A stretch of 64,000 bases of DNA, taken from Haloarcula litorea (GTDB taxonomy: Archaea; Halobacteriota; Halobacteria; Halobacteriales; Haloarculaceae). The stretch spans positions 124,001 to 188,000 of the forward strand of contig NZ_CP119780.1 of assembly GCF_029338195.1 (NCBI RefSeq). The letters are read 5' to 3'. The notes under the pieces were generated by a model that ran no database searches, had not been told where the DNA came from, and worked only from the letters and a program-made list of their open reading frames with translations. Within the stretch, counting starts at the first letter, position 1. The number at the start of each line of letters is the position of its first letter. Of the stretch, positions 1 to 64,000 are shown in pieces. Both the position numbers and the translations under genes were made by a program.

Positions 1-188
1 CTGTTGTGACGACTACGAAGTGAGGCCCACGGGACTGGCTTTAGCGTGTGTTGGTGATAGACGAGTGATTCTTGTGAGCAACGAGAAAGCGAACTGGATC
101 TGCTTGAATTCTATCCTCTGTTGAACAGCGCACTACAAGTCAATAGTTTAGAAACTCTTTTTTCAGTTGATTAGGTGCCTGTCAACAG
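1..188. other. Left-edge non-coding stretch
   Basis: No convincing gene is seen before the hydrolase start. The last 50 bases are AT-rich and probably hold the promoter of the downstream gene. A short run reading CTGTTGAACAGCGC near 118 resembles the ends of intergenic repeats elsewhere in the window, but it is too short to call. Confidence 0.4.
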
Positions 189-1925
189 ATGTCGAACAAC
201 AAGACAATCCTGTTGGTGGCGCTGCTGCTGGTTTTCGGCGGCGGCACACTCGCCTATGTCGTCCAGACTGACGGCGGGAGCATCGAAACGCGAGACGTTC
301 GCTTCGCTGCGTCGAACGGGCAGATGATAGACGGCACACTGTACATTCCACCTGGGGCTACTGCCTCGGATCCTGCACCGGGCGTGGTGGCGATACACGG
401 TTATATCAACACGCGAGAGACACAGTCGCCCTTCGCCATCGAGTTTGCCCGGCGCGGATTCGTCGTCCTCGCGATAGACCAAGCCGGACACGGTCACTCC
501 GATCCGCCGGCCTTCGGGAACGGATTCGGTGGGCCTCCGGCTCTCTCGTATATGCGGTCGCTGGCGTTCGTCGACGACGAAAATATCGGACTGGAGGGCC
601 ACTCGATGGGCGGGTGGGCAAGCGTCTCAGCGGCTGCTGCCCACCCAGATGGGTACGAATCGGTCGTTCTGGAGGGTTCGTCGACGGGGAGTTTCCCGGG
701 CGTGCCAGCTGGCAACGAGACGTTCCCCCGGAACACTGCCGTCGTGTTCAGCGAGTACGACGAGTTCTCGACGCTGATGTGGGGAGTCCCCCACGCGTCG
801 AACGTCGAGCGGAGTGAGAAACTTCAGACGCTGTTTGGCACGAACCAGACAGTCGAGGAGGGACGGACGTATGGAAACGTCGAGGCTGGGACGGCGCGAC
901 GACTGTACACCCCCGCGACGACTCATCCCGGCGACCACCTCTCGACAACAGCCGTCGGTGACGCCATCGAGTGGATGCAGCTCACGCTCGAGGGGGAAGA
1001 CGAGATGCCTCCGGGCAACCAGATCTGGTGGCTGAAGGAACTCGGGACGCTCGCTTCGTTGCTCGGCGGCGTCTTGTTCCTGTTCCCATTCGGGGCGCTG
1101 GTTCTTCGGAATAACCGCCTCTCGTCGGTTTCACGCGAGGTCCCAGACGCTGCAGGGCTGACCGGAAACGGCTGGTACGGGGCCGTCGCCGTCGCCGCGC
1201 TCGTTCCCGTCGTAACCTATTTCCCGCTCAATCTGATCGGACAGGGGTTCGTCCCGACCAACTGGTTCTTCCCCCAGCAGATCACCAACGGTGTGATGGT
1301 GTGGGCACTGGGCAACGGCCTCGTGACTGCCGGCCTGGTTGGGGTGTGGCACTACCGCTCCGACAGAACGACTCTCGCCCAGTATGGCTTCGATACGGGT
1401 GATAGTCGGCAGACACTCCTCCAGTCGGCTGCCGCAGCGGTAACTATCGTCGGTGGTTTCTACGGGCTCCTGGCGGCGGTGGGCTATCTCTTCGACACCG
1501 ACTTCCGCTTCTGGGTGTTCGCGATGAAGCTTCCGACCACCACGCAGTTCCGTATCGCACTGATCTATCTCGTCCCACTGACGCTGTTCTTCCTCGCGTT
1601 AGAGCTGCTGTTGCACGGGCAGCTCAGACGTGGTGATCGGTCCTTCCGGACGGCACTTGGTCAGAACTGGGTCGCCGTCGTCGGCGGATTCATCCTCTTG
1701 TTGCTCGTCCAGTATGGCGTCCTGCTGACCGGGAGTCCGCTCCCCTTCGGTCAGCCACTTCTGACGATCGTCGCCTTCCAGTTCGTCGCGTTGCTCTCCA
1801 TCGTGACTGCCATCTCGACGTATTTCTTCCGGAAAACCGGGCGAGTGTGGGTTGGTGCGTTCGTCAACGCGCTCCTCGTGACGTTCGTGTTGGTCGCTGG
1901 GACTGCAACGCACGCACCGCTATAA
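189..1925 (+). CDS. Alpha/beta hydrolase with C-terminal multi-span membrane domain
   Basis: The first ~25 residues form a signal anchor. Residues ~35-270 are an alpha/beta hydrolase domain with the nucleophile elbow GHSMGG (Ser139) and an AIHG oxyanion-type segment near residue 68. A His in the TTHPGDH stretch is a plausible catalytic base. From ~290 to the end there are about seven to eight hydrophobic spans. The hydrolase domain probably lies outside the membrane; this is inferred from the N-terminal anchor. Catalysis is probably ester, peptide or lipid hydrolysis, but the substrate cannot be read. The ATG at 189 follows an AT-rich stretch. Single-domain hydrolases are the norm, so the long membrane half is the notable part. 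Confidence 0.8.
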   Translation: MSNNKTILLVALLLVFGGGTLAYVVQTDGGSIETRDVRFAASNGQMIDGTLYIPPGATASDPAPGVVAIHGYINTRETQSPFAIEFARRGFVVLAIDQAGHGHSDPPAFGNGFGGPPALSYMRSLAFVDDENIGLEGHSMGGWASVSAAAAHPDGYESVVLEGSSTGSFPGVPAGNETFPRNTAVVFSEYDEFSTLMWGVPHASNVERSEKLQTLFGTNQTVEEGRTYGNVEAGTARRLYTPATTHPGDHLSTTAVGDAIEWMQLTLEGEDEMPPGNQIWWLKELGTLASLLGGVLFLFPFGALVLRNNRLSSVSREVPDAAGLTGNGWYGAVAVAALVPVVTYFPLNLIGQGFVPTNWFFPQQITNGVMVWALGNGLVTAGLVGVWHYRSDRTTLAQYGFDTGDSRQTLLQSAAAAVTIVGGFYGLLAAVGYLFDTDFRFWVFAMKLPTTTQFRIALIYLVPLTLFFLALELLLHGQLRRGDRSFRTALGQNWVAVVGGFILLLLVQYGVLLTGSPLPFGQPLLTIVAFQFVALLSIVTAISTYFFRKTGRVWVGAFVNALLVTFVLVAGTATHAPL

Positions 1926-1967
1926 TCCCGACTGCATCGATTCATCGTTGACCTCGTCGTTTCGGGT

Positions 1968-1994
1968 TTGGCGGCTCTGTTGAAACTCTCGAAT
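1968..1994 (+). repeat. Partial copy of intergenic repeat (GGCTCTGTTGAAA end)
   Basis: The stretch reads GGCGGCTCTGTTGAAACTCTC and matches the left end of the longer repeat at 2804-2866. It lies directly downstream of the hydrolase gene. Only the left end is recognisable. Confidence 0.45.
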
Positions 1995-2027
1995 GGTAAC
2001 AGGGCATACGAATTTGCCGGTGGAATT

Positions 2028-2231
2028 ATGCGTAGGACTGTCTAACTCCACGGTATAGACTTCTCACGCCGTTCCCGGTTCGTCATCTACGAGTCTCTGT
2101 TCATTATCCTCGGATTCGCAATCGCCGCTCAGATCGCGCCCCCAGACGTCTACAGCCAACTACTCGCGACGTTGGTGATCCTCACGATTTCACTCCCACT
2201 TTCCTACTGGCTGGTGTACAAACGTCAGTAA
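2028..2231 (+). pseudogene. Small membrane-protein gene with in-frame stop
   Basis: An ATG at 2028 opens a frame that stops at 2043-2045 after five codons. The same frame then reads on for about 60 codons to a TAA at 2229. It encodes a basic N-terminal patch (SRRSR) and two hydrophobic segments (YESLFIILGFAIAAQI and LATLVILTISLPLSYWL). No alternative start exists after the stop. I read this as a decayed small integral membrane protein; a leaderless non-ATG start cannot be excluded. No family recognised. Confidence 0.4.
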
Positions 2232-2283
2232 CAGAGACACATCCGTTCTAATATTGAGCAACTATATTTTCAGCGATTAGAAA

Positions 2284-2792
2284 ATGGTTAGCTATCTGGG
2301 TATCTCTCGGCAGGACGTCGGAGCAGGCCTCGCTGCCGGCGGGTCAGCTCTCCTTGGTGCCGTCCTGATTAACCTCTGGAACTCCGTCCAGACGTTCAGA
2401 GCCCGCGGATTCAGCTCCGTGAGCTTAGGCGGAGTATCGACAAGGAAGCGAGAACCGCTTTCTCGGGGGTATCTTCGCACCAGTTATCGCTGTGTTCGTC
2501 GGGACCGTTGTCTGGCGCGTGATGATACCGGATGAGCCGAACCCACGCTACGGCGCCGCGGCAGGCGTCGTGTCAGCGTTCGGTACGCTGGTCGTCTTCG
2601 CGGCTTCGATCGGTTTTATGTTCTCTCTGAGACATATTTTCGCTGGCGCGCCCGCTGGTACCATTTCCGAGTTGCTGTTCTTGGCCGTTCTAATCGTTGT
2701 ATTCGGTGGCCTCATTACCGCCCCATCATCACCCACTCGGTGCGCTTGTGGGATACGGCTACGAGCGGTACATCGTAGAAGGCCAAGGGTGA
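2284..2792 (+). pseudogene. Frameshifted membrane-protein gene related to the one at 5038-5604
   Basis: Three consecutive frames together give one membrane protein. Frame one (from ATG 2284) gives a DVGAGLAAGG segment. A second frame from about 2440 to 2725 gives GIFAPVIAVFVGTVVWRV and several more hydrophobic spans. A third frame gives LGALVGYGYERYIVEGQG and stops at 2790-2792. At least two indels are therefore needed. Segment order and wording (RRDVGAG, FVVWRV, SELLFL, GALxGY near the end) match the intact 188-residue protein at 5038, so this is a decayed paralogue. Function unknown. Confidence 0.6.
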
Positions 2793-2803
2793 TTACTGAA
2801 TAC

Positions 2804-2866
2804 GGCTCTGTTGAAACCCTCAGCAGTTGATAGAGCTGACGTGCTCAATAGAGAGCGCGAGTCGGT
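2804..2866 (+). repeat. Intergenic repeat, family member 1
   Basis: The left end reads GGCTCTGTTGAAACCCTCA and the right end GTGCTCAATAGAGAGCGCG, separated by about 24 bases. The same two ends, in inverse orientation, appear at 6431-6501. The right end (AGAGCGC then AGTCGG) also matches the repeat at 14251-14331. It is non-coding and resembles a relic of a small mobile element. Confidence 0.5.
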
Positions 2867-3073
2867 CAGCAACAGCCTGCTGGCAACGAAATTCTGGAGC
2901 TGTCGGGACAGCGCCCCTCACTAAGAAGCCGAGGGCGAGAAGCCAACGCCCCGCGAAACCGTGTAATACTTCTCTTTAGTAGCAATCCTACTTCGAACAC
3001 CCTCATACAGACGTGCAATACACGGTTGTACTCGTGAGAAATATTTTTATATCGGAGTGATCTATCCGGTTCG

Positions 3074-4105
3074 ATGACAGATAATCGGTCGGGTGTCACC
3101 AATCATATCTCGGAGGCAGAGTCGGTTCTCCTGCTGGCTCCGTCCGAGACAGCACCTGACAACCGGGCGTGTATCGACTTCCTGACCCAGTCACCACCCG
3201 ACGAGACGAACGTGTTGAGTGTCACACTCGAAATGACGCCTGACCAGCGGTTGGGCGTCTGGCAGCAGGCCGTCGGGGAGACACTTCCACACCAAACAAC
3301 GATCCTCGACGCACGGCCCGGTACCGATGCGTCGGTCGGCACAGATACGGTCACGTCGGTACCGGAGCTCGAACTCGATGTGTTGCGGCCCTCTGCGGGA
3401 GTCACCGATCTCGGATTGACGATCGCCCGGATACTGGGGGCCTGGAGTGAAACCCCGCGTCCCACACAGGTCTGTCTGCATTCGGTTACGGAACTACTGG
3501 CACGTTTCGACGAGCGGGATGTTGTCGAGCTCATCGCGGGACTGAACGACCTCCAAAACGATCTCGATGTCTGCGCGCATCACCATCTTGATCCGACAGC
3601 CTGTGAGGACTCGGTCTTGCCGACACTGCGCCCACTCTATGATGCCGTGCTCGAACACGACGGTGAGGGCTGGATCGTCTCCGAAGCAACTGATACCGAT
3701 GTCTCACCGTCGTTCCGTCGCACGACACCGCCTCCGGGTGGCACGTCGGTCGTGACGGCCGAGCGGCCCGAGACAATACCGATGCCGTACTCGTTCGATG
3801 GGGTCTTGGACTTACTCTCGGACCCGATCCGGCGGACCATTCTCTACTATCTCAAGGACCGAGACCGCGGCGAGATTTCGCTCGAGACCGTTATTGACGA
3901 TGTCCACAGGCGAGCAACGGCCGTTCCGGCTCGTGATCCACCGGCACGGACCGTGCTCGAGACGAGCTGTCACCACAATCATTTCCCGATGTTAGCGGAG
4001 GCGGGCGTCATCAGGCTCGATCGTGAGGGGGGCACACTCTGGTACGAACCGAACGAGGCACTTGAATCGTGCCTCCGATACGTCGAAACGCTGGAACTCG
4101 GCTAA
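3074..4105 (+). CDS. DUF7504/DUF7344 haloarchaeal regulatory protein
   Basis: This 343-residue protein has two parts. Residues ~15-205 look like the haloarchaeal DUF7504 domain: a degenerate RecA-like fold with VLLLAPS near residue 18, but no intact P-loop. Residues ~245-340 are a winged-helix-like DUF7344 domain, starting FDGVLDLLSDPIRRTILYYL. Proteins of this build are common haloarchaeal putative signalling or transcription factors. The ATG follows an AT-rich promoter-like stretch (ATATTTTTATATCGG at about 3040). It is followed by an opposite-strand HalOD1 gene, so the two converge. DNA targets and signal are unknown. Confidence 0.75.
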   Translation: MTDNRSGVTNHISEAESVLLLAPSETAPDNRACIDFLTQSPPDETNVLSVTLEMTPDQRLGVWQQAVGETLPHQTTILDARPGTDASVGTDTVTSVPELELDVLRPSAGVTDLGLTIARILGAWSETPRPTQVCLHSVTELLARFDERDVVELIAGLNDLQNDLDVCAHHHLDPTACEDSVLPTLRPLYDAVLEHDGEGWIVSEATDTDVSPSFRRTTPPPGGTSVVTAERPETIPMPYSFDGVLDLLSDPIRRTILYYLKDRDRGEISLETVIDDVHRRATAVPARDPPARTVLETSCHHNHFPMLAEAGVIRLDREGGTLWYEPNEALESCLRYVETLELG

Positions 4106-4139
4106 CATCCTGGAGCTATCAGGCGACACACCAGCTACA

Positions 4140-4406
4140 TCAGCAACGCTCGGTTCGGAGGGGGCAGGAGTCAGACGATGAGCCGGACTCAAGTGGCTGG
4201 ATCTCGATGTCGTTCTGGCCGGAAATGGTCACCTCGTATTCCGGCACCTCGAATTTCACAATCTGGGCCGACGATGATTGGTTGACTAAGGTGTTTAGAG
4301 CTTCCGGGTCGATATACTCGTGGAGTATGAAATCCAGGGCTGCTGGCGTCGTGTTTTCCTGTTGAGCGATCCGCTCGAGAATTTCTGACGTAACCGTCTC
4401 GGTCAT
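4140..4406 (-). CDS. HalOD1 output-domain protein
   Basis: This 88-residue protein starts with SEILERIAQQENTTPAALDF and continues LHEYIDPEALNTLV. That is the usual layout of the halobacterial output domain 1 (HalOD1), a small stand-alone output module in haloarchaeal signalling. The C-terminal half is beta-rich with FEVPEYEVTIS. It converges with the DUF7504/DUF7344 gene, suggesting a shared regulatory neighbourhood. The last dozen residues (SSSDSCPLRTERC) look unlike the domain and may be a read-through extension. Its interaction partner is unknown. Confidence 0.75.
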   Translation of the reverse strand: MTETVTSEILERIAQQENTTPAALDFILHEYIDPEALNTLVNQSSSAQIVKFEVPEYEVTISGQNDIEIQPLESGSSSDSCPLRTERC

Positions 4407-4493
4407 ACCACCTCAAAGGCTGGACTGGGTAAATAACCCTCTGTCGAACGATTCGAGCCAGCGAAATCGTGTGGAAAACAGGATGAATCTTAC

Positions 4494-4742
4494 TTACTGG
4501 CTCCTGAACGTCTGGAACAGGTACATACCGGTTCCGAGAGAGAGTCCAGCGAATAATAGTGCTCCAGTGAGCTTGGAGGTGACAGAACTGTTAGCTGAGA
4601 GGTGCCACAGTACAGCAACGACTGTTACAGATAGAATCACACCCCAATCAACAAAGTTGAGGGAACGGTATCTCTCCACAGTATACGACCCTACTGCTGG
4701 CATTAAGGCTGTTACGTCCGTTAGCTGTACTGCGCAGATCAC
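4494..4742 (-). CDS. Possible small two-span membrane protein
   Basis: The 82-residue frame has two clear hydrophobic stretches: WGVILSVTVVAVLWHL and LTGALLFAGLSLGTGMYLF. I recognise no family. It has no close neighbour on its strand. The first ~25 residues look non-native, so the true start may be the Val/Met region further in, or this may be the tail of a lost gene. The overlapping plus-strand frame from 4471 looks like a shadow. Confidence 0.3.
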   Translation of the reverse strand: MICAVQLTDVTALMPAVGSYTVERYRSLNFVDWGVILSVTVVAVLWHLSANSSVTSKLTGALLFAGLSLGTGMYLFQTFRSQ

Positions 4743-4939
4743 CCGCGAACGATTGACCCAACGGCCCCGCTTCGTCGGCGTCGACTGCGTAGCCGGGCCT
4801 AACCAACAGAGCTGCCGGTTCGCCGCCGGATGTTGGTTAGTCTCATCGGGTCGCTGTCGTCCAAGCTGCCGTCCAAAAGATCGAAGCAGCTACTCGGTGG
4901 GCGAATATTCTACCAATCTGATAGCAGCTTCCGAGAGCT

Positions 4940-4966
4940 GTGCTGAATACAGAGGCAGTATACAGC
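4940..4966 (-). repeat. Half copy of the CTCTGTATTCAGC repeat
   Basis: The stretch GCTGAATACAGAGGCAGTATACAGC carries the inverse of CTCTGTATTCAGC, which is also found at 16694 and, with changes, at 15162. It lies in the gene-free stretch before the membrane protein at 5038, in which I see nothing else. Confidence 0.4.
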
Positions 4967-5037
4967 ACTTCGGTTCTGCGTATGGTGCCGGGCACACGGT
5001 ATATTCTTTGAACTAGAGAACAACGTATACACGGAGT

Positions 5038-5604
5038 ATGGAGTTACTCGGGAGAATCGTCGCCGTCTGTAAACAGTACGGCCCGAGCCGGCTTCCGTAC
5101 GCACATCGGCGGGATGTCGGTGCCGGCTATGCGATGGCAACTGTCGCAGCACTCACGACGACGGCGTTTATTCTGGTGACACAACTCGTCGGTATCTCGA
5201 CGATTATGTCCTCGTGGTATGAGGCGTACGATGGACCGCTACTCGAGCAGGTCATCGGAATGATCGCGACGATTCCAGGCGGATTTCTCGCTGGGTTCGT
5301 CGTCTGGCGAGTCCCGAGACTTCGCGTGTGGCGTGGCGTTCCAGCCGGGTTCGCGGCGATGCTCTTGATGTATCTCGCGAGCGCCCTGCTCGATCTCCTG
5401 GTGATATTGCCGCTTCAGCAGTTGGCTGCCGGACCTACCGGGCCGCTGTCGGAGTTTCTCTGGCTGCCGATAGTAGCACCGATCTGGGCGGTGGGCTTCG
5501 CGTATGCTGCGTTCACGACGACGTTCTGGCTCACTTTGCCGGCCGGTGCGCTCGGGGGATACATCCACGAGTACAGTCGAACGGAGTCCATAGCATCGCA
5601 ATAG
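5038..5604 (+). CDS. Four-to-five-span membrane protein of unknown function
   Basis: The 188-residue protein has hydrophobic segments near residues 38-58, 78-98, 105-130 and 140-175. It includes RRDVGAGYAMATVAAL, GGFLAGFVVWRVPRLR and GALGGYIHEYSR. I do not recognise a named family. Gly-rich spans resemble other small haloarchaeal membrane proteins. The decayed gene at 2284-2792 is clearly related in segment order, so the family is duplicated here. The ATG at 5038 follows ACACGGAGT, a weak ribosome-binding-like stretch. Confidence 0.65.
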   Translation: MELLGRIVAVCKQYGPSRLPYAHRRDVGAGYAMATVAALTTTAFILVTQLVGISTIMSSWYEAYDGPLLEQVIGMIATIPGGFLAGFVVWRVPRLRVWRGVPAGFAAMLLMYLASALLDLLVILPLQQLAAGPTGPLSEFLWLPIVAPIWAVGFAYAAFTTTFWLTLPAGALGGYIHEYSRTESIASQ

Positions 5605-5835
5605 CCCAACCGCTGGACGTTCGGTTGGTAGATGACTCCCGATCCTGGGCGAGCGTTGCGTCTGCTGTCGATCTGACCCCTCATCTTGCATTCGTACCCG
5701 GTATGGAGGAATACCTTCTCGAACTCCTCAATTTGTGTCAGTACCGGGATGCCCGATTCGGAGGGGGAGTCAGCACCGTAGATTCACACTTCGTATGACA
5801 GGTAATTTAAACTTCCATCATATACCGGTCACACG

Positions 5836-6345
5836 ATGAGAATCCGCGAGACAGTACTCGGATACACTCCTATAGTACTCATGCTTGGTGGGACGATCCT
5901 TTACTTCGTTCCAGCCACCTGGATCGAACTACCCATCGAAACAGGTACCCTCGGAATGGCCCTGTTTGCACTCGGTGGGCTGTTGTTGTACGCCGGTTGG
6001 TACGACAGGCTCGACATCGAATCAGACACGAGTGCGGATGAAACCACATACAGGTTCGACGCCGAGTCGGACAGGATTGCAGATGACAGCACATCTCCTG
6101 CCCCTGCTCAAACTACTGGGTACCTGGCTACGGTAGGCAATTACGGCCCTTGGATACTCGTCTCGATTGGAGCTGTACTAAGCTGGGGGCAAGTACGTGA
6201 CCCAGATAGAGTGGGTCTGGTGGACAGGGTACCGCTTGAACTACCCTGGGGGGAACAACCGGTAGTTGGGTTCGGATTTATCCTAGCCGGATTAGCGCTG
6301 TTCGTTCTCATCCACGTAGTAATCCCATTTTTCCAGAGCGATTAG
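5836..6345 (+). CDS. Membrane protein with acidic central loop
   Basis: The 169-residue protein has hydrophobic hairpins at ~9-27 and ~38-55. A very acidic loop follows (~58-90, rich in DTSADE and DAESDR). Two more spans lie at ~103-120 and ~145-165, ending in IPFFQSD. This suggests four transmembrane segments with an acidic loop on one face. No family recognised. It stands alone; the next gene is on the other strand beyond a repeat. Confidence 0.6.
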   Translation: MRIRETVLGYTPIVLMLGGTILYFVPATWIELPIETGTLGMALFALGGLLLYAGWYDRLDIESDTSADETTYRFDAESDRIADDSTSPAPAQTTGYLATVGNYGPWILVSIGAVLSWGQVRDPDRVGLVDRVPLELPWGEQPVVGFGFILAGLALFVLIHVVIPFFQSD

Positions 6346-6430
6346 TACGCGATACCCCGTTGACTGTTCAGGCTGGCTGCCACAGGGCGCGCGAACGGTT
6401 ACTATGATAGGCTGCCTCCGTTGGGTTCTG

Positions 6431-6501
6431 TGCGAGATACGCGCTCTCTATTCAGTACACCTTCAACAACCGATCTCCAATTGAGGGTTTCAGCAAGGCC
6501 A
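6431..6501 (-). repeat. Intergenic repeat, family member 2
   Basis: Read on the minus strand this begins TTGCTGAAACCCTCA and ends TGTACTGAATAGAGAGCGCG, matching both ends of the copy at 2804-2866 with a diverged middle. It fills the gap just beyond the 3' end of the Orc1/Cdc6 gene. Confidence 0.5.
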
Positions 6502-6512
6502 AACTAACCGAA

Positions 6513-7466
6513 TCAGACCAGCGAGCGATACACGGTCCCGCGACCGTTCCCGTCACTCTCGATGAGTTCGTACCGCCGGAGGCTCTTGAGGTAGCGTCGC
6601 CGGCTCGGCTTCGATTTCGGCCCATCGACCTGCTGTTCGTACCGTGCGTGGAGCGTGCCGGCGTCGATCTCGCCAGCCTCGCGGATGATGCGGAACAGGT
6701 GGCGCTGGTGAGTCCCCAGCGAGTGAATCTTCTCCTGTATCACGGCCTGCTGGGCGTCCTCCTCGACCGCGTCGACCACCTCGGGCGTCAGTTCCCGCAT
6801 ATCGTGCTCCTCGACGTAGACGGCGGCCCTCCGTAGATGAGCGATCGCCGCGCGAGCGTCGCCGGCTGCGAGGTCGGCGATGTACTCGACGGCGCTGTCG
6901 GCGACACGCGACGCGATCAGCCCGTGGACCACGCGATCGTCGAGGATGTCCACGAGTTCGGCGTGGCTGTACTTGTCGGGGCGAATCGTCTCGGCCGCGC
7001 TCAGCCGCGAGTGGACCTTCTGGTCAAGGTCCGCCCGCCAGCCGTCCTCGTCGGTGGTGATACAGATGAGTTCAACGCCGGGCACCTCACACAACACGTA
7101 GATTGCGTCCGCGTCGATCACCGCGACCTCGTCGAGCACGACGATGAGACTGTCCTCGCACTCCCGGAGCCGGTCGACGGCCACCGACGTGGGAGACCCC
7201 TCACGGCGGAGATCGGCCCCAAGCCCCACATCTCGAACGGCATAGTGCATCACCGCGGCCTTCGAGTTGTCGGCCATCCCGTTGACGTAGGCCCAGCGGA
7301 CCCCGATTTGCTCGGCTTCGAACTGGTTCAGCGTGTACTTCGCGACGGTGGTCTTTCCCGCGCCGGAGGGACCGAAGATGCAGATGTGGTCGCTCCAGCG
7401 AGCCTGGAGCGGCGAGAGTGCCGACGAGAGCTGGCCAATCTGGCCTTCTCGGTGTTGTAGCCACAC
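6513..7466 (-). CDS. orc: Orc1/Cdc6-type origin-recognition AAA+ ATPase
   Basis: The 317-residue protein has an N-terminal HREGQI segment typical of Orc1/Cdc6, a Walker A motif at ~32-40 (GPSGAGKTT) and Walker B near residue 110 (VVLDEV). A GDARAAI sensor-2-type stretch lies near residue 206. A C-terminal winged helix (~245-315) ends SDGNGRGTVYRSLV. It probably binds and marks a replication origin. It is shorter than the usual ~370-410 residues because it starts at a GTG almost at the AAA+ domain. Codons continue upstream in frame without an ATG, so the N-terminus is uncertain. A DUF5789 gene precedes it by 39 bases. Confidence 0.85.
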   Translation of the reverse strand: MWLQHREGQIGQLSSALSPLQARWSDHICIFGPSGAGKTTVAKYTLNQFEAEQIGVRWAYVNGMADNSKAAVMHYAVRDVGLGADLRREGSPTSVAVDRLRECEDSLIVVLDEVAVIDADAIYVLCEVPGVELICITTDEDGWRADLDQKVHSRLSAAETIRPDKYSHAELVDILDDRVVHGLIASRVADSAVEYIADLAAGDARAAIAHLRRAAVYVEEHDMRELTPEVVDAVEEDAQQAVIQEKIHSLGTHQRHLFRIIREAGEIDAGTLHARYEQQVDGPKSKPSRRRYLKSLRRYELIESDGNGRGTVYRSLV

Positions 7467-7505
7467 TCGAGATTGGTGAGTACAGACGGGGGCGTTGCCG
7501 ACCAG

Positions 7506-7793
7506 TCAGAGTGAGAGTTCGGTCTCGCGGAGCACCGTGTCTGAGCGGTCGTCGTAGTGCTTGCGGCCGATGTGGTCGTCCTCCAAGTTAGCCATCACCG
7601 TGCTATGCAGTTCGGTGACGGACGCGTACGCTGTCTCGTCGCCTCGGGTGAGGACTGTCTCGAAATCGCTTGCCTCACCGTTTGGCGACTCGATGGCCAC
7701 ATTCCCGACGGCCTCGATGATCGCTTCCCGATCCATCGGGAAGGAGCATTCCTGTGCGAATAGCTCGCGGGCTTCAGCGGGTTGAAGCGCCAT
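7506..7793 (-). CDS. DUF5789 family small protein
   Basis: This 95-residue acidic protein has CSFPMDREAIIEAVGN near residue 16, VAIESPNGEASDFETVL, and a C-terminal DDHIGRKHYDDRSD. That layout matches the haloarchaeal DUF5789 family (small, often by regulatory or replication genes). The function is unknown. It runs in the same direction as the Orc1/Cdc6 gene with a short gap, so the two may be co-transcribed. ATG at 7793. Confidence 0.65.
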   Translation of the reverse strand: MALQPAEARELFAQECSFPMDREAIIEAVGNVAIESPNGEASDFETVLTRGDETAYASVTELHSTVMANLEDDHIGRKHYDDRSDTVLRETELSL

Positions 7794-7942
7794 CGGATTC
7801 CGGGCTTACTCTTCCCGACGGATACACCTTGGGCTACAGCTGACCTTCCGTATCAACCCAGCACTGTGTCGGTGTCAGGGGGGTCGGATGCAAACGTAGT
7901 GAGTAGTATAGGTGCTCAGATCACGCTGGAATAAATGCAGTT

Positions 7943-7985
7943 CTGTAGTCGACTTCCCCATCAAGTCGTGCATCGGTTAGTGTAG
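7943..7985 (-). terminator. Hairpin 3' element, copy 1
   Basis: The stretch contains GACTT, seven bases, AAGTC, within a 43-base block. The block is repeated at 8773-8817 with about 80 percent identity, including CTGTAG at one end and GTGTAG/GTACAG at the other. Both copies lie just beyond the stop codon of a minus-strand gene, which suggests a terminator or 3' processing element. An ancient mobile repeat is the alternative. Confidence 0.45.
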
Positions 7986-8036
7986 TCGGCCCGCGAATTG
8001 TCCGATACTTCCGGTAAGGGATCGAAGCCGGTATTG

Positions 8037-8630
8037 TCAGAAAAGGCCGCGGAGCCCGACCATCATTACGATAATTGCCAACATAAACACAGTCTGGAGC
8101 AGGCCCCACTGTTGGGCTTTGCCGAACAACACATCGATTCGCTCACTGTCGGGGCTGTCTTTGTTGAGTTCAACTGCCATCTTCGTCGTCACGATGTGGA
8201 GTGGACCGAAGCCGTTGATGAGCATCAGCATACCGATTCCGAGAGAGCCCCACAGCCAAATCGTGGGCTCGGTCCAGTAGCCCAGCAGCGATGCGAGCCC
8301 GATTCCAGAACCGATGACACCGACGCTGAGTGGTTCAGCAACGGCAATCATCTTCGGGATCAGCTGGTGATTGACCGCACCTGCAGCATCGTCGGGGGCC
8401 GCATCAAGAGATGGGCCCAGAACGAACTTGAAAAAGAAGTCAAGGCCAAACCAGAACGCTCCGAGCGTTACGTGGGTGTAGAACATCAGTGATGTGATGC
8501 CCGAGAGATACGCGAGGATCGGGATGCCGATGGTGATGAGAACGGCGGCAATCGTGAACTGCCGATCGGCTAAGTCGACAATAAGTCCGAGTTCTTCTCG
8601 ATGCGATGTCGGCGTACTTGTTGTCGCCAT
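8037..8630 (-). CDS. Multi-span membrane protein, possibly CopD/DUF2269-like
   Basis: From the ATG at 8630 the protein has 197 residues. A TTG seven codons upstream is less likely, since the ATG is followed by a typical hydrophilic start (MATTSTPTSHREEL). There are five hydrophobic spans, at ~25-45, ~48-70, ~95-120, ~130-150 and ~170-190. Conserved-looking residues include HVTLGAFWFGLDFFFKFVLGP and GPLHIVTTKMAVEL. The His plus small-residue pattern resembles CopD- or DUF2269-type membrane proteins, but I am not sure of the family. An AT-rich promoter lies upstream near 8660. Confidence 0.55.
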   Translation of the reverse strand: MATTSTPTSHREELGLIVDLADRQFTIAAVLITIGIPILAYLSGITSLMFYTHVTLGAFWFGLDFFFKFVLGPSLDAAPDDAAGAVNHQLIPKMIAVAEPLSVGVIGSGIGLASLLGYWTEPTIWLWGSLGIGMLMLINGFGPLHIVTTKMAVELNKDSPDSERIDVLFGKAQQWGLLQTVFMLAIIVMMVGLRGLF

Positions 8631-8772
8631 AGACAAGGCAGTTTGACCCAATCAAATAATACTAATGATTATATGTCATTTCTAATTGATTGTGTCTTCA
8701 TAGCAGGTTATTTGATCCGCCTCAACGGTGAGTGACGTAGTCGTTCAGGCCGCGCTGGTCTGAAAGCCTGTC

Positions 8773-8817
8773 CTGTAGTAACGACTTCTGTATCAAGTCG
8801 TGAATCGATCAGTACAG
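8773..8817 (-). terminator. Hairpin 3' element, copy 2
   Basis: ACGACTT, seven bases, AAGTCGT forms a perfect 7-bp stem inside a block that matches 7943-7985. It lies six bases beyond the stop of the sensor kinase gene on the minus strand. Confidence 0.45.
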
Positions 8818-8822
8818 CACAT

Positions 8823-10580
8823 TCAGTTAGTAACCAAATCGACGCTCGTGATCTCGAATCGTGCACCGCCCGCGGTGCCTTCCGTGAGACGGATCTCCCA
8901 ATCGTGGGCCGCAACGATCTGTTTGACGATACTCAGCCCGAACCCTGTCCCATCGTCGCTGCTTGAATGCCCTGGAGTGAACACGTCATCGTACTCGTCT
9001 GTGGGAATTCCACAGCCGTCGTCTTCGATATAGAATCCGTCGTCAAGGCTACCGACAGTTACCGTCACCCCGCTACCACCGTGTTCGACTGCATTACTGG
9101 ATAGGTTTTCGAACAGTTGCATAAGCCGACTCTCGTCGGCGTAAACCATTCTGTCAGCCTCTATCACAAGCGTAGCGTCCGTCGTTTTGACGTTCTTCCA
9201 GCACTCCTGGGCTATCCTTGCAAGATCAACTGGCTTAGAGTCAGTGACTGGCTCGTCTCCGCGAGCCAGCCCTAGAAGATCCTCAATCAGGTCCTCCATT
9301 CGATCCAGAGCACGTTCGGTTCGCTCCAGATGCTCGCTGTCACACTCCTCCTTTGCGAGATCTATACCCCCTACGGCCACACTGAGCGGGTTCTGAAGAT
9401 CATGCGAGACCACGCTGGCGAACTCATCGAGGCGCTGGTTCTGCCGTTTGAGCTCTCGTTCCCGCTCCTTGCGCTCGGAAATGTCGCGCAAAATGCCGAC
9501 TGATCCCTCGAAACACTCGCCCTCGTAGGGCAAGACACCCATATGGTCCTCGCAGGGGATCGGCTCACCCTGCTCGGGCTTGATCTCGATCTCGAACTGC
9601 ACGCTGTCGGGCCCGTCCGACGAGAGAAGGCGTCCGAGATTGGTTTCCGCTCGGTCGACTGCCTCCGCTGACTTGATCAGTTTTGGCGGCGCTCCGATGA
9701 TCGTCTCACGGCCGTATCCGACCATCTCGACGAACGCGTCGTTCACATATTCGAACCGTCCTGCCTTATCGAGAACGTAGACCGGATCGTTGATCGTCTC
9801 GACAAGCGTTCGAAATTGGGTGAGTTCGGTCTCCTGCTGCTGTTGGACAGAGCGATCCCGAACCGAACAGATTAGCTCACCGGTATCCGTCTGTGCAACG
9901 GTGTGGTCCTCGGGAAAGGTCGTTCCATCAGCCCGGAGGCCAGTCGTTTCCCCGCTCCAGTAGCCTTTCTCGGCGACCGTCGGCAAGATCACGTTCTGTG
10001 CGACTGCTACCTCGTCATCGGGATAGATCAGCTCCCAGTGTTCCCCGTTCATCTCGTCGGGTTCGTACCCGTAGATATCCGCGTACGCCTGATTGACATA
10101 GATGAATTCCCCGCCCTGATCGAGGATGCTGATACCTTCCTGTGCTGTTTCGATTGCTTTGCGCTGACGCTTACGGTCTTTCTCTGCACGATATCGTCGG
10201 ACGGCGTTTCGTAGTCGGTTCGCCAACACGGTGTACTGGTCAGTCCCATACTCTTTCTGGAGATAGTCCGTCACACCAGCGGAGATGGCTTCGCTGGCGA
10301 CCTCCTCGGAACCTTTGCCAGTGAACAACACAAATGGCAGATCAGGAGCCTCCTCACGGACGGATTTGAGGAATTCGATGCCGTTCTGTCCGGGCATCTC
10401 ATAATCAGAAACGATACAGTCGAAGTCATCGTGGGAGAGATGGTCAAGCCCCTCGCTAGCACTCATCGCGATCTCAACGGTGAATCCATCGTACTCGCGT
10501 TTCAGAAAGTCAGCAGTCATCTCAGCGAAATCCGGCTCGTCATCGACGTGGAGAACGCGGATATTCGCCTGTTCACCCAT
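8823..10580 (-). CDS. Hybrid sensor: receiver, two PAS domains, histidine kinase
   Basis: The 585-residue protein is soluble, with no membrane span. Residues ~7-125 are a receiver domain: HVDDEPD, phospho-acceptor Asp59 in SDYEMPG, and the FTGKG lysine. Two PAS domains follow (~140-255 and ~260-380), each with a PAS/PAC layout. The kinase core has the phospho-accepting His in SHDLQNPL, an N box NLSSNAVEHG, a G1 box DDGCGIP and a G2 box GTGFGLSIV. It likely senses an intracellular or redox cue and passes phosphate to or from its own receiver or a separate regulator. No response regulator is adjacent. ATG at 10580. Confidence 0.9.
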   Translation of the reverse strand: MGEQANIRVLHVDDEPDFAEMTADFLKREYDGFTVEIAMSASEGLDHLSHDDFDCIVSDYEMPGQNGIEFLKSVREEAPDLPFVLFTGKGSEEVASEAISAGVTDYLQKEYGTDQYTVLANRLRNAVRRYRAEKDRKRQRKAIETAQEGISILDQGGEFIYVNQAYADIYGYEPDEMNGEHWELIYPDDEVAVAQNVILPTVAEKGYWSGETTGLRADGTTFPEDHTVAQTDTGELICSVRDRSVQQQQETELTQFRTLVETINDPVYVLDKAGRFEYVNDAFVEMVGYGRETIIGAPPKLIKSAEAVDRAETNLGRLLSSDGPDSVQFEIEIKPEQGEPIPCEDHMGVLPYEGECFEGSVGILRDISERKERERELKRQNQRLDEFASVVSHDLQNPLSVAVGGIDLAKEECDSEHLERTERALDRMEDLIEDLLGLARGDEPVTDSKPVDLARIAQECWKNVKTTDATLVIEADRMVYADESRLMQLFENLSSNAVEHGGSGVTVTVGSLDDGFYIEDDGCGIPTDEYDDVFTPGHSSSDDGTGFGLSIVKQIVAAHDWEIRLTEGTAGGARFEITSVDLVTN

Positions 10581-11179
10581 ATGTGACTCTCACCAACGGT
10601 CAATAATAAGACTGCGCCACCAGTTATCAAGCAAAATATTCTCACGCGAATCTTTCGCCGGTGGCCGTCGTCACGGTTAGGTCGATCTCCCGAGCAGCGT
10701 ACCGGCGTGACTGCTCGTCGTCGGTGATGTTGACGACGCCGGCGACGACGCACTTCGCCAGGCCGCCCGGACGTTCGCGGCCGTCACCGACCACGAGCTG
10801 GCCGTCGCCGACGGGGGTGACCAGCGGTGAGGGCTCGTCCCGCGGGCCGGCAGCAACGCTGGGACAAACAGAACTGGAACCCGGGAGGGAGTGGTTGTCA
10901 GAGGCACTGTCTCACCGAATCGGTGATGCCCCAGGTTCCTACGCAACAGTACGCTAACCTCCGATATAACCGTTTGCGAGTGCGCACAGCCAGCACGAGT
11001 CACGGCAGATACCGGCCCCAGCGACCGGGTCGCCGGGACCGTATGCGGCGTGCCTCTGACAACTGCGCGAAACAAAGCGAATCGCTCTGTATCGGCACGC
11101 GTCCAGACGCGCTCCTGCGTAGATGTAATTGTCGGTACAGGTCCAACAGAAGTCGGCACGTTCCGGGAGGTGCGGCCTG
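10581..11179. other. 599-bp stretch with a possible gene tail
   Basis: No complete gene is visible. On the minus strand a frame ending at 10642-10644 reads about 85 codons after its upstream stop (for example GDGRERPGGLAKCVVAGVV and DDEQSRRYAAREIDL). It looks like the C-terminal part of a real protein, but only an internal GTG (10794) could start it. Other long frames here are shadows of high-GC DNA. It leads into the small-gene cassette at 11180, so the stretch may be the scar of an inserted element. Confidence 0.35.
10642..10794 (-). pseudogene. Possible 5'-truncated gene fragment
   Basis: The 50-codon frame from GTG 10794 reads VGDGRERPGGLAKCVVAGVV, then NITDDEQSRRYAAREIDLTV. Residue use is protein-like, and the frame stays open upstream for another ~38 codons without a good start. 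I do not recognise it. It may be the remaining end of a plasmid or virus gene. Confidence 0.3.
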
Positions 11180-11386
11180 ATGGCGATCGAGGAACGCGAC
11201 ACCAGCGCCGTCGTCGCGGCGGCCTGCCCGTACTGTGACGCACCGCTGCCCGAGCAGACGTCGCTGGCGATCCATCTCGAACGGGACTGTCCGGCGACGA
11301 GCGGTGACGAGCCGGGGGTGCGGTATGAGCGTCACCCCGCACTCCGCGAGCACAGCCGGCGGCGGTGGATGGGGACCCACTGGTGA
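11180..11386 (+). CDS. Small zinc-finger-like protein
   Basis: The 68-residue protein carries CPYCDAPLPEQTSLAIHLERDC. The CxxC followed by HxxxxC is a compact zinc-finger-like pattern. Such small zinc-finger proteins are frequent in haloarchaeal viruses and plasmids. ATG at 11180 is the first start after the preceding gap. Its 3' end overlaps the next gene by 62 bases in another frame, which is typical of compact element-borne operons. DNA or protein binding is likely but unproven. Confidence 0.55.
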   Translation: MAIEERDTSAVVAAACPYCDAPLPEQTSLAIHLERDCPATSGDEPGVRYERHPALREHSRRRWMGTHW

Positions 11387-11543
11387 CGAGGTGTGGGTCC
11401 CACGCCACGGAAGCGAACTCGCGATGGTGCAGCTGGGTGAGGTACAAGTACTGGCTGTGGCGCGGGACCCAATCGAGGGGTCGGGAGTCGTGCAGAATAA
11501 GCTTTCTCCCGCCACCGGCGGGCCAGCGGAGGTGGCCCGATGA
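11325..11543 (+). CDS. Small hypothetical protein in overlapping cassette
   Basis: The 72-residue protein runs from ATG 11325. It contains GDEVWVPRHGSELAMVQLGE and VQVLAVARDPIEGSGVV, which look like a small beta-rich domain. It overlaps the zinc-finger gene at its start, and its TGA overlaps the ATG of the next gene (ATGA at 11540). This suggests translational coupling of three genes. No family recognised; a longer upstream extension is less likely because of the coupling. Confidence 0.5.
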   Translation: MSVTPHSASTAGGGGWGPTGDEVWVPRHGSELAMVQLGEVQVLAVARDPIEGSGVVQNKLSPATGGPAEVAR

Positions 11544-12243
11544 CCCCGGAGGTCGGCGAGGTCGTCGCGATCACCACCACCGCCAGCGAGCCCCAGTTGC
11601 TCGTCACCAATGTTGAGGCCGACGCCGTCCGGGGCGTCCTCCTGGCCGACCTGGCAAGCGAGACGCTGCACCGGCTCGAACACACCGCCGGCGACCGCCA
11701 GCGCCGCCGGCAGCTCGCAACGGCCGAGCAGGCAAGCGCCGACCCCGACCAGCAGGAAGACGCCGAGACCCTCCCCGAGGGGCTCGAACCCAGTTCCTCA
11801 CCGTTGGACTTCTTCGCGAACTGCCGGGAGACCAAGCGCAAGGAGCTGTTCGTCGAGCGCTCCAACCGACAGAACACCTACGCGCGATCAAAGTCGCGAA
11901 GCGCTGGAAGGAGTTCGCCACCGAACGGACCGACGGGAGTGGCGCGTTCTTCACGAAGGCAGACATCACAACCGCCCTGACCGCCGAGTTGGGGAAGGAA
12001 CCCCATCGGCAGACGGTCAAGCGGGTCTGGGAGACGCTGCTCGAGTTAGGCGGCGACGACCTCGCCGCGAAGACCAGACAGGTCGGCCGGCAGCAGGAGC
12101 CGATGGAGATACTCGCGTTCGACAGGCCGACCGCCGAGGGCCTGCTCGACAAACGCTACGTCGGCCTCGACCTCCTGGACGGGAGTGCCGGGAAGGCAAC
12201 GACCGGCGGCGTCACCCCCGTTGTGACGGGGAGTGCGGACTGA
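11540..12243 (+). pseudogene. Frameshifted winged-helix-type plasmid or provirus protein
   Basis: One frame from ATG 11540 reads through LFVERSNRQNTYAR at about 11880. The coding sense then passes to another frame: AIKVAKRWKEFATERTDGSG, then FFTKADITTALTAEL and GKEPHRQTVKRVWETLLELG. That frame runs to the stop at 12241-12243. A single-base indel near 11885 explains both halves. Together they form a ~230-residue protein with a helical DNA-binding-like middle, as in replication or regulation genes of haloarchaeal elements. Programmed shifting seems unlikely, since no slippery run is visible. Confidence 0.6.
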
Positions 12244-12489
12244 CCCCGTGACAGGAGCCAGCTGAGGAGCGATCGCGCCGGAACCGACGCTGTCGGACGC
12301 GGCGGCACGTGCCCTGCCGCCGCTGCCGCCGCTGTTCGCTCCCTGCAGGACCCGGGAGCGACCCCCTGTTTTTAGGCGTGGGGTGAGTGGTCGTAACACG
12401 AACGGAGCGACTCCAGCAGATCTCGTCCTCACGACGGGTGTGATGCCGACGGTCCCACACAGGGAGCATAGCTGCCCGGTCTGCGTTCG
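12244..12489. other. Gene-free stretch upstream of the Fic operator
   Basis: The stretch from the small-gene cassette to the Fic palindrome is GC-rich. It shows no convincing frame on either strand and no repeat that I can match elsewhere. Confidence 0.4.
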
Positions 12490-12564
12490 AATTTGGGTTA
12501 GCGCGGGATGTCCGATTTTCTGTATATATATGTATATCGGACACCGTGCAATCTAACCAAATTT
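12490..12564. promoter_or_regulatory. Nested palindrome with TATA core upstream of fic
   Basis: Two inverted repeats share the same centre, near 12526. The inner arms are perfect: TGTCCGAT (12509-12516) and ATCGGACA (12536-12543). The outer arms are AATTTGGGTTAG (12490-12501) and CTAACCAAATTT (12553-12564), matching with one bulged base. The middle is TATATATATGTATA, a likely TATA element. The arrangement fits an operator overlapping a promoter, perhaps for autoregulation by the Fic protein's own winged helix. It lies 49 bases before the Fic start. Confidence 0.6.
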
Positions 12565-12612
12565 CACCCAGGCGTTTTTTGTCTTAGGCTGGATACAGTA
12601 CCTGCAAGCAAA

Positions 12613-13761
12613 ATGGCGGGCGACACACTTCCCGACGAGGCCCCCGGCGAGTACATCCCGTTCGGACAGCGGCCGTACTATCTGCCGGATCCACTGCCAC
12701 CGGCACGGGAGCTCGAGTTCGATGCCGACTTCCAACAGTTGCTGCAGGATGCAATCTATCAACTCGGTCGCTTGGAGGGAATCGGTGACGAGACAGAAGC
12801 AAACCCACTCCTGTACACGACGATGGTCCGCCGAGAGGCCGTCGAGTCGGTCGTCCTCGAGGGTGCTGACATCGAGATCGAGGACGTGTTTCGCTCGCAG
12901 GACCTCGCCGATAGCGGTACCACGCGGAAGGACGTCCAGGAGGCGCTGAACTACGAGCGGACGATCACCGAGGGTGCGAACCACCTCGGCGAAGGTGACC
13001 AGATTACGCTCCCGCTGGTACAGGAGCTCCACGAACTGTTGATGGCGGACGTCCGCGGCCACTGTGAGTTCCCCGGGGAATTCCGTGCGAAGCCGATCAA
13101 CCTTCCCGCTGCCTCGTCGTTCCAGGAGCCGTTTGTCCCGCCCGCACCGGACCGGATTCCCGAGCTGATGACGAACCTCATCGAGTACTGCAACACGACC
13201 AGCGAGTACCACGATCTCGTCCAGTTCGGGCTCGTCCACTACCAGTTCGAGACGATTCACCCGTTCGAGGACGGGAACGGCCGGCTGGGGCGTATCCTCA
13301 TCACACTCCAACTAATCCAGAACGGCTATCTCACACAGCCATATCTGTATCCGAGTGCCTACTTCAACCGCAACAAGATCGAGTACGCCGACCGGATGCG
13401 GACGGTCAGCGAAACCGGTGCGTGGGAGCCCTGGCTGGAGTTCTTCGTCGAAGCCCTCCGCTCACAAGCTGCCGAAGCGGTCGAGCGAACGAACGAACTC
13501 CGCGACCTTCGGCGGGAGTACGAGCGGACCTACGGGCACGAAAAGACAGCTGCCGACCGGCTGGCGATGCGGCTGTTCAAACAGCCCTACGTGACCACGA
13601 ACGACGTTGCCGATCTGCTGGATGTCACCGCACAGACGGCACGGAACGCGATTCAGGAACTCGAAGCGCAGGGCGTCCTGACGGAAACGACCGGGAAAGA
13701 GCGGTATCAGGAGTTCAAAGCCGTCGATATCTTCGAGATCCTCGATCGACCGCTGGAATAG
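12613..13761 (+). CDS. Fic family protein (AMP transferase type) with winged helix
   Basis: From ATG 12613 the protein has 382 residues; the longer open frame starts inside the palindrome and is not credible. The Fic motif is HPFEDGNGRLGR, with catalytic His216. An inhibitory helix motif of the S/T-x3-E-G/N type is present upstream (Ser79 to Glu83-Gly84 in SVVLEG), so it belongs to the intramolecularly inhibited Fic class. Residues ~325-370 form a winged helix (DVADLLDVTAQTARNAIQEL). Fic enzymes transfer AMP from ATP to a protein hydroxyl; the target here is unknown. It may act as a stand-alone toxin-like regulator repressing its own promoter. Confidence 0.9.
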   Translation: MAGDTLPDEAPGEYIPFGQRPYYLPDPLPPARELEFDADFQQLLQDAIYQLGRLEGIGDETEANPLLYTTMVRREAVESVVLEGADIEIEDVFRSQDLADSGTTRKDVQEALNYERTITEGANHLGEGDQITLPLVQELHELLMADVRGHCEFPGEFRAKPINLPAASSFQEPFVPPAPDRIPELMTNLIEYCNTTSEYHDLVQFGLVHYQFETIHPFEDGNGRLGRILITLQLIQNGYLTQPYLYPSAYFNRNKIEYADRMRTVSETGAWEPWLEFFVEALRSQAAEAVERTNELRDLRREYERTYGHEKTAADRLAMRLFKQPYVTTNDVADLLDVTAQTARNAIQELEAQGVLTETTGKERYQEFKAVDIFEILDRPLE

Positions 13762-13838
13762 ATCTCTATTTTCAGGTGGCTCAAACCGGTTTTGTACCCT
13801 GATTCAATTTTTAGTGAAGTGCTCCGGAAAAACCAGTT

Positions 13839-14153
13839 ATGTCATCAGATGGGCTCTCAGGTGACGTACGGCAGCGGTTGGGCTGGGCGATCCGGGAGGC
13901 AGTCGTTATCACAGGCATCTTCGTGTTCTGGCTCGCGATTGCTCTCATTATAGTAACTGGTTTGAGTCTTATCGCGTTCCTGATTCAGACGCTTCGGCTC
14001 GACCCGTTACGATTCGTCTACGAGTTTGCACAGCGGGGCGATGTTGTCTGGGGTGCTGTGTTACCGTTTGCCGGCGCTACGGCGGGGATCTACGCTCTTG
14101 CCCGGGTCGGGACAATTCTCATTAGTCGGTACCAGTCTGACTCAGGTGAGTGA
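13839..14153 (+). CDS. Two-to-three-span small membrane protein
   Basis: The 104-residue protein has a hydrophilic start, a long hydrophobic stretch at ~20-52 (VVITGIFVFWLAIALIIVTG) and another at ~70-92. It ends in a charged tail. ATG 13839 follows TTTTTAGTGAAG. It is co-directional with fic, but 77 bases and a likely terminator separate them. No family recognised. Confidence 0.55.
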   Translation: MSSDGLSGDVRQRLGWAIREAVVITGIFVFWLAIALIIVTGLSLIAFLIQTLRLDPLRFVYEFAQRGDVVWGAVLPFAGATAGIYALARVGTILISRYQSDSGE

Positions 14154-14549
14154 CCACCGGCAAGCAGCTCTCGTTGAACGATGCTCAATCTAAAGGGGAG
14201 TCGCGCTGTAGCCACTCTGATAATTTTGAATGTTATTCTTAAACCCGAGTGCTGCTGACACCCGCTATATCGGTCACGGTATTTCTGACAGCAACTGAGT
14301 AGGGCGGAAACCCACTGCTGTATACAGAGCGCAAGTCGGCCACGGGGTTCACGGCTGGAGGCGAACGGCTGAATCAGCAGATCAAGGGTGCGCATCCCGT
14401 ATCGGAGGCGGCTAAACTGTGGGTGATAGAACCGATAGACACAGAGCTGTATTCTGGTAGTATCAGGTCGAGGCTGAGGGCGGAGCGGCTGTCGAAACAC
14501 CGACAACCACTGGGACGATTTTATCTCCCTTCCGAGTCATAGCACACTA
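14154..14549. other. 396-bp gene-free stretch holding a repeat
   Basis: The only structure I can support is the dispersed repeat at 14251-14331. Open frames on the minus strand here show no coding character. The AT-rich part at 14220-14240 may be a terminator or promoter remnant. Confidence 0.4.
14251..14331 (+). repeat. Intergenic repeat, family member 3
   Basis: The left part reads GCTGCTGACACCC then TATATCGGTCACGG. After TTTCTGACAG and a variable middle it ends CTGCTGTATACAGAGCGC. It aligns with 15151-15230 and 28249-28330 in the same order over about 80 bases, with the middle least conserved. Confidence 0.55.
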
Positions 14550-15083
14550 ATGCAGATATTCGACGTCACCGTGGCTGTCCTTAGCATCATTCTGTACATT
14601 CTTTTTCTCTTCGTCCTGTCGCTCGGGATCTGGTTGGCGCTAACCGGCGGCATCGGACTAGCCGGGGGCGTGCTCTCCGTTCCGGTGCTATACCTGCTCC
14701 CGGACGTCCGCCGGTTTCTCGTCGAAGCTTCCGGTGGCCGGCCGGACGACGGGACCCCGGCCTGGCGAGTGGCCCTCAGACCCCGATATCTACTCCTGTC
14801 GATCGCGTTTGGCATCGTCTACGGGTTTAGCTTTCTCGCGCTGTTCATCCCGTTCAGCCGGCTGGGGCTGTTTCCGGGCCGTGGCGAACCGACCCCGTCG
14901 GTCGCGCTCCTGCCGGCGGTGTTCATCCTGGCGAGCGCGTTGTTCGCCTACGGCGTCCACCGCCACTCGTCGGCGTGGACCGGAACGGCTACGAGGCGAT
15001 CGGTGCTGGCCCAGTGGGTGGTCTTTCTGAGCGTCGTCGTCACCGTCGGGACCGCTATCCCGTACGCGCACATCCTCACGTAG
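14550..15083 (+). CDS. Four-to-five-span membrane protein of unknown function
   Basis: The 177-residue protein has hydrophobic segments at ~5-30, ~30-50, ~82-103, ~115-135 and ~150-172. Short charged loops separate them (DVRRFLVEASGGRPDDG; HRHSSAW). ATG 14550 follows an AT-rich stretch at 14520-14540 that may be the promoter. No family recognised and no close partner. A repeat follows it. Confidence 0.6.
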   Translation: MQIFDVTVAVLSIILYILFLFVLSLGIWLALTGGIGLAGGVLSVPVLYLLPDVRRFLVEASGGRPDDGTPAWRVALRPRYLLLSIAFGIVYGFSFLALFIPFSRLGLFPGRGEPTPSVALLPAVFILASALFAYGVHRHSSAWTGTATRRSVLAQWVVFLSVVVTVGTAIPYAHILT

Positions 15084-15150
15084 CTTCACGTAGCTCGGGC
15101 GAAACGCTGGGGACACCTCGATCGAACGAGGCAGCGGGTGACTGAGTGCG

Positions 15151-15230
15151 CTGCATCCACCCTCTGTATCGGGCACGCCGTTACTGACAGACCCAGGTGG
15201 GTTCAGTCGGTCTACGCTGAATAGAGAGCG
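15151..15230 (+). repeat. Intergenic repeat, family member 4
   Basis: The stretch starts GCTGCATCCACCCTCTGTATCG, continues GGCACGCCGTTACTGACAG and ends ACGCTGAATAGAGAGCG. It shares its left block with 28249-28330 and 16683-16709, and its right block with the copies at 2804 and 6431. Confidence 0.55.
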
Positions 15231-15298
15231 TGACCTGTGGACACGAATCCGCTCCTTGCCCACGCTGTACGGCTCAGCCAGTCGCTGTCTCGCTCCGA

Positions 15299-16594
15299 CT
15301 ACCCGCTCTCCGAGTCGGTCGACTCGTCCAGTCGCCAGGTGACGCCGAGGGCATCGATCAACCGACGGGGGTTGCGAACGTGGACGAGCGACAGTGATTC
15401 GTTCGAGTTGGCGTCGTCGCCATCCAGTTCTTCGGGGTCAGGGACCGTGAGTCGGAACCGCGGCGTGTTGCCGTCGTCCATTCCGCCTAGTCGGACCGTT
15501 CTCGTGTCGACCAATCGGTCGACGACGTCCGCTGTGGTCTCGAGATCGGTCACGGCGCTCCGTTCGAGCCGAGCCTGTGGCTTCTCGAGGACCCGATCGT
15601 AGACGACGAGCGTGCCGTCGTATCCCCGGTATTCCACGGTCCCGTATCTGAGGTACCGCGAGACCGTCCTGACACTGGCGAAGACGGCGACGATGCCGAG
15701 GAAGACGAGGCCGACGGCCGTCGCGCCGAACGCGAGGAAGAACCCGGCCGCGAGGTAGACGACGAGGACGCTGCTGGTGAGCGTGTATCTGCCGCCACGG
15801 TAGAGCGCGTCAAGCAGGGCCGCGGCTCGTGGTGGCCGGGCGCGGACCACGGGCTCCCCAGGGGGCACCTCAACGGGGACCGGCTTCGGTTCGGTCTCGG
15901 CGCTCCCGTAGAGCCGGTAGAACAGTCCGCGAGCGTCGGGGTCGCGTGCCACCTGGAACCGTCTGAGGTCGTAGAGGAACTTCCCGCCGACCAGGAGCCC
16001 GAGGACGACCTCGCCGCTCACGGCGGTCCCCTGGAGTGGTCCGGCGACGAACAGCAGTGCGCCGACAGCGAACAGGTGTTTGAACGGGACGAGGACGACC
16101 GACCGCGGTGAATGCTCTCGGTACCCGCCGCGGGTGAAGTACTCTCGGGCCGTCTCGACCCCCTCGGCGAGGAAAACGCCGACGCCACCGAGCAGTATCT
16201 GCTCGACCACCGGGGTCGTTATCGTTGGGTCGGTGAACGCGAACACGAGGAACGCTGCGCCGACCTCGAGGGGCGCGAGGAAACACACCGTCAGGAGCAG
16301 AGTCGGAACGTTCCGGAGGTAGACGGGCGGGAGGGGCCCCGGAAGGGAGACCGCTCCGCGTTTCGTCTGGAGCGGCCCGAGGAGTCGGTCGTCCCCGTCG
16401 ATCATATTCCGGGGGCGCTTGGCGGCGAAGGGGATCTTCACGGCGGACCAGACGACGACGGCCCAGATTTCGAGCACGAATACCCCGAGGACGACCGCTA
16501 TCGGCCAGTCGAGGAGGAGCACACCGACCGGGACGACCAGTCCCGGGAGGAGGGCGGTGAATGGCATCCAGCGGAGCGTGGCGGGACGCGACAC
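15299..16594 (-). CDS. DUF6498-like multi-span membrane protein
   Basis: The 431-residue protein has N-terminal spans at ~12-50 including LEIWAVVVWSAVKIPFAAKR, several more to residue ~210, another pair at ~265-315, and a soluble acidic C-terminal domain (~320-431). The start and first spans resemble DUF6498 proteins, whose function is unknown. The soluble tail (YDGTLVVYDRVLEKPQARLE, then TVRLGGMDD) may be a membrane-attached beta domain of the bacterial PH type. It stands alone on its strand. ATG at 16594. Confidence 0.6.
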   Translation of the reverse strand: MSRPATLRWMPFTALLPGLVVPVGVLLLDWPIAVVLGVFVLEIWAVVVWSAVKIPFAAKRPRNMIDGDDRLLGPLQTKRGAVSLPGPLPPVYLRNVPTLLLTVCFLAPLEVGAAFLVFAFTDPTITTPVVEQILLGGVGVFLAEGVETAREYFTRGGYREHSPRSVVLVPFKHLFAVGALLFVAGPLQGTAVSGEVVLGLLVGGKFLYDLRRFQVARDPDARGLFYRLYGSAETEPKPVPVEVPPGEPVVRARPPRAAALLDALYRGGRYTLTSSVLVVYLAAGFFLAFGATAVGLVFLGIVAVFASVRTVSRYLRYGTVEYRGYDGTLVVYDRVLEKPQARLERSAVTDLETTADVVDRLVDTRTVRLGGMDDGNTPRFRLTVPDPEELDGDDANSNESLSLVHVRNPRRLIDALGVTWRLDESTDSESG

Positions 16595-16682
16595 ACCCGA
16601 CGGTCTTGGCGGACGAAAAACAGCCTTGCGGTCGCTGGGGCCCCGAGTGGTCTACGGCCCGAGAGGCGGCCGCTTGCTGACT

Positions 16683-16709
16683 GCACCCTCTGTATTCAGC
16701 ACGTCGTAT
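16683..16709 (+). repeat. Half copy of the CTCTGTATTCAGC repeat
   Basis: TGCACCCTCTGTATTCAGCACGTCG matches the left block of the repeat at 15151. It lies just before the RelE-like gene, where it may have brought or disturbed promoter sequence. Confidence 0.45.
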
Positions 16710-16716
16710 CTCTCAA

Positions 16717-17205
16717 ATGCTGAGGAGTCCGAAAGAGTGGGCACGATTCACCGGACAAGTCGTTAGGAGGACCGAACACTCATATCCGATAGATGCACTC
16801 CGAGACACGGTTCGACACCCTGACCTGAGCCGCGAGTCCTGGAAGGAGATCGCAGCCGTCGAACACGCGCGGCGGACGGGCGACAGCGAGACGTTCTCCC
16901 GCGAAGAGATCCTCTGCGACACGAGTGAGGACGGCTGGACGTGGCAGTTCCGCGCCCCAGCGGAGCGGACGTACGACGATCTCGACACCCACGCCAAGAA
17001 CCGTGTCACCGACAAGCTCGATGAGATCGTGAACGATCAGTGGCGTGAGCCCGACGATTATCTGGAACCGCTCACAGGCGCTCCTCACGCGAAACTTCGT
17101 ATCGGTCAGTTCCGTCGTGGTGTTGAGTGTGACTATGCGGAGCAGATCCTCGATATCTACACAGTGGGACGGCGAGGCGGCGCATACAAAGTCGACGACG
17201 ACTAA
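16717..17205 (+). CDS. RelE-type toxin apparently fused to an antitoxin-like N-terminus
   Basis: Residues ~72-162 form a RelE/ParE-type domain: WTWQFRAPAERTYDDLDTHA, DKLDEIVNDQWREPDDYLEP, then KLRIGQFRRGV and RRGGAYK. RelE toxins cut mRNA at the ribosome. Residues ~20-68 (LRDTVRHPDLSRESWKEIAA, HARRTGDSETFSREE) look like a small antitoxin and are read in the same frame. Codon 69 is ACG (16921) followed by AGTGAGGACGGCTGG, exactly where a free toxin would start with ATG. So either a start was lost and the pair became one protein, or ACG is used. ATG at 16717; nearby N-terminal residues are uncertain. Confidence 0.65.
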   Translation: MLRSPKEWARFTGQVVRRTEHSYPIDALRDTVRHPDLSRESWKEIAAVEHARRTGDSETFSREEILCDTSEDGWTWQFRAPAERTYDDLDTHAKNRVTDKLDEIVNDQWREPDDYLEPLTGAPHAKLRIGQFRRGVECDYAEQILDIYTVGRRGGAYKVDDD

Positions 17206-17227
17206 GAGCCGACGCCACGACGGACAC

Positions 17228-17434
17228 TCACCGTGTCGATCCAACTACCGACGACGAGACCACCGCCCAGTCAATAAGGTACGATGGCACCTCTACTCGC
17301 GGAGCGGTGTACGTACCGACTAGACACGCGACAGCGAGCAGGAGAAGTGAGTTGACCCCGGCAGACACAGCGAAGAGTGGACGCTCATCGAGACGGACCG
17401 TCGTATCGCCCCATTCCGGCGTGGAGATGGCCAT
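17228..17434 (-). CDS. Small membrane protein or displaced tail of the upstream gene
   Basis: From ATG 17434 the 68-residue frame reads STPEWGDTTVRLDERPLFAV, then a hydrophobic stretch ending VACLVGTYTAP. It overlaps the last 50 bases of the upstream gene in another frame. It may be an independent small membrane protein in the same operon. Alternatively a frameshift near 17440 split a longer exported protein whose C-terminal anchor is this segment. I cannot decide between these without homologues. Confidence 0.4.
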   Translation of the reverse strand: MAISTPEWGDTTVRLDERPLFAVSAGVNSLLLLAVACLVGTYTAPRVEVPSYLIDWAVVSSSVVGSTR

Positions 17435-18215
17435 CGAGTTGCGTCCATCCTTGGCGGCCGTCCGCGTAGATCGCGGGCGGAGTCGTCGCTTCGAACGTGT
17501 TGAAGCTGTTCGAGAGCCAGAATCCCCACTCGTTCCAGGCTTCGAATCGGATTTCGTCGATGGTAACGATCGCTTCGGTTGGCGTGTCGTACGTGGCTGC
17601 GGCGACTGTCGTGAACTCCCAGCACGCGTCCGAATCGTCCCACGCGTACTCACAATCGGTCGAAGAGACGTTTCCGAGCGGCGCGAGGAACGACGCGTTC
17701 CCGATCGGATACCGCGTTTCGATGTCGTGGTCAACCGACTGTTGCCACGCAATCGAGTACCGAGTCGGATCGGAAGAGAGCTCTTTGTTGGTCATATTCG
17801 CGGGAATCTCGTCGGGGCCAATCTGTTCTCGGTCGATTACAGAGCCGTTCGGTGCGTACGTCCAGAGGACGTACCGGTCTTCGCCGACGAGTCGGTCGAC
17901 GTGGAGTCGAAGCATCGAACCGTGGGCGGTCTGGACGATGGCCGCGTCCCAGTTCGTCAGCTCCGTGCCGTCGTCGTCGTAGATCCACAGGTCCGATGCG
18001 GCGTCAGCGTCTACGTCCGTGCCCGCGGGAAACGGGAGATGGAACGTGGCGTTCTCGATCGTCGTATTCGTGCTGATAGACGTCGTGTAGGAGTATGTGG
18101 ACGTGTGAGAGTACGCGAAATCCGGTGGGAAGAGGAGAAAGCCGACGGCTGCGATCGGTACAAGGACGACGAGGAGAGCGACCCCGATGATGAGCAGTTG
18201 CTTTGAGGAAACCAT
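17385..18215 (-). CDS. Membrane-anchored exported protein of unknown function
   Basis: The 276-residue protein has an N-terminal anchor at ~7-30 (LLIIGVALLVVLVPIAAVGF). An extracellular domain follows with many Asn-x-Ser/Thr sites (NTTIENATF, NMTNKE, NGSV) and two Cys pairs near residues 185-195. The domain is likely beta-rich and Asp-rich, as for halophilic surface proteins. No family recognised. Upstream bases 18216-18250 are AT-rich and hold a likely promoter. The C-terminus (LDGHLHAGMGRYDGPSR) looks unnatural, supporting a frameshift into the following frame. Confidence 0.55.
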   Translation of the reverse strand: MVSSKQLLIIGVALLVVLVPIAAVGFLLFPPDFAYSHTSTYSYTTSISTNTTIENATFHLPFPAGTDVDADAASDLWIYDDDGTELTNWDAAIVQTAHGSMLRLHVDRLVGEDRYVLWTYAPNGSVIDREQIGPDEIPANMTNKELSSDPTRYSIAWQQSVDHDIETRYPIGNASFLAPLGNVSSTDCEYAWDDSDACWEFTTVAAATYDTPTEAIVTIDEIRFEAWNEWGFWLSNSFNTFEATTPPAIYADGRQGWTQLDGHLHAGMGRYDGPSR

Positions 18216-18352
18216 ACAAAGAGTACGATAATATCAAATATAATACTATTGTGGCTCTGGATAGCACCCGGCAGCATCTGTACGGTCGTTCTGGCACGAC
18301 CGGAAGCTGATTGGGGTGTTTTCTTTCGGCGAAGCAGAGCTACCCGCGTTTT

Positions 18353-19249
18353 TCACACGCGGTAATCACTCTTAGCTACCGGTGGGAGACCGGCATCCTG
18401 TGGGGTCGGTGGGTCGCGGTCGGCGAGGCGGTCAGCGCCGTAGACGAAGACCAGCACGATCGCAATCAGCACGAGTGGAACTGCTCCGGTGACTTCGGCG
18501 AGCAGGTTCAGCCAGGGGTCAGGCACACCGTTTGGAATGAGTGCCTCTGGGTCGGCGGGGTGGAAGATACCCATCGCATTGACGCCAGCGTGGAACACCG
18601 CGACGGCGAGCACGCTCCCGCCGGTGCTGTTGTACATCCACGTCCAGAGGATGGACCCAGCAAGGATGGAGACCATCCAGAGGAGTTGCTGGGAGAGCGG
18701 CCAGCCACCGTGGGTGGTCGTCGCGTTCAGGAACAACGGGAGATGCCACGCAGCCCACGCGACGCCAACGATGACACTCGAGGTCAGCGCACTGTAGGAG
18801 TCCTGCAGGATCGGGAGCATAAAGCCACGCCAGCCGAGATCTTCCTGGCCGCCACCCCACACGGTCCCCCACACTAGTGCGAACAGATAGATGAAGGGTG
18901 ATTCGAATTCGGTGAGGTCGATCGGGCCGCCAGCCAAGACGAACAGCAAGACGCCCAGTGAGAGAATACTCAACGGGAGCCCCAACGCGAGCGCCCACCA
19001 TTTCGCCCCGATTCGCCACTTGAACATCTGGCCGACCCACTTACGGAGGCTCCCACCGGAGGCCCAGATGACGACTGCCGCGCCGATCGGCGGACCGAAG
19101 CCGCCGAAGCCGATCAGGATCGAGTGCGTCCAGGAGGCTGCCATCCCCGAATACGCGAGCGCCCCCTGGATCGTCCAAGTGAACGCATACGCGACCACAA
19201 CGAAGCTCAGGAGACGGTGGTGATCGATCCACGAGCGGAGACTAGCCAT
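18353..19249 (-). CDS. CPBP family intramembrane metalloprotease (CAAX protease type)
   Basis: I chose the ATG at 19249 (MASLRSW), which gives 298 residues; ATGs at 19270 and 19309 are possible. About eight hydrophobic spans are present. The CPBP motifs are EDLGWRGF (the EExxxR-type motif, here with E-D), a His in WHLPLF, and HAGVNAMG. Such enzymes cut near prenylated C-termini or process bacteriocin-like peptides; in haloarchaea the role is unknown. A GGAGGT directly before ATG 19249 argues for a start close by. A second CPBP gene lies at 29595. Confidence 0.75.
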   Translation of the reverse strand: MASLRSWIDHHRLLSFVVVAYAFTWTIQGALAYSGMAASWTHSILIGFGGFGPPIGAAVVIWASGGSLRKWVGQMFKWRIGAKWWALALGLPLSILSLGVLLFVLAGGPIDLTEFESPFIYLFALVWGTVWGGGQEDLGWRGFMLPILQDSYSALTSSVIVGVAWAAWHLPLFLNATTTHGGWPLSQQLLWMVSILAGSILWTWMYNSTGGSVLAVAVFHAGVNAMGIFHPADPEALIPNGVPDPWLNLLAEVTGAVPLVLIAIVLVFVYGADRLADRDPPTPQDAGLPPVAKSDYRV

Positions 19250-19343
19250 ACCTCCGATTGGGAGATACATCGTAATTAACGGTACTCCCGGGTGTCGAGT
19301 TTTCGGCACTACACTCTTCTCAGCTCCTCTCGAACTCTCTCAT

Positions 19344-19655
19344 ATGCCCGACAACGTTCCCGTCTCCTTGGACGGTTCCCCGCTTGCCCAGCGTGCACTC
19401 ACGGACGCACTCGAGACGGCTGACGTCGTCTTGATGGGCGACGACATCGGGAGAATACCCTACGTACTCGGACTCGGTCGGCGGACGCGCCGGACGCTGA
19501 CAGTCAACCTCGCGATCGCCTTCGGTGCGATCGCGCTGATGGTCGGTACGATTCTGTTGCGAGGCATTCCCTTGCCGCTTGCTGTGGTCGGCCACGAGGG
19601 ATCGACGGTCCTCGTTTCCCTGAATGGCCTTCGATTACTCGGCTTTCGAGACTAG
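19344..19655 (+). CDS. UspA/P1B-ATPase chimera (likely gene remnant)
   Basis: Residues 1-20 (VPVSLDGSPLAQRAL) match the start of a UspA universal stress protein. From ~22 the sequence follows the C-terminal end of a heavy-metal P1B ATPase: ALETADVVLMGDDIGRIPYV, two hydrophobic spans, then VGHEGSTVLVSLNGLRLL. The same end is present in the intact ATPase at 20352-22271 (TAIETADMALMADDLDRIPY, MLVHEASVLAVILNGMRLLR). The catalytic domains are missing, so transport activity is excluded. It is an in-frame fusion of two remnants, open from ATG to stop; whether it is expressed is unknown. Confidence 0.65.
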   Translation: MPDNVPVSLDGSPLAQRALTDALETADVVLMGDDIGRIPYVLGLGRRTRRTLTVNLAIAFGAIALMVGTILLRGIPLPLAVVGHEGSTVLVSLNGLRLLGFRD

Positions 19656-19669
19656 GATGTGGCGTCTAG

Positions 19670-20323
19670 TCACGCCGTCTCGACGGTGAACAACGAGTCG
19701 TCGTCGAGGACAACTTGTACGCGACGGTGCCAGGCCTCTGCGAAGGCCTCCCGTTGCTTCTCGCTTGCGGACCCCTCTAGAATCCCCTGGAGGTTCCCGA
19801 TTGCGGGTCCACCGTCGGGAACGTCGCTGACGTGGTAGGTCACTTCGACGGTCTCGTCCGTGTCGGTTCGCCCGAACCGGAACGTCGGCTCCGCCGTGTC
19901 CGGGTCGAACGCGTCGAAGGCGAGGAGGTCGCGGCGGCCGCCGTAGCCGCCGGCGAGCCCGCTGAACCCGTCGTCTTTGGTCGCGCCAGTGACGTACGAG
20001 ATGATGCGGCTCATAACGCCGTACGCAGCATCGTCCTGCGGGCCGGCCGCCTGCACCTCGATTCCGCTCCGAACTGGATAGTCGTCGGGATACAGGGCGT
20101 CGAGTCCGAGCTGGGCGATCCGGTACGCGCCCGCGGCCGTCGGACAGGAGTGTCCCGCCTCCTTCACCGCGTCTCTATAGGTGATGACGAACGGGTCGCC
20201 CGGTTCAAGGACGCCGAGGGCCTCCGCGACGGGGTCGCGAATTTCGATCGGATCGACGTCGTAGTCTACCTTCCAATTGGTTCTGGTCTGGGTCTCGGCA
20301 GTCGCAGTCGAGTTCGCTGTCAT
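19670..20323 (-). CDS. FmdE-like metal-site protein in metal-resistance cluster
   Basis: The 217-residue protein has EAGHSCPTAAGAYRIAQLGL near residue 55, the GHxCP motif of the FmdE family (formylmethanofuran dehydrogenase subunit E-like). LYPDDYPVRSGIEV and a YGVMSRIISYVTGA stretch with Gly-rich continuation follow. Cys/His in this motif likely bind a metal. No methanogenesis genes are near; the immediate upstream neighbour on the same strand is a P1B ATPase, so a role in metal handling fits better. ATG at 20323, 28 bases after the ATPase stop. Confidence 0.55.
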   Translation of the reverse strand: MTANSTATAETQTRTNWKVDYDVDPIEIRDPVAEALGVLEPGDPFVITYRDAVKEAGHSCPTAAGAYRIAQLGLDALYPDDYPVRSGIEVQAAGPQDDAAYGVMSRIISYVTGATKDDGFSGLAGGYGGRRDLLAFDAFDPDTAEPTFRFGRTDTDETVEVTYHVSDVPDGGPAIGNLQGILEGSASEKQREAFAEAWHRRVQVVLDDDSLFTVETA

Positions 20324-20351
20324 AAGTGGTGGTGGTGATCGTATCTAGTGG

Positions 20352-22271
20352 TCAGTGGCGAAGCAGTCGCATCCCGTTGAGGATGACCGCGAGGACGCTG
20401 GCCTCGTGGACCAGCATCCCCGACGCAAGGGTGACGTAGCTGGTGAGCACGCCGGCGAGGAGGACGGTGACGGTCAGGACTGCGAGCCCGACGTTCTCGA
20501 GGACGTTCCAGCGCGTCGCCTTGCTGAGTTTGACCGCGTAGGGGATGCGGTCGAGGTCGTCGGCCATCAGCGCCATATCCGCCGTCTCGATGGCAGTGTC
20601 CGTCCCGGCGGCACCCATCGCGATGCCGACGTCGGCGGTCGCCAGCGACGGCGCGTCGTTGATGCCGTCGCCGACCATCGCGACCACGCGCCCGTCGGCT
20701 CGGTAGGCCTCGATGACGGTCTGCTTGTCCTCGGGGAGGAGTTCGGCGCGGTACTCGTCGATGCCGACCTCTTCGGCGACGGCGGCGGCCGTCCGCTCGT
20801 TGTCGCCGGTGAGCATCACCGTCTCGATGCCGACGTCCTGAAGCGCCGCGACGACGCCAGGAGCAGCCTCCCGGAGCTCGTCCCGCAGCGCGATTGCGCC
20901 GATGATGTCCCCGTCCCGGACGACGTGGACGACCGTCTCGCCGCGCCTCTCACGCTCGCGGACGTAGTCGGCGACCGGACTGGGGACGTCGATGTCGCGG
21001 TCGTCCAGCAGTGCGCGGTTGCCGACGACAACTTCGTGGCCATCGGTATCGGCGATGACGCCCTTACCAGCGACCACGTCGAAGTCGTCGGGATCGGGCA
21101 CCGACTGGAGGCTGGCGTCCGTCTCCTCCGCCTGGGCGACCGCCGTCCCACCGTCCGCCGCAGCAGTCGGCCCCTCGCGGGCCGCGTCGACGATGGCGTC
21201 GGCGAGGTGGTGTTCGCTCTTCTTCTCGGCGGTCGCCGCGAGCGAGAGGACCTCGTCGTCGGCGACGCCGAACCCCTCGACGTCCGCGACGGCGGTCTCG
21301 CCCTTCGTGAGGGTGCCGGTCTTGTCGAAGGCGACGAGGTCGATCTTGCCGGCGCGCTCGAGGTGTTCGCCGCCCTTCAGCAGCACGCCCGACCGGGCGG
21401 CGTTGCCGATGGCCGAGACGATGCTGACCGGCGGCCCGATGACCAGCGCGCCCGGACAGCCGATGACCAGCAGCGTCAGCGACAGGATCGCGTTCTGCGT
21501 GACCGCATACGCGCCGATCGCCAGCACGATGACGCCGGGCGTGTAGTACTTCGCGAACCGGTCGATGAGACTCTCCGTGGGCGACTGGGCCTCCTGGGCC
21601 TCTTCGACGCGACGGATGATACGTTCGAGCGTCGTATCCGAGCCCGCACCCGTCGTCCGGACTTCGAGCGCGCCTTCTCGGTTGACAGTCCCGGCGTAGA
21701 CCTCGTCGCCGTCGGCCTTGTGGACGGGCGCGCTCTCGCCGGTGACCGGTGCCTGATTGACGGCGCTTTCGCCGTCGACGACCTCGCCATCGACCGGAAT
21801 CTTCCCGCCCGGCTTCACGACGACGACCTCGCCCTCCTCGACCTCGCGGGCGGGAACCTCCTGGAGTTCCCCGTCGCGACGGACGGTCGCCGTCTCGGGG
21901 GTCATCTCCAGCAGCTCCTGGAGGGCCGTCCGGGTCTTCCGCATCGTCCGGCCTTCGAGGTAGCTACCGAGGCTGAACAGGAAGACGACGGCCGCCGCTT
22001 CCCAGTACTCCCCGATGACGATGGCCCCGATCGCCGCCAGCGTCACCAGCGTCTTGATGCCGAGCGTCCGGTTCGTGACCTCGTGGTAGGCGGTCTTGGC
22101 GACGTCGTAGCCACCCACGATCGTCGCGAGGACGAGGATGGCGGCGCTTGCCATCTCGAAACTCGTGAGGTAGCCCAGACTCCAGCCACCGCCGTACAGC
22201 AGGCCGCTCGTCGCCGTGACGATGGCCTTCCGGTGTTTCCGGTAGTACTGGGTGATCGATTGTTTGGTCAT
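20352..22271 (-). CDS. Heavy-metal P1B ATPase with CPG motif (zinc/cadmium-like group)
   Basis: From ATG 22271 the protein has 639 residues; the longer frame reaches into the HMA gene and is a shadow. About eight membrane spans. Motifs: VTGESAPV actuator loop, CPGALVIG transmembrane motif (Cys272), DKTGTLTKGE (Asp316 phosphorylated) and GDGINDAPS hinge. The usual nucleotide-domain SEHPLA is SEHHLADAI here. The CPG dipeptide replaces CPC, so zinc/cadmium specificity is uncertain. There is no internal HMA domain; a separate HMA gene lies four bases upstream. The operon is HMA, ATPase, FmdE-like protein, divergent from a winged-helix regulator. Confidence 0.85.
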   Translation of the reverse strand: MTKQSITQYYRKHRKAIVTATSGLLYGGGWSLGYLTSFEMASAAILVLATIVGGYDVAKTAYHEVTNRTLGIKTLVTLAAIGAIVIGEYWEAAAVVFLFSLGSYLEGRTMRKTRTALQELLEMTPETATVRRDGELQEVPAREVEEGEVVVVKPGGKIPVDGEVVDGESAVNQAPVTGESAPVHKADGDEVYAGTVNREGALEVRTTGAGSDTTLERIIRRVEEAQEAQSPTESLIDRFAKYYTPGVIVLAIGAYAVTQNAILSLTLLVIGCPGALVIGPPVSIVSAIGNAARSGVLLKGGEHLERAGKIDLVAFDKTGTLTKGETAVADVEGFGVADDEVLSLAATAEKKSEHHLADAIVDAAREGPTAAADGGTAVAQAEETDASLQSVPDPDDFDVVAGKGVIADTDGHEVVVGNRALLDDRDIDVPSPVADYVRERERRGETVVHVVRDGDIIGAIALRDELREAAPGVVAALQDVGIETVMLTGDNERTAAAVAEEVGIDEYRAELLPEDKQTVIEAYRADGRVVAMVGDGINDAPSLATADVGIAMGAAGTDTAIETADMALMADDLDRIPYAVKLSKATRWNVLENVGLAVLTVTVLLAGVLTSYVTLASGMLVHEASVLAVILNGMRLLRH

Positions 22272-22275
22272 AGAG

Positions 22276-22491
22276 TTAGGCGGGCTGGGGCGTGTACCCC
22301 TGGTTTTCGATGGTCTGTGCGAAGGCGTCGGGGTCAGCGACGCTGTCGTCGTACTCGATTTCGACGCGGCCGGTCGCGTAGTGGACTTCGACGTGCTGGA
22401 CACCGTCGACGTTCGACAGGGCGCGTTCGACGGTGCTCGCACAGGTCGGGCAGTCGAAGTCGAGGACGCGGAACTGGGTCGTGTCGCTCAT
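22276..22491 (-). CDS. HMA domain heavy-metal chaperone
   Basis: The 71-residue protein contains DFDCPTCASTVERAL, with the metal-binding CxxC at Cys14 and Cys17, followed by the beta-alpha-beta HMA fold (VDGVQHVEVHYATGRVEIEY). Such proteins bind Cu(I), Zn or Cd and deliver it to a P1B ATPase. It ends four bases before the ATPase start, so the two are translated together. The Asp before the CxxC instead of the usual Met may favour divalent metals (inference). The ATG at 22491 is preferred to the GTG just before it. Confidence 0.85.
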   Translation of the reverse strand: MSDTTQFRVLDFDCPTCASTVERALSNVDGVQHVEVHYATGRVEIEYDDSVADPDAFAQTIENQGYTPQPA

Positions 22492-22673
22492 CACAGTTCG
22501 AGGTAGTGCCCGTACCCCAATAAGTATTTTTTAGATGATATGTTTGAATACGGATATAGGTGGTTGGAACAGTCAAACGGGTCGTCTAGGGCTTTCGGTA
22601 TCGCGAGCCCGGCGACCTGCGCTCTAAGCAGCGTCCCGCTAGCTTTTCCCGCCTGCTCATACTCAGTTCTCGT

Positions 22674-23213
22674 ATGAGTGGTTCCAGCACCGACCACCGG
22701 CTTGAGGACATCGCGGTGCGAGACACGCGGGTTTCGGACGCCATCGACGAACCGATGCGGGCGATGATCCTCGATATCCTCTCTGAGGAGGCGCTGACCG
22801 CAACTGAGGTCCACGGCCGCTTAGAGGACCGCGGCGTCGACCGCACGGAGAACACGGTCCGTCATCACATCAACGAGTTGCGGGATGCCGGTCTCGTCGA
22901 CGTCGTCCGCTTCGAGGAAGGGCGCGGCGGGACGACGAAGTACTACCACGCGAATACGATCGTCCTCTCGTACTCGCTGCCGGAGTCGGCCGACGACGCT
23001 GTCGAGGAGATGATCGAGGCCGTTCAGCCCCAGATCAGGGACTCACTCGACACTCTCACAGAAGACCACGACGACGCGATAGCGGAGCTCGTCGCAGATA
23101 TGCAGCCGTGTGAGCACTGTCGGACCCAGAAGTACGAAACCTACGTGCTCCTGACTGTCCTCCGCCGGGCGTTCGTTCGTGCACACCGAGATTCTCAGAT
23201 AAACAAGTGGTGA
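22674..23213 (+). CDS. Winged-helix metal-responsive repressor (ArsR-like)
   Basis: The 179-residue protein has a winged helix at ~20-95: ILDILSEEALTATEVHGRL, NTVRHHINELRDAGLVDVVR, then a wing with GRGGTTKYY. A helical middle follows. A C-terminal CEHC with downstream helix (TYVLLTVLRRAFVRAH) is a probable metal or redox sensor site. It lies between divergent HMA/ATPase genes and the HMA/CopB genes, ideally placed to control both. Binding of metal would release DNA if it acts like ArsR/SmtB repressors. ATG at 22674. Confidence 0.75.
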   Translation: MSGSSTDHRLEDIAVRDTRVSDAIDEPMRAMILDILSEEALTATEVHGRLEDRGVDRTENTVRHHINELRDAGLVDVVRFEEGRGGTTKYYHANTIVLSYSLPESADDAVEEMIEAVQPQIRDSLDTLTEDHDDAIAELVADMQPCEHCRTQKYETYVLLTVLRRAFVRAHRDSQINKW

Positions 23214-23333
23214 ATCTGCGATTTGGTTTGTTGCGGCTGCACGTATCACTTTGAATCTAAAGTTTGCCCCCGAAGAGACCGGTATGATCGAAGGGGAAAT
23301 CCGCTAAAGAGAGGGAGCCGTATGTACCTCTGT

Positions 23334-23531
23334 ATGACGACGACCATCACCGTGGAAGGAATGTCGTGCGGTCACTGTGAACAGACGGTCGAAGAGGCCC
23401 TTGAAGAGGTCGCTGGCGTGACTTCTGTGACCGTCGACAGGGAGAGCGAACAGGCGAGTGTCGACGGTGAGGCAGCGGTCACGGCCCTCGTAGCGGCCGC
23501 CGAAGACGCGGGATACACCGCTCACGCCTGA
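23334..23531 (+). CDS. CopZ-like HMA copper chaperone
   Basis: The 65-residue protein starts TTTITVEGMSCGHCEQTVEE, with the classical GMxCxxC site (Cys12 and Cys15), and continues in the HMA fold to EDAGYTAHA. It is the cytoplasmic copper-chaperone type. ATG 23334 is chosen since earlier in-frame codons have no HMA homology. It precedes the CPH-type ATPase gene by 145 bases in the same direction. Confidence 0.9.
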   Translation: MTTTITVEGMSCGHCEQTVEEALEEVAGVTSVTVDRESEQASVDGEAAVTALVAAAEDAGYTAHA

Positions 23532-23676
23532 GTATCGTGCGCTGCGGATCGCACGGGTCGCTCCGAGACGACGACTAACCGTCGTCTCCGGAGCTTGTCT
23601 ACGCTGGTCCTGCTGGCGGTTTCAGGGCCGCAGATTCAGGAAGCCGGCGGATCCACCCCTAAAGAGCATATGACCT

Positions 23677-25809
23677 ATGGACGACCACAAAGATACAGCT
23701 GAGAATTCTCCGGGAGAAGAGGACCAGCAGGATACCACCAGCCACCAGCACGAACACGGCGACCACGAGGGACACGGCGAGGGGCACGGCGGGATGCACG
23801 AAGGCCACGAGCGGATGTTCCGGCGGCGCTTCTTCGTCTCGACGCTCCTGTCGGTTCCCGTTCTCCTGTACAGCGAAACGCTGCAGGAGTGGCTCGGCTT
23901 CTCCGTCCCAGCATTCCCGGGCAGCGAGTGGATCAACCCCGTCTTCGCGGTCATCGTCTTCGCGTACGGTGGCGTTCCGTTCCTCCAGATGGCACTCCCG
24001 GAGCTGAAAGACCGGTCGCCGGGGATGATGACGTTGATCTCGATGGCGATCACCGTCGCGTTCGTCTACAGCCTCGCAAGCGTGGTTTTCCCCACACAGT
24101 CGGCGTTCTTCTGGGAGCTCGTCACGCTGATCGACATCATGCTGCTCGGCCACTGGATCGAGATGCGGTCGGTCCGGCGGGCCTCCAGCGCGCTCGACGA
24201 ACTGGCGAAACTGATGCCAGACACCGCCGAGCGCATCACCGACGACGGGGGGACCGAGGAAGTCCCCGTCGGTGAGCTCTCCGAGGGCGACCTCGTGCTC
24301 GTCCGACCGGGCGCGAGTGTCCCTGCTGACGGCACCGTCGAGGAGGGTGACTCCGACGTCAACGAGTCGATGATCACCGGCGAGTCGAAACCGGTCTCGA
24401 AAGAGCCCGGCGACGAGGTCATCGGCGGCACCATCAACGGCGACGGGAGTCTCCGTGTTCGCGTCGGTGCGACGGGCGAGGAGACCACACTCGCGGGCAT
24501 TATGCGCCTGGTCGAGGAAGCTCAACAGAGCAAGTCCGAGACCCAAGTGCTGGCCGATCGGGCAGCCGGCTGGCTGTTCTACGTCGCGCTCGGGGCGGCA
24601 GTCGTGACCGCGATCGCGTGGACGGTCGCGGTGTCGTTCGACGCGACGGTCATCGAGCGAGTCGTGACGGTGCTCGTCATCGCCTGCCCACACGCCCTCG
24701 GGCTCGCCATCCCGCTGGTCGTCGCGATCAACACCTCGCTTGCGGCGCGCAACGGGATGCTCGTTCGCGACCGCATCGCGATGGAAGACGCACGGGATCT
24801 GGACGCCATCATCTTCGACAAGACAGGGACGCTCACCGAGGGCGAACACGGCGTCGTGGATATGGCGACCGTCGACGGCGTCGACGAGGACGACGCGCTC
24901 GGGCTGGCGGCAGCCGTCGAGAGCGACTCCGAACACATGATCGCCCGAGCGATCCGCGAGGCAGCTGACGGGCGTGATCTTAGTGCACCTGACGCGACCG
25001 ATTTCGAGGCGATCAAAGGGAGAGGGGTTCGCGGGAACGTCGACGGAAGCGAGGTGTACGTCGGCGGGCCGAACCTGTTGGCCCAGCTCGATAGCGAGAT
25101 CCCCGACCATCTCCAGCGCTTCGCCGACGAGGCCGGACAGAACGCCCAGACAGTGGTGTATCTCGTTCGTGACGGTGAGCTGATCGCCGCCTTCGCGATG
25201 GCCGACGTGATCCGCGAGGAGAGTTTCCGCGTCGTCGACGCACTCCACGATCTGGGCATCGAGGTGGCGATGCTGACTGGCGACTCCCAGGACGTCGCCA
25301 ACGCTGTCGCCGACGAACTGGGCATCGACACGGTGTTCGCGGAGGTCCTCCCCGAAGACAAGGACGAGAAAGTCCAGGAACTCCAGGACCAGGGGAAGCT
25401 CGTGGGGATGGTCGGTGACGGCGTCAACGACGCGCCGGCGCTGACGCGGGCCGACGTCGGCATCGCCATCGGGAGCGGCACCGACGTCGCCGTCCAGTCG
25501 GCGGATGTCATCCTCGTTCAGAACAACCCGATGGACGTGGTGCGACTCGTAAAGCTCAGCAAGGCAAGCTACCGAAAGATGCAGGAGAACATCGTCTGGG
25601 CGGCCGGCTACAACGTCTTCGCGATTCCGCTCGCAGCAGGCGTGTTGGCACCGATCGGGGTTCTGCTGTCCCCCGCAGTGGGTGCGCTCTTGATGTCGTT
25701 GAGCACAGTAATCGTCGCGATCAACGCACAGCTCCTCCGCCGCGTGGACCTGTCCATCCCTGAGCTTCCAAGCGGGACACCAGCTGCGGAGGCACAGCCC
25801 GCTGACTGA
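23677..25809 (+). CDS. copB: Copper P1B-3 ATPase (CopB type) with His-rich N-terminus
   Basis: The 710-residue protein has a His-rich start (about ten His before residue 50). Eight spans carry the CPH motif (Cys337-Pro-His), the mark of P1B-3 copper exporters, often Cu(II)-linked. Other motifs: [18 protein letters not shown] (Asp381), LTGDSQ and [20 protein letters not shown]. The HP motif SEHP is SEHM here. No HMA domain is present, so the His-rich tail may collect metal. It forms a metal-resistance unit with the HMA protein and the repressor upstream. ATG at 23677. Confidence 0.9.
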
Positions 25810-26004
25810 GGGTCTTTCTGGCTACTCCAGGAGGGATTCCGCTGGGGTGACTGTCGCGTCCGACAGACCGGTGGGCGCTACGCGGGCACCGATTCTTTGC
25901 TCTCCAGATACCGGCTTTCCCATTCAGTCGTGCCTCTATTTCACCCTGACCGCGCTGGTGACCGTATAGACGTTCGTCCGCTTGTCGAGTTCACTCTTCT
26001 CTAG

Positions 26005-26244
26005 CAGTCCTTTCTCGACGAGGTCGTTGGGGACGCGTCTGCTCTCGACGGTGTCCGCTGTATTGGCGAGGTCACGGATCTCCATCAGAACAGCACGGCG
26101 CTCTATTTCACCTTCACTGACGGCGACGCCGAGCGCCTCTGGATCTGGGCGAACCGCTACCGGAAGATGGACGCCGGTCTCGAAGACGGGACCGAGCTGG
26201 TCCTCGAATGCGATATCGGCTACCGCCCAGTTGCGGATATCTAA
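26005..26244 (+). pseudogene. xseA: Exonuclease VII large-subunit fragment (OB-fold)
   Basis: After an in-frame TAG (26002-26004) the frame reads SFLDEVVGDASALDGVRCIG, then EVTDLHQNSTALYFTFTDGD and LWIWANRYRKMDAGLEDGTE. This follows the N-terminal OB-fold of XseA as known from haloarchaea. It ends in a TAA at 26242 right where the family would continue, so the nuclease core is lost. The upstream frame holds the stop and a partial duplicate reading LYFTLT near 25936. The minus-strand frame over the same bases is antisense. No activity is expected. Confidence 0.6.
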
Positions 26245-26340
26245 GAAATATTATAGTATATCGAGTCTCCCGCGCTAAACCGGGTGGCGCGGACTCCCCC
26301 GCTGGCACCGGCCGGCCGGGGCGGTTCGATCCGGCGAGCC

Positions 26341-27684
26341 CTATCGGAGCCACGTCGGCGGAGCGACGGTGGTGCTGCCAACGTCCGCGACTCGCAGCGT
26401 GACCACGACACGTCGACCGGTGTCGGGGTCACGGTAGGATCGCCGGACCAGCGTGACGGCACCCGTCTCGGTGACCAGGACGGTGCCACGGAGCTCCTCG
26501 ACACCGACCCACGAGTCGCCGTCGACGTGGAGCCAGGTGCTCGTGATGCCGCTCTCCGTCGTCTGATTCGTGATCCGAGACGCCTCGACGGAGAGGTACC
26601 ACCGGTGGAACTGCTCGATACGGTCGACGTACGGGCTGTCGTTTTCGAGCCGCTCCCGCTGGAGCCCGGCGGACGTCCGGACGACGCGGGTAGAGCCGTT
26701 CGCGTACACGTCGTCCCGGACGAGTCCCGGCACGTCGCCCGCGACGTCGCCGAGGTCGGTCCGACTGGCACGGTACCTCGTGTCGTTGGCCACCCGCACC
26801 GTCTGTATGCTCGTGCCGACTGTCCGGCCGTTCTCGAACTCCCGGTAGACGAGGGTCGCGCGGAACGACTGCGGGCCGACCTGCGCCTCGTGGGCGTTCG
26901 CCAGTCGCATCGCATCGGTGATCCCGTCCGGGCCGACACCGGGCGGCAGCGTGGCCGGCTGGCCCGGCCGTTCGCCGTGGGCCGTGTCCGCGGGCGTCGG
27001 CGTCGCGACGGTCTCGACCGGCGTCAGTTCGGCCGTCCCCGGCTCCGCTCCGAGTCCCGTTCCTCCGGTGGGAGCGCCCGGCGGTGCTCCCCAGACGGTC
27101 AGTGCGGCGACAGCGACCACGAGCGCAGCGACCACGATCGCACCGGCCCGGAGCCGGCGCGGTGTCACGGCGGCGTCGACGGCCCGGAACAGCCGCTCGT
27201 CCGGGCGCGCCGACCGCCGGGTCGAGCCGCTGCCCGTCCGCTCCGTGGTCTGTGCCCCCCGGTGTGCCGTCGGTTGCCGACCGTCTCGGGGCTGTGGCTC
27301 GGCGGGCGGCTCCCGTCCGTCCTCGTCGGTGCCCTCTGCCACGACCGCCTCACCGAACCGCTCTGTCAGGAGTTCGGTCGCCGTCTCGTCCCCGACGGCG
27401 TACCGGAGCCAGGTCCAGAGCCGGTCCAGGTCGACTGTCTCGGCGTCGTCCGGCGGCCGCCTGCGACCGGCGGTCACGAGGGTGTCGGCCGCCTCGGCCG
27501 CGGGCGTTCCCGCGACCGCGACCCGCTCCGCTCCGTCGCCGGTCGAGCGCGTGAACGCCGGCCCGTCGACCCGTCGGACCTGCTGACCGCGTGCCGCGCA
27601 GACGGCCGCGACGAAGTCGGCGAGCGTCTCGTCGTCGGCGTCGGCACACACCTCCGCGAGACGCTCCCGTCCGCCCGGTGGCAT
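26341..27684 (-). CDS. Membrane-anchored protein with possible lipid-binding outer domain
   Basis: From ATG 27684 (MPPGGRERLAEV) the protein has 447 residues. The N-terminal half (~1-140) is acidic and cytoplasmic, with WTWLRYAVGDETATELLTER. A hydrophobic anchor lies at ~180-205 (AGAIVVAALVVAVAALTVWG). The outer half (~230-447) is beta-rich with repeated SIQTVRVAN, VYANGSTRVV and TVLVTETGAV strands, resembling LolA-like haloarchaeal domains. No enzyme motif seen. Its first six codons and upstream region are duplicated at 35372-35472. Family uncertain. Confidence 0.5.
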   Translation of the reverse strand: MPPGGRERLAEVCADADDETLADFVAAVCAARGQQVRRVDGPAFTRSTGDGAERVAVAGTPAAEAADTLVTAGRRRPPDDAETVDLDRLWTWLRYAVGDETATELLTERFGEAVVAEGTDEDGREPPAEPQPRDGRQPTAHRGAQTTERTGSGSTRRSARPDERLFRAVDAAVTPRRLRAGAIVVAALVVAVAALTVWGAPPGAPTGGTGLGAEPGTAELTPVETVATPTPADTAHGERPGQPATLPPGVGPDGITDAMRLANAHEAQVGPQSFRATLVYREFENGRTVGTSIQTVRVANDTRYRASRTDLGDVAGDVPGLVRDDVYANGSTRVVRTSAGLQRERLENDSPYVDRIEQFHRWYLSVEASRITNQTTESGITSTWLHVDGDSWVGVEELRGTVLVTETGAVTLVRRSYRDPDTGRRVVVTLRVADVGSTTVAPPTWLR

Positions 27685-27767
27685 AGCCACAGCCAAGCGC
27701 GCCAGCCTCAATACTGTTCGGTCGCTCTCTCGGCGTCTGCCACACCCGCACTCGATCCGTCGTCCCC
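27667..27767. repeat. Duplicated 101-bp segment, copy 1 (5' end of the 26341 gene)
   Basis: This segment covers the first six codons and upstream bases of the minus-strand gene ending at 26341. It matches 35372-35472 without gaps and with about seven differences. The shared part includes GGTGGCATAGCCACAGCC and TCAATACTGTTCGGTCGCTC. It therefore carries a likely promoter and start codon. Confidence 0.7.
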
Positions 27768-27842
27768 TCCACGCTCCTCGCCCGAGCTACTGTCCCACGG
27801 GAGCCGTTGTCCCCTGCCGATACTGTAGCCTCGTTGAGGGTG

Positions 27843-28230
27843 TATGAACTTCGAGGAGTTCACCGGCCAAGTCAGCACCGTCTCGCACGCCCGGGTACCG
27901 GCGAAGCGGTCCGGGCGATCAGAGCGACCCTGATGAGGCTCGGTCGACGATCCCGGAGTACCCGGCGCGATCGACGAAACCGCGGTGCAGATCGGCACCG
28001 AGCAGCACTGGCTATACGCCGCGATCGGTGTCGAGACGAAGCTGCTGCTTGGTGCGGTCGTTTCCGAGCGCCGTGGGACGGATCCAGCTACCGCGTTTCT
28101 CGTCGACGGGAATAGGCTATCTGACCGCGCTCGCACGGTGTGATCTCCGCGGTCACCTCGACTACGTCGAGCGAAATCTGGTCGAAAAGTGGTTCCAGAC
28201 GCTCACCGTGGGGATCGTTAAGGAGCCAGG
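27843..28230 (+). pseudogene. Degenerate IS6-type DDE transposase remnant
   Basis: Pieces of one transposase appear in changing frames: AVRAIRATLMRL near 27915; DETAVQIGTEQHWLYAAIGV and ERRGTDPATAFL at 27970-28100; then VDGIGYLTALARCDL and HLDYVERNLVEKWFQTLT at 28106-28210. The order and wording follow the haloarchaeal IS6-like DDE transposases, but internal deletions and several frameshifts are needed. The first DDE Asp (in DETAV) remains. No terminal inverted repeats are clear. Inactive. Confidence 0.7.
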
Positions 28231-28248
28231 AGCCAAGCAGGTGCTGCC

Positions 28249-28330
28249 GCTGTGTGTACGTTCTGTATCGGTCACGCCAGTACTGACGGGGGTTGGGGAG
28301 CTACTGATGGTATCGCTGCGTACAGAGCGC
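28249..28330 (+). repeat. Intergenic repeat, family member 5
   Basis: The left block is TTCTGTATCGGTCACGCC followed by AGTACTGACGGG. The right block is ATCGCTGCGTACAGAGCGCG. It aligns with 15151-15230 and 14251-14331 over about 80 bases and follows the transposase remnant. Confidence 0.55.
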
Positions 28331-28490
28331 GGGCCAGCCACCGGCGATTGGTCCGATCGAGGTCGGGACGGTCGGGAACATCACAGCGCTTCCGATGAGT
28401 GTCTCTGCGAGGGTTCTCGGTACGGACTGTGGCTATCGCTCCGATAGCCGTACTTAGAATGGTGAGCTGGGAGTGAATGGCAGTTTCTCG

Positions 28491-28511
28491 TGGCTTCACT
28501 GATTGAAGCCA
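28491..28511. repeat. 8-5-8 hairpin repeat, copy 1
   Basis: TGGCTTCA, five bases, TGAAGCCA: a perfect 8-bp stem followed by GACAG. The same hairpin with another loop is at 29531-29551. The two copies flank the HTH/DUF7521 pair and resemble palindromic ends of IS200/IS605-derived small elements. Confidence 0.55.
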
Positions 28512-28570
28512 GACAGAACGTTTGGTACGGCACAACACATATTGACGCGACAGGAGATGGATAAGATATC

Positions 28571-28912
28571 GTGTCCGACGTGCGAGACCCCGACGCACTC
28601 GCAGATTTGCTCGGCGACGAGTGTGCCCGCACGATTCTCGTCGAAGCGAAGAAGGAGCCTTGCTCTGCGGCGGAGCTCAGCGAGTATGCGGAGGTCTCGG
28701 AGCCGACAGTCTACCGGCGTCTTGAGCGGCTTCGCGAGTACGACCTCGTCGCCGAAGATATTCAGCCAGTCACTGATGGGAAGAACTACAAGGTCTATCG
28801 GACGGAGCTTGACGGCATCGAACTCGATCTCGACGAGGATGGCTTCGAGATCACGGTCTCGCGACGGGAACGGATGGTCGACCGCTTCACGCAGTTCGTA
28901 GAAGGTACCTGA
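28571..28912 (+). CDS. ArsR-like winged-helix regulator paired with DUF7521
   Basis: From GTG 28571 the protein has 113 residues. The winged helix covers ~8-75: DALADLLGDECARTILVEAK, AAELSEYAEVSEPTVYRRLE, with a short wing VTDGKNYKVY. The C-terminal part (~78-113) is an amphipathic helix after ELDLDEDGFEI. It ends one base before the DUF7521 gene, a standard haloarchaeal pairing in which the membrane protein probably modulates the regulator (inference). The target promoter is unknown. Confidence 0.8.
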   Translation: MSDVRDPDALADLLGDECARTILVEAKKEPCSAAELSEYAEVSEPTVYRRLERLREYDLVAEDIQPVTDGKNYKVYRTELDGIELDLDEDGFEITVSRRERMVDRFTQFVEGT

Positions 28913-28913
28913 T

Positions 28914-29228
28914 ATGTTCGACATACTGGTCCAGATCGATCTCGAAACGCTACGAACAGTCCGTCAAGTGAGCGAGGTAATCCCAGTGATTCTCGGGCTG
29001 GCAATCAGTTACCTCGCGTACACAGCGTACCGGCAGAATCGGAGCCGTCCGATGTTGTACATCGCGGTCGGGTTCATATTAGTGTTGTTCGTGCAAGCTC
29101 CGCTGGCCCTGATACTGATCTATCTGCTGGAACTTCCCACTCCGGTGCTCAACACCATTCTTCAACTCCCGGAATTCGCCGGCTTAGGGCTGATTCTATA
29201 CGGGCTGTGGGTGCCTCGTCGAGACTGA
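28914..29228 (+). CDS. DUF7521 family membrane protein
   Basis: The 104-residue protein has three hydrophobic segments at ~20-42, ~50-72 and ~80-100. It includes LGLAISYLAYTAYRQNRSRP and AVGFILVLFVQAPLALILIY. This is the layout of the DUF7521 proteins that follow winged-helix genes in haloarchaea. ATG lies one base after the regulator stop, so translation is coupled. It is followed by an IS200/IS605-type end. Confidence 0.75.
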   Translation: MFDILVQIDLETLRTVRQVSEVIPVILGLAISYLAYTAYRQNRSRPMLYIAVGFILVLFVQAPLALILIYLLELPTPVLNTILQLPEFAGLGLILYGLWVPRRD

Positions 29229-29235
29229 GGGTGAT

Positions 29236-29265
29236 ATCCTCCCCGCCCTGAAGGCGAGGATTTCT
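29236..29265 (-). mobile_element. Right-end remnant of an IS200/IS605-type element
   Basis: The minus strand reads AAATCCTCGCCTTCAGGGCG followed by GGGAGGAT, with an imperfect CGCC..GGCG hairpin. Only the end is left, so the element is dead, or a transposase-less derivative bounded by a second site that I cannot see. Confidence 0.5.
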
Positions 29266-29530
29266 CCTTGACTCTCCGAAAAAAGCGAGTGGGACAGTTT
29301 CCGACTTCGGAACTCGCCCCGAACTTAACACTTCATCGGGGTGGTAGACTATCGCTTTCCTCGTACCGGTAGCTCTCGTTTCTGGACAGTGAACCCCGAA
29401 ACGGTCGGTGGCCGCGACGGGCCGTGACGGTCTCGTCCGTGCACTACCCACTGTCGCCCTAACTCTCATCGCCGTGAGGAACGCCGCCGATTGGTGGTAC
29501 GATGCCACGACCAGCCCCGAATGTAGCGGT

Positions 29531-29551
29531 TGGCTTCAGCAAGTGAAGCCA
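29531..29551. repeat. 8-5-8 hairpin repeat, copy 2
   Basis: TGGCTTCA, five bases, TGAAGCCA, then GGCACG. Stem identical to 28491-28511; the loop differs. It sits 43 bases before the CPBP gene start. Confidence 0.55.
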
Positions 29552-29594
29552 GGCACGTCCGGACTTACTTCTGCCCCTCCAAGCAACTACCGCA

Positions 29595-30512
29595 ATGAAC
29601 GGACGCAGACCGACTCTGGCACGACTCGCGAACGATTACCCGGTCGCCCTGTTCGCCCCGTTAGCGTTGGTACTCTCCTGGGGCGTTTGGGTCGGCGTCT
29701 TCTCGGCAACGCCGGCGTGGTCGCCAGCGTGGCTCCTCGGCGCTGGCGTCGGGGCTTGGGGGCCTGGGATTGCAGGTGTCGTCGTTCTTCGCCTCCGTGG
29801 CGACTCCGTGCGATCGTGGCTCTCGGACGGCTTCAGAACACACAGCGTGATCCGGTCGATGGCCCTCGCGATCGGTGTCCCTGCCGTTATCACCGTCGGT
29901 GTCGCCGCGGCTGTCTTCGCTTTCGTGGGCGTCCCCAACCGAGTGTCCCTCGGCCAACTGGCGCCACAGCTCGTGGCGAGCTTCGTGATGACGACACTCT
30001 GGACGGGGGGGAACGAAGAGTTTGGCTGGCGGGGATTTGCACTCCCACATCTCCAAGAGCAGTACAGCGCACTCGTTTCGGGCCTGCTCGTCGGCGGCCT
30101 CTGGACGGTGTGGCACGCACCACTGTTCGTCTACGGTCTCTACACTATGCCCCCAGCAGTGTATGCGGTGAGCGTCTTGGCGCTCTCAGTCGCTCTCACG
30201 TGGTACTACAATACCACCGATGGGTGGATTCTCGGTGCGATACTGTTTCACGGCAGTGTCAACACGTTCCTGAACCTCCCACCGCGTGTCGTCGGCGGTG
30301 AGGAAGCCCTCAGTTCCCTCCCGATCCCGTACTTCGGGGTAGTCGCGGTCGTTATGAGCGGTTTTGGCGGCATCCTGCTACTACGCTATGGGAGCGAGAC
30401 GCTGACCGATGGCGACATCGTGGGCCGCACGTGGACTGACCGCGGGTCGGCATCCCACTCGGATTCAACCGGTGAGAGTGAACGTGGTCGGTCGCACGCG
30501 GCTGAGGGGTGA
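29595..30512 (+). CDS. CPBP family intramembrane metalloprotease, second copy
   Basis: The 305-residue protein has about eight spans and all three CPBP motifs: EEFGWRGFALPHLQEQYSAL (EExxxR), a His in WHAPLFVYG, and FHGSVNTFLN. The motif glutamates are intact, unlike the E-D form at 18353. A long acidic C-terminal tail (~270-305) follows. Substrates are unknown. It begins 43 bases after a hairpin repeat and shows no operon partner. ATG 29595. Confidence 0.8.
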   Translation: MNGRRPTLARLANDYPVALFAPLALVLSWGVWVGVFSATPAWSPAWLLGAGVGAWGPGIAGVVVLRLRGDSVRSWLSDGFRTHSVIRSMALAIGVPAVITVGVAAAVFAFVGVPNRVSLGQLAPQLVASFVMTTLWTGGNEEFGWRGFALPHLQEQYSALVSGLLVGGLWTVWHAPLFVYGLYTMPPAVYAVSVLALSVALTWYYNTTDGWILGAILFHGSVNTFLNLPPRVVGGEEALSSLPIPYFGVVAVVMSGFGGILLLRYGSETLTDGDIVGRTWTDRGSASHSDSTGESERGRSHAAEG

Positions 30513-30734
30513 CGGTACAGAGACATATATTGCACCGATCAGCGTGTCATAGAATGGTTCTCGTCTTCTTCGAAGGGGCCGATACAGGTGACAGATCTAT
30601 CGCTACGTGCAGGGCGCATAGTCAGCATAATCCAGTAGCAATCAGCGAAGGGGGGTGACCGATCAGCATAAGAGGTCCACAGAGCAGACGACCCCTCCCG
30701 AAGTGTTTTACTGCGCTCTCGTCTAAGGGAGGGT

Positions 30735-31016
30735 ATGGCTCAGGCCGACACTGGCGATTCAGACTCACCACGGCGTGAAATTCGTCTGGTACAAGAGGAC
30801 GATGGCCGGTGGTCCGCCATCGACGAAGGGGTTGGTGTGGCGAGTCACGGAGAAACACGGTCTGAAGCCCTCGTAAACTTAGACGAGGCCGTTGCGCTGC
30901 ACACTGGAGAAATCGGTGACCCGGTCACGGACGCCGATTTGCGTGATTTAGGGCTCGATCCCGAGGAGATCTCCGACGAGCCACAGGAACCCGAAGCACC
31001 CTGGTTTTCCGAGTAA
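30735..31016 (+). CDS. hicB: HicB-type antitoxin
   Basis: The 93-residue protein contains IRLVQEDDGRWSAIDEGVGV followed by ASHGETRSEALVNLDEAVAL, the partial RNase-H-like HicB fold with its G-x-T-x-x-E-A-L helix. The acidic tail (DLGLDPEEISDEPQEPE) is typical of haloarchaeal HicB. It is two bases before the HicA gene, so it forms a type II toxin-antitoxin pair. HicB binds and blocks HicA and usually represses the operon. ATG 30735 follows AAGGGAGGGT, a strong ribosome-binding-like site. Confidence 0.85.
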   Translation: MAQADTGDSDSPRREIRLVQEDDGRWSAIDEGVGVASHGETRSEALVNLDEAVALHTGEIGDPVTDADLRDLGLDPEEISDEPQEPEAPWFSE

Positions 31017-31018
31017 CT

Positions 31019-31261
31019 GTGCCAGCGCCGTATTCGTCCCGAGAGCTCGTCGCCGCACCGACCGAGATGGGGTATCAGCCCGTCGACCGCGCCGGAAGCC
31101 ATCTGAAGCTTCGCTACGTTCACCCAGAGACAGGCGAGATCCGGAACGTCACGATCCCACTGGGGAAAGAAGTCAGCGGCGATACACTCCGGAACATCGC
31201 GGACCAGTGCGGTGCGAACGACTTTCAGTCGTGGTGTGCCTGGATTGACGAGCTCCTCTAA
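31019..31261 (+). CDS. hicA: HicA-type mRNA interferase toxin
   Basis: From GTG 31019 the protein has 80 residues: SSRELVAAPTEMGYQPVDRA, then GSHLKLRYVHP with the catalytic His of the HicA fold (double-stranded RNA-binding-like), and VTIPLGKEVSGDTLRNIADQ. HicA cleaves mRNA when HicB is degraded. The GTG start two bases after the HicB stop lowers toxin translation and suits the antitoxin-first order. Confidence 0.85.
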   Translation: MPAPYSSRELVAAPTEMGYQPVDRAGSHLKLRYVHPETGEIRNVTIPLGKEVSGDTLRNIADQCGANDFQSWCAWIDELL

Positions 31262-31457
31262 TCGGTCTCGCCGAACTCGATCCGACGTGCGTGCTCACTA
31301 CGCACGCGTACTGAGTGGGATATTTCGGTAGGGTCACCGGTGAAATCAGTTCTCCGTGAATGATTCTATGACACGCTGAACGGTAGGCGAGTGGCGGAAG
31401 CATCGCCGATCGCTGAACGAAACATAAATTCGAAGCGGGTCTGCTGCGCCCTCTCAG

Positions 31458-32819
31458 TCACGATTTGTGGACGCGCATCCGGACATCCTCGGACGGCTGC
31501 AACGTCAGTTCCATGTTTATCTCGGGCTGGGGCGAACTCAACAACTCGAAGTCCACACGACGGGCCACAATCGGAACGATATGTTTCAGTTCCATCATCG
31601 CGAAGTGCATGCCGATACACTGGTGGGGCCCACCGCCAAACGGGAAGTACGCAAAGTCCGGCCGCTCGTCGCTTTGCTCCGCAGTAAAGCGCTCAGGCCG
31701 GAATTGGTCGGGAGCGTCGAACCATCGGTCATCGGTATGGACGGTGAACTGTGGCAGGAGGACTTTCGTCCCCTCCGGGATACGGTAGCCACCAAGCGCT
31801 GTGTCCTCGGTGGCTTCGCGGAACAGCATTCCGGCGGGCGGATACAGCCGCATCGCCTCTTTGGCGACGCGCTCCGTCACCGAGAGGGCAGCAAGATCGT
31901 CGGCCGTCGGTGGACCGTCGAGCACGGTCGTCACCTCGGTCTCTAGTCGATCCTGCTCCGCCGGATTGGTTGCCAGTAGGAGCCACGTGAACGTCAGCGC
32001 CATCGCGGTCGTCTCGTGCCCCGCGATGAGGAACGTGATCAGGTGATCGTGGATCTCCTCGTCGCTCATAGAGTAGTCGTGGTCGTCCTCCTTTTCGAGC
32101 ATCATCGTCAGGAGGTCGTCGTACTGGTCTGGATTCGCCCGTCGCTCTTCGATGAGTGTGTCCACGGTCGCATCGAAGGCATCCATCGCCCGCTTGTAGC
32201 GGCGGTTCCTGTGGGTCGGTACCCACGACGGCAGCAGCATTTCGACGGCACCGGCACCACTCATGTCGGCCATCGCCTGGAGTTCGTCGGCGGCCTCGGT
32301 AATCACCTCCCGTCGCTCTCCGAGGTCGAAATCGAACAGCGAGTTCGTCAGAATCGAGAGCGTCAGCCGGGAGAACTCCTCGTTGACGACGATTTCCTCG
32401 CCGTCGTCCCACTCGTCGACCAGCCGTTCCGTGGCGGCAACCATCGCCGAACTGAACCCCTCCAATCGGTCCAAGCCGAACATCGGCTGGAGGAAGTGTC
32501 GCTGCTGTTTCCACTCCTCGCCCCGGGTGAACGTGAGTCCCCGCGGTGCGATCTCATAGTCGAGAAATTCTTTCAGCTCATCGAAGTTCCACCGCTCGTA
32601 GGTGCCCTGCCCCAGCAACACGTCACCGATGTAATCGGGGTGGAAGACAGCGACAGCGTCGATACGCGGGAACTCACAGTGGACGACATCGCCGTACTCC
32701 GCCAGCTCGTCGAAAAATCCCATAGGCTGCCTGATGTACTGATGTGTATTTCCCAGCACTGGGAGGCCATCCGGACCGGGTGGGAGTTCTCGATCGTCAC
32801 TCCCCGAAGATGAACCCAT
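31458..32819 (-). CDS. Cytochrome P450 (CYP174-like class of haloarchaea)
   Basis: From ATG 32819 the protein has 453 residues; the longer frame to 32852 adds only a weak lead. P450 marks: I-helix AGHETT near residue 255, K-helix EAMR, FRPERF, and the heme-binding FPFGGGPHQCIGMHFAM with Cys401. The fold is soluble without an N-terminal membrane anchor. It oxygenates an unknown organic substrate (fatty acid or isoprenoid are guesses). No ferredoxin or reductase gene is adjacent. The subfamily name is a guess from general similarity only. Confidence 0.85.
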   Translation of the reverse strand: MGSSSGSDDRELPPGPDGLPVLGNTHQYIRQPMGFFDELAEYGDVVHCEFPRIDAVAVFHPDYIGDVLLGQGTYERWNFDELKEFLDYEIAPRGLTFTRGEEWKQQRHFLQPMFGLDRLEGFSSAMVAATERLVDEWDDGEEIVVNEEFSRLTLSILTNSLFDFDLGERREVITEAADELQAMADMSGAGAVEMLLPSWVPTHRNRRYKRAMDAFDATVDTLIEERRANPDQYDDLLTMMLEKEDDHDYSMSDEEIHDHLITFLIAGHETTAMALTFTWLLLATNPAEQDRLETEVTTVLDGPPTADDLAALSVTERVAKEAMRLYPPAGMLFREATEDTALGGYRIPEGTKVLLPQFTVHTDDRWFDAPDQFRPERFTAEQSDERPDFAYFPFGGGPHQCIGMHFAMMELKHIVPIVARRVDFELLSSPQPEINMELTLQPSEDVRMRVHKS

Positions 32820-32885
32820 GGTACCACCACCCACGTGGTTATGAATGAGCAATATTAGGGATTTTCACTCTGAGGAGTCTGTCCT

Positions 32886-33166
32886 CTACGACCGGAACCC
32901 GTAGACGGCACGCCGGAGACCGGCCACCTCGAACGTACGGTCGCAATCTGGACAAGCCCGCTGCTCGTGTCTCTTCGATCAGGTGATCGTGGGGGCGACG
33001 AACCCGTATTCGCGGAGTCCGACCCGGCCCACAGTTCGACCGAGCGAAAAATGCTACCGGTGATTGCGAGGTAGACGGCATCGGGCGTAGCAGCGAAGAT
33101 CGTCTTGGTGGCGCTATCCGTCCCCTCCTCGCTATATCCGTCGGCGCTACAGAGTATGCTATGCAA
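32886..33166 (-). pseudogene. Frameshifted small gene with C-terminal zinc ribbon
   Basis: From ATG 33166 the frame reads SATKTIFAATPDAVYLAITG, then SIFRSVELWAGSDSANTG. Near 33000 the coding sense moves to another frame, which also holds a TGA. It ends HEQRACPDCDRTFEVAGLRR, then AVYGFRS and stop at 32886-32888. The CxxC piece suggests a zinc ribbon. One indel and one stop make it non-functional. Not recognised further. Confidence 0.5.
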
Positions 33167-33181
33167 GCGCCGGACAGTTCG

Positions 33182-33856
33182 TCACAACGACGACGTAAAT
33201 GCCGTGAGTCCGGCCCTGACGAGTTTCGCCTCACCTTTCTGGAGGTGATCACTCGCCGTGTTCGGCGCACAGTCTAACTCCGCCGCGATATCGGTATGGG
33301 TCGCCTCACGCGGCGTATCGTAGTATCCCAACTCGACGGCAACTTCGAGCGCCTCCCGTTGTCGGTCGCTCAGCGTCGTCGCCGGATTCACGTCGGCACT
33401 CGGAAACTGTTGAATCGCATCGATCTGGACGGAAACGCTCTCTGGAAGGCCATCAAGCGTCGCTTGCAGCGTCGCGGGGTCCCCGACGATGTGGCCGTGA
33501 ATACGCCCATCTCGGTAGACGAGTGGTCGCCGAACCACCAGTCCAGTGCGGTCGATCGCGGTTGCGGACCCGCCGAATATCGGGAGCTCCGCGTCACGGA
33601 GTTCGATGAGTGCGTACGATACCCGAGCGTCGGCAGCCGAGAGTTCGACCGATTCGACTCCAGCCGTCTCTCGTGCCAATTCAGCGAACCGGCTACCATC
33701 GCCGGCGATTCCGTAGATATGGGTCGACAGCTCCGAATCGCCACGGTTCCAATCGATGGCCCGTGCTTCGTCGTGAGCCTCTGCCTCCAGCAGGTACCGC
33801 AGGAACGAGGGGGCGCGGTCGACATCTGGACGGACGGTGATCCGGATGTGCTTCAT
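33182..33856 (-). CDS. Bat-type HTH transcription regulator
   Basis: From ATG 33856 the protein has 224 residues. Residues ~1-155 form the haloarchaeal sensor-like N-domain (two repeats of KHIRITVRPD-type strands). The HTH at ~170-222 is the bacterio-opsin-activator type: LSDRQREALEVAVELGYYDT, PREATHTDIAAELDCAPNTA, SDHLQKGEAKLV. It probably regulates the divergently placed quinone reductase gene or itself. The upstream ORF codons to 33904 are poor. Confidence 0.8.
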   Translation of the reverse strand: MKHIRITVRPDVDRAPSFLRYLLEAEAHDEARAIDWNRGDSELSTHIYGIAGDGSRFAELARETAGVESVELSAADARVSYALIELRDAELPIFGGSATAIDRTGLVVRRPLVYRDGRIHGHIVGDPATLQATLDGLPESVSVQIDAIQQFPSADVNPATTLSDRQREALEVAVELGYYDTPREATHTDIAAELDCAPNTASDHLQKGEAKLVRAGLTAFTSSL

Positions 33857-34134
33857 AGCTGTTGACGATGGTCTGTATGACGCTTCGCTACGGCTAAAGT
33901 TCACCCCCTCTACTGGGCGGTTCCGTAGACGTGACCCCTCTGTTCACCGCCCGGAGCTATCCGCTGCTGTCCATCTCTCATAAACCCCTGGGGTATCATC
34001 CACAGAACCGCTACTGGGGTCGCCTCGCATACGTTCGATGTGATGGCGATGAACCCAACCGCGAACGACATACGATGGCGCACCGGACTGGCGACTACTA
34101 TCGCGGCAACCCACCAGTCTGAGGTGACTGCTGT

Positions 34135-35094
34135 ATGAGGGCCGTTCGCTACCACGACTACGGCAGCGCAGACGTGCTCCAGGTCGACGAGGTCGACCGG
34201 CCGACGCCCGACCGCGACGAAGTCCTGGTCGAAATGCGGGCGGCCAGTGTCAATCGCGTCGACGTGATGTTCCGGTCCGGCCAGTACGGCGACCTTCCGC
34301 TCCCGTCGATTCCTGGCGGTGACGGTGCCGGGGTCGTTGCGGCGGTCGGCGAGGCCGTCGAGGCGTTCGAACCCGGTGACCGCGTCTTCGCGTCCGGTAT
34401 GGATCGTGCCGAGGGCGGCACCTTCGCCGAGTACGCCGCAATTCCGGCAGAGAAACTGGCGCGTCTGCCAGACGATGTGTCGTGGACGGCGGGCGGTGCT
34501 ATCGGTAACGTCGGGGCTACTGCTTGGACGGCACTGGAGGAACTGGTCGGCATCCAGGCCGGTGACCGCGTCCTCATCCACGGCGGCTCCGGCGGTGTCG
34601 GCCACGCCGCAGTCCAGATTGCCGCACACAGCGGGGCCGAGGTTATCACCACGGCTGGGTCGGAGGAGGCTCGGGCCCGGCTCCAGGAACTCGGCGCGAC
34701 TGTGGCGTTCGATTACGAGAGTGACTCGCTCGCTGAGGACATCCTCGCCGTGACCGACGGTGCCGGTGTCGAAACGGTCCTTGACCATCGGCTTGGGGAG
34801 TATCTCGACCTCGATCTGTCGGTCGTCACCAGAGACGGGACGATCGTCAGCACGATGGGCCATATTCCAGAGACGAACGGCCGTCCCTTCTACAATACGG
34901 AAGTGACCATTCAGCCGCTGAAGATGGATAACCATCCGACTCGACGGCCGGTGCTGGAACGACTCGCCCGTCTGATGAACCAGGACGTCTTGACGCCTAT
35001 TGTCGCCGACACGTACGCGTTCGACGATGCTGCTCGGGCTCACCAAGACATACTTGCCGGCGGTTACGTCGGGAAACTCGTCGTAACCCCGTGA
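34135..35094 (+). CDS. qor: NAD(P)H:quinone reductase / zinc-less alcohol dehydrogenase family
   Basis: The 319-residue protein has a GroES-like N-domain (~25-115: DEVLVEMRAASVNRVDVMFR, GGDGAGVVAAVGEAV) and a Rossmann domain with GDRVLIHGGSGGVGHAAVQI (~145). It has no zinc-ligand Cys/His set, so it is the quinone-oxidoreductase (MDR) type using NADPH. It reduces quinones or enones; the physiological substrate is unknown. The Bat regulator lies divergent upstream, so their ~280-bp gap may hold shared promoters. ATG 34135. Confidence 0.85.
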   Translation: MRAVRYHDYGSADVLQVDEVDRPTPDRDEVLVEMRAASVNRVDVMFRSGQYGDLPLPSIPGGDGAGVVAAVGEAVEAFEPGDRVFASGMDRAEGGTFAEYAAIPAEKLARLPDDVSWTAGGAIGNVGATAWTALEELVGIQAGDRVLIHGGSGGVGHAAVQIAAHSGAEVITTAGSEEARARLQELGATVAFDYESDSLAEDILAVTDGAGVETVLDHRLGEYLDLDLSVVTRDGTIVSTMGHIPETNGRPFYNTEVTIQPLKMDNHPTRRPVLERLARLMNQDVLTPIVADTYAFDDAARAHQDILAGGYVGKLVVTP

Positions 35095-35248
35095 CCACCA
35101 GAGAAGAATACCGACGGCGGTATGATCAGTTAGAGTTCCACCGATCGGTAGCTCACAGGATCGAACAGCCCATAGATCCGTGTGCGTCACGGCGTAGCAT
35201 ACGATAGAAATCCATCGGATTTCACAGGCCAGTCACAGCGTTCAAGAT

Positions 35249-35371
35249 ATGTCTAGTACGGTACTAGACATCCTGATTCACGACGCGACAGTATTAACAG
35301 TCGACGAGAACGACCACCTGTACTGCAACGGCACGGTTGTCGTCGACGACAGGAAGATCGAGACGGGGCGA
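35249..35371 (+). pseudogene. Amidohydrolase N-terminal fragment
   Basis: The frame from ATG 35249 reads LDILIHDATVLTVDENDHLY, then CNGTVVVDDRKIETG. This is the first beta sandwich of TRZ/ATZ-type amidohydrolases. After about 41 codons it runs into the duplicated 101-bp segment and no metal-site motif follows, so the barrel is missing. The gene was truncated by the insertion or a recombination that placed the segment here. An AT-rich upstream stretch may be its old promoter. Confidence 0.6.
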
Positions 35372-35472
35372 CCGTCCGACCGGTGGCATAGCCACAGCCA
35401 AGCGCGCCAGCCTCAATACTGTTCGGTCGCTCTCCCGGCGTCGGGCGCACCCGCACTCGATCCATCGTCCCG
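35372..35472. repeat. Duplicated 101-bp segment, copy 2
   Basis: It matches 27667-27767 ungapped with about seven differences. On the minus strand it carries an ATG and six codons (MPPVGR versus MPPGGR), then joins the amidohydrolase fragment. It is thus a promoter-plus-start copy without its gene. Confidence 0.7.
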
Positions 35473-36497
35473 CCGTCCGATCTACAACAGCACCCCCGAG
35501 AGCGCAGACGGCGAGGGCTGGGGCAAGCTCTTCGCCGTGATCGGTCCGGGGGCTGGGACGGGAGCCGAGAGGCGTAGCCGTCAGCTCCGACCGCCGGGAT
35601 GCCGAACGGTCCGAGTCAGGGCCGATCCCACCCGGGTGGTCCGTCCTCGAGGCTCCGGCGGGAGGACGACGACTCGGGTCCTATCTCTGTCCGACAAAAA
35701 GACAGAACACTCAAAATTATATAATACTAGCAATAACAATATATTTCTCGCCAGGTCCGGTCCCGGTGCCATCGCTGTCGAGAGCGGATCACGGACCACA
35801 GTCGCGCCGCCCGGTTGTCGCTCAGGGGACTGTGCGGACGCCGATCCGAAACACCCGTGAAAAGACCCGAGAGAGGCTTGACGGCGTGATAGTCGCGTGT
35901 GGATGGGGACTGTCCGAGTAGACACCCTGTCGTCGTGGGCGGACCCCCCACACGGAACCGAGAGACGTCACGTCCCTATCCCTCGGGTTCCTCGTTCGGG
36001 AGAAGCCGACGAACCGTCCCGGGCTGCGGAGAGCGAGGTTACGACGGTCGTCACGTCCAGCCAACGGAACCGCTAGCTAAATACAATAGAAAATCATATA
36101 TTGTATCTGTCTAATTTCGAAACTACCCGGAGTTCTTATCTATCTACGAGGACGTCGACTGCGGGGCCGAGGAACACCGTGTCGAAGCGGTGCAGGCGGA
36201 CCTGTGCGAGACGCCGGCGCGTCGTTCGATGCACCACGACGACGATCGATCGTTCGGTTCGGCGGGCCGACGCCGCGACGCGCTCTCTCTTTCCGGGTGA
36301 TTGGCGGCGTCACCCGCCGCGTCCGGTCGGTCCGACGAGGAGGCGGCGAGAGTCGGAGGGACCGTTCACGGCAGCTGGCGGTTCGGGTGCGGAATAACGC
36401 CGCAGGCGTCGGTCACCGTGGCCCCGCGTCGTCTGGAGCCGACCGGCCCGGCGGGGGACAAGTCATATGTGACGCTGTCGTATCGTGTGACACCGCT
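35473..36497. other. 1-kb gene-free stretch
   Basis: No gene can be supported. Two short AT-rich islands (35695-35755 and 36078-36115) stand out in GC-rich DNA and may mark old promoters or element ends. A plus-strand frame at about 36131-36301 (IYEDVDCGAEEHRVEAVQAD) has a protein-like start but no start codon; I do not call it. The sequence just before 36498 (CAAGTCATATGTGACG) may be the promoter of the next gene. Confidence 0.4.
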
Positions 36498-37140
36498 ATG
36501 ATCTCTCGGCGAACGATCCGTAACGGAGCGATCGGCGCAGTCCTCGGCACTGCCCTCGGTTTCGTCCCGCTGGTGTTGTTGATCGCGCCGATCGTCGGCG
36601 GCGTCGCTGGCTATCTCGAACGCGACGGCGTGAAGCCGGGCGCGGTCGCCGAGGGAGTCGCCGGCCTCTTGATGGCCGCGCTCACGACGCTCGTCACCGG
36701 GACGGTGCTGTTCGTGCGATTCGGCGACCTGTCTTTCGCGTCGCCCGACGTCCTTCACCGCCACGCTCGTCGCGGACGAACCGATCGACACCGCCGACCT
36801 GTTCGACGACGAACCGCTGCTCGTCCCGGGGGCCGACCGGACTGAGGTCGACTGTTTCAGGGGCAGTTCGGCGACACACCGCTGCTTCGAGTACGACGGC
36901 CAGGTGTACGCCGACTATGAGACCAGCGAAGCGGCGACGGTCTACGTCTCCGCGCAGCTCGACGGGGGCAACGAGTGGTTCGCCGGGGGGTGGACCGGCA
37001 ACGAATATCGGGAGTGGTCCCGGGTCCAACTCGACGGTCCGCAGTCGGGCTGGCGACGCACGGACGGCGAGGTCGAAGATACGTGGTCGGCTGATTGGTT
37101 CGTGGCAGCTGTTCTTCGAACCACGAGTAGCTCGCGAGGC
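36498..37140 (+). pseudogene. Frameshifted DUF5518-like membrane protein with outer domain
   Basis: From ATG 36498 the frame gives two or three membrane spans (LGTALGFVPLVLLIAPIVGG, GVAGLLMAALTTLVTGTV), reminiscent of DUF5518. At about 36750 the coding sense moves to another frame: TATLVADEPIDTADLFDDEP, EVDCFRGSSATHRCFEYDGQ, then VYVSAQLDGGNEWFAGGW. It ends against the AEC transporter tail. One indel joins both, so this was a membrane protein with an extracellular domain carrying a Cys pair. The 3' end seems cut off. Confidence 0.5.
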
Positions 37141-37144
37141 TCGG

Positions 37145-38098
37145 TCAAACGATTACGCCTGACTGCAACAGGGCGACCAGTGCGGTCAGGACAACGGTTC
37201 CGATCACTGTCGTCACGAAGATTGTGGTACTGAGATATTCGGGGGCCGTGATACCGTCGACCGCCCTGACATCGGCGTACTCGATGATCAGCGCCAACGG
37301 GATGACGGCCGCAGGGGTCGCACATTCGAGTATGAACACCCGGGCGACGGTCGGATTGTCGAATCCAAGCGCGAGTGCGATCCCGATCCCGATCATCGGT
37401 GCAACGCCGAGCTTCAGGACCGAGGGAGTGACCGTGCGAGAAACGGCCGATACGTCGGTGTCTGCCAACTGGACGCCCAGTATCAAGAGCATTATCGGGA
37501 TCGAGGAGTCGCCGACGAGTCGGAGTGTCTCCATTAGTGCAGTCTCCCCTGTCGGAACGAGACCGAGACCGCGTACCAGGACCGCAGCGATGACGGCGTA
37601 CACAAGCGGTAGGCGGAAGATTTCTTTGACAGAACGGAGAGCGCTTCGGTCCGTCCCGCGTGACGCGATATACACGCCGAGCGTGTAGACGATCAGGTTC
37701 TGAATCGTCAGGTACAGTACCGCAGTGGTTCGTCCGACGTCTCCGAACGCGAATTCCGAGAGCGGAATCCCGATGAACCCGGAGTTGGGGATTGCCGCCG
37801 CGAGCATCATCGCGCCGAGTAGCGGCCCGGACTCACCGACGAGTCGACCAGCAATCCAGGCGACACCCACCATAACGAGAGCGTAAGCGATGACACCGAC
37901 ACCGAGTTTCACGATCGCGGCCCCACTCAGGTCAGTCGTCGCGATGCTGTGGAAGGCAAGCGCAGGGACCAGTACGTAGAGCCCGACGGTGTTTAATGAC
38001 GTAACGTCGATGTCAGCCACACGTGTCAGCAGGTACCCGACTGCAGCGATGACGAGAATCGGGCCGACGGCACCAGTAAATGCAGAGATCAGTGACAT
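37145..38098 (-). CDS. AEC (auxin efflux carrier) family transporter
   Basis: The 317-residue protein has ten hydrophobic segments in two repeats, the AEC layout. Markers include AGRLVGESGPLLGAMMLAAA, IPNSGFIGIPLSEFAFGD and LILGVQLADTDVSAVSR. AEC proteins move organic acids such as malate or malonate. It lies downstream of the 2-hydroxyacid dehydrogenase and malate synthase genes on the same strand, so organic-acid transport for that pathway is a reasonable inference. ATG 38098. Confidence 0.85.
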   Translation of the reverse strand: MSLISAFTGAVGPILVIAAVGYLLTRVADIDVTSLNTVGLYVLVPALAFHSIATTDLSGAAIVKLGVGVIAYALVMVGVAWIAGRLVGESGPLLGAMMLAAAIPNSGFIGIPLSEFAFGDVGRTTAVLYLTIQNLIVYTLGVYIASRGTDRSALRSVKEIFRLPLVYAVIAAVLVRGLGLVPTGETALMETLRLVGDSSIPIMLLILGVQLADTDVSAVSRTVTPSVLKLGVAPMIGIGIALALGFDNPTVARVFILECATPAAVIPLALIIEYADVRAVDGITAPEYLSTTIFVTTVIGTVVLTALVALLQSGVIV

Positions 38099-38339
38099 TC
38101 GTTGCTAGTAGTGTGTCCTCCCGCGTGTGTAATAGACGCCGCCCACCGCTCGTGGACTTGGCTATAGACCATCTGTGTGTAACGGCACTCCACACTGCTT
38201 TCGTATTACTCATTTGGTTTACCCACGAGAGATCACGGCTCGATCAGATCACACGAAGAGACGACGAACGGGGGCGGTCCCTCGGCAATCCCCAGTTGAT
38301 GGGGCACGACGGCAACTTCGGATATTTCACCTCTTGGGG

Positions 38340-41300
38340 CTACAGACGGTCGGAAACGGCCTCAATCGGATGTGGGGGAATGTCATCCACGCCGTCGCGG
38401 TCCCCCAACTGAGAGCGGCAGGATCCGCCAGGGGCGACGATCCCGTCTGCATCACTGGCGGCGACCTCCTCGAACAACAGGCGGCCGATAGCCTGTGAGA
38501 GGTCGTAGTGTTCATCGTGGTAGCCGAAACTTCCGGCCATCCCACAGCAGGTGGTCTCCAGCGGATCGACGGCGTATCCGACACGCCGGAGGACGCCGAC
38601 GGCGTGGTGGTCTTTGTTCGTGGCCTTCTGGTTGCAGTGACCGTGATAGCTCAGCGACCCGGCCGTACCCAGAGATCTGTCGTCGATCGGCAACGATTCG
38701 TCCAGTCGGTGGAGATCCAAATACTCCATCACACCGTAGGCGCTGTTGGCCACCCGTTCGACAGCTGGCCCGTTGAGGAGATCGAGGTACTCGTCTTGGA
38801 ACATCACAGCGTCGGACGGTTCGACGAACGCGATGTCCCAACCGTCAGCCACCCGGTCGGCTAACGTGTCCGTGTTCGCCCGTGCCCTTTCGCGCGCAGT
38901 ATCGAGCAGTCCCGACGAGAACGCCGCGCGACCGGACGGCACCGTGCCGCCGGGAATATCGACGTGGACACCGGCCGCTTCCAGCGACCGGACAGCAGCT
39001 TTCCCCGCCCGTGGATACGAGTAGTTCGTGTATGTATCCGGGAACAGCAGAACGCTATGGTCCGCATCCGCCCGCGGAACCGACGATCCGCCGCGCTGTT
39101 CGAACCAATCTTCGAGCGTCTCTCGCCGGAACGGTGGTAACTCTCGTTCGGGGGCAATACCGAACAGTTTCTGCATAGCGGTTCGGGCACCGGGAACCGC
39201 TGTTACCCAGTTCGACAACGGTGCGAGTGCGGAGCCGATTCGGGACGCGGTGTCGATGTTGGCGAACAGCCGCTCCCGGATGCTGACACCCTCCTTCTCG
39301 TGGTGTAGGTGTTTCACCTCGGCCTTGAGCTTCGCCATATCGACGCCGGTCGGACAGTCGCTCTTACACCCCTTGCAGCCGACACAGAGATCCAGCACCT
39401 CCCTCTGAAAGCGCTCGGAGTGGAGTTCGTCCTCGGGTAGGTCCCCGCTGATGGCCGACCGGAGCAGATTCGCGCGACCGCGTGTCGTCTGTATCTCTTC
39501 TTCCGAGGCGCGGTAGGTCGGGCACATCACGTCCTCGCTGGTCTGGCGGCAGGTCCCGCATCCGTTGCAGAGCTCCACGAGATGTGAGAAACCACCCTCC
39601 TCGTCGAAATCGAGTGTCGTCTGGGGCTCCAGTGACTGGTAGTCGGCCCCGTACCGGAGGTTCTCTCGCATATCCGCACCGACGCCGCGATTCGTATCTG
39701 GGCCGATGTCGTCAGGCCCCTCGCGGTAGACGACGTTCCCCGGGTGCATCCACCACTCCGGGTCGAAGGCCGTCTTGACTCGCTTGAACGCGTCCCACAG
39801 TGTCTCCCCGTACATCTTGGGGGTGAACTCCGTGCGGGCCATCCCGTCTCCGTGTTCCCCGGAGAACGATCCGTGGTGTTCGAGCACGAGGTCAGTCACG
39901 TCGTCGGTGATCGAGTGCATCGCCTCGATCCCCGCCTCGTCCTTGAGGTTCAGTATCGGCCGGATGTGGAGCGTTCCACTGCCCGCGTGGGCGAAGTACG
40001 CGGCCGACGTGCCGTGGTCGTCGAGGACCGCCTCGAACTTCTGAACGTACTCGGCGAGTTCCGATGGCGGAACCGTGGCGTCCTCGATGAAGGGGTACGG
40101 TTTCGGGTCACCCTCCAGGGACATCAGGAGGGGGATCGCCGCCTTACGAAGCTTCCATATGTCCGCCTGCTCCTCGTCGGTGTAGGCCTCGACGACGTCG
40201 AACGCCGCGCCAGCGGCGAGGAACCGGTCGTTGGTCTCGGCGATAGCCGTCTCGAAGTCGTCGTGGAGTTCGGAGTCGTATTCCAGCATCAGCGCGGCCG
40301 CGGTCCCATCGGGGATCGGCTCGACGTACTCGGAGTACCCATCAGACTCGGCGGCCAGTCTGAACACCTCGTCGTCCATCAATTCCACGGCACTGACGTC
40401 GTACTCCAGTGCGACTGGGACGGCCTCCATCGCCGCGCCGAGATCCTCGAAGCAGTACAGCGCCAGGGCTGTCTCCTCGGGGACGGTCACCAGCGACAGC
40501 TCTGCCTCGACGATGACGCCCAACGTCCCTTCGGCCCCGACGAACAGTTTCGCGAGATTCAGGACTCGCTCTCCGTCGTCGTTCTCGTAGACGACACGGT
40601 CGAGGTTGTACCCTGTGACGCGTCGTTTGAGGTCCGGGTAGCGGGCCGCGATCTCCTCGGTATTGTTCTCGACGACCTGCCGTACGGTCCGGTAGATCTC
40701 GGCCTCGCGGTCGTCCTTTGCGACGATGTCGTCCCACTCGTCGGAGTCGATGACGACCTCGCGGGCGTGAATGAGTGATCCGTCGGAGAGAACAGCTTTC
40801 ACCGCCTCTGTGTACGCGTCAGTGATACCGTATCTGACCGAGTGCGCACCCGTCGAGTTGTTCCCGATACCGCCGCCGACCGTTGCTCGGTTTGAGGAGG
40901 CGGGATCGGGCGCGAATTTCAGGCCGTGCGCCGCGAGTTCGTCGTCGAGGTCGTCTTGCACTACGCCAGGCTGGATTCGGGCCCGCCGATCATCGGGACG
41001 GACCTCCAGAATATCGTCCATATGCTGCGACACGTCGAGGACGACGCACCCCGGCCCGACCGTCTGTCCGGCCAGTGAAGAGCCGGTCCCTCGTGGGAGA
41101 ATCGGAACGCCGTGTGACGTCGCGACGTCCACCGCAGCCTGCACGTCGTCGACGCCTGTCGGATATACGACCCCAGCCGGTTCTGCGCGATAGATACTCC
41201 CGTCGGTCGCGTACAGGATCCGCGCGTACTCGTCGAACTCAACGCCGCCGTCGACGCGCGACCGGAGTTCCGCGGCGAGTTCGCGGAACGCCGAGGCATC

Positions 41301-41360
41301 GGGACGGGCGAGTTCGAGTTCGCGTGCAGACCACGTAGAGTCGGATCTCTCAGTTGCCAT
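38340..41360 (-). CDS. Fused FAD-linked oxidase and Fe-S oxidase (glycolate/D-lactate dehydrogenase type)
   Basis: From ATG 41360 (MATERSDSTWS) the protein has 1006 residues. Residues ~40-270 bind FAD (VLPRGTGSSLAGQTVGPGCV-type PP-loop, RATVGGGIGNNSTGAHSVRY). Residues ~270-530 are the FAD-oxidase C domain. A two-cluster ferredoxin region follows (CNGCGTCR..CPTYRAS and CVGCKGCKSDCPTG). CCG-type domains end it (GHCNQKATNK, CCGMAGSFGYHDEH). It oxidises a 2-hydroxyacid, passing electrons through Fe-S to quinone or another acceptor. Glycolate to glyoxylate fits the adjacent malate synthase; D-lactate or D-2-hydroxyglutarate are alternatives. Confidence 0.9.
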   Translation of the reverse strand: MATERSDSTWSARELELARPDASAFRELAAELRSRVDGGVEFDEYARILYATDGSIYRAEPAGVVYPTGVDDVQAAVDVATSHGVPILPRGTGSSLAGQTVGPGCVVLDVSQHMDDILEVRPDDRRARIQPGVVQDDLDDELAAHGLKFAPDPASSNRATVGGGIGNNSTGAHSVRYGITDAYTEAVKAVLSDGSLIHAREVVIDSDEWDDIVAKDDREAEIYRTVRQVVENNTEEIAARYPDLKRRVTGYNLDRVVYENDDGERVLNLAKLFVGAEGTLGVIVEAELSLVTVPEETALALYCFEDLGAAMEAVPVALEYDVSAVELMDDEVFRLAAESDGYSEYVEPIPDGTAAALMLEYDSELHDDFETAIAETNDRFLAAGAAFDVVEAYTDEEQADIWKLRKAAIPLLMSLEGDPKPYPFIEDATVPPSELAEYVQKFEAVLDDHGTSAAYFAHAGSGTLHIRPILNLKDEAGIEAMHSITDDVTDLVLEHHGSFSGEHGDGMARTEFTPKMYGETLWDAFKRVKTAFDPEWWMHPGNVVYREGPDDIGPDTNRGVGADMRENLRYGADYQSLEPQTTLDFDEEGGFSHLVELCNGCGTCRQTSEDVMCPTYRASEEEIQTTRGRANLLRSAISGDLPEDELHSERFQREVLDLCVGCKGCKSDCPTGVDMAKLKAEVKHLHHEKEGVSIRERLFANIDTASRIGSALAPLSNWVTAVPGARTAMQKLFGIAPERELPPFRRETLEDWFEQRGGSSVPRADADHSVLLFPDTYTNYSYPRAGKAAVRSLEAAGVHVDIPGGTVPSGRAAFSSGLLDTARERARANTDTLADRVADGWDIAFVEPSDAVMFQDEYLDLLNGPAVERVANSAYGVMEYLDLHRLDESLPIDDRSLGTAGSLSYHGHCNQKATNKDHHAVGVLRRVGYAVDPLETTCCGMAGSFGYHDEHYDLSQAIGRLLFEEVAASDADGIVAPGGSCRSQLGDRDGVDDIPPHPIEAVSDRL

Positions 41361-41482
41361 ACCCCTGATTCCGGAGTACCGACAAATAAAACCTGTGTTG
41401 GACGGTGTCAATCGACAAGGTCGGGGAAGAGCAACGCCGCTACGGACCTGCTGTTCGAACCGAGACCCGGGTTCCGTGTGAG

Positions 41483-42790
41483 TCAGTTCCCGACGTCTGT
41501 CGCACGCTCCACGACATCGCTGCCGTACATCTCTTCGAGAGCCTCGTGCTGGTCGGGACGATGGTCGTAGACGTCCTGGAACAACGTGACAGGCGTCTGC
41601 GCGGCCTGATAGGTCGCCTCGTCCCACATCCGGTCCTTCGTGACTTCTACCTCGACTCCATCGACGACGAGCGTCGCGGCCCTGGTCATCGCGATAGCGC
41701 CCTTGCCTGCCTCCTTGGCAGCCTCGAACTCCTCCATCGAGTCGACGATGTCGTTGAGACTCGGGACGTACGCCGTCCGGTCCAGTAGTTCCTCGCGGAG
41801 GTCGTCCTCACTGAGGCGATGCTCCTCGTTTCCGATGTGCAGGTCGTACTCGTCGTCTGCCGTCTGTTCCAGCGAGACTGCGTCGTCGTCGTACACCTGT
41901 TGACCGTTCACCTCTTCGAGTTCGACCTCACGATCACCAACGTCGAGAAGCCAGCGGCCGGTCTCGGGCGGCAACGGGGCCGTGTTCGCTTCGACGACCT
42001 GCCCGGGAGTCAGCGACCAGATACCCGTCATCCCCTTCGCTCGGTTGTCTGCCATCCGCTCGTGGTAGCCCTCCACGTCGCGGATGTCGTCGTACGGGCC
42101 GTCGACAGCGATGAGACCGGCCGCGCTGGCTCCCCGTGAGGTGTTGTGACGGAGTTCGGCCCACGGCGGAAGTTCACCTGTGGGCGTCATCGCGCGCATA
42201 TCCTTCGTGTAGTCCACCTCGCCGTCGACGAGCAGGAAGAGGCGTTCGAGGTTGTTCGAAGGTTTGCCCATCTCCGCTCGGAGGTCGCCGAGGGCGAGTT
42301 CTGCCTCACCACTCTCGACGATCACCGACATCGAGAGGCTCCCCTCTTCGAGACCGTGTTCGTTCTCGATGATGGTGAAGAACTCGTCGGCTTTCTTCCA
42401 GTCGTCGATGTCGCCGACCTCCGGGATGACGAACCCGTCGATGTGTTCGACAGCGCCGTTGTCCGGGTCAGCGACCTCCAGCATCTGCTGGAACCCCTGA
42501 TACCGCGTCGTCGGCGACTCGCGGTGCCAGACGACACGCGGGTGAATCTCACCGGGGAAGTCGGTGCCGTGTTCGGCGACGACCTCGACGATGTTCTGGA
42601 CACCTTCCGCACGCATATTGGGTGCAGTAGCGTCCTCGTTGTCGGGGACCCAGACATCTGGGGCCTCCATCCCACGGAGTTGTGCCGCACTTCGAATCAT
42701 CTTCGCCGTGTCGTCCTCGCCGTCGACTGCCGTCGGCGAGGTGAAGAACGTTCGGACGAACTCCCTCTCGTAGTGCCTTTCGACGCTCAT
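41483..42790 (-). CDS. aceB: Haloarchaeal-type malate synthase
   Basis: The 435-residue protein begins VERHYEREFVRTFFTSPTAV and contains APDVWVPDNEDATAPN, PRVVWHRESPTTRYQGFQQM, IVESGEAELALGDLRAEMGK and GMTGIWSLTPGQV. This is the short CitE-related malate synthase known from haloarchaea (glyoxylate plus acetyl-CoA to malate). No isocitrate lyase gene is visible, so glyoxylate may come from the neighbouring 2-hydroxyacid dehydrogenase. The dehydrogenase starts 122 bases downstream on the same strand, making an operon likely. ATG 42790. Confidence 0.9.
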   Translation of the reverse strand: MSVERHYEREFVRTFFTSPTAVDGEDDTAKMIRSAAQLRGMEAPDVWVPDNEDATAPNMRAEGVQNIVEVVAEHGTDFPGEIHPRVVWHRESPTTRYQGFQQMLEVADPDNGAVEHIDGFVIPEVGDIDDWKKADEFFTIIENEHGLEEGSLSMSVIVESGEAELALGDLRAEMGKPSNNLERLFLLVDGEVDYTKDMRAMTPTGELPPWAELRHNTSRGASAAGLIAVDGPYDDIRDVEGYHERMADNRAKGMTGIWSLTPGQVVEANTAPLPPETGRWLLDVGDREVELEEVNGQQVYDDDAVSLEQTADDEYDLHIGNEEHRLSEDDLREELLDRTAYVPSLNDIVDSMEEFEAAKEAGKGAIAMTRAATLVVDGVEVEVTKDRMWDEATYQAAQTPVTLFQDVYDHRPDQHEALEEMYGSDVVERATDVGN

Positions 42791-42904
42791 AAGACACGAC
42801 AGACAGAGTAATGGGCATCACTAATACCCGGCTGTACAGGCAAATATAGCTGTATCATCGCGACTAGCAGCGGGTAGACGACAACGGCCACACGCGTGAT
42901 ACAC

Positions 42905-43819
42905 TCAGACGGCTCTCGATCGCTTCGCCCACCCGATGCGCGTTATCGCTTCTGCGCCGAGCTGACCGAGGAGACCCGCGGCTTCGAGATCGTGTTCCTC
43001 GAAGGCGTCGACGACTATGTCGCCGGCGCTGAGCACGCCGTGGTTCCCGATCGGGACGTACAGCCCCGACCGCAGTTCGCCACGATTGTGATCGTCTTCG
43101 GTCATCTCGTGGTCTGTGTGGATCTCTGGGTCACCAGTCCGGTAGGTTCGTGCTGCGGGCGTTTCCTCGTCGATGTCGTAGTTCGGCCTGTCGCCGGCCC
43201 GCTCCAGACACTCTTCCGTCGCTTCGATAGTCCGGAGCGTGTTGGTGTTCTTATCGGCCAGCCGAACAGTCGTATTGACCAGTCCGAGGATGTTCTTGGC
43301 AGCGTCGGCGAGGATTTCGGCGACTTCCTGACGGGAACTCGCCTTTCGGAGCTCCTGGCTGGTCTCCCGGAGTACCTCGATACGCTGTTCCCGTCGCTTC
43401 TCGTCGGTGATGTCTCGAACGGCACCGTGGAGAGACACAGTCTCGCCTTCTTCTACACAGGGATCACAGTGCATACGTATCGAGTGCTCTGTCGTCCCTT
43501 CACCGACGAGTCCCACATCGATCGTGAACGCCTCCTGGTCCGCTATCGCTGCTTCGAAGGCAGTCGTCGCGCGTGACTCGCCAGTCTCCGTGTAGTGAGA
43601 GACGAGTTCTGAGAAAGAGAACGTTCGCTCCGGATCAACGCCGTGGATCTCTTTGGCCTTGTGACTCCACCACATCTCGTCAGTAGTCACATCGTAGGAC
43701 CACACACCGACGCCCGTGAGTCGTTGGATGCTTGATACCATCTCACGGTACTGTTGGCTCTCCTCGGGCGATACCTCGTGTCGATTCACGTCCTCATCGA
43801 GGGGTGAGAAGTCATCCAT
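42905..43819 (-). CDS. PAS-GAF sensor protein without kinase domain
   Basis: From ATG 43819 the protein has 304 residues. The PAS domain is at ~35-155 (GVGVWSYDVTTDEMWWSHKA, then DPERTFSFSELVSHY). A linker helix with DEKRREQRIEVLRETSQELR follows, then a GAF domain at ~185-300 (STRQEVAEILADAAKNIL-like; LYVPIGNHGVLSAGD). There is no histidine kinase, output or HTH after GAF, and the C-terminus is at the GAF end. In haloarchaea such lines usually go on to a kinase or Bat HTH, so it may be truncated or act through partners. It lies between malate synthase and iclR. Confidence 0.75.
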   Translation of the reverse strand: MDDFSPLDEDVNRHEVSPEESQQYREMVSSIQRLTGVGVWSYDVTTDEMWWSHKAKEIHGVDPERTFSFSELVSHYTETGESRATTAFEAAIADQEAFTIDVGLVGEGTTEHSIRMHCDPCVEEGETVSLHGAVRDITDEKRREQRIEVLRETSQELRKASSRQEVAEILADAAKNILGLVNTTVRLADKNTNTLRTIEATEECLERAGDRPNYDIDEETPAARTYRTGDPEIHTDHEMTEDDHNRGELRSGLYVPIGNHGVLSAGDIVVDAFEEHDLEAAGLLGQLGAEAITRIGWAKRSRAV

Positions 43820-44082
43820 AGGACCCGGTAACACAGACTGTGCTGTAAAACCTTTCGTATCTCGCAACACTACTCGTCAGCGTGCACACTGAGCACTATA
43901 CGGACGTTTTCCGTAGCGATGGGGATGACACCAGTTTTCCGTGCCGACGTGGTCTCGCCAGGGGGTAAGTCTGTGCTCGGGAGTCACTGAAGAAAGTATC
44001 AAAACACGTATACTTAACGATTCCGAGACGAACGTCCGTCGGGTCCTCGTCAGAAATAGCGGGCTACTGGTCCGACTCACCG

Positions 44083-44097
44083 TTCTCATTATGCGAA
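44083..44097. promoter_or_regulatory. IclR-type operator, site 1
   Basis: TTCTCATTATGCGAA, an imperfect palindrome centred on CATTATG, 70 bases before iclR. It matches three further sites at 44119, 45325 and 45426. Confidence 0.6.
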
Positions 44098-44118
44098 CGT
44101 CGTTATCAGATCGTGCCA

Positions 44119-44133
44119 TTCGCATTATGATAA
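44119..44133. promoter_or_regulatory. IclR-type operator, site 2
   Basis: TTCGCATTATGATAA, 34 bases before the iclR ATG. It overlaps a likely TATA box (TAACGGTTATTTATC), so a bound repressor would block the iclR promoter. Confidence 0.6.
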
Positions 44134-44166
44134 CGGTTATTTATCTACCATCACAAACAGTGGTGT

Positions 44167-44934
44167 ATGATCGACGAACCGCAGGGGCGAACGCTCAAAA
44201 CCACGCGGAGGTCACTCGAAATACTCACTCTCATTCTGGAGTATAACGGACTCACGCTCGCGGAGCTGGACGAGATGGTGGAGAGCCCCAAGAGTTCTAT
44301 CCACAGCCACCTCAACACGCTTCGCGAGAAGCGATATCTGGTCAAGGAGAACGGTACATACAAGGTGAGTTTCAGACTCGCGCTGCTGGGCGAGCAGGTC
44401 AGGTATCGATACCCCAGTGACGCGACCATCGAAGAGAAGGTTGAGCAGCTGGCCGAGAGGACGGGTGAAGAGACGAACTTCACCATTTTCGAGCACGGAC
44501 GGTTACTTATGTTCTACGGGACTTCCGGTGACGCAGCGGCGAAGGAGAGCGACATCAACTACCGCTCGGAGTACTACCTCCACAACACAGCGGCGGGCAA
44601 GGCAATCCTCGCCGAACTCGACCACGACCAAGTCGAACGCATCGTCGACAAGTGGGGTCTGCCACAGGAATCCGAAGCGACGATCACTGATCGCGATCGA
44701 CTCTTCGAGGAACTGGCGGAGATCGCGGCACGCGGTTACGGAACCGTCGACGAGGAGTTCGCACCCGGACTCGTCGCCGTCGGCGCACCGGTCCACGACG
44801 GCGAGGGAAACATCATCGGTGGCCTGAGTGTCGGCGGTCCGAAGTACCGCGTCGATCAGTCCCGAATCGAGCAAGAACTGGCCGAGCAGTTGCTCGACTC
44901 CGCTCGTTCGCTCGAATCGGCACTCCAGGCGTGA
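44167..44934 (+). CDS. IclR family transcription regulator
   Basis: The 255-residue protein has a winged helix at ~12-75 (TTRRSLEILTLILEYNGLTL, ESPKSSIHSHLNTLREKRYL) and an IclR effector domain at ~85-250 (TNFTIFEHGRLLMFYG, NTAAGKAILAELDHDQVERI, AAGYG-like RGYGTVDEEFAPGL). IclR proteins bind small acids such as glyoxylate or pyruvate and control catabolic operons. Four 15-bp sites flank it: two upstream of itself and two upstream of the solute-binding gene. This supports autoregulation and control of the transport operon. Confidence 0.9.
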   Translation: MIDEPQGRTLKTTRRSLEILTLILEYNGLTLAELDEMVESPKSSIHSHLNTLREKRYLVKENGTYKVSFRLALLGEQVRYRYPSDATIEEKVEQLAERTGEETNFTIFEHGRLLMFYGTSGDAAAKESDINYRSEYYLHNTAAGKAILAELDHDQVERIVDKWGLPQESEATITDRDRLFEELAEIAARGYGTVDEEFAPGLVAVGAPVHDGEGNIIGGLSVGGPKYRVDQSRIEQELAEQLLDSARSLESALQA

Positions 44935-45324
44935 CTACTCAGCCACCACTTGAGAGGCGATGATTCACTGCCGCTATCCCGAGAAGTGCACGATCGATCT
45001 GACGGGGACCGGTCGAAGAATAATGTATGTACGTGTGTTATACAACCGTTACACTGCAGTGACTCCGTCCTGCCCTGAAAAACTGTAGGCTAATATTGTG
45101 GGGATCGTCGGGGTTTCGGTTTTTTAGTGGAGTATGGGACTCTGCCCAGTAGAGTAACACACGTACGCTTGTTATCGAAATCCCTAACGGGACAAGCGAA
45201 ATTCGCAGTAGCCGACACGGGGCGAAGAGGCGTCGGTGTCGAGGTGACCGGACAACACCGTAGAGTCATCTGATCCGGCGACTGAGCTGGTGTCTGAGAC
45301 TGCGAGAGACGTACATTAATTACC

Positions 45325-45339
45325 ATCACATTATGCGAA
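45325..45339. promoter_or_regulatory. IclR-type operator, site 3
   Basis: ATCACATTATGCGAA, matching sites 1 and 2 at 11-12 of 15 positions. It lies about 570 bases before the solute-binding gene. Confidence 0.55.
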
Positions 45340-45425
45340 CACCTATTCGAGTGTCCCGCTGACGCCGCTGAGACGTCCAGTCAGTGTACGTACCGAGCAC
45401 CGACCTGTGGACTTTCAACAATCGG

Positions 45426-45440
45426 TTCACATAATGTGAC
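45426..45440. promoter_or_regulatory. IclR-type operator, site 4
   Basis: TTCACATAATGTGAC. With the base before it, this is the most symmetric copy (GTTCACATAATGTGACC), centred 101 bases from site 3. The spacing of about ten helical turns could allow looping. Confidence 0.6.
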
Positions 45441-45906
45441 CAGTGCCCGCGACGTGGTTTCCACGAGACGAGCTGTGTCAACTCCGAGTCCGCCTGTCGT
45501 CGTCCACGACATTTTGATGAAATAATAATGTCATATCGGCCGACTCAGCACGGTCCAGAGACACGGTGAGGACGGCTCGGGGTCGGATCGATCCGCGCTG
45601 TGTTCTGTCCGATGACAGCTGTTGATCACCCACAAGCCGTTTCGATGTATACAGCTCAGTAACCGTACTGGGAAATATGACCTCACACTCGTCTCGACGG
45701 TGGTGCTGTAGAACTGGATCTCTTCGGGAGCGGAGACCGGACCGACCCAACGTGCGACAACTGCGAGGACGGTGGGAGTAACGCATCGAACGCAGTGAGA
45801 CGGTGGGGTGGTGCAGCAAAATCACAACCGACCTCGCGGCCCCCACACACTCTATCGGTAAAAAGCCCAAAACCTTTTGTAACTGGTATGGTTTAGCAAA
45901 TGTCGT

Positions 45907-47316
45907 ATGTCGGGAGTCAACAGGCGCAACTTTATGAAGTTCGCCGGAGGGGCTATGGCCAGTGCAGCGCTGGCAGGCTGCTCTGGGGACGGCAACGATG
46001 GCGGTAACGGAGGAAACGGCGGCGGAAACGGTAGCACCGACGGTGACGGTACGAGCGGGGGCTCGGGCGGTATGCAAGACGGAACTCGCCCGCTGAAGTG
46101 GATGGGGCCGGCGTGGGGCGTCCGCGGCGGACAGGGTGACAAGTACACAGAGGTCACCGGTATCGAGACCAGTATCACCAACGCCGCGATCCCCGAGACG
46201 ACGCGTCGGATTCTGAGCGGGGGGCGGTCGAACTTCGACATCGTCTCGAACGACAGCCCTGGTGGATCGGCGATGGTACTGGACAACGACGCGACGTACG
46301 CTGTGTCTCCCTCCGACCTCGATCGGTGGGAGTCGGAGTACATCTCCGATTTCTTCACGAACCCGGTCGAGCGCGTCTCGTACCTGGACGGACAGGCCGA
46401 GGCGATGAACGAGCTGATCTACGAGGATCCGGAGACGATGGAGGACCTCCGCTGGCCGCCGTACGTCTATGCGTTCGACGGGCCGGCGTACAACCCCAAG
46501 CACATCGACGAAGTGAGCGAGTGGTCGGCGCTCTTCGCAGACGAGTACCAGGGCCGGGTTGCCCTTGACGCGATCCCGACGGTGGTGATGGGGGAGACCG
46601 TCCTCCACCTCTTCGACAACGATATGATCGACATCGAACGCGGGAACCTCAACAACCCGAGCAAGGACCAGATCGACACGATCATCGACTTCCTCATCAA
46701 GGAGAAGCAGGAAGGACAGTTCCGATCGACGTGGACCTCGTACGGCGAGTCGGTGACACTGATGGCGTCCGAGGAGGCGTGGATCGGTGACCTCTACCGA
46801 CCGGCCTGTATCGACGTCCGCAGAGAGGGGACCCCGTGCGAGTACGCGAATATGACCGAGGGCGTTCAGGGATATCGGTCGTGGTTCGGCGGTATGGCGC
46901 CACTGAAGCCGGGCGCTAACGAGCGGAACAACGTTGCCGAGGCGACTGAACTCCTCGATATGCACTACGGTGCGTGGTTCCCCGGCTTCATCCAGCAGTG
47001 GGAGTACTGTGTCCCCCACTACCCCAACACCGATCTCGTCCGTGACGGTTCGGACGAGACGGGACAGGGTATGGGGCCGGAATACTACGACTGGGCGTAT
47101 CGAGGAGAGCGAACGTACGAATCCGTCGAACAGCCGGCACTGTTCGACCCGATGGAGTACGACTGGTCGATGGAAGAGAGCGATCCGTCACCCGACGGGC
47201 AGAAGCGCGACGGGCCGGATATCGAGACTCGAATCGATTCGATCGGATTCATCCAGAAGTACCCTGACAACGCCGAGTATATGAACGAACGTTGGGCTGA
47301 CTTCGAGTCTGCCTGA
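45907..47316 (+). CDS. Tat-exported lipoprotein, ABC solute-binding protein
   Basis: The 469-residue protein starts MSGVNRRNFMKFAGGAMASA, a twin-arginine signal, and then has a lipobox LAGC (Cys25). A Gly/Asn-rich linker follows, as in haloarchaeal lipoproteins. The mature part resembles the PotD/spermidine-putrescine and iron(III)-type binding proteins (DIVSNDSPGGSAMVLDNDAT, YGESVTLMASEEAWIGDLYR). It captures the solute for the two permeases at 49294 and 52577. Ligand unknown. The chaperonin paralogue on the other strand separates it from the rest of the operon. Confidence 0.85.
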   Translation: MSGVNRRNFMKFAGGAMASAALAGCSGDGNDGGNGGNGGGNGSTDGDGTSGGSGGMQDGTRPLKWMGPAWGVRGGQGDKYTEVTGIETSITNAAIPETTRRILSGGRSNFDIVSNDSPGGSAMVLDNDATYAVSPSDLDRWESEYISDFFTNPVERVSYLDGQAEAMNELIYEDPETMEDLRWPPYVYAFDGPAYNPKHIDEVSEWSALFADEYQGRVALDAIPTVVMGETVLHLFDNDMIDIERGNLNNPSKDQIDTIIDFLIKEKQEGQFRSTWTSYGESVTLMASEEAWIGDLYRPACIDVRREGTPCEYANMTEGVQGYRSWFGGMAPLKPGANERNNVAEATELLDMHYGAWFPGFIQQWEYCVPHYPNTDLVRDGSDETGQGMGPEYYDWAYRGERTYESVEQPALFDPMEYDWSMEESDPSPDGQKRDGPDIETRIDSIGFIQKYPDNAEYMNERWADFESA

Positions 47317-47475
47317 GCGCGGAGCGACTGCCTCGCTACTTCATTTTTATCGAGAGCCAGACGCCGATGGTGTTCTACACTGTCCGTCCCACTCGACCAG
47401 AGACGGTGTTGCATCCTTCTTAGAGAGCCCATCGAGGCCGAATGTTACGCCACCCGTGTGCGAGAACGGGACGGT

Positions 47476-49209
47476 TCAGTCCCAGCGCGTCTCGTTTTCG
47501 GCGCGGTAATCTTCGTGACGCTCGGCGGCCGCCGGGTGAATCGAATCGTCCGGGGAGTCCGGCACCTCGCTGAACGTCGCGTCGAGACTGTCGTCGATCC
47601 GGAGGACCAGATTCGCTACTTCGGTAGCCTTGTGGTACTGCTGCTCTCGGAGACCGGCCGGATCGAGGACGCCCTGTTGCCACACATCGTCGATCCGGCC
47701 AGGCGGTGCGGCGATCCCGGTCGTCGTCTCTCCGCCGGTGTGTCGCTGCCGGAGTGTCGTCACCGTGTCGATGGGGTTGAGACCGCAATTCGACGCGAGC
47801 GTCCCGACGACTCGCGTGAGTGCGTTCGTGAACGCAGTCAGTGCGAGGCGCTCGCGCGACTTTTCGCCGGCGCTTCGCGATCCGATCCGTCTGCTCACTG
47901 CCATATGCGTCGCCCCGCCGCCTGGGACGACGCCTGCCGGGAGGGTCGTCTCTCCCGCAGCGATGGCGGCGGCGTTCGCCGCCTTCCGTATCTGTGTCGT
48001 CGCCAGCTCACCCCATCGATCGGTCACTCCACGTAGGAGAACAGCGACGGCGTCCGGGTCATCACACCCCTCGAAAAGCACCATCTCGCTCGACCCAGTC
48101 TCGTCACGTCGAGAACCGACCGTCTGTTCGGTGACGTGCCCGGCGTGGCCGAGATCCGCTGTAGCGAAGTCTTCCGGGTCTTTCACCAGGGACGCGCCGG
48201 TGGCCGCACAGACCTGTCTGAGGTCAAGCCGAGAGACGTTCCGGATTCCGACGATTCCGAGGTCGGCAAGCATCGCCTGATATTCGGGTGTGATTCCGAG
48301 TCTGGTCACGACGACGTCGGCACCGGTCGACCGAATCTCGGAGATGATCTCCGCACGGTTGTCGCCGAACAGGTCCCGGAAGGCGTCGACGTCGGCGGCC
48401 GATTCCGGGGTGGCGACGTACCGGTCTCCGATCTCCGGGTCCCGAAGACCGCCCCGCTCGTACCCACCGATCGCGAGAACGGTTGCCTCCTCGACCGATC
48501 GTGGCATCCGGAAGTCTACCACCGAGTTCGCATCGAGGACCGCGCCCTTCACGAGTCGCGAGTCGTCGATAGCGCCGTCGCTCGTCTGTCGCACTGCTAA
48601 TGTTCGCTCGTCGGGTGCACCGACCGTCCGAACGGCATCTACGGCGAATCGAGCCCACGTGTCCGCTTTGCCACCGATGTCGTTACCGGTGATACTGGTA
48701 CGAGCACAGGCGTGTAGTCCGTCCCCAGAATATTCGGAGACCGATCGACGCAGGTCGTCGACAGCCTCGCGTGCACAGGTGCGTGCCTTGTCGTATCCAC
48801 GCGTGACCGTTCGCGGATGGAGTCCCTTGTCCAGGAGCGCCTGTGCTTCCCTCAGGAGCGCGTTCGCAAAGACGAGCGTCGTCGTCACCCCGTCGGGGAT
48901 GTCCTCTCCGTCGATGTCCGTCTCTCCCGGGCGACGGGGTCCCGCGATGTCGCGGGCTATCTCGGCGATGGGATGCTCCAGCGGCAGCAGCTCGAGGATC
49001 GTGGCACCGTCGCTGGTCACCTCGTAATCAGGGGCGTCGGACACCACGGACGTATCGTCCCCGGTACTGACTAGGAGTTTGTCCCTCGGCGTCGGTCCGA
49101 GCGTCGACTGGACCGTTCCTGTGATGTGCCGGATCCCCGCGATATTCGCTTCGGGGAACGATATCTCGTCTCGTTCGTCTTCGGGCTCCTGCAGATCTCC
49201 GACTGTCAT
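47476..49209 (-). CDS. Divergent thermosome (group II chaperonin) paralogue
   Basis: The 577-residue protein follows the thermosome throughout: ITGTVQSTLGPTPRDKLLV, VTSDGATILELLPLEHPIAE, PDGVTTTLVFANALL and GVVPGGGATHMAVSRRI. The ending is ASNCGLNPIDTVTTLRQRHT then TGIAAPPGRIDD. Changes: the usual GDGTTT is PDGVTTT. The HDAL-type stretch with the hydrolytic Asp (GroEL Asp398 equivalent) reads ATTQIRKAAN, and GGGAxE is GGGATH. ATP hydrolysis is probably weak or lost. It lies convergent to the solute-binding gene and divergent from the permease gene. ATG 49209 preferred to 49215. Confidence 0.8.
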   Translation of the reverse strand: MTVGDLQEPEDERDEISFPEANIAGIRHITGTVQSTLGPTPRDKLLVSTGDDTSVVSDAPDYEVTSDGATILELLPLEHPIAEIARDIAGPRRPGETDIDGEDIPDGVTTTLVFANALLREAQALLDKGLHPRTVTRGYDKARTCAREAVDDLRRSVSEYSGDGLHACARTSITGNDIGGKADTWARFAVDAVRTVGAPDERTLAVRQTSDGAIDDSRLVKGAVLDANSVVDFRMPRSVEEATVLAIGGYERGGLRDPEIGDRYVATPESAADVDAFRDLFGDNRAEIISEIRSTGADVVVTRLGITPEYQAMLADLGIVGIRNVSRLDLRQVCAATGASLVKDPEDFATADLGHAGHVTEQTVGSRRDETGSSEMVLFEGCDDPDAVAVLLRGVTDRWGELATTQIRKAANAAAIAAGETTLPAGVVPGGGATHMAVSRRIGSRSAGEKSRERLALTAFTNALTRVVGTLASNCGLNPIDTVTTLRQRHTGGETTTGIAAPPGRIDDVWQQGVLDPAGLREQQYHKATEVANLVLRIDDSLDATFSEVPDSPDDSIHPAAAERHEDYRAENETRWD

Positions 49210-49263
49210 ATACACGACAACCGATCGCTCTCGGTAAAGAAACTTTCCCCCTCGAGGGTGGGT

Positions 49264-49271
49264 TTTATGTT
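49264..49271 (+). promoter_or_regulatory. Likely TATA element for leaderless permease transcript
   Basis: TTTATGTT in GGGTTTTATGTTC lies about 27 bases before the ATG at 49294, the distance expected for a leaderless haloarchaeal transcript. An earlier ATG (49267) inside this element is therefore unlikely to be used. Confidence 0.4.
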
Positions 49272-49293
49272 CTCCGGCCCGGTGAAACCCAGT

Positions 49294-50133
49294 ATGGCCA
49301 CGAGTTCGGCGAACCGTACCAACGGGTCACTCCTCGAGAGTATGAAACAGGTGACCAGTGCGCGTCGAGTCCTGCTGTTGTACTTCGTGTGTATCACGAT
49401 CTACGTCTACACGCCGATCATCTCGCTGATCGTCTTCTCGTTCAACAGTGGGGGACTCACGTTCCCCTTCACCGACATCACGACCGACTGGTACACACAA
49501 CTGTTCTCGAACACCGCCATCATCGAGTCGATCATCCGGTCGCTGATGCTCGCATCCGTCGTAACCGTCATCACCACCGTCCTCGGAACTGCTGCGGCAC
49601 TCGCCTATCGGTACGACTTCCGTGGGAGGCAGTTGGTCCTGTATCTGCTCATTCTGGGCATTATCACACCCGGCATCACCTACGGGGTCGGTGCGATGCT
49701 CCTCCAGGTGGAACTACTCGGGTTCGAGAAGGGGCTCTGGCTCGCAGTGCCCGTTCACGTCGTCTGGACGCTCCCGTTTGCGGTCATCGTTCTGCTTGCT
49801 GGCTTTCCCCCGACGTTAGCGGAGAACGAACAGGCTGCCTCTGTCCTCGGTGCCGGACGGTGGACGACTATCCGCGAGGTGATTCTTCCACAGATCGCGC
49901 CGACCATTCTCGGGGCCGCCGTGTTCGCCTTCACACTGTCGTACAACGAGGGGACCCGGAGTATCCTCCTACTGGGCTCCGACACGACGATGCCGCTTCA
50001 GGTGTTCTCCATCGCTGGCTCGCAACGTCCGACGCCGATGCTGTTCGCCCTCGGGAGCGTGACGACACTCGTCTCGACGCTGCTGTTGGCCGTCGGGGGA
50101 TATCTGGTCCTGAAGGGCTCACAGACGAACTGA
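49294..50133 (+). CDS. ABC transporter permease (PotC-like)
   Basis: From ATG 49294 the protein has 279 residues and six spans. It carries the permease EAA loop in the form EQAASVLGAGRWTTIREVIL near residue 190, which contacts the ATPase. The first span reads YFVCITIYVYTPIISLIVFS, matching the PotC/spermidine-putrescine group. It opens a collinear operon: permease, two ATPases, permease, TIM-barrel protein, Tm-1-like protein. The gap to the first ATPase is 45 bases. Confidence 0.85.
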   Translation: MATSSANRTNGSLLESMKQVTSARRVLLLYFVCITIYVYTPIISLIVFSFNSGGLTFPFTDITTDWYTQLFSNTAIIESIIRSLMLASVVTVITTVLGTAAALAYRYDFRGRQLVLYLLILGIITPGITYGVGAMLLQVELLGFEKGLWLAVPVHVVWTLPFAVIVLLAGFPPTLAENEQAASVLGAGRWTTIREVILPQIAPTILGAAVFAFTLSYNEGTRSILLLGSDTTMPLQVFSIAGSQRPTPMLFALGSVTTLVSTLLLAVGGYLVLKGSQTN

Positions 50134-50178
50134 ACGAGAGGAAAAGAATTAAACGTCGCTTCGTCAAGGATTACCATA

Positions 50179-51306
50179 ATGGGCGCACGAAACGTTCGAA
50201 TCGATAGCGTACAGAAGTCGTTCGGTAACGAAACAGTCCTGCGTGACATCACGCTCGAGGTCGAGAGCGGGGCCTTCTGCGTGGTGATGGGGCCGAGTGG
50301 TTGTGGGAAGACGACGCTCCTGAACTGCGTCGCCGGGCTCGTCGACGTCGAGAGAGGTCAGATTCAGTTCGACGGCCGAGACGTCACCGACCAACCGGTC
50401 GCTGAGCGTGACCTCGGCTACGTGTTCCAGGAGTTCGAGGACACGTTGTTCCCGCACAAGACGGTCGCCGAGAACATCGCGTTCGGACTGCGACAGCAGC
50501 AGTCGGAGGTCTCCGAGCCCGAAATCGAGGATCGTGTCGACGAGATGCTCGCACTGTTCAACATCGAAGCGACGAGGGGGAACACTCCCGGAGAACTGAG
50601 TGGTGGCCAACAACAGCGCGTCGAACTCGCCCGACAACTCGTCTGCGAGCGCGACCTTCTCCTGCTCGACGACCCGCTCGCTGACCTCGACTATAAGCTC
50701 CAGAAGCGAATGGAGATCGAGATTCGTCGCCTCCACGAGGACCTCGGTAGCACCTTCCTCTACGTCACACACAACCAGGATCAGGCTCTAAAGCTCGCAG
50801 ACCGTCTCATCGTGATGAACGAGGGGCAGATCGAACAGATCGGCTCACCCGCGGAGGTGTACAACTCGCCGGAATCGGCATTCGTCGCCCGATTCGTCGG
50901 CGACTCGAACGCGCTGGCGGCCTCGGTCCGAAACGCCGACGACAGGTCGGTTACGGTCGATACCGAACTGGGCGAGATCACGGCCGAACCACGGGGACCG
51001 GTCACCGAGGAGACAGGGGTAGTCTTGATCCGGCCGAAGCGGATCACGATCGGAGATGAAGCGTATGATCGCGAGAACACGATCGAGATGACCTATCAGG
51101 GTTCGACCTACACCGGTGAAGTAGTCGAGCACGCCGTACTTCCCGACAGTCTCACGCGCGAGTTCCTGATCGACGAAACGGATCGGGACTACGGCTCTGA
51201 TCCGGGCGAACGCGTCCCCGTCGGGTGGGACGCAGCGGACGCACAGTACTTCGAGACGCTCAGTGCGGCGGACTCTGTCACCGTCGAAGACATCATCCAA
51301 ACGTAA
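50179..51306 (+). CDS. ABC transporter ATP-binding protein 1 (degenerate Walker B)
   Basis: The 375-residue protein has Walker A GPSGCGKTT (38-46), a Q loop VFQEFED, the signature LSGGQQQRVELARQL, and Walker B ending LLLLDDPLADLD. The residue after the Walker B Asp is Asp165, not Glu. The H loop is VTHNQDQAL. A C-terminal regulatory OB domain (TOBE-like) follows at ~245-375. Asp at the catalytic-Glu place usually slows ATP hydrolysis. The second ATPase, one base downstream, has the full Glu but a weak signature, so the two may form a heterodimer with one active site. Confidence 0.9.
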   Translation: MGARNVRIDSVQKSFGNETVLRDITLEVESGAFCVVMGPSGCGKTTLLNCVAGLVDVERGQIQFDGRDVTDQPVAERDLGYVFQEFEDTLFPHKTVAENIAFGLRQQQSEVSEPEIEDRVDEMLALFNIEATRGNTPGELSGGQQQRVELARQLVCERDLLLLDDPLADLDYKLQKRMEIEIRRLHEDLGSTFLYVTHNQDQALKLADRLIVMNEGQIEQIGSPAEVYNSPESAFVARFVGDSNALAASVRNADDRSVTVDTELGEITAEPRGPVTEETGVVLIRPKRITIGDEAYDRENTIEMTYQGSTYTGEVVEHAVLPDSLTREFLIDETDRDYGSDPGERVPVGWDAADAQYFETLSAADSVTVEDIIQT

Positions 51307-51307
51307 T

Positions 51308-52498
51308 ATGCAGTCGAACTCGATCACCGAGACGACGGAGCGTAACGAACGACAACAGGACGACGAGACGATCCTCGAGATCTCCGGGCTCACGAAGGTG
51401 TACCCCGACGGGACGCTGGCGGTCGACGACATCGACTTCTCGGTCGCTCGCGGCGACTTCTGTGTCATCATCGGCCCGTCGGGATGCGGGAAGTCCACGA
51501 CACTCCACTCGATTGTCGGTACCGTCGACCCCACAGAGGGGTCGATCCGGCTGGACGGCGAGGATATCACCGATCTCCCCACCTACCAACGGGATATTAG
51601 CCTGGTGTTCCAAGATTTCCAGCTCTTCCCGCACCTCTCCGTTCGGGGAAATATCCGGTACGGACTGGAGCGAACGGACGTGTCCGGATCACAGATGGCG
51701 AACCGTGTCGAACAGGTCGCCGACGTCCTGAATCTCACCCCGTTTCTGGATGGAAACCCGGAAGAATTGTCTGCGGGCCAGCAACAGCAGGTCGCTCTCG
51801 CGAGGAGCCTCGTGCTAGAACCGAAGCTCCTCTTGCTCGACGAACCGCTCGGCGACCTTGACTACAAGCTCCAGAAGCATATGGAGCGAGAGTTACTCCG
51901 GATCCACCACGAGTTCGACACGACGTTCGTCTACGTGACACACGATCAGAACCAGGCGATGCGGCTGGGTGACCAGCTGGTCGTTATGAACGACGGTGTC
52001 GTTGAGCACTCGGGAACGACCGAAGATGTCTACGACCGGCCCGCAAACGCCTTCGTGTCGACGTTCGTCGGCGACTCGAACACGTTCTCGGGCGAGATCG
52101 TCTCGCTGTCGGACGACGAATCGGTCGCCACTGTCGAGACGGCCTTCGGCACGATCGAATCGACGACCGCGAACCTGAACTCTCCACCGACAGAACTGCT
52201 CGGCGAGGAAGTCACTCTCTCGGTCCGTCCACATCACGTGTCACTCGGACAGGATGATGGCAATACGCTCGACTGTCGGGTGAGTGACGTCATCCATCAC
52301 CCTGCATCCGGAACACAGATCGTAGCTGATGTCCACGGAGAGCAGGGGGAGAAGACGGTGATGGTCAAACTGCTCGACGATATCGCCGATCCGACCGGCG
52401 AGATCACGATCTCTTGGGGCAGATCGGACACAGTGCTCCTCGAAGAGATCAGCAATGTCCCTGGAACCGATCTCGAAACGGATATTCTCGGAGAATGA
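51308..52498 (+). CDS. ABC transporter ATP-binding protein 2 (degenerate signature)
   Basis: From ATG 51308 the protein has 396 residues. Walker A is GPSGCGKST near residue 57 and the Q loop VFQDFQLF. The signature is LSAGQQQQVALARSL, with Ala for the second Gly and Gln for Arg. Walker B is normal: LLLLDEPLGDLD. The H loop is VTHDQNQAM and a TOBE-like tail follows (SVRPHHVSLG). The weak signature faces the other subunit's Walker site in the dimer. It starts one base after ATPase 1, so they are made in equal amounts. Confidence 0.9.
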   Translation: MQSNSITETTERNERQQDDETILEISGLTKVYPDGTLAVDDIDFSVARGDFCVIIGPSGCGKSTTLHSIVGTVDPTEGSIRLDGEDITDLPTYQRDISLVFQDFQLFPHLSVRGNIRYGLERTDVSGSQMANRVEQVADVLNLTPFLDGNPEELSAGQQQQVALARSLVLEPKLLLLDEPLGDLDYKLQKHMERELLRIHHEFDTTFVYVTHDQNQAMRLGDQLVVMNDGVVEHSGTTEDVYDRPANAFVSTFVGDSNTFSGEIVSLSDDESVATVETAFGTIESTTANLNSPPTELLGEEVTLSVRPHHVSLGQDDGNTLDCRVSDVIHHPASGTQIVADVHGEQGEKTVMVKLLDDIADPTGEITISWGRSDTVLLEEISNVPGTDLETDILGE

Positions 52499-52576
52499 AA
52501 TTGATACACTACTCCACTACGGTAAAGCAGTGTACCGACCACCGACTGCCCAAGACTGGCCACAAAGGAGGAACGT

Positions 52577-53479
52577 ATGTCAGCCACAACTGAGGACCAG
52601 TCCGCAGAGAGTGAGTCCCCAGACTGGTTCCCGTTTGCGGTCTCCGAGGCACACCTGCTGACGGGACCGACGGTCCTCTGGTTCGCGGTGTTTCTCGGCG
52701 TTCCGCTCGTCGTCGTGTTCGTCTACAGCTTCCTGACGTACGAATCCTACTCCGTCGTGATGGAGTTCACGCTCAGCAACTGGTTGGGGAGTGCGTTCTC
52801 CGGCACCGTCGCGAGCGTCTTCATCCGGACACTCACAATCGGGATCGTCGTCACGGTCACGTGCTTGCTGGCGGGCTATCCGGTCGCGTACTTCCTGCGC
52901 TTCTACACGTCAGAGAACGGCGGCATTCTGCTGTTGCTCTTCCTTGTCATTCCGTTTTGGACGTCAGCACTCATCCGCACGCTCGCGTGGTTCCCCATCC
53001 TCGGGCGGACCGGGTTCGTCAACTTCCTGTTGGTGGCATCCGGAATCACGAGCGAGCCAGTGTCGTGGCTGCTGTTCTCCCCCTTCTCGCAGCTCGTCGC
53101 GTACCTGCAGAACTACGTCGTCTTTATGACGGCTCCGATCTATATATCTCTCTCACAGATCGACGAAGACCTACTTGGTGCGTCCGAGACACTCCGCGGT
53201 GGACCGCTCGCGACCTTTCGGAACGTCGTCTGGCCGCTGAGCAAGCCCGGCGTGGCGATCGGATCTATCTTCGTCTTCGTGCTCTCGATCGGGAACTTCC
53301 TCATTCCACAGTTCCTCTCCGGTGGACAGGCCACTGTCACGACACTCATCTACTTACGTATCAACAACGGACTCAACTATCCGGTGGCGTCCGCACTCTC
53401 GATCCTGCTGCTCGTCGTTATCTTCATTCCGGTGATGGTCCTCCTCAAGCGAGTCGACATCGCCGACATCGCCCGTTAG
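52577..53479 (+). CDS. ABC transporter permease (PotB-like)
   Basis: The 300-residue protein has a hydrophilic N-terminal 20 residues, six spans and the EAA loop EDLLGASETLRGGPLATFRN. It ends VALSILLLVVIFIPVMVLLK-like with a short charged tail. It pairs with the permease at 49294 and uses the two ATPases. The gap after ATPase 2 is 78 bases. ATG 52577 follows AAAGGAGGAACGT, a clear ribosome-binding-like site. Confidence 0.85.
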   Translation: MSATTEDQSAESESPDWFPFAVSEAHLLTGPTVLWFAVFLGVPLVVVFVYSFLTYESYSVVMEFTLSNWLGSAFSGTVASVFIRTLTIGIVVTVTCLLAGYPVAYFLRFYTSENGGILLLLFLVIPFWTSALIRTLAWFPILGRTGFVNFLLVASGITSEPVSWLLFSPFSQLVAYLQNYVVFMTAPIYISLSQIDEDLLGASETLRGGPLATFRNVVWPLSKPGVAIGSIFVFVLSIGNFLIPQFLSGGQATVTTLIYLRINNGLNYPVASALSILLLVVIFIPVMVLLKRVDIADIAR

Positions 53480-53577
53480 ACCGACAACGATTGCCCCGTT
53501 CTGTCTCTCCGGCTCTCGTGATTCCCTATCTGTGACCCCAATATTGAATACCCGACCGCGGCAAACGGTAGACGTGT

Positions 53578-54414
53578 ATGAAGTTTCCACGAAGTGAGTC
53601 GCTAGAACGGTTACGCTCGACTGTCGACAGCGGGGAACCGATTATTGGTGCCGGAGCGGGAACCGGTATCTCGGCGAAGTTCGCAGAGCGTGGTGGCGTC
53701 GACTTGTTGATCATCTACAACTCCGGACGGTACCGGATGAACGGTCGCGGATCCCTCGCCGGAATCCTCCCGTACGGTGACGCGAACGAGATCGTCGTCG
53801 AGATGGGCAACGAGGTAATTCCGGTCGTCGAGGACACCCCTGTACTGGCTGGCGTCAACGGAACTGATCCCTTCCGTGAGATGGAGGTGTTTATCGAGGA
53901 CCTCCGTCGGCGAGGGTTCTCCGGCGTCCAGAACTTCCCGACGGTCGGGCTGATCGATGAAGACAGTAGCTTCCGACAGAACCTCGAAGAGACCGGGATG
54001 GGCTACGATAAGGAGATCGAGATGATCCGTGAGGCCAGCGATCAAGGGATGCTGACGTGTCCGTACGTGTTCGATGAGGACCAGGCCCGTGCGATGGCCG
54101 AGGCCGGCGCGGACGTCGTCGTCTCGCATATGGGGCTGACAACTTCGGGTGACATCGGCGCCGAGACGGCGCTAGATCTGGACACCGCCGCCGAACGGGT
54201 CCAGGCGCACCACGACGCCGCCAAGGCGGTCAACGACGACGTGATGGTGATCTGCCACGGGGGGCCGATCGCGTGGCCGGACGACGCCGAGTACGTGCTC
54301 AACAACACAGAGGGGATCGTCGGCTTCTTCGGTGCTTCGAGTATCGAACGCCTGCCGACGGAGGAGGCCATCGAGGGGCAGGCCCGCGAGTTCAAGGAGA
54401 TAGATTTCCGATGA
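53578..54414 (+). CDS. TIM-barrel PEP-hydrolase-like protein (Tm-1 C-terminal half)
   Basis: The 278-residue protein matches PF09370-type TIM barrels: IIGAGAGTGISAKFAERGGV, LLIIYNSGRYRMNGRGSLAG, VLAGVNGTDPFREMEVF and FSGVQNFPTVGLID. The barrel ends with ICHGGPIA and GFFGASSIERLP. The family is annotated as PEP hydrolase-like, but the reaction is not firmly known. In plant Tm-1 the C-terminal domain is of this type and the N-terminal domain is UPF0261; here the second gene is the UPF0261 one. Both may act on the imported compound. ATG 53578. Confidence 0.85.
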   Translation: MKFPRSESLERLRSTVDSGEPIIGAGAGTGISAKFAERGGVDLLIIYNSGRYRMNGRGSLAGILPYGDANEIVVEMGNEVIPVVEDTPVLAGVNGTDPFREMEVFIEDLRRRGFSGVQNFPTVGLIDEDSSFRQNLEETGMGYDKEIEMIREASDQGMLTCPYVFDEDQARAMAEAGADVVVSHMGLTTSGDIGAETALDLDTAAERVQAHHDAAKAVNDDVMVICHGGPIAWPDDAEYVLNNTEGIVGFFGASSIERLPTEEAIEGQAREFKEIDFR

Positions 54415-54442
54415 GCGCGACTCCGATCGGATGTGATCACTG

Positions 54443-55660
54443 ATGAGCGTCGTCATCGTCGGCACTCTCGACACCAAGGGTGAGGAGATCGGTTTCGCGA
54501 GGGACGTGATCGAGGCCCAGGGAATCGATGTCCACTTGATCGATACCGGCGTGATGGACGACCCGGAAATCACGCCCGATACCACCGCTGCCGCTGTCGC
54601 CAGGGCTGCAGGCAGAGATCTCGGATCGCTGCGAGACGCGGGCGACAGGGGCGAGGCCATCGAGGCTATGGGTGAGGGCGCGGCCGAGATCGCGACACGT
54701 CTCCACGAGGAGGACGAACTGGATGGAATCCTCGGTCTCGGCGGGTCTGGGAACACGTCGATCGCGACTGCGGCGATGCGTGCTCTCCCTGTCGGTGTGC
54801 CGAAGTTTATGGTTTCGACCGTCGCCTCCGGTGACACCGAACCGTACGTCGAGTCGAGCGACATCGCGATGATGTACTCCGTGGCCGATATCGAGGGACT
54901 CAATCAACTGTCGCGGACGGTCATCTCGAACGCGGCGCTCGCGGTGGTTGGGATGGTCTCTAACGACCCCGACATCGAGGTCGAAGACAGGCCCACTATC
55001 GCCATCACGATGTTCGGTGTCACGACTCCGTGTGTACAGACCGCCCGTGAGTGGCTCGAAGACCGCGGCTACGAGACCATCGTCTTCCACGCCACCGGAA
55101 CGGGCGGGCGTGCGATGGAGAACCTGATCGAGGAGGGCGTCATCGACGGCGTCCTCGACGTGACGACGACGGAGTGGGCCGATGAACTCGTCGGCGGGGC
55201 CCTCTCCGCGGGCCCACACAGGCTTGAGGCCGCCGCAGAACGAGGGATTCCTCAGGTGGTTTCGACCGGCGCCCTCGATATGGTCAATTTCGGTCCCAGG
55301 GAGACGGTCCCGACAGAGTTCGACGGACGGACGTTCCACATCCACAACCCGCAAGTGACGTTGATGCGGACCACGCCCGAAGAGAACGCCGAGCTCGGAC
55401 GGATCATCGCGGAGAAGCTCAACGCATCGACCGGATCAACTGCGCTCGCACTACCACTCAACGGAGTCTCGATGCTCGACACCGAGGGTGAGGAATTCCA
55501 CGACCCCGACACCGACGCCGCTCTGTTCGAGGCGCTCCGTGAGCATCTCGACGAAGACATCGAACTACTCGAAATCGAGGCGAACATCAACGATGAGACG
55601 TTCGCACTCACACTCGCCGAGAAGATAGACGCCTATATGCAAGCTGAACAGTCTGCTTGA
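54443..55660 (+). CDS. UPF0261 / Tm-1-like ATP-binding domain protein
   Basis: The 405-residue protein has two Rossmann-like lobes of the Tm-1-like domain: VIVGTLDTKGEEIGFARDVI, LDGILGLGGSGNTSIATAAM, FMVSTVASGDTEPYVESSDI and MYSVADIEGLNQLSRTVISN. The second lobe has AITMFGVTTPCVQTARE and VFHATGTGGRAMENLIEEGV. Members bind a nucleotide (tomato Tm-1 inhibits viral replicase), but the cellular reaction is unknown. It ends the transport operon; the TIM-barrel gene ends 28 bases earlier. ATG 54443. Confidence 0.85.
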   Translation: MSVVIVGTLDTKGEEIGFARDVIEAQGIDVHLIDTGVMDDPEITPDTTAAAVARAAGRDLGSLRDAGDRGEAIEAMGEGAAEIATRLHEEDELDGILGLGGSGNTSIATAAMRALPVGVPKFMVSTVASGDTEPYVESSDIAMMYSVADIEGLNQLSRTVISNAALAVVGMVSNDPDIEVEDRPTIAITMFGVTTPCVQTAREWLEDRGYETIVFHATGTGGRAMENLIEEGVIDGVLDVTTTEWADELVGGALSAGPHRLEAAAERGIPQVVSTGALDMVNFGPRETVPTEFDGRTFHIHNPQVTLMRTTPEENAELGRIIAEKLNASTGSTALALPLNGVSMLDTEGEEFHDPDTDAALFEALREHLDEDIELLEIEANINDETFALTLAEKIDAYMQAEQSA

Positions 55661-55771
55661 CCGTGTCGGTGGTGGAATGACGAAGACGAGGTCGGCGTTG
55701 TCACGCACTCTTGTCATTCGCCCGCTCTCGCCCGTCGCTCGAGATAATCACGTTCGTACAGCACATCTCGG

Positions 55772-55945
55772 TTACGATTTTGACTTGGTCAGATCATCGT
55801 CACGGTCTAGTTCAGCGAGTCTGAGAAGCGAGGAAGTCGCAGCAAGAACGGTCTCTGCAGTACGAGTAACATTCTCATCCCGACCGAACTCTCGGGCAAG
55901 GGCTCGCCAACCATCGAGGGTCTGGAACAAAATCGGCCCCGAACA
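55772..55945 (-). pseudogene. Possible C-terminal fragment of an unidentified gene
   Basis: The minus frame reads GWRALAREFGRDENVTRTAE followed by LAATSSLLRLAELDRDDDL before the stop at 55772. The helical, acidic sequence is protein-like, but the upstream part of this open frame (to 56146) overlaps the parA fragment and looks artificial. Not recognised. Confidence 0.3.
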
Positions 55946-56110
55946 CGAGCTGGGTATCAACGTCGGCGTGCTGGGAATCGTTTCGGTGCCTACGACGACC
56001 GACAGGGCAGAAACAGCACCTCGCGACGCTGGAAGAACCGCGTTCCCGGGTCTTCTGAAAACGAGGAGTACAGCATCGATTAGATATAGCGATATGTGGT
56101 TTATGACTAT
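55905..56110 (+). pseudogene. Decayed parA fragment
   Basis: The frame reading GPEHELGINVGVLGIVSVPT matches the intact ParA at 57785 (ENLAINVGVLAIVPNN), including an almost identical run of about 20 bases (ATCAACGTCGGCGTGCTGG). About 90 bases later PRSRVF and KRG resemble the following ParA segment VPVVLHERGS, but with stops. The rest of the gene is absent. It marks an older partition module beside the active one. Confidence 0.5.
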
Positions 56111-56205
56111 TCGTCTTTCACGATGGGTCTGAACCGTTGAGTACACAGACTCGTGCAGTCAGAGTGTCCACAAGACCTATACGTTTTCGTATTGTTCCGC
56201 CCAGT

Positions 56206-57483
56206 ATGCCGAAATCCGGCGGCTCAGATCCACATCGCGAACGAGAGACGCCCTCCTGGACGCTGCTGGACCGCTCGGAGCTCGAAGACGCCTACTGGGA
56301 GACTGTCGCGCCGGCGATGCGGGCCCACGGGATGGATCCGGGGTCGGATCGACCGTCCCACGAGTGGCTCTCGAACAACGGCTTCCGTGGCCTCGTCTAC
56401 GCGTTACGCGAGTATCACGACCGGACGTTCGCGGAGTTCTGGAGCGACGACCTCGGCCTCGAACCAGCGGGATACGACTGGGAGATCGACCACCAGCCGA
56501 CCGTCGATGCACTCGAACGCTATCTCGACCGACAGCGACAGCGCCTCTCCTGGAGTGACCGGACGGTCCGTACCCACCGGTACCGACTCGCCCGGTACGT
56601 TCGAGCGTACGCGGACGTGAACGATACCAGCGACGTACTGACCCCGGTCGGGCGGGCCTCTGACGTCCCGCCTGCCGAAGCAGTGGACGCTTGTTGGGAC
56701 ACCTTCGACGCGCTCGATCACAGCGTGGACCGACGGACACTCCGCCGGATCTACAAGTCGACCTCGGCGTGGTACGACACGCTCGTCAGCCGGCGCGAGG
56801 CCGCGCTCAATCCGACGGACGGGCTCGATTACGACTGGTCCGGCGGAGGCTCGCGCACCGAGAACCCACCGCTGGACCCCGAACACGTCCGTGCGCTGTA
56901 CGACGCTGCGACTGGAACGCGAGAGCGACTCCTCGTCGTTGCCCTGTGTGCCTGGGGTCTCCGATCCGGCGAGGTAGCCGCGCTCCATCGGTCACAGCTC
57001 CGCCTCGACGCAGCACAACCTCGAATCGAGTTCGACGAGCGAAAGAACGGGCCGGGGTCCGTAGCTGTCGTCTACGGTGCGGAGGCGGCCCAGGACAGGA
57101 TCACGGAGCTCGCCGACACCGGCGACTGGAACGGCTATCTGTTCCCCTCGGCCCGCGCCGAGAGCGGCCATCGGACTCGGGGGACGATCCTCGACTGGTT
57201 CGACGACCTCGCCGATCGTGCCGCGCTCCCGAACGAGATCGGCGGTCAGTCTCCCGTTCCACAGATGGGCCGTCGGTTCTGGTACGACCGCTATTCGAGT
57301 ACGGTCGAGCAGTTGGTCGACCACCAGGTACGGGAAGTGGCTGAAGAGCAAGGGAGCGCGTCGGCGGACGTCGTCTGGAACGACTACCTCTCCGAGGAGC
57401 GTCGGCGCGAGCTCCGGCGACAGTTTATGCGGGAAAAACTCGCCGACGCGTTCGCCGTCGAACGAGGACAGCCCCCGTCGTGA
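56206..57483 (+). CDS. Tyrosine recombinase/integrase
   Basis: From ATG 56206 the protein has 425 residues. The N-domain (~95-200) binds DNA (VDALERYLDRQRQRLSWSDR, YKSTSAWYDTLV). In the catalytic part Arg253 sits in CAWGLRSGEVAAL, Lys280 in DERKNGPGS, and Arg356/357 in QMGRRFWYDRY. Tyr394 in VWNDYLSEERRRELRR is a good nucleophile candidate. The usual HxxR is QMGR here, so one His is missing. It lies beside a dead parA piece and upstream of the active parA pair; it may resolve dimers or integrate a replicon. Confidence 0.75.
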   Translation: MPKSGGSDPHRERETPSWTLLDRSELEDAYWETVAPAMRAHGMDPGSDRPSHEWLSNNGFRGLVYALREYHDRTFAEFWSDDLGLEPAGYDWEIDHQPTVDALERYLDRQRQRLSWSDRTVRTHRYRLARYVRAYADVNDTSDVLTPVGRASDVPPAEAVDACWDTFDALDHSVDRRTLRRIYKSTSAWYDTLVSRREAALNPTDGLDYDWSGGGSRTENPPLDPEHVRALYDAATGTRERLLVVALCAWGLRSGEVAALHRSQLRLDAAQPRIEFDERKNGPGSVAVVYGAEAAQDRITELADTGDWNGYLFPSARAESGHRTRGTILDWFDDLADRAALPNEIGGQSPVPQMGRRFWYDRYSSTVEQLVDHQVREVAEEQGSASADVVWNDYLSEERRRELRRQFMREKLADAFAVERGQPPS

Positions 57484-57638
57484 GCGGATCGTATCGCGTC
57501 GTTCGACCGTGTCGACGGTCAGTGCCACTCTCTGACGCAGCTGGACGCTCCCGCCTCGCGGAACAACTGTACCGTGTGGGTGGACTGATCTCCTCTGGTG
57601 GCCAGCCGGATCTAACAGCCACAACGTATCGGTGGCTT

Positions 57639-57716
57639 GTGTAGTTGGGGTGTATAGTCAAGAAGTATAGCTGAAAAGTATAGTTGAGTAAAATAGCTAT
57701 TTTGTATAGTTGTGCG
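57639..57716. repeat. Six 13-bp tandem repeats (iterons) upstream of parA
   Basis: Units begin every 13 bases at 57639, 57652, 57665, 57678, 57691 and 57704. The cores are GTGTAGTT, GTATAGTC, GTATAGCT, GTATAGTT, AAATAGCT and GTATAGTT, each with a 5-base spacer (often A-rich). The fixed spacing, about 70 bases before the ParA start, fits a centromere-like site or operator for the partner of ParA. A replication iteron array is the alternative. Confidence 0.65.
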
Positions 57717-57784
57717 AGCCAGCTGCATCATCTAGCCGGATCGTCTGACTGAGCTTTATATCGAAGCGTCACATCGCAGCAGAT

Positions 57785-58624
57785 ATGTTGGCCTACACGA
57801 CGTACTCGGAGGCGGGCGGCGTCGGCAAGTCGACGCTCGCGGCGAACCTCGCGGTCGCGGACGCGCGAGCGGGACGCGACGTCCTGGTTATCGATCTGGA
57901 CCCACAGGAGGCGTCACTGTCGTACCTGCTCGACGTCGACGACGACAGGGACGACAGCTCCGCCGATTCGCTGGTTCGACACCTCGTCGAACGGCCGCGT
58001 GGTGAGTTCGAAGACCTGATCGAGACCAGCGAGGGCGTCGACGTCATCCCGGCACACAACAGCCTGGAGATGCTCGCGAAACACCTCCAGCGGCGCGAGG
58101 AGGAAGCCAACGACTTCGGGGAGAACTGGAACCGGAACGTCCAGCTCCTCCGGGTCCTTCGGGAGAACGACGTCCAAGAGGAGTACGACACGCTGATCAT
58201 CGATCCGCCGGCCACGGCCGACGTTAAACTGTATAACGCGATACATTCGACGCGCTCGTTGGTGGTGCCGTTCGAGCCCAGCGGGAAGGGGTTCAAGAGC
58301 GTCCAGGGACTGGAGGACCTCGTTCCGGGACTCGAGGAGAACCTGGCCATCAACGTCGGCGTGCTGGCGATCGTCCCGAACAACTTCTCCCGGACGAACG
58401 ACCAGCAAGATATGCTGGACGAGATCCGACGCAAGGGGTACGACGTCCCGGTCGTGCTCCACGAGCGCGGGTCACTGTTCGAGGGGTGTTGGCGACAGCA
58501 GTGTTCGGCGTTCGAGTACGTCGAGACACACCGTCAGCGGGAGCGCGACTACGAGCTGGAGACGCTCGAGAAACTCGAACGGCTCGCGGCCGACCTGCGC
58601 GCGACGGCGGAGGCTCCAGCATGA
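57785..58624 (+). CDS. parA: ParA/MinD-type partition ATPase
   Basis: The 279-residue protein starts MLAYTTYSEAGGVGKSTLAA. The deviant Walker A lies at ~9-17 (EAGGVGKST); the usual signature Lys before the Gly pair is Ala or Glu here, as in many haloarchaeal ParAs. Switch regions are VLVIDLDPQEA and YDTLIIDPPATA. The C-terminal part contains NVGVLAIVPNNFSRTNDQQD and LHERGSLFEGCWRQQCSAFE. It moves DNA by ATP-driven binding together with a site-bound partner, most likely the next gene. The iterons lie upstream and the partner gene overlaps by four bases. Confidence 0.9.
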   Translation: MLAYTTYSEAGGVGKSTLAANLAVADARAGRDVLVIDLDPQEASLSYLLDVDDDRDDSSADSLVRHLVERPRGEFEDLIETSEGVDVIPAHNSLEMLAKHLQRREEEANDFGENWNRNVQLLRVLRENDVQEEYDTLIIDPPATADVKLYNAIHSTRSLVVPFEPSGKGFKSVQGLEDLVPGLEENLAINVGVLAIVPNNFSRTNDQQDMLDEIRRKGYDVPVVLHERGSLFEGCWRQQCSAFEYVETHRQRERDYELETLEKLERLAADLRATAEAPA

Positions 58625-58998
58625 AGTCGGGTGCCGGGGACGACCCCTTCGCGGACGAGCCACCGGAGGCCGAGGACACGTCGGGAGACGCTGCGAGCGA
58701 CACCGACGTGGCAGACGAGGCGTCGGCCGGTATCGAGGGAGGAGCGGCGGCGAACGTCTCCGAACTCCCCTACAAGTACCGCCGGGAGAGCGTCAAGGAG
58801 GGCCGGAGCCAACAGCCGATGTTCATCCAGTCCGAGACCGAGGACCGGATCGACGAGGCCGTCGCCGACGTCGAGTCGCAGTTCGAGGAGCGGGTGTACA
58901 AGACCGACGTCGTCGAGGCGCTCATCGTCGCGGGCGCGGAGGGGATCGAGCCGGAGGCCGTGCTTCGTCGGTGGGGGTACGGGATGAAGAACAGTTGA
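58621..58998 (+). CDS. Small ParA partner, probable centromere-binding protein
   Basis: From ATG 58621, overlapping the parA stop (ATGA), the protein has 125 residues. The N-terminal ~60 are very acidic and disordered. Residues ~50-125 contain LPYKYRRESVKEGRSQQPMF, IQSETEDRIDEAVADVESQF and YKTDVVEALIVAGAEGIEPE. A short strand followed by two helices suggests a ribbon-helix-helix fold, like other small partition DNA-binding proteins. It probably binds the 13-bp repeats and stimulates ParA. Not a ParB of the nuclease-like type. Confidence 0.7.
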   Translation: MKSGAGDDPFADEPPEAEDTSGDAASDTDVADEASAGIEGGAAANVSELPYKYRRESVKEGRSQQPMFIQSETEDRIDEAVADVESQFEERVYKTDVVEALIVAGAEGIEPEAVLRRWGYGMKNS

Positions 58999-59065
58999 GC
59001 GACGACCCGGACGTGTCGGGGGCGGAGTCACTCGTCCGTCTCAGGCGACGACCCTGGTCGGCCGG

Positions 59066-59152
59066 GTGATCGGTGCAGCCGTCCTGCTGTACGGGGTGTC
59101 GATTGCACTGGGTGGACTCGGCTTGTTGGCGGCCTCCGCTGGCGCTCGGTGA
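59066..59152 (+). CDS. Possible 28-residue membrane peptide
   Basis: A frame ending at 59150-59152 reads VIGAAVLLYGVSIALGGLGL, one clear transmembrane span. A GTG at 59066 could start it; the frame is open further upstream without a better start. It may be a real small peptide or the tail of a lost gene. Weak support. Confidence 0.25.
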   Translation: MIGAAVLLYGVSIALGGLGLLAASAGAR

Positions 59153-59193
59153 GGGGGTGTCCGTCGACCGACGGGAGTCGCCGGATGGAGAAC

Positions 59194-59850
59194 TCACCGG
59201 ACGATGGACTCGAACACTGCCGCCTCGATTTTCCGGAGATGATCGCCGACGGTGGACGGGGACAGACCGACCGCCTCGGCGACGTCTGCGTGTGTCGCCT
59301 CGCGCGGTGCTCGGTAGTACCCGACTTCGACGGCCGCGGCCAGCACCTCCCGCTGGCGGTTCGTCAGTGACCGCGTGAAGCGTCGTGCCTCCGGGTCGTA
59401 CTCCCCGGTCTCGACGATCTCGACCGAGAGGGCGTCTATGCCCGCTGCCTCGTCGAATATCTCCCCGAGCGCCGACTCCTCGCCCAGAACGGTGACGCGT
59501 TGGGCTCCGTCGGCACCGAAGGGGATCGGCGTCTCCACGACGATGTCGGCCTGGCGCTGCCACTCCAGCAGCCGTCTGACCTCGTCGGTCGGCTCGAACT
59601 GACTCACTGCCATCCATCGCTCGTCGCCCGAGACCACGTACCCGTCGACGGCGGGCGACGAAGACATTATGCCCTCGTAGCGCTCCCGATCGCCGCGCCC
59701 CTCGGCGAGTGTCAGAACCGTCTCGTCGTCGAGAAACTCCACGTGGTGGATCGCCTCTCGCTGTATCGACGGCTCCTCGGCGAGTCGCTCTCCCAACGGG
59801 TGAAACCCGTTTCCCCCAGTTGGGGACAGACGCATCGTCACGTACCGCAT
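59194..59850 (-). CDS. Bat-type HTH transcription regulator, second copy
   Basis: The 218-residue protein has an N-terminal half (~1-150) of two-repeat sensor character (VEFLDDETVLTLAEGRGDRE). The HTH at ~160-215 is: SLTNRQREVLAAAVEVGYYR, APREATHADVAEAVGLSPST, VGDHLRKIEAAVFE. It is divergent from the FAD monooxygenase gene with an 83-base gap, so it probably regulates that gene. It is the same type as the regulator at 33182 (also next to a redox gene). ATG 59850. Confidence 0.8.
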   Translation of the reverse strand: MRYVTMRLSPTGGNGFHPLGERLAEEPSIQREAIHHVEFLDDETVLTLAEGRGDRERYEGIMSSSPAVDGYVVSGDERWMAVSQFEPTDEVRRLLEWQRQADIVVETPIPFGADGAQRVTVLGEESALGEIFDEAAGIDALSVEIVETGEYDPEARRFTRSLTNRQREVLAAAVEVGYYRAPREATHADVAEAVGLSPSTVGDHLRKIEAAVFESIVR

Positions 59851-59933
59851 ACCGAACCCACTCGGTCACCGAAGTTAAAAGATCGCGGATAACCCCCACC
59901 AGATCGTTCCCTCCTGCGGGCGATTGTTCGCAT

Positions 59934-61163
59934 ATGGAACGACGACGATCGCCGGAGGCGATGCCGTCGGAGCAGACGCGAGTGACCCGGCCTGCCGACG
60001 ACGGATCGGACCGGGAGATCGCTATCGTCGGCGGCGGCATCTGCGGGCTCACCACGGCACTCGCGCTCGAACAGCGCGGTCTCTCGCCGACGGTGTACGA
60101 GGCCGCTTCCGAGTACCGACCGGTCGGTGCCGGCATCCTGCTCCAGACCAACGCGATGCTCGTCTTCGACCGTCTCGGGATCGCCGACGCCGTCTGTGAC
60201 GCCGGGAGGCAACTGGAAGGCGGTGGACTCCGATCGCCGGACGGCCCGTATCTGACCCGGTTCGACCTGAACGAGGTGGAGCGTCCGGAGTTCGGGTACG
60301 GGTTCGTCGCCGTTCACCGTGCCGACCTCCAACGGATTCTCCTCGACGAGTTGGACACCACCGTTCGAACCGGGATGGACTGCACGGCCGTCGTCGGGAC
60401 CGACCCGCCAGTGGTCCGCTTCGACGACGGGACCGAAATTAGGCCCGACCTGCTCCTCGGGGCCGACGGCATCCACTCGACGGTCCGCGACGCCGTCGCT
60501 CCCGGCGTCGACCCCCGCCCGCTCGGCGGTGTCGCCTACCGCGCACTCGTCACGCTGGACGTGCCCCAACCGTACCGGACGCAGGGGTTCGAGATCTGGG
60601 GTGACGGCACCTACACCGGCGGCGCACCCGTCGACGAGCGCCGGTTCTATTGGTTCGCGACCGCACCCGGACCGCTCACTGGCGACCACGCCGGCCCCGA
60701 AGCGGTCGAGTCGGCGCTCCGGGAGCGCCTCACCGGCTACCCCGAACCGATCCCGGCAGTTCTGGACGGGCTCGACCCAACCGACCTCGTTCTGACAGCG
60801 CTCGAGGATCTGCCCTCGCTCGATACGTGGTCACGAGGCCGTGTCGTCCTCGCCGGCGACGCCGCTCACGCTATGCTGCCCTTCGCGGGCCAGGGCGCTG
60901 CACAGGCGATCGAGGACGGAGCGTTGCTCGCCGACGCCCTGGCCACGTCCGACGGTTACGAGCGTGCTTTCGACGCCTACGAGTCCGAGCGCAAGCCTCG
61001 CGCGGACCGCGTACGCGCCGAATCTCGTGGCCTCGGTCGGTTCGGCACGATACAGTCCACGCTCGGCTGTCGGCTCCGGAACCTCGCAATCGGCGCGATT
61101 CCAGATGCGGTAGTCCGCCGGGTTCGACGCCGGCAGGCGGCCGGCACTTCGCTCCCCGAGTGA
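59934..61163 (+). CDS. FAD-dependent monooxygenase (UbiH / salicylate hydroxylase type)
   Basis: From ATG 59934 the protein has 409 residues. FAD site: IAIVGGGICGLTTALALEQR near residue 30; a DG motif LGADGIHSTVR near residue 180; a second FAD site VVLAGDAAHAMLPFAGQGAA near residue 305. This is the group A flavoprotein hydroxylase layout, adding one oxygen from O2 to an aromatic or isoprenoid ring using NAD(P)H. Substrate unknown. Divergent from the Bat regulator. Long frame before 59934 is shadow of the regulator. Confidence 0.85.
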   Translation: MERRRSPEAMPSEQTRVTRPADDGSDREIAIVGGGICGLTTALALEQRGLSPTVYEAASEYRPVGAGILLQTNAMLVFDRLGIADAVCDAGRQLEGGGLRSPDGPYLTRFDLNEVERPEFGYGFVAVHRADLQRILLDELDTTVRTGMDCTAVVGTDPPVVRFDDGTEIRPDLLLGADGIHSTVRDAVAPGVDPRPLGGVAYRALVTLDVPQPYRTQGFEIWGDGTYTGGAPVDERRFYWFATAPGPLTGDHAGPEAVESALRERLTGYPEPIPAVLDGLDPTDLVLTALEDLPSLDTWSRGRVVLAGDAAHAMLPFAGQGAAQAIEDGALLADALATSDGYERAFDAYESERKPRADRVRAESRGLGRFGTIQSTLGCRLRNLAIGAIPDAVVRRVRRRQAAGTSLPE

Positions 61164-61391
61164 GTAGCGGCCCTCGATCCGATACACCGTCGGCTCACCA
61201 CCGGAACCGCGCTCGTCACGGGCGCGATGCCACTCCCTACGTTCCTCGCCGTCGGGGGCGGCACACCGCTGCGCCGCCGAGAGGAGACCGTGGCCGCTCT
61301 CGGTGATGGGGTCCAACCCGCGATGACGACACGTCTCACAGATCAGGTCAACGCGTACAGCTGTTCCACTATGGGACTGACCCCAGTTCAC
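60831..61391 (-). CDS. CxxC protein partly antisense to the monooxygenase
   Basis: From GTG 61391 the first ~80 residues look real: VDLICETCRHRGLDPITESG, HGLLSAAQRCAAPDGEERRE, WHRARDERGSGGEPTVYRIE. The CxxC and later Cys suggest a metal-binding site. The rest (from about 61160 down) lies antisense to the monooxygenase tail and looks like a shadow, so the gene may have lost its own stop by deletion. It starts within the end of the small membrane gene upstream (23-base overlap). Not recognised. Confidence 0.4.
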   Translation of the reverse strand: MNWGQSHSGTAVRVDLICETCRHRGLDPITESGHGLLSAAQRCAAPDGEERREWHRARDERGSGGEPTVYRIEGRYSLGERSAGRLPASNPADYRIWNRADCEVPEPTAERGLYRAEPTEATRFGAYAVRARLALGLVGVESTLVTVGRGQGVGEQRSVLDRLCSALAREGQHSVSGVAGEDDTAS

Positions 61392-61584
61392 GCCACCAGT
61401 CAGAGCGGTAGAGAACGACAGTACCGACTGCCGCTACGACGACCGTCAGGACAGTCGCGAGCGGCCCCGTCGGGTCAGGCACAAATAGAGGGCCCAGGAC
61501 GCGCCCCGCGAAGATCCCGAGTAGTAGACAGAGGCCGGTACGGACTGCGGAACGGACCATACCGGACGACGATACCACTTCCAT
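61369..61584 (-). CDS. Small two-span membrane protein
   Basis: The 71-residue protein has spans at ~12-33 (AVRTGLCLLLGIFAGRVLGP) and ~40-60 (ATVLTVVVAAVGTVVLY) with a short basic/acid tail. Its 3' end overlaps the start of the CxxC frame at 61391. It is divergent from the membrane protein at 61643. No family recognised; ATG 61584, though MVRSAV (61560) is also possible. Confidence 0.5.
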   Translation of the reverse strand: MEVVSSSGMVRSAVRTGLCLLLGIFAGRVLGPLFVPDPTGPLATVLTVVVAAVGTVVLYRSDWWRELGSVP

Positions 61585-61642
61585 ATATGCCTTCTGTCGG
61601 ACCAGCCGAACGGTTTATTGGGACACGCTTCTGTCGGTAGGT

Positions 61643-61933
61643 GTGGTGGCGATCCGACGGATGTTGTTTCGTGAGCCAGACGGACGGCGGAAGGGTCTCG
61701 TCTTCTCACTCTTCTCGCTCGGTTGCCTCCTCGGGTGGGTGTATTTCGGTATTGTACTCGACGGCCCCCACGTTATGCTGTTTTTGGGTATCGCGTTCGC
61801 GTTTTCCGGGATCGCGGAATCCCTCCCCCCGAACCGGCAGCGGTCAGCAGGAGTCCTGCGACTACTCGGCTTCGGTATCCTCGCCGTCTTGATCGTTCTC
61901 CTCATATTGGTTCCAGAACTAGTATTGGGGTGA
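61643..61933 (+). CDS. Three-span small membrane protein
   Basis: The 96-residue protein from GTG 61643 has a basic start (IRRMLFREPDGRRKGL) and hydrophobic spans at ~20-40, ~45-58 and ~70-93. It is divergent from the small membrane gene at 61369 with a 58-base gap. No family recognised. ATG at 61661 is an alternative start. Confidence 0.55.
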   Translation: MVAIRRMLFREPDGRRKGLVFSLFSLGCLLGWVYFGIVLDGPHVMLFLGIAFAFSGIAESLPPNRQRSAGVLRLLGFGILAVLIVLLILVPELVLG

Positions 61934-61959
61934 GCGACCGGAGTCGGATTCGACGGATA

Positions 61960-62210
61960 CCCACACCTCTCGACTGGCGTATTCACCCAGCCCCCGCTGG
62001 AAAGCCGTTCTCTCGTGACGACCTGGTGGCTATCGACACCGACAGCGAGCACCGCTAGATCGGCCGAAACCGGAGCTCGGACTCCGACGGTCGCTGACGG
62101 AATCGTGTACGTGGCTACTGTGCCGGGGGTCGCGAGGGGCGATTGCTCGCGCTCGATGCCGAGGACGGAGAAACGTAGTGGCACGTCGAGACGTGGTCTC
62201 TGAAGCGCGG
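61960..62210 (+). pseudogene. Decayed PQQ-type beta-propeller fragment
   Basis: Short pieces in shifting frames follow the PQQ-binding-like propeller repeats: DDLVAIDTDSEHR with a stop, TPTVADGIVYVATVPG, then LLALDAEDGET, stop, WHVETW. Such repeats usually come as six to eight blades of exported proteins. Here only one or two are left, with at least two frameshifts and two stops. Confidence 0.5.
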
Positions 62211-62236
62211 GACGCGGCCGTGTCATTACCTCTCTG

Positions 62237-62689
62237 TCAAGTAGTGTCGACACTACCGCCTGCGTCGGCTACACCCCCGTGACCGCGCTGTTCGGCTAGC
62301 CAGCCGCCCACGCGCCCAGCAAGCGCGCCGCAGACAGCTACGACGAGTAGAATAACGCCCCCGACAGTAAGTGTCACCACGACACCAACTGCTTGGAACC
62401 ACGGTGGATTCGGGATGGTCGGGAGTGCCCAAACTAACCCTTTTAACGCCCAGACTGCCGGAAATCCGCCAATAAGCGCGGCTCGCAGTCCAGTTGCAGT
62501 GCCGTTCCCGCCGCGTCGCTTGATCAGGGAGTCAGCGATTGCACTCCCGACGACGACCGTTCCGAGTGAGATACTCTCCGGTGATCGCCACGCTGCGAGT
62601 GCGGTACCTGGGAGCGCGAGTAGCCCGCCGACGAGGGCGTCCTTCCACTGTGTCTTTCCGGACTGAGAGAGGGGACCAGTTTCGGACAT
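62237..62689 (-). CDS. DUF5518-like membrane protein
   Basis: From ATG 62689 (MSETGPLSQSGKTQW) the protein has 150 residues and three or four Gly-rich spans: ALVGGLLALPGTALAAWRSP, GTATGLRAALIGGFPAVWAL, VVTLTVGGVILLVVAVCGAL. The pattern is that of DUF5518-type haloarchaeal membrane proteins. Function unknown. The decayed gene at 36498 starts in a similar way. Frame extension to 62824 is poor. Confidence 0.55.
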   Translation of the reverse strand: MSETGPLSQSGKTQWKDALVGGLLALPGTALAAWRSPESISLGTVVVGSAIADSLIKRRGGNGTATGLRAALIGGFPAVWALKGLVWALPTIPNPPWFQAVGVVVTLTVGGVILLVVAVCGALAGRVGGWLAEQRGHGGVADAGGSVDTT

Positions 62690-62854
62690 CGTCTCCACGC
62701 GACGGTTCGGGACAGACGGGTGTAAAACGGATGCCGTTATTTGGCCGATAGAAACGACGAGAGTTTGAAACGGATTCTGGGCGCTGTGGTTCGGTTTCGA
62801 CCACGAGAGACTCACCAGGGTCAATTACTTACATCAACAGCGGTATGTTCACGT

Positions 62855-62947
62855 ATGGCCTCGGAGGAAGATGACGAATCGGAGGACGACAGAATCAATA
62901 AACCACTGGACCGGGTAGTGGACTTCCTCGCGACATACCTTCCGTAA
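62855..62947 (+). CDS. Possible 30-residue acidic protein
   Basis: ATG 62855 opens a frame MASEEDDESEDDRINKPLDR ending VVDFLATYLP. A disordered acidic start and amphipathic end are typical of haloarchaeal microproteins. An AT-rich stretch at 62820-62840 could be a promoter. No homologue is known to me. Confidence 0.3.
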   Translation: MASEEDDESEDDRINKPLDRVVDFLATYLP

Positions 62948-63251
62948 CTCTCTGTTTTCGGCCCCATACCCGCAGCAATCATCAGCGTGTTCACCCGAGA
63001 GAATTTCGGGATATGTCGCTCACTTTCTCATATCGGATGATCTCGCTCTATGCGTACCTCGATTACGCTCTGTTCCGCTAGCCGGATGTGAGCTGACTCG
63101 ACACCACCTCTTGAACAGTACTCGTGAATTCATTCCGCGATTCCGATATATGACCCAACTCAGGTCGACCGATAGCGGCCTCTCTGGTAGGAGGACGACT
63201 CCGTTGTCGGTCGAGACAGGCGTGTATCGGTCAGGACAGCGAAGCCGTTTG
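62948..63251. other. 304-bp gene-free stretch
   Basis: I see no gene, repeat or clear promoter here. The plus-strand frame from 63111 is a shadow of the minus-strand gene. Confidence 0.4.
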
Positions 63252-63959
63252 TCAGATCAGGACTTGACTGTCGGTGAGGAACTGCTGCTTAGCTCTGTCG
63301 GCCTCCGGGCCCTCCGGAACGAGGCCAGGTGTCGATGGCTGCTCGTCGAATCGGTCTGGGTTCGGAGCGACGGAATCCAGGACCTCCCCGAACGTCGATC
63401 CTCGTCTCCCCGTGATATGTACGAATCCTCCGTACTGCCGCTGTTCGAACGGGGTCGTATCCGGGTCGGGGACGGCTCCTCGAATACAATCGACGTGCTC
63501 GCGGAGGTATTCCGCGGCTTTGTGTTGTGAGTACTGGCAGTCGGCGTGGAGCTGTTCTCGACTGTGCTCGGTGAGGTCGGCGTCGACGTGCTTGGAGGAT
63601 TCGTATCTCACCGCGTCGGAGCTGAACTCACCGGTGAGAAAGCTGAGGTTCACAGTGAAACACTTCGGGTATCGCAGGATCAACAAAAAGAAGATTTGCT
63701 CGTCGACCGTGTAGCGTTCCTGTAAGCGATAGTAACACTCTAGGTAGTACGCCGCGAGTGCCCCAATCCAGTCGTCACGCTCGCCATCGAGATACGCGGT
63801 TGCAACATCGTAGTAGTTCTCGCCGGCGACCTGTTGCAGGCGGTGCTCGAAACTCTGTCTCATCTCGTCCAGTTCGTCCTGGTAGACTTCCGTCAACGGC
63901 ACGTCTGGATCGTCGAGCAACTCGCTCTTTCGGTCGCCGGCGGCTGCAATTCGCATCAT
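63252..63959 (-). CDS. Unrecognised 235-residue acidic protein
   Basis: The protein has no hydrophobic span and no signal. It begins MRIAAAGDRKSELLDDPDVP and has aromatic-rich parts (YYDVATAYLDGERDDWIGAL, AAYYLECYYRLQERYTVDEQ, FFLLILRYPKCFTVNLSFLT) and an acidic tail. Two Cys lie around residues 145-165. The helical Tyr-rich middle resembles no family I can name. ATG 63956 directly follows the ATG 63959, either may start. No operon partner within the window. Confidence 0.55.
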   Translation of the reverse strand: MMRIAAAGDRKSELLDDPDVPLTEVYQDELDEMRQSFEHRLQQVAGENYYDVATAYLDGERDDWIGALAAYYLECYYRLQERYTVDEQIFFLLILRYPKCFTVNLSFLTGEFSSDAVRYESSKHVDADLTEHSREQLHADCQYSQHKAAEYLREHVDCIRGAVPDPDTTPFEQRQYGGFVHITGRRGSTFGEVLDSVAPNPDRFDEQPSTPGLVPEGPEADRAKQQFLTDSQVLI

Positions 63960-64000
63960 ATTTTGATGGAAGGACCGTTCTGCCTCTACGTCCGGGAGCG

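Follow-up and report, generated by a model that had tools for sequence, protein, structure and literature searches.

Within a 64,000-nucleotide stretch of Haloarcula litorea DNA (referred to here as the window), two adjacent genes encode PotA-type ABC ATPases whose catalytic motifs depart from the consensus in a reciprocal manner, raising the question of whether the two proteins act as one pair in which a single ATP site does the work. Arrangements with one sound site are well known in exporters (TAP, CFTR) and rare in PotA-type importers, and the retention of a dead site by so many ABC transporters is an open question which has been examined almost exclusively in exporters. In the present case, reciprocal decay would have set in after a well-understood importer ATPase was duplicated, seemingly not long ago, and the two halves reside on separate genes.

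As listed in Table 1, the ATPase genes are flanked by genes for a binding protein with a Tat signal and for PotC-like and PotB/PotH-like permeases, both with a BPD_transp_1 domain, an arrangement which points to a binding-protein-dependent importer of the PotABCD kind. The binding protein was identified from its Tat signal and from the substrate-binding annotation carried by its orthologues; no Pfam binding-protein family was reached. The reading frame of ATPase 2 is also open from a GTG at 51263, the likely start being the ATG at 51308, one base past the stop codon of ATPase 1.

Table 1. Features of the importer locus, with positions numbered from the first letter of the window.
Feature	Position	Strand	Remark
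ATPase 1, PotA-type ABC ATPase with TOBE_2, 375 aa	50179..51306	+	Degenerate Walker B partner; 23 orthologues
ATPase 1 Walker A GPSGCGKTT, residues 38-46, lysine intact	50290..50316	+	Contributes to degenerate site I
ATPase 1 Q-loop VFQEFEDTLFPH	50422..50457	+	Two residues more than ATPase 2 and E. coli PotA
ATPase 1 signature LSGGQ, residues 140-144	50596..50610	+	Invariant; contributes to sound site II
ATPase 1 Walker B LLLLDDP, residues 160-166	50656..50676	+	
ATPase 1 Asp165 codon, catalytic-Glu position	50671..50673	+	
ATPase 2, PotA/UgpC-type ABC ATPase, 396 aa from ATG 51308	51308..52498	+	
ATPase 2 Walker A GPSGCGKST, residues 56-64	51473..51499	+	Sound site II, invariant
ATPase 2 altered signature LSAGQ, residues 154-158	51767..51781	+	Contributes to degenerate site I
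ATPase 2 Walker B LLLLDEP, residues 174-180, catalytic Glu179	51827..51847	+	Sound site II, invariant
Substrate-binding protein, Tat signal and Cys (probable lipoprotein)	45907..47316	+	Orthologue linked to the ATPase pair at most loci fetched
PotC-like permease	49126..50133	+	Real start probably 3' of 49126
PotB/PotH-like permease	52577..53479	+	
Divergent TCP-1/cpn60 chaperonin paralogue	47476..49215	-	Linked to the importer at 23/23 loci

Both ATPases belong to the PotA/MalK type by their domain order, an ABC_tran domain (PF00005, found in both) being followed by a TOBE domain, with TOBE_2 scoring above the cut-off in ATPase 1 (24.9 vs 21) and slightly under it in ATPase 2 (20.0 vs 21). An AF2 model of ATPase 1 (pLDDT 90.7) has PotA as its best PDB match (8y5f, E=1e-36), followed by MalK (2r6g, E=1e-35), and the sequence matches of both ATPases likewise lead to PotA and MalK as the nearest solved relatives. 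Both proteins fall below the NCBIfam PotA cut-offs, with scores of 310.6 (ATPase 1) and 284.9 (ATPase 2) vs 482 for PRK09452.1 and of 283.7 and 260.4, respectively, vs 355.6 for the potA subfamily; among the families listed, neither passes the curated NCBIfam threshold of any that has a named substrate. The PotA equivalog is a homodimer from a single ATPase gene, in place of which two adjacent paralogous genes are present here, an organization found at all 23 haloarchaeal loci compared.

The motifs of the two proteins differ at a few residues. Besides the Walker motifs given in Table 1, ATPase 1 carries the signature LSGGQQQR (140-147) and the H-loop residue His198, and its Asp165 aligns with the catalytic Glu of E. 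coli PotA (Gln in the 8y5g variant). In ATPase 2, the Glu and the His are intact and the signature reads LSAGQQQQ. The 23 loci with an adjacent pair comprise those of Halorussus salinisoli, Halorientalis pallida, a Salinirussus MAG, 19 other genomes and the window, and permease and binding-protein genes are nearby in most of them. Plasmids of Natronorubrum bangense, Haladaptatus, Halarchaeum and Halobellus limi carry further annotated copies, a number of which are probably the same records. The initial annotation had described an Asp in place of the catalytic Glu beside a normal LSGGQ in ATPase 1, and a normal DEP beside an altered signature in ATPase 2, and had proposed that orthologues be aligned for co-occurrence of the two changes. 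These residues are plain in the sequence and have proved to be fixed across the family: ATPase 1 has Asp and LSGGQQQR in 23/23 cases, ATPase 2 has Glu in 23/23 with LSAGQ in 22 and LSSGQ in one, so that every pair carries both reciprocal changes. Pairs with a canonical Glu and LSGGQ in both subunits were looked for and none was found among the 23. A chance origin is ruled out by the fixation of the two changes across 23 orthologous pairs, and the fact that the orthologues are only 50-61% identical to the window proteins, yet nearly unchanged at these residues, indicates that the residues are held by selection. The last Gln of LSAGQQQQ, usually Arg, is particular to the ATPase 2 of the window, LSAGQKQR being found in most orthologues.

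Other positions have also been altered. Both ATPases carry VTH[N/D]QxQA after the H-loop His, vs the usual VTHxQxEA of other PotA-type proteins, and their D-loops read ADLD or GD[L/M]D in place of a SALD-like sequence; these changes are derived and common to the two proteins. The Q-loop region is the contact of type I ATPases with the coupling helices of the permeases, and it is here that the two ATPases differ in length, ATPase 1 having VFQEFEDTLFPH vs VFQDFQLFPH in ATPase 2. The resulting two-residue insertion is kept in all ATPase 1 orthologues compared and occurs only in ATPase 1, which indicates that the two subunits are not interchangeable; each probably docks on a specific permease.

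With regard to distribution, the DNA pattern of the Asp form (LSGGQ..LDDP) was found in 5 of 194 Halobacteria genomes, where every match is an ATPase 1 orthologue and no other ABC protein shows it, while the Glu form of the signature/Walker B pattern gave 148 matches in 16 genomes. An ATPase 2 orthologue was detected, at the chosen cut-off, in 20 of 391 Halobacteria genomes and 10 of 86 genera, a sporadic occurrence; the genomes listed for the genus to which the window belongs contain none. Matches to the A-form signature other than ATPase 2 belong to a separate, single-gene-like haloarchaeal ABC family (L174-L186) with LSAGEAQR and an intact Glu (..LDEPTSNLDPRNTA). An Ala in the signature is thus compatible with a canonical Walker B, and LSAGQ by itself is weak evidence for this reason. 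Outside the Halobacteria, rhizobial two-ATPase glycerol importers had been considered as a possible case of the same kind and were discarded, no match to the Asp form being present in the 142 genomes searched from the class of Pseudorhizobium (Alphaproteobacteria). The Asp form does occur in 11 of 198 Actinomycetota genomes, in proteins whose Walker A lies near residue 370-395, with LSGGQRQR..LDDPLSALD after it; these resemble exporter half-transporters and were rejected as relatives.

A tree of 113 PotA-type ATPases places the ATPase 1 proteins (22 rows, SH-aLRT 99) and the ATPase 2 proteins (23 rows, SH-aLRT 99) in two clades which are sisters with SH-aLRT 100, and the remaining collected members read DEP and LSGG. 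The simplest history would involve one duplication, followed by a change from Glu to Asp on one stem and from Gly to Ala on the other. As both changes map to stem branches, their co-occurrence constitutes one evolutionary event that has since been kept, not 23 independent ones.

Whether the altered residues meet in one site was assessed by comparing 31 motif positions per composite site across 22 pairs, with one orthologue (L131) left out. Site II comprises the A-loop, Walker A, Q, Walker B and His of ATPase 2 together with the signature and D-loop of ATPase 1, and site I is the converse. Of these positions, none varies in site II, vs 11 of 31 in site I, so that the earlier proposal that both defects fall in the same composite site and leave the other complete has held up. 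Swapping the labels between homologous positions of the two sites (sign-swap) gave p=0.00045, a value to be read in light of the positions having been picked from textbook motifs and of adjacent columns not being independent of each other. ATPase 2 is the more conserved protein overall, yet its own signature and D-loop vary and those of ATPase 1 are invariant, which means that general conservation does not explain the pattern. This is the strongest support obtainable from sequence for a pairing of the two ATPases and for one site mattering more than the other.

The pattern also bears on the alternatives. Two separate homodimers serving the permeases at different times would be in keeping with PotA and MalK being usually homodimeric, as is well established and as their structures appear among the model matches. 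Homodimers would, however, give constraint by subunit, and the constraint observed crosses subunits, in favour of a heterodimer that strictly maintains one of its sites; in a homodimer of ATPase 1, furthermore, both sites would carry Asp, and the pair is adjacent at every locus. This explanation is considered highly improbable. Decay of one gene, with the changes representing drift, is disfavoured and hardly credible: it could account for the additional Arg-to-Gln change in the signature region of the window's ATPase 2 and for orthologue L131 being out of frame in its N-terminal part, but not for altered residues that are nearly invariant at such modest overall identity, nor for the open frames, with Walker A, Q-loop and His intact, of all orthologues but one.

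The remaining alternative accepts the heterodimer and holds that Asp165 and LSAGQ are tolerated, both sites hydrolyse and the asymmetry is merely kinetic. Sites of exporters with Glu replaced by Asp still hydrolyse slowly (PMC7756269), the Lys, Gln and His are kept in site I, the other haloarchaeal family combines LSAGE with an intact Glu, and the E. coli DppD/DppF heterodimer functions with both sites competent (PMC12136057). Against these points, the constraint on site I is measurably weaker than that on site II and the Asp has not reverted across 23 lineages, making two working sites unlikely.

A heterodimer with one hydrolysing site, having arisen from one duplication and reciprocal decay, is the reading that probably describes these ATPases, as judged from their sequences. 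The two proteins would assemble as a 1:1 heterodimer beneath two different permeases, with site II (the Walker A/B of ATPase 2, including Glu179, and the LSGGQ of ATPase 1) binding and hydrolysing ATP and driving the cycle as the one active site. Site I (the Walker A/B of ATPase 1, including Asp165, and the LSAGQ of ATPase 2) would still bind ATP because the Walker A lysine, the Q-loop and the His are retained, and its hydrolysis would be slow or nil. In such a cycle, ATP at both sites would close the dimer and hydrolysis at site II would reset it, site I keeping its ATP mainly as a clamp. A clamp-like retention of ATP at the degenerate site has been described for heterodimeric exporters (PMC7756565) and likewise for TAP (PMC4242082), and a Glu-to-Asp change together with an altered partner signature is a common degenerate-site pattern (PMC7756269). 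On this reading, a canonical homodimer-type ATPase would have been duplicated once in haloarchaea, after which the two halves of one site decayed reciprocally. Site swaps (D165E, A156G), and whether one hydrolysis per import cycle suffices, are testable in this genetically tractable group, with homodimeric relatives available as an ancestral control.

The residues found here match those of human TAP, in which TAP1 has Asp in place of the Glu and TAP2 has LAAGQ. The comparison with TAP made in the initial annotation is also apt in geometry, as its active site II is formed by the TAP2 Walker A/B and the TAP1 C-loop and its site I is degenerate (PMC4242082); in both systems, the Walker motifs of one subunit and the altered C-loop of the other make up the degenerate site, the reverse site being active. 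TAP differs in being an exporter with the NBD fused to the membrane domain, a fusion absent here, where separate ATPases of 375 and 396 aa would serve a binding-protein-dependent importer. TM287/288, TmrAB and BmrCD likewise combine one consensus with one degenerate site at which ATP stays (PMC7756565), but differ in exporter fold and direction. E. coli PotABCD is the closest solved structure by sequence and fold, with PotB/PotC-like permeases in both; its PotA is, however, a homodimer from one gene with Glu and LSGGQ, and the pair described here scores well below the PotA cut-offs. Among importers, DppABCDF also has a heterodimer of two different ATPases, although with both Glu residues present and both sites competent for hydrolysis (PMC12136057). 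RbsA and NupO are importers with one degenerate ATP site (PMC11466899), from which the present pair differs in that their NBDs form a single fused chain, their second Walker A has no lysine and they belong to another importer class. The statement that such asymmetry is unusual in importers stands for the PotA/MalK type as sampled, the cases of RbsA and NupO notwithstanding. The literature on asymmetric type I importers amounted to exporter reviews, the remark on RbsA and NupO, and DppDF; no description was found of an importer of the PotA/MalK type whose two separate ATPases had decayed in this manner, in a search covering subscription papers poorly, so that absence proves little. As degenerate-site importers have already been described, what appears to be new is a TAP-like asymmetry in an importer of the PotA/MalK fold.

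A further property of the locus is the TCP-1/cpn60 paralogue, encoded on the opposite strand between the genes of the binding protein and of the PotC-like permease. It is the fourth such paralogue of the genome and the most divergent one. A chaperonin orthologue (39-46% identical) lies in the cluster or within ~20 kb at each of the 23 loci. The paralogue keeps the DG of the GDGTT motif, has no Asp at the position of the thermosome catalytic Asp and contains the segment RKAxxAVA. It is tentatively suggested, with more doubt than confidence, that the locus may be a self-sufficient import unit of haloarchaea, whose half-degenerate ABC motor would be obligately paired with a chaperonin paralogue without the usual catalytic Asp, for assembly, gating or the substrate pathway.

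In other species, the neighbouring genes (L202-L205 and other loci) encode asparaginase, hydantoinase A/B, M20 hydrolase, LLM (luciferase-like) monooxygenase and isochorismatase, with MmgE/PrpD, creatininase, cytosine deaminase and DUF3830 also present at orthologous loci. These genes hint at amide or N-heterocycle compounds as importer substrates, a lead only. The window has PEP_hydrolase-like and UPF0261 genes instead, which come after the importer (53578-55660) and did not appear in the matches from the orthologous stretches that were fetched; in plant Tm-1-like proteins, these two domains form one fused chain (PMC5028733).

Two observations concern the genomes compared. In genome G323 (L131, L212), both the ATPase 1 gene and the chaperonin gene have an N-terminal portion out of frame with the remainder, which may reflect sequencing error or broken genes. 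On contig C1 of genome G000, ABC matches of equal score form a series at about 5-15 kb and again at 3,269-3,279 kb, with a constant offset of ~3,263.8 kb, suggestive of a circular overlap left untrimmed.
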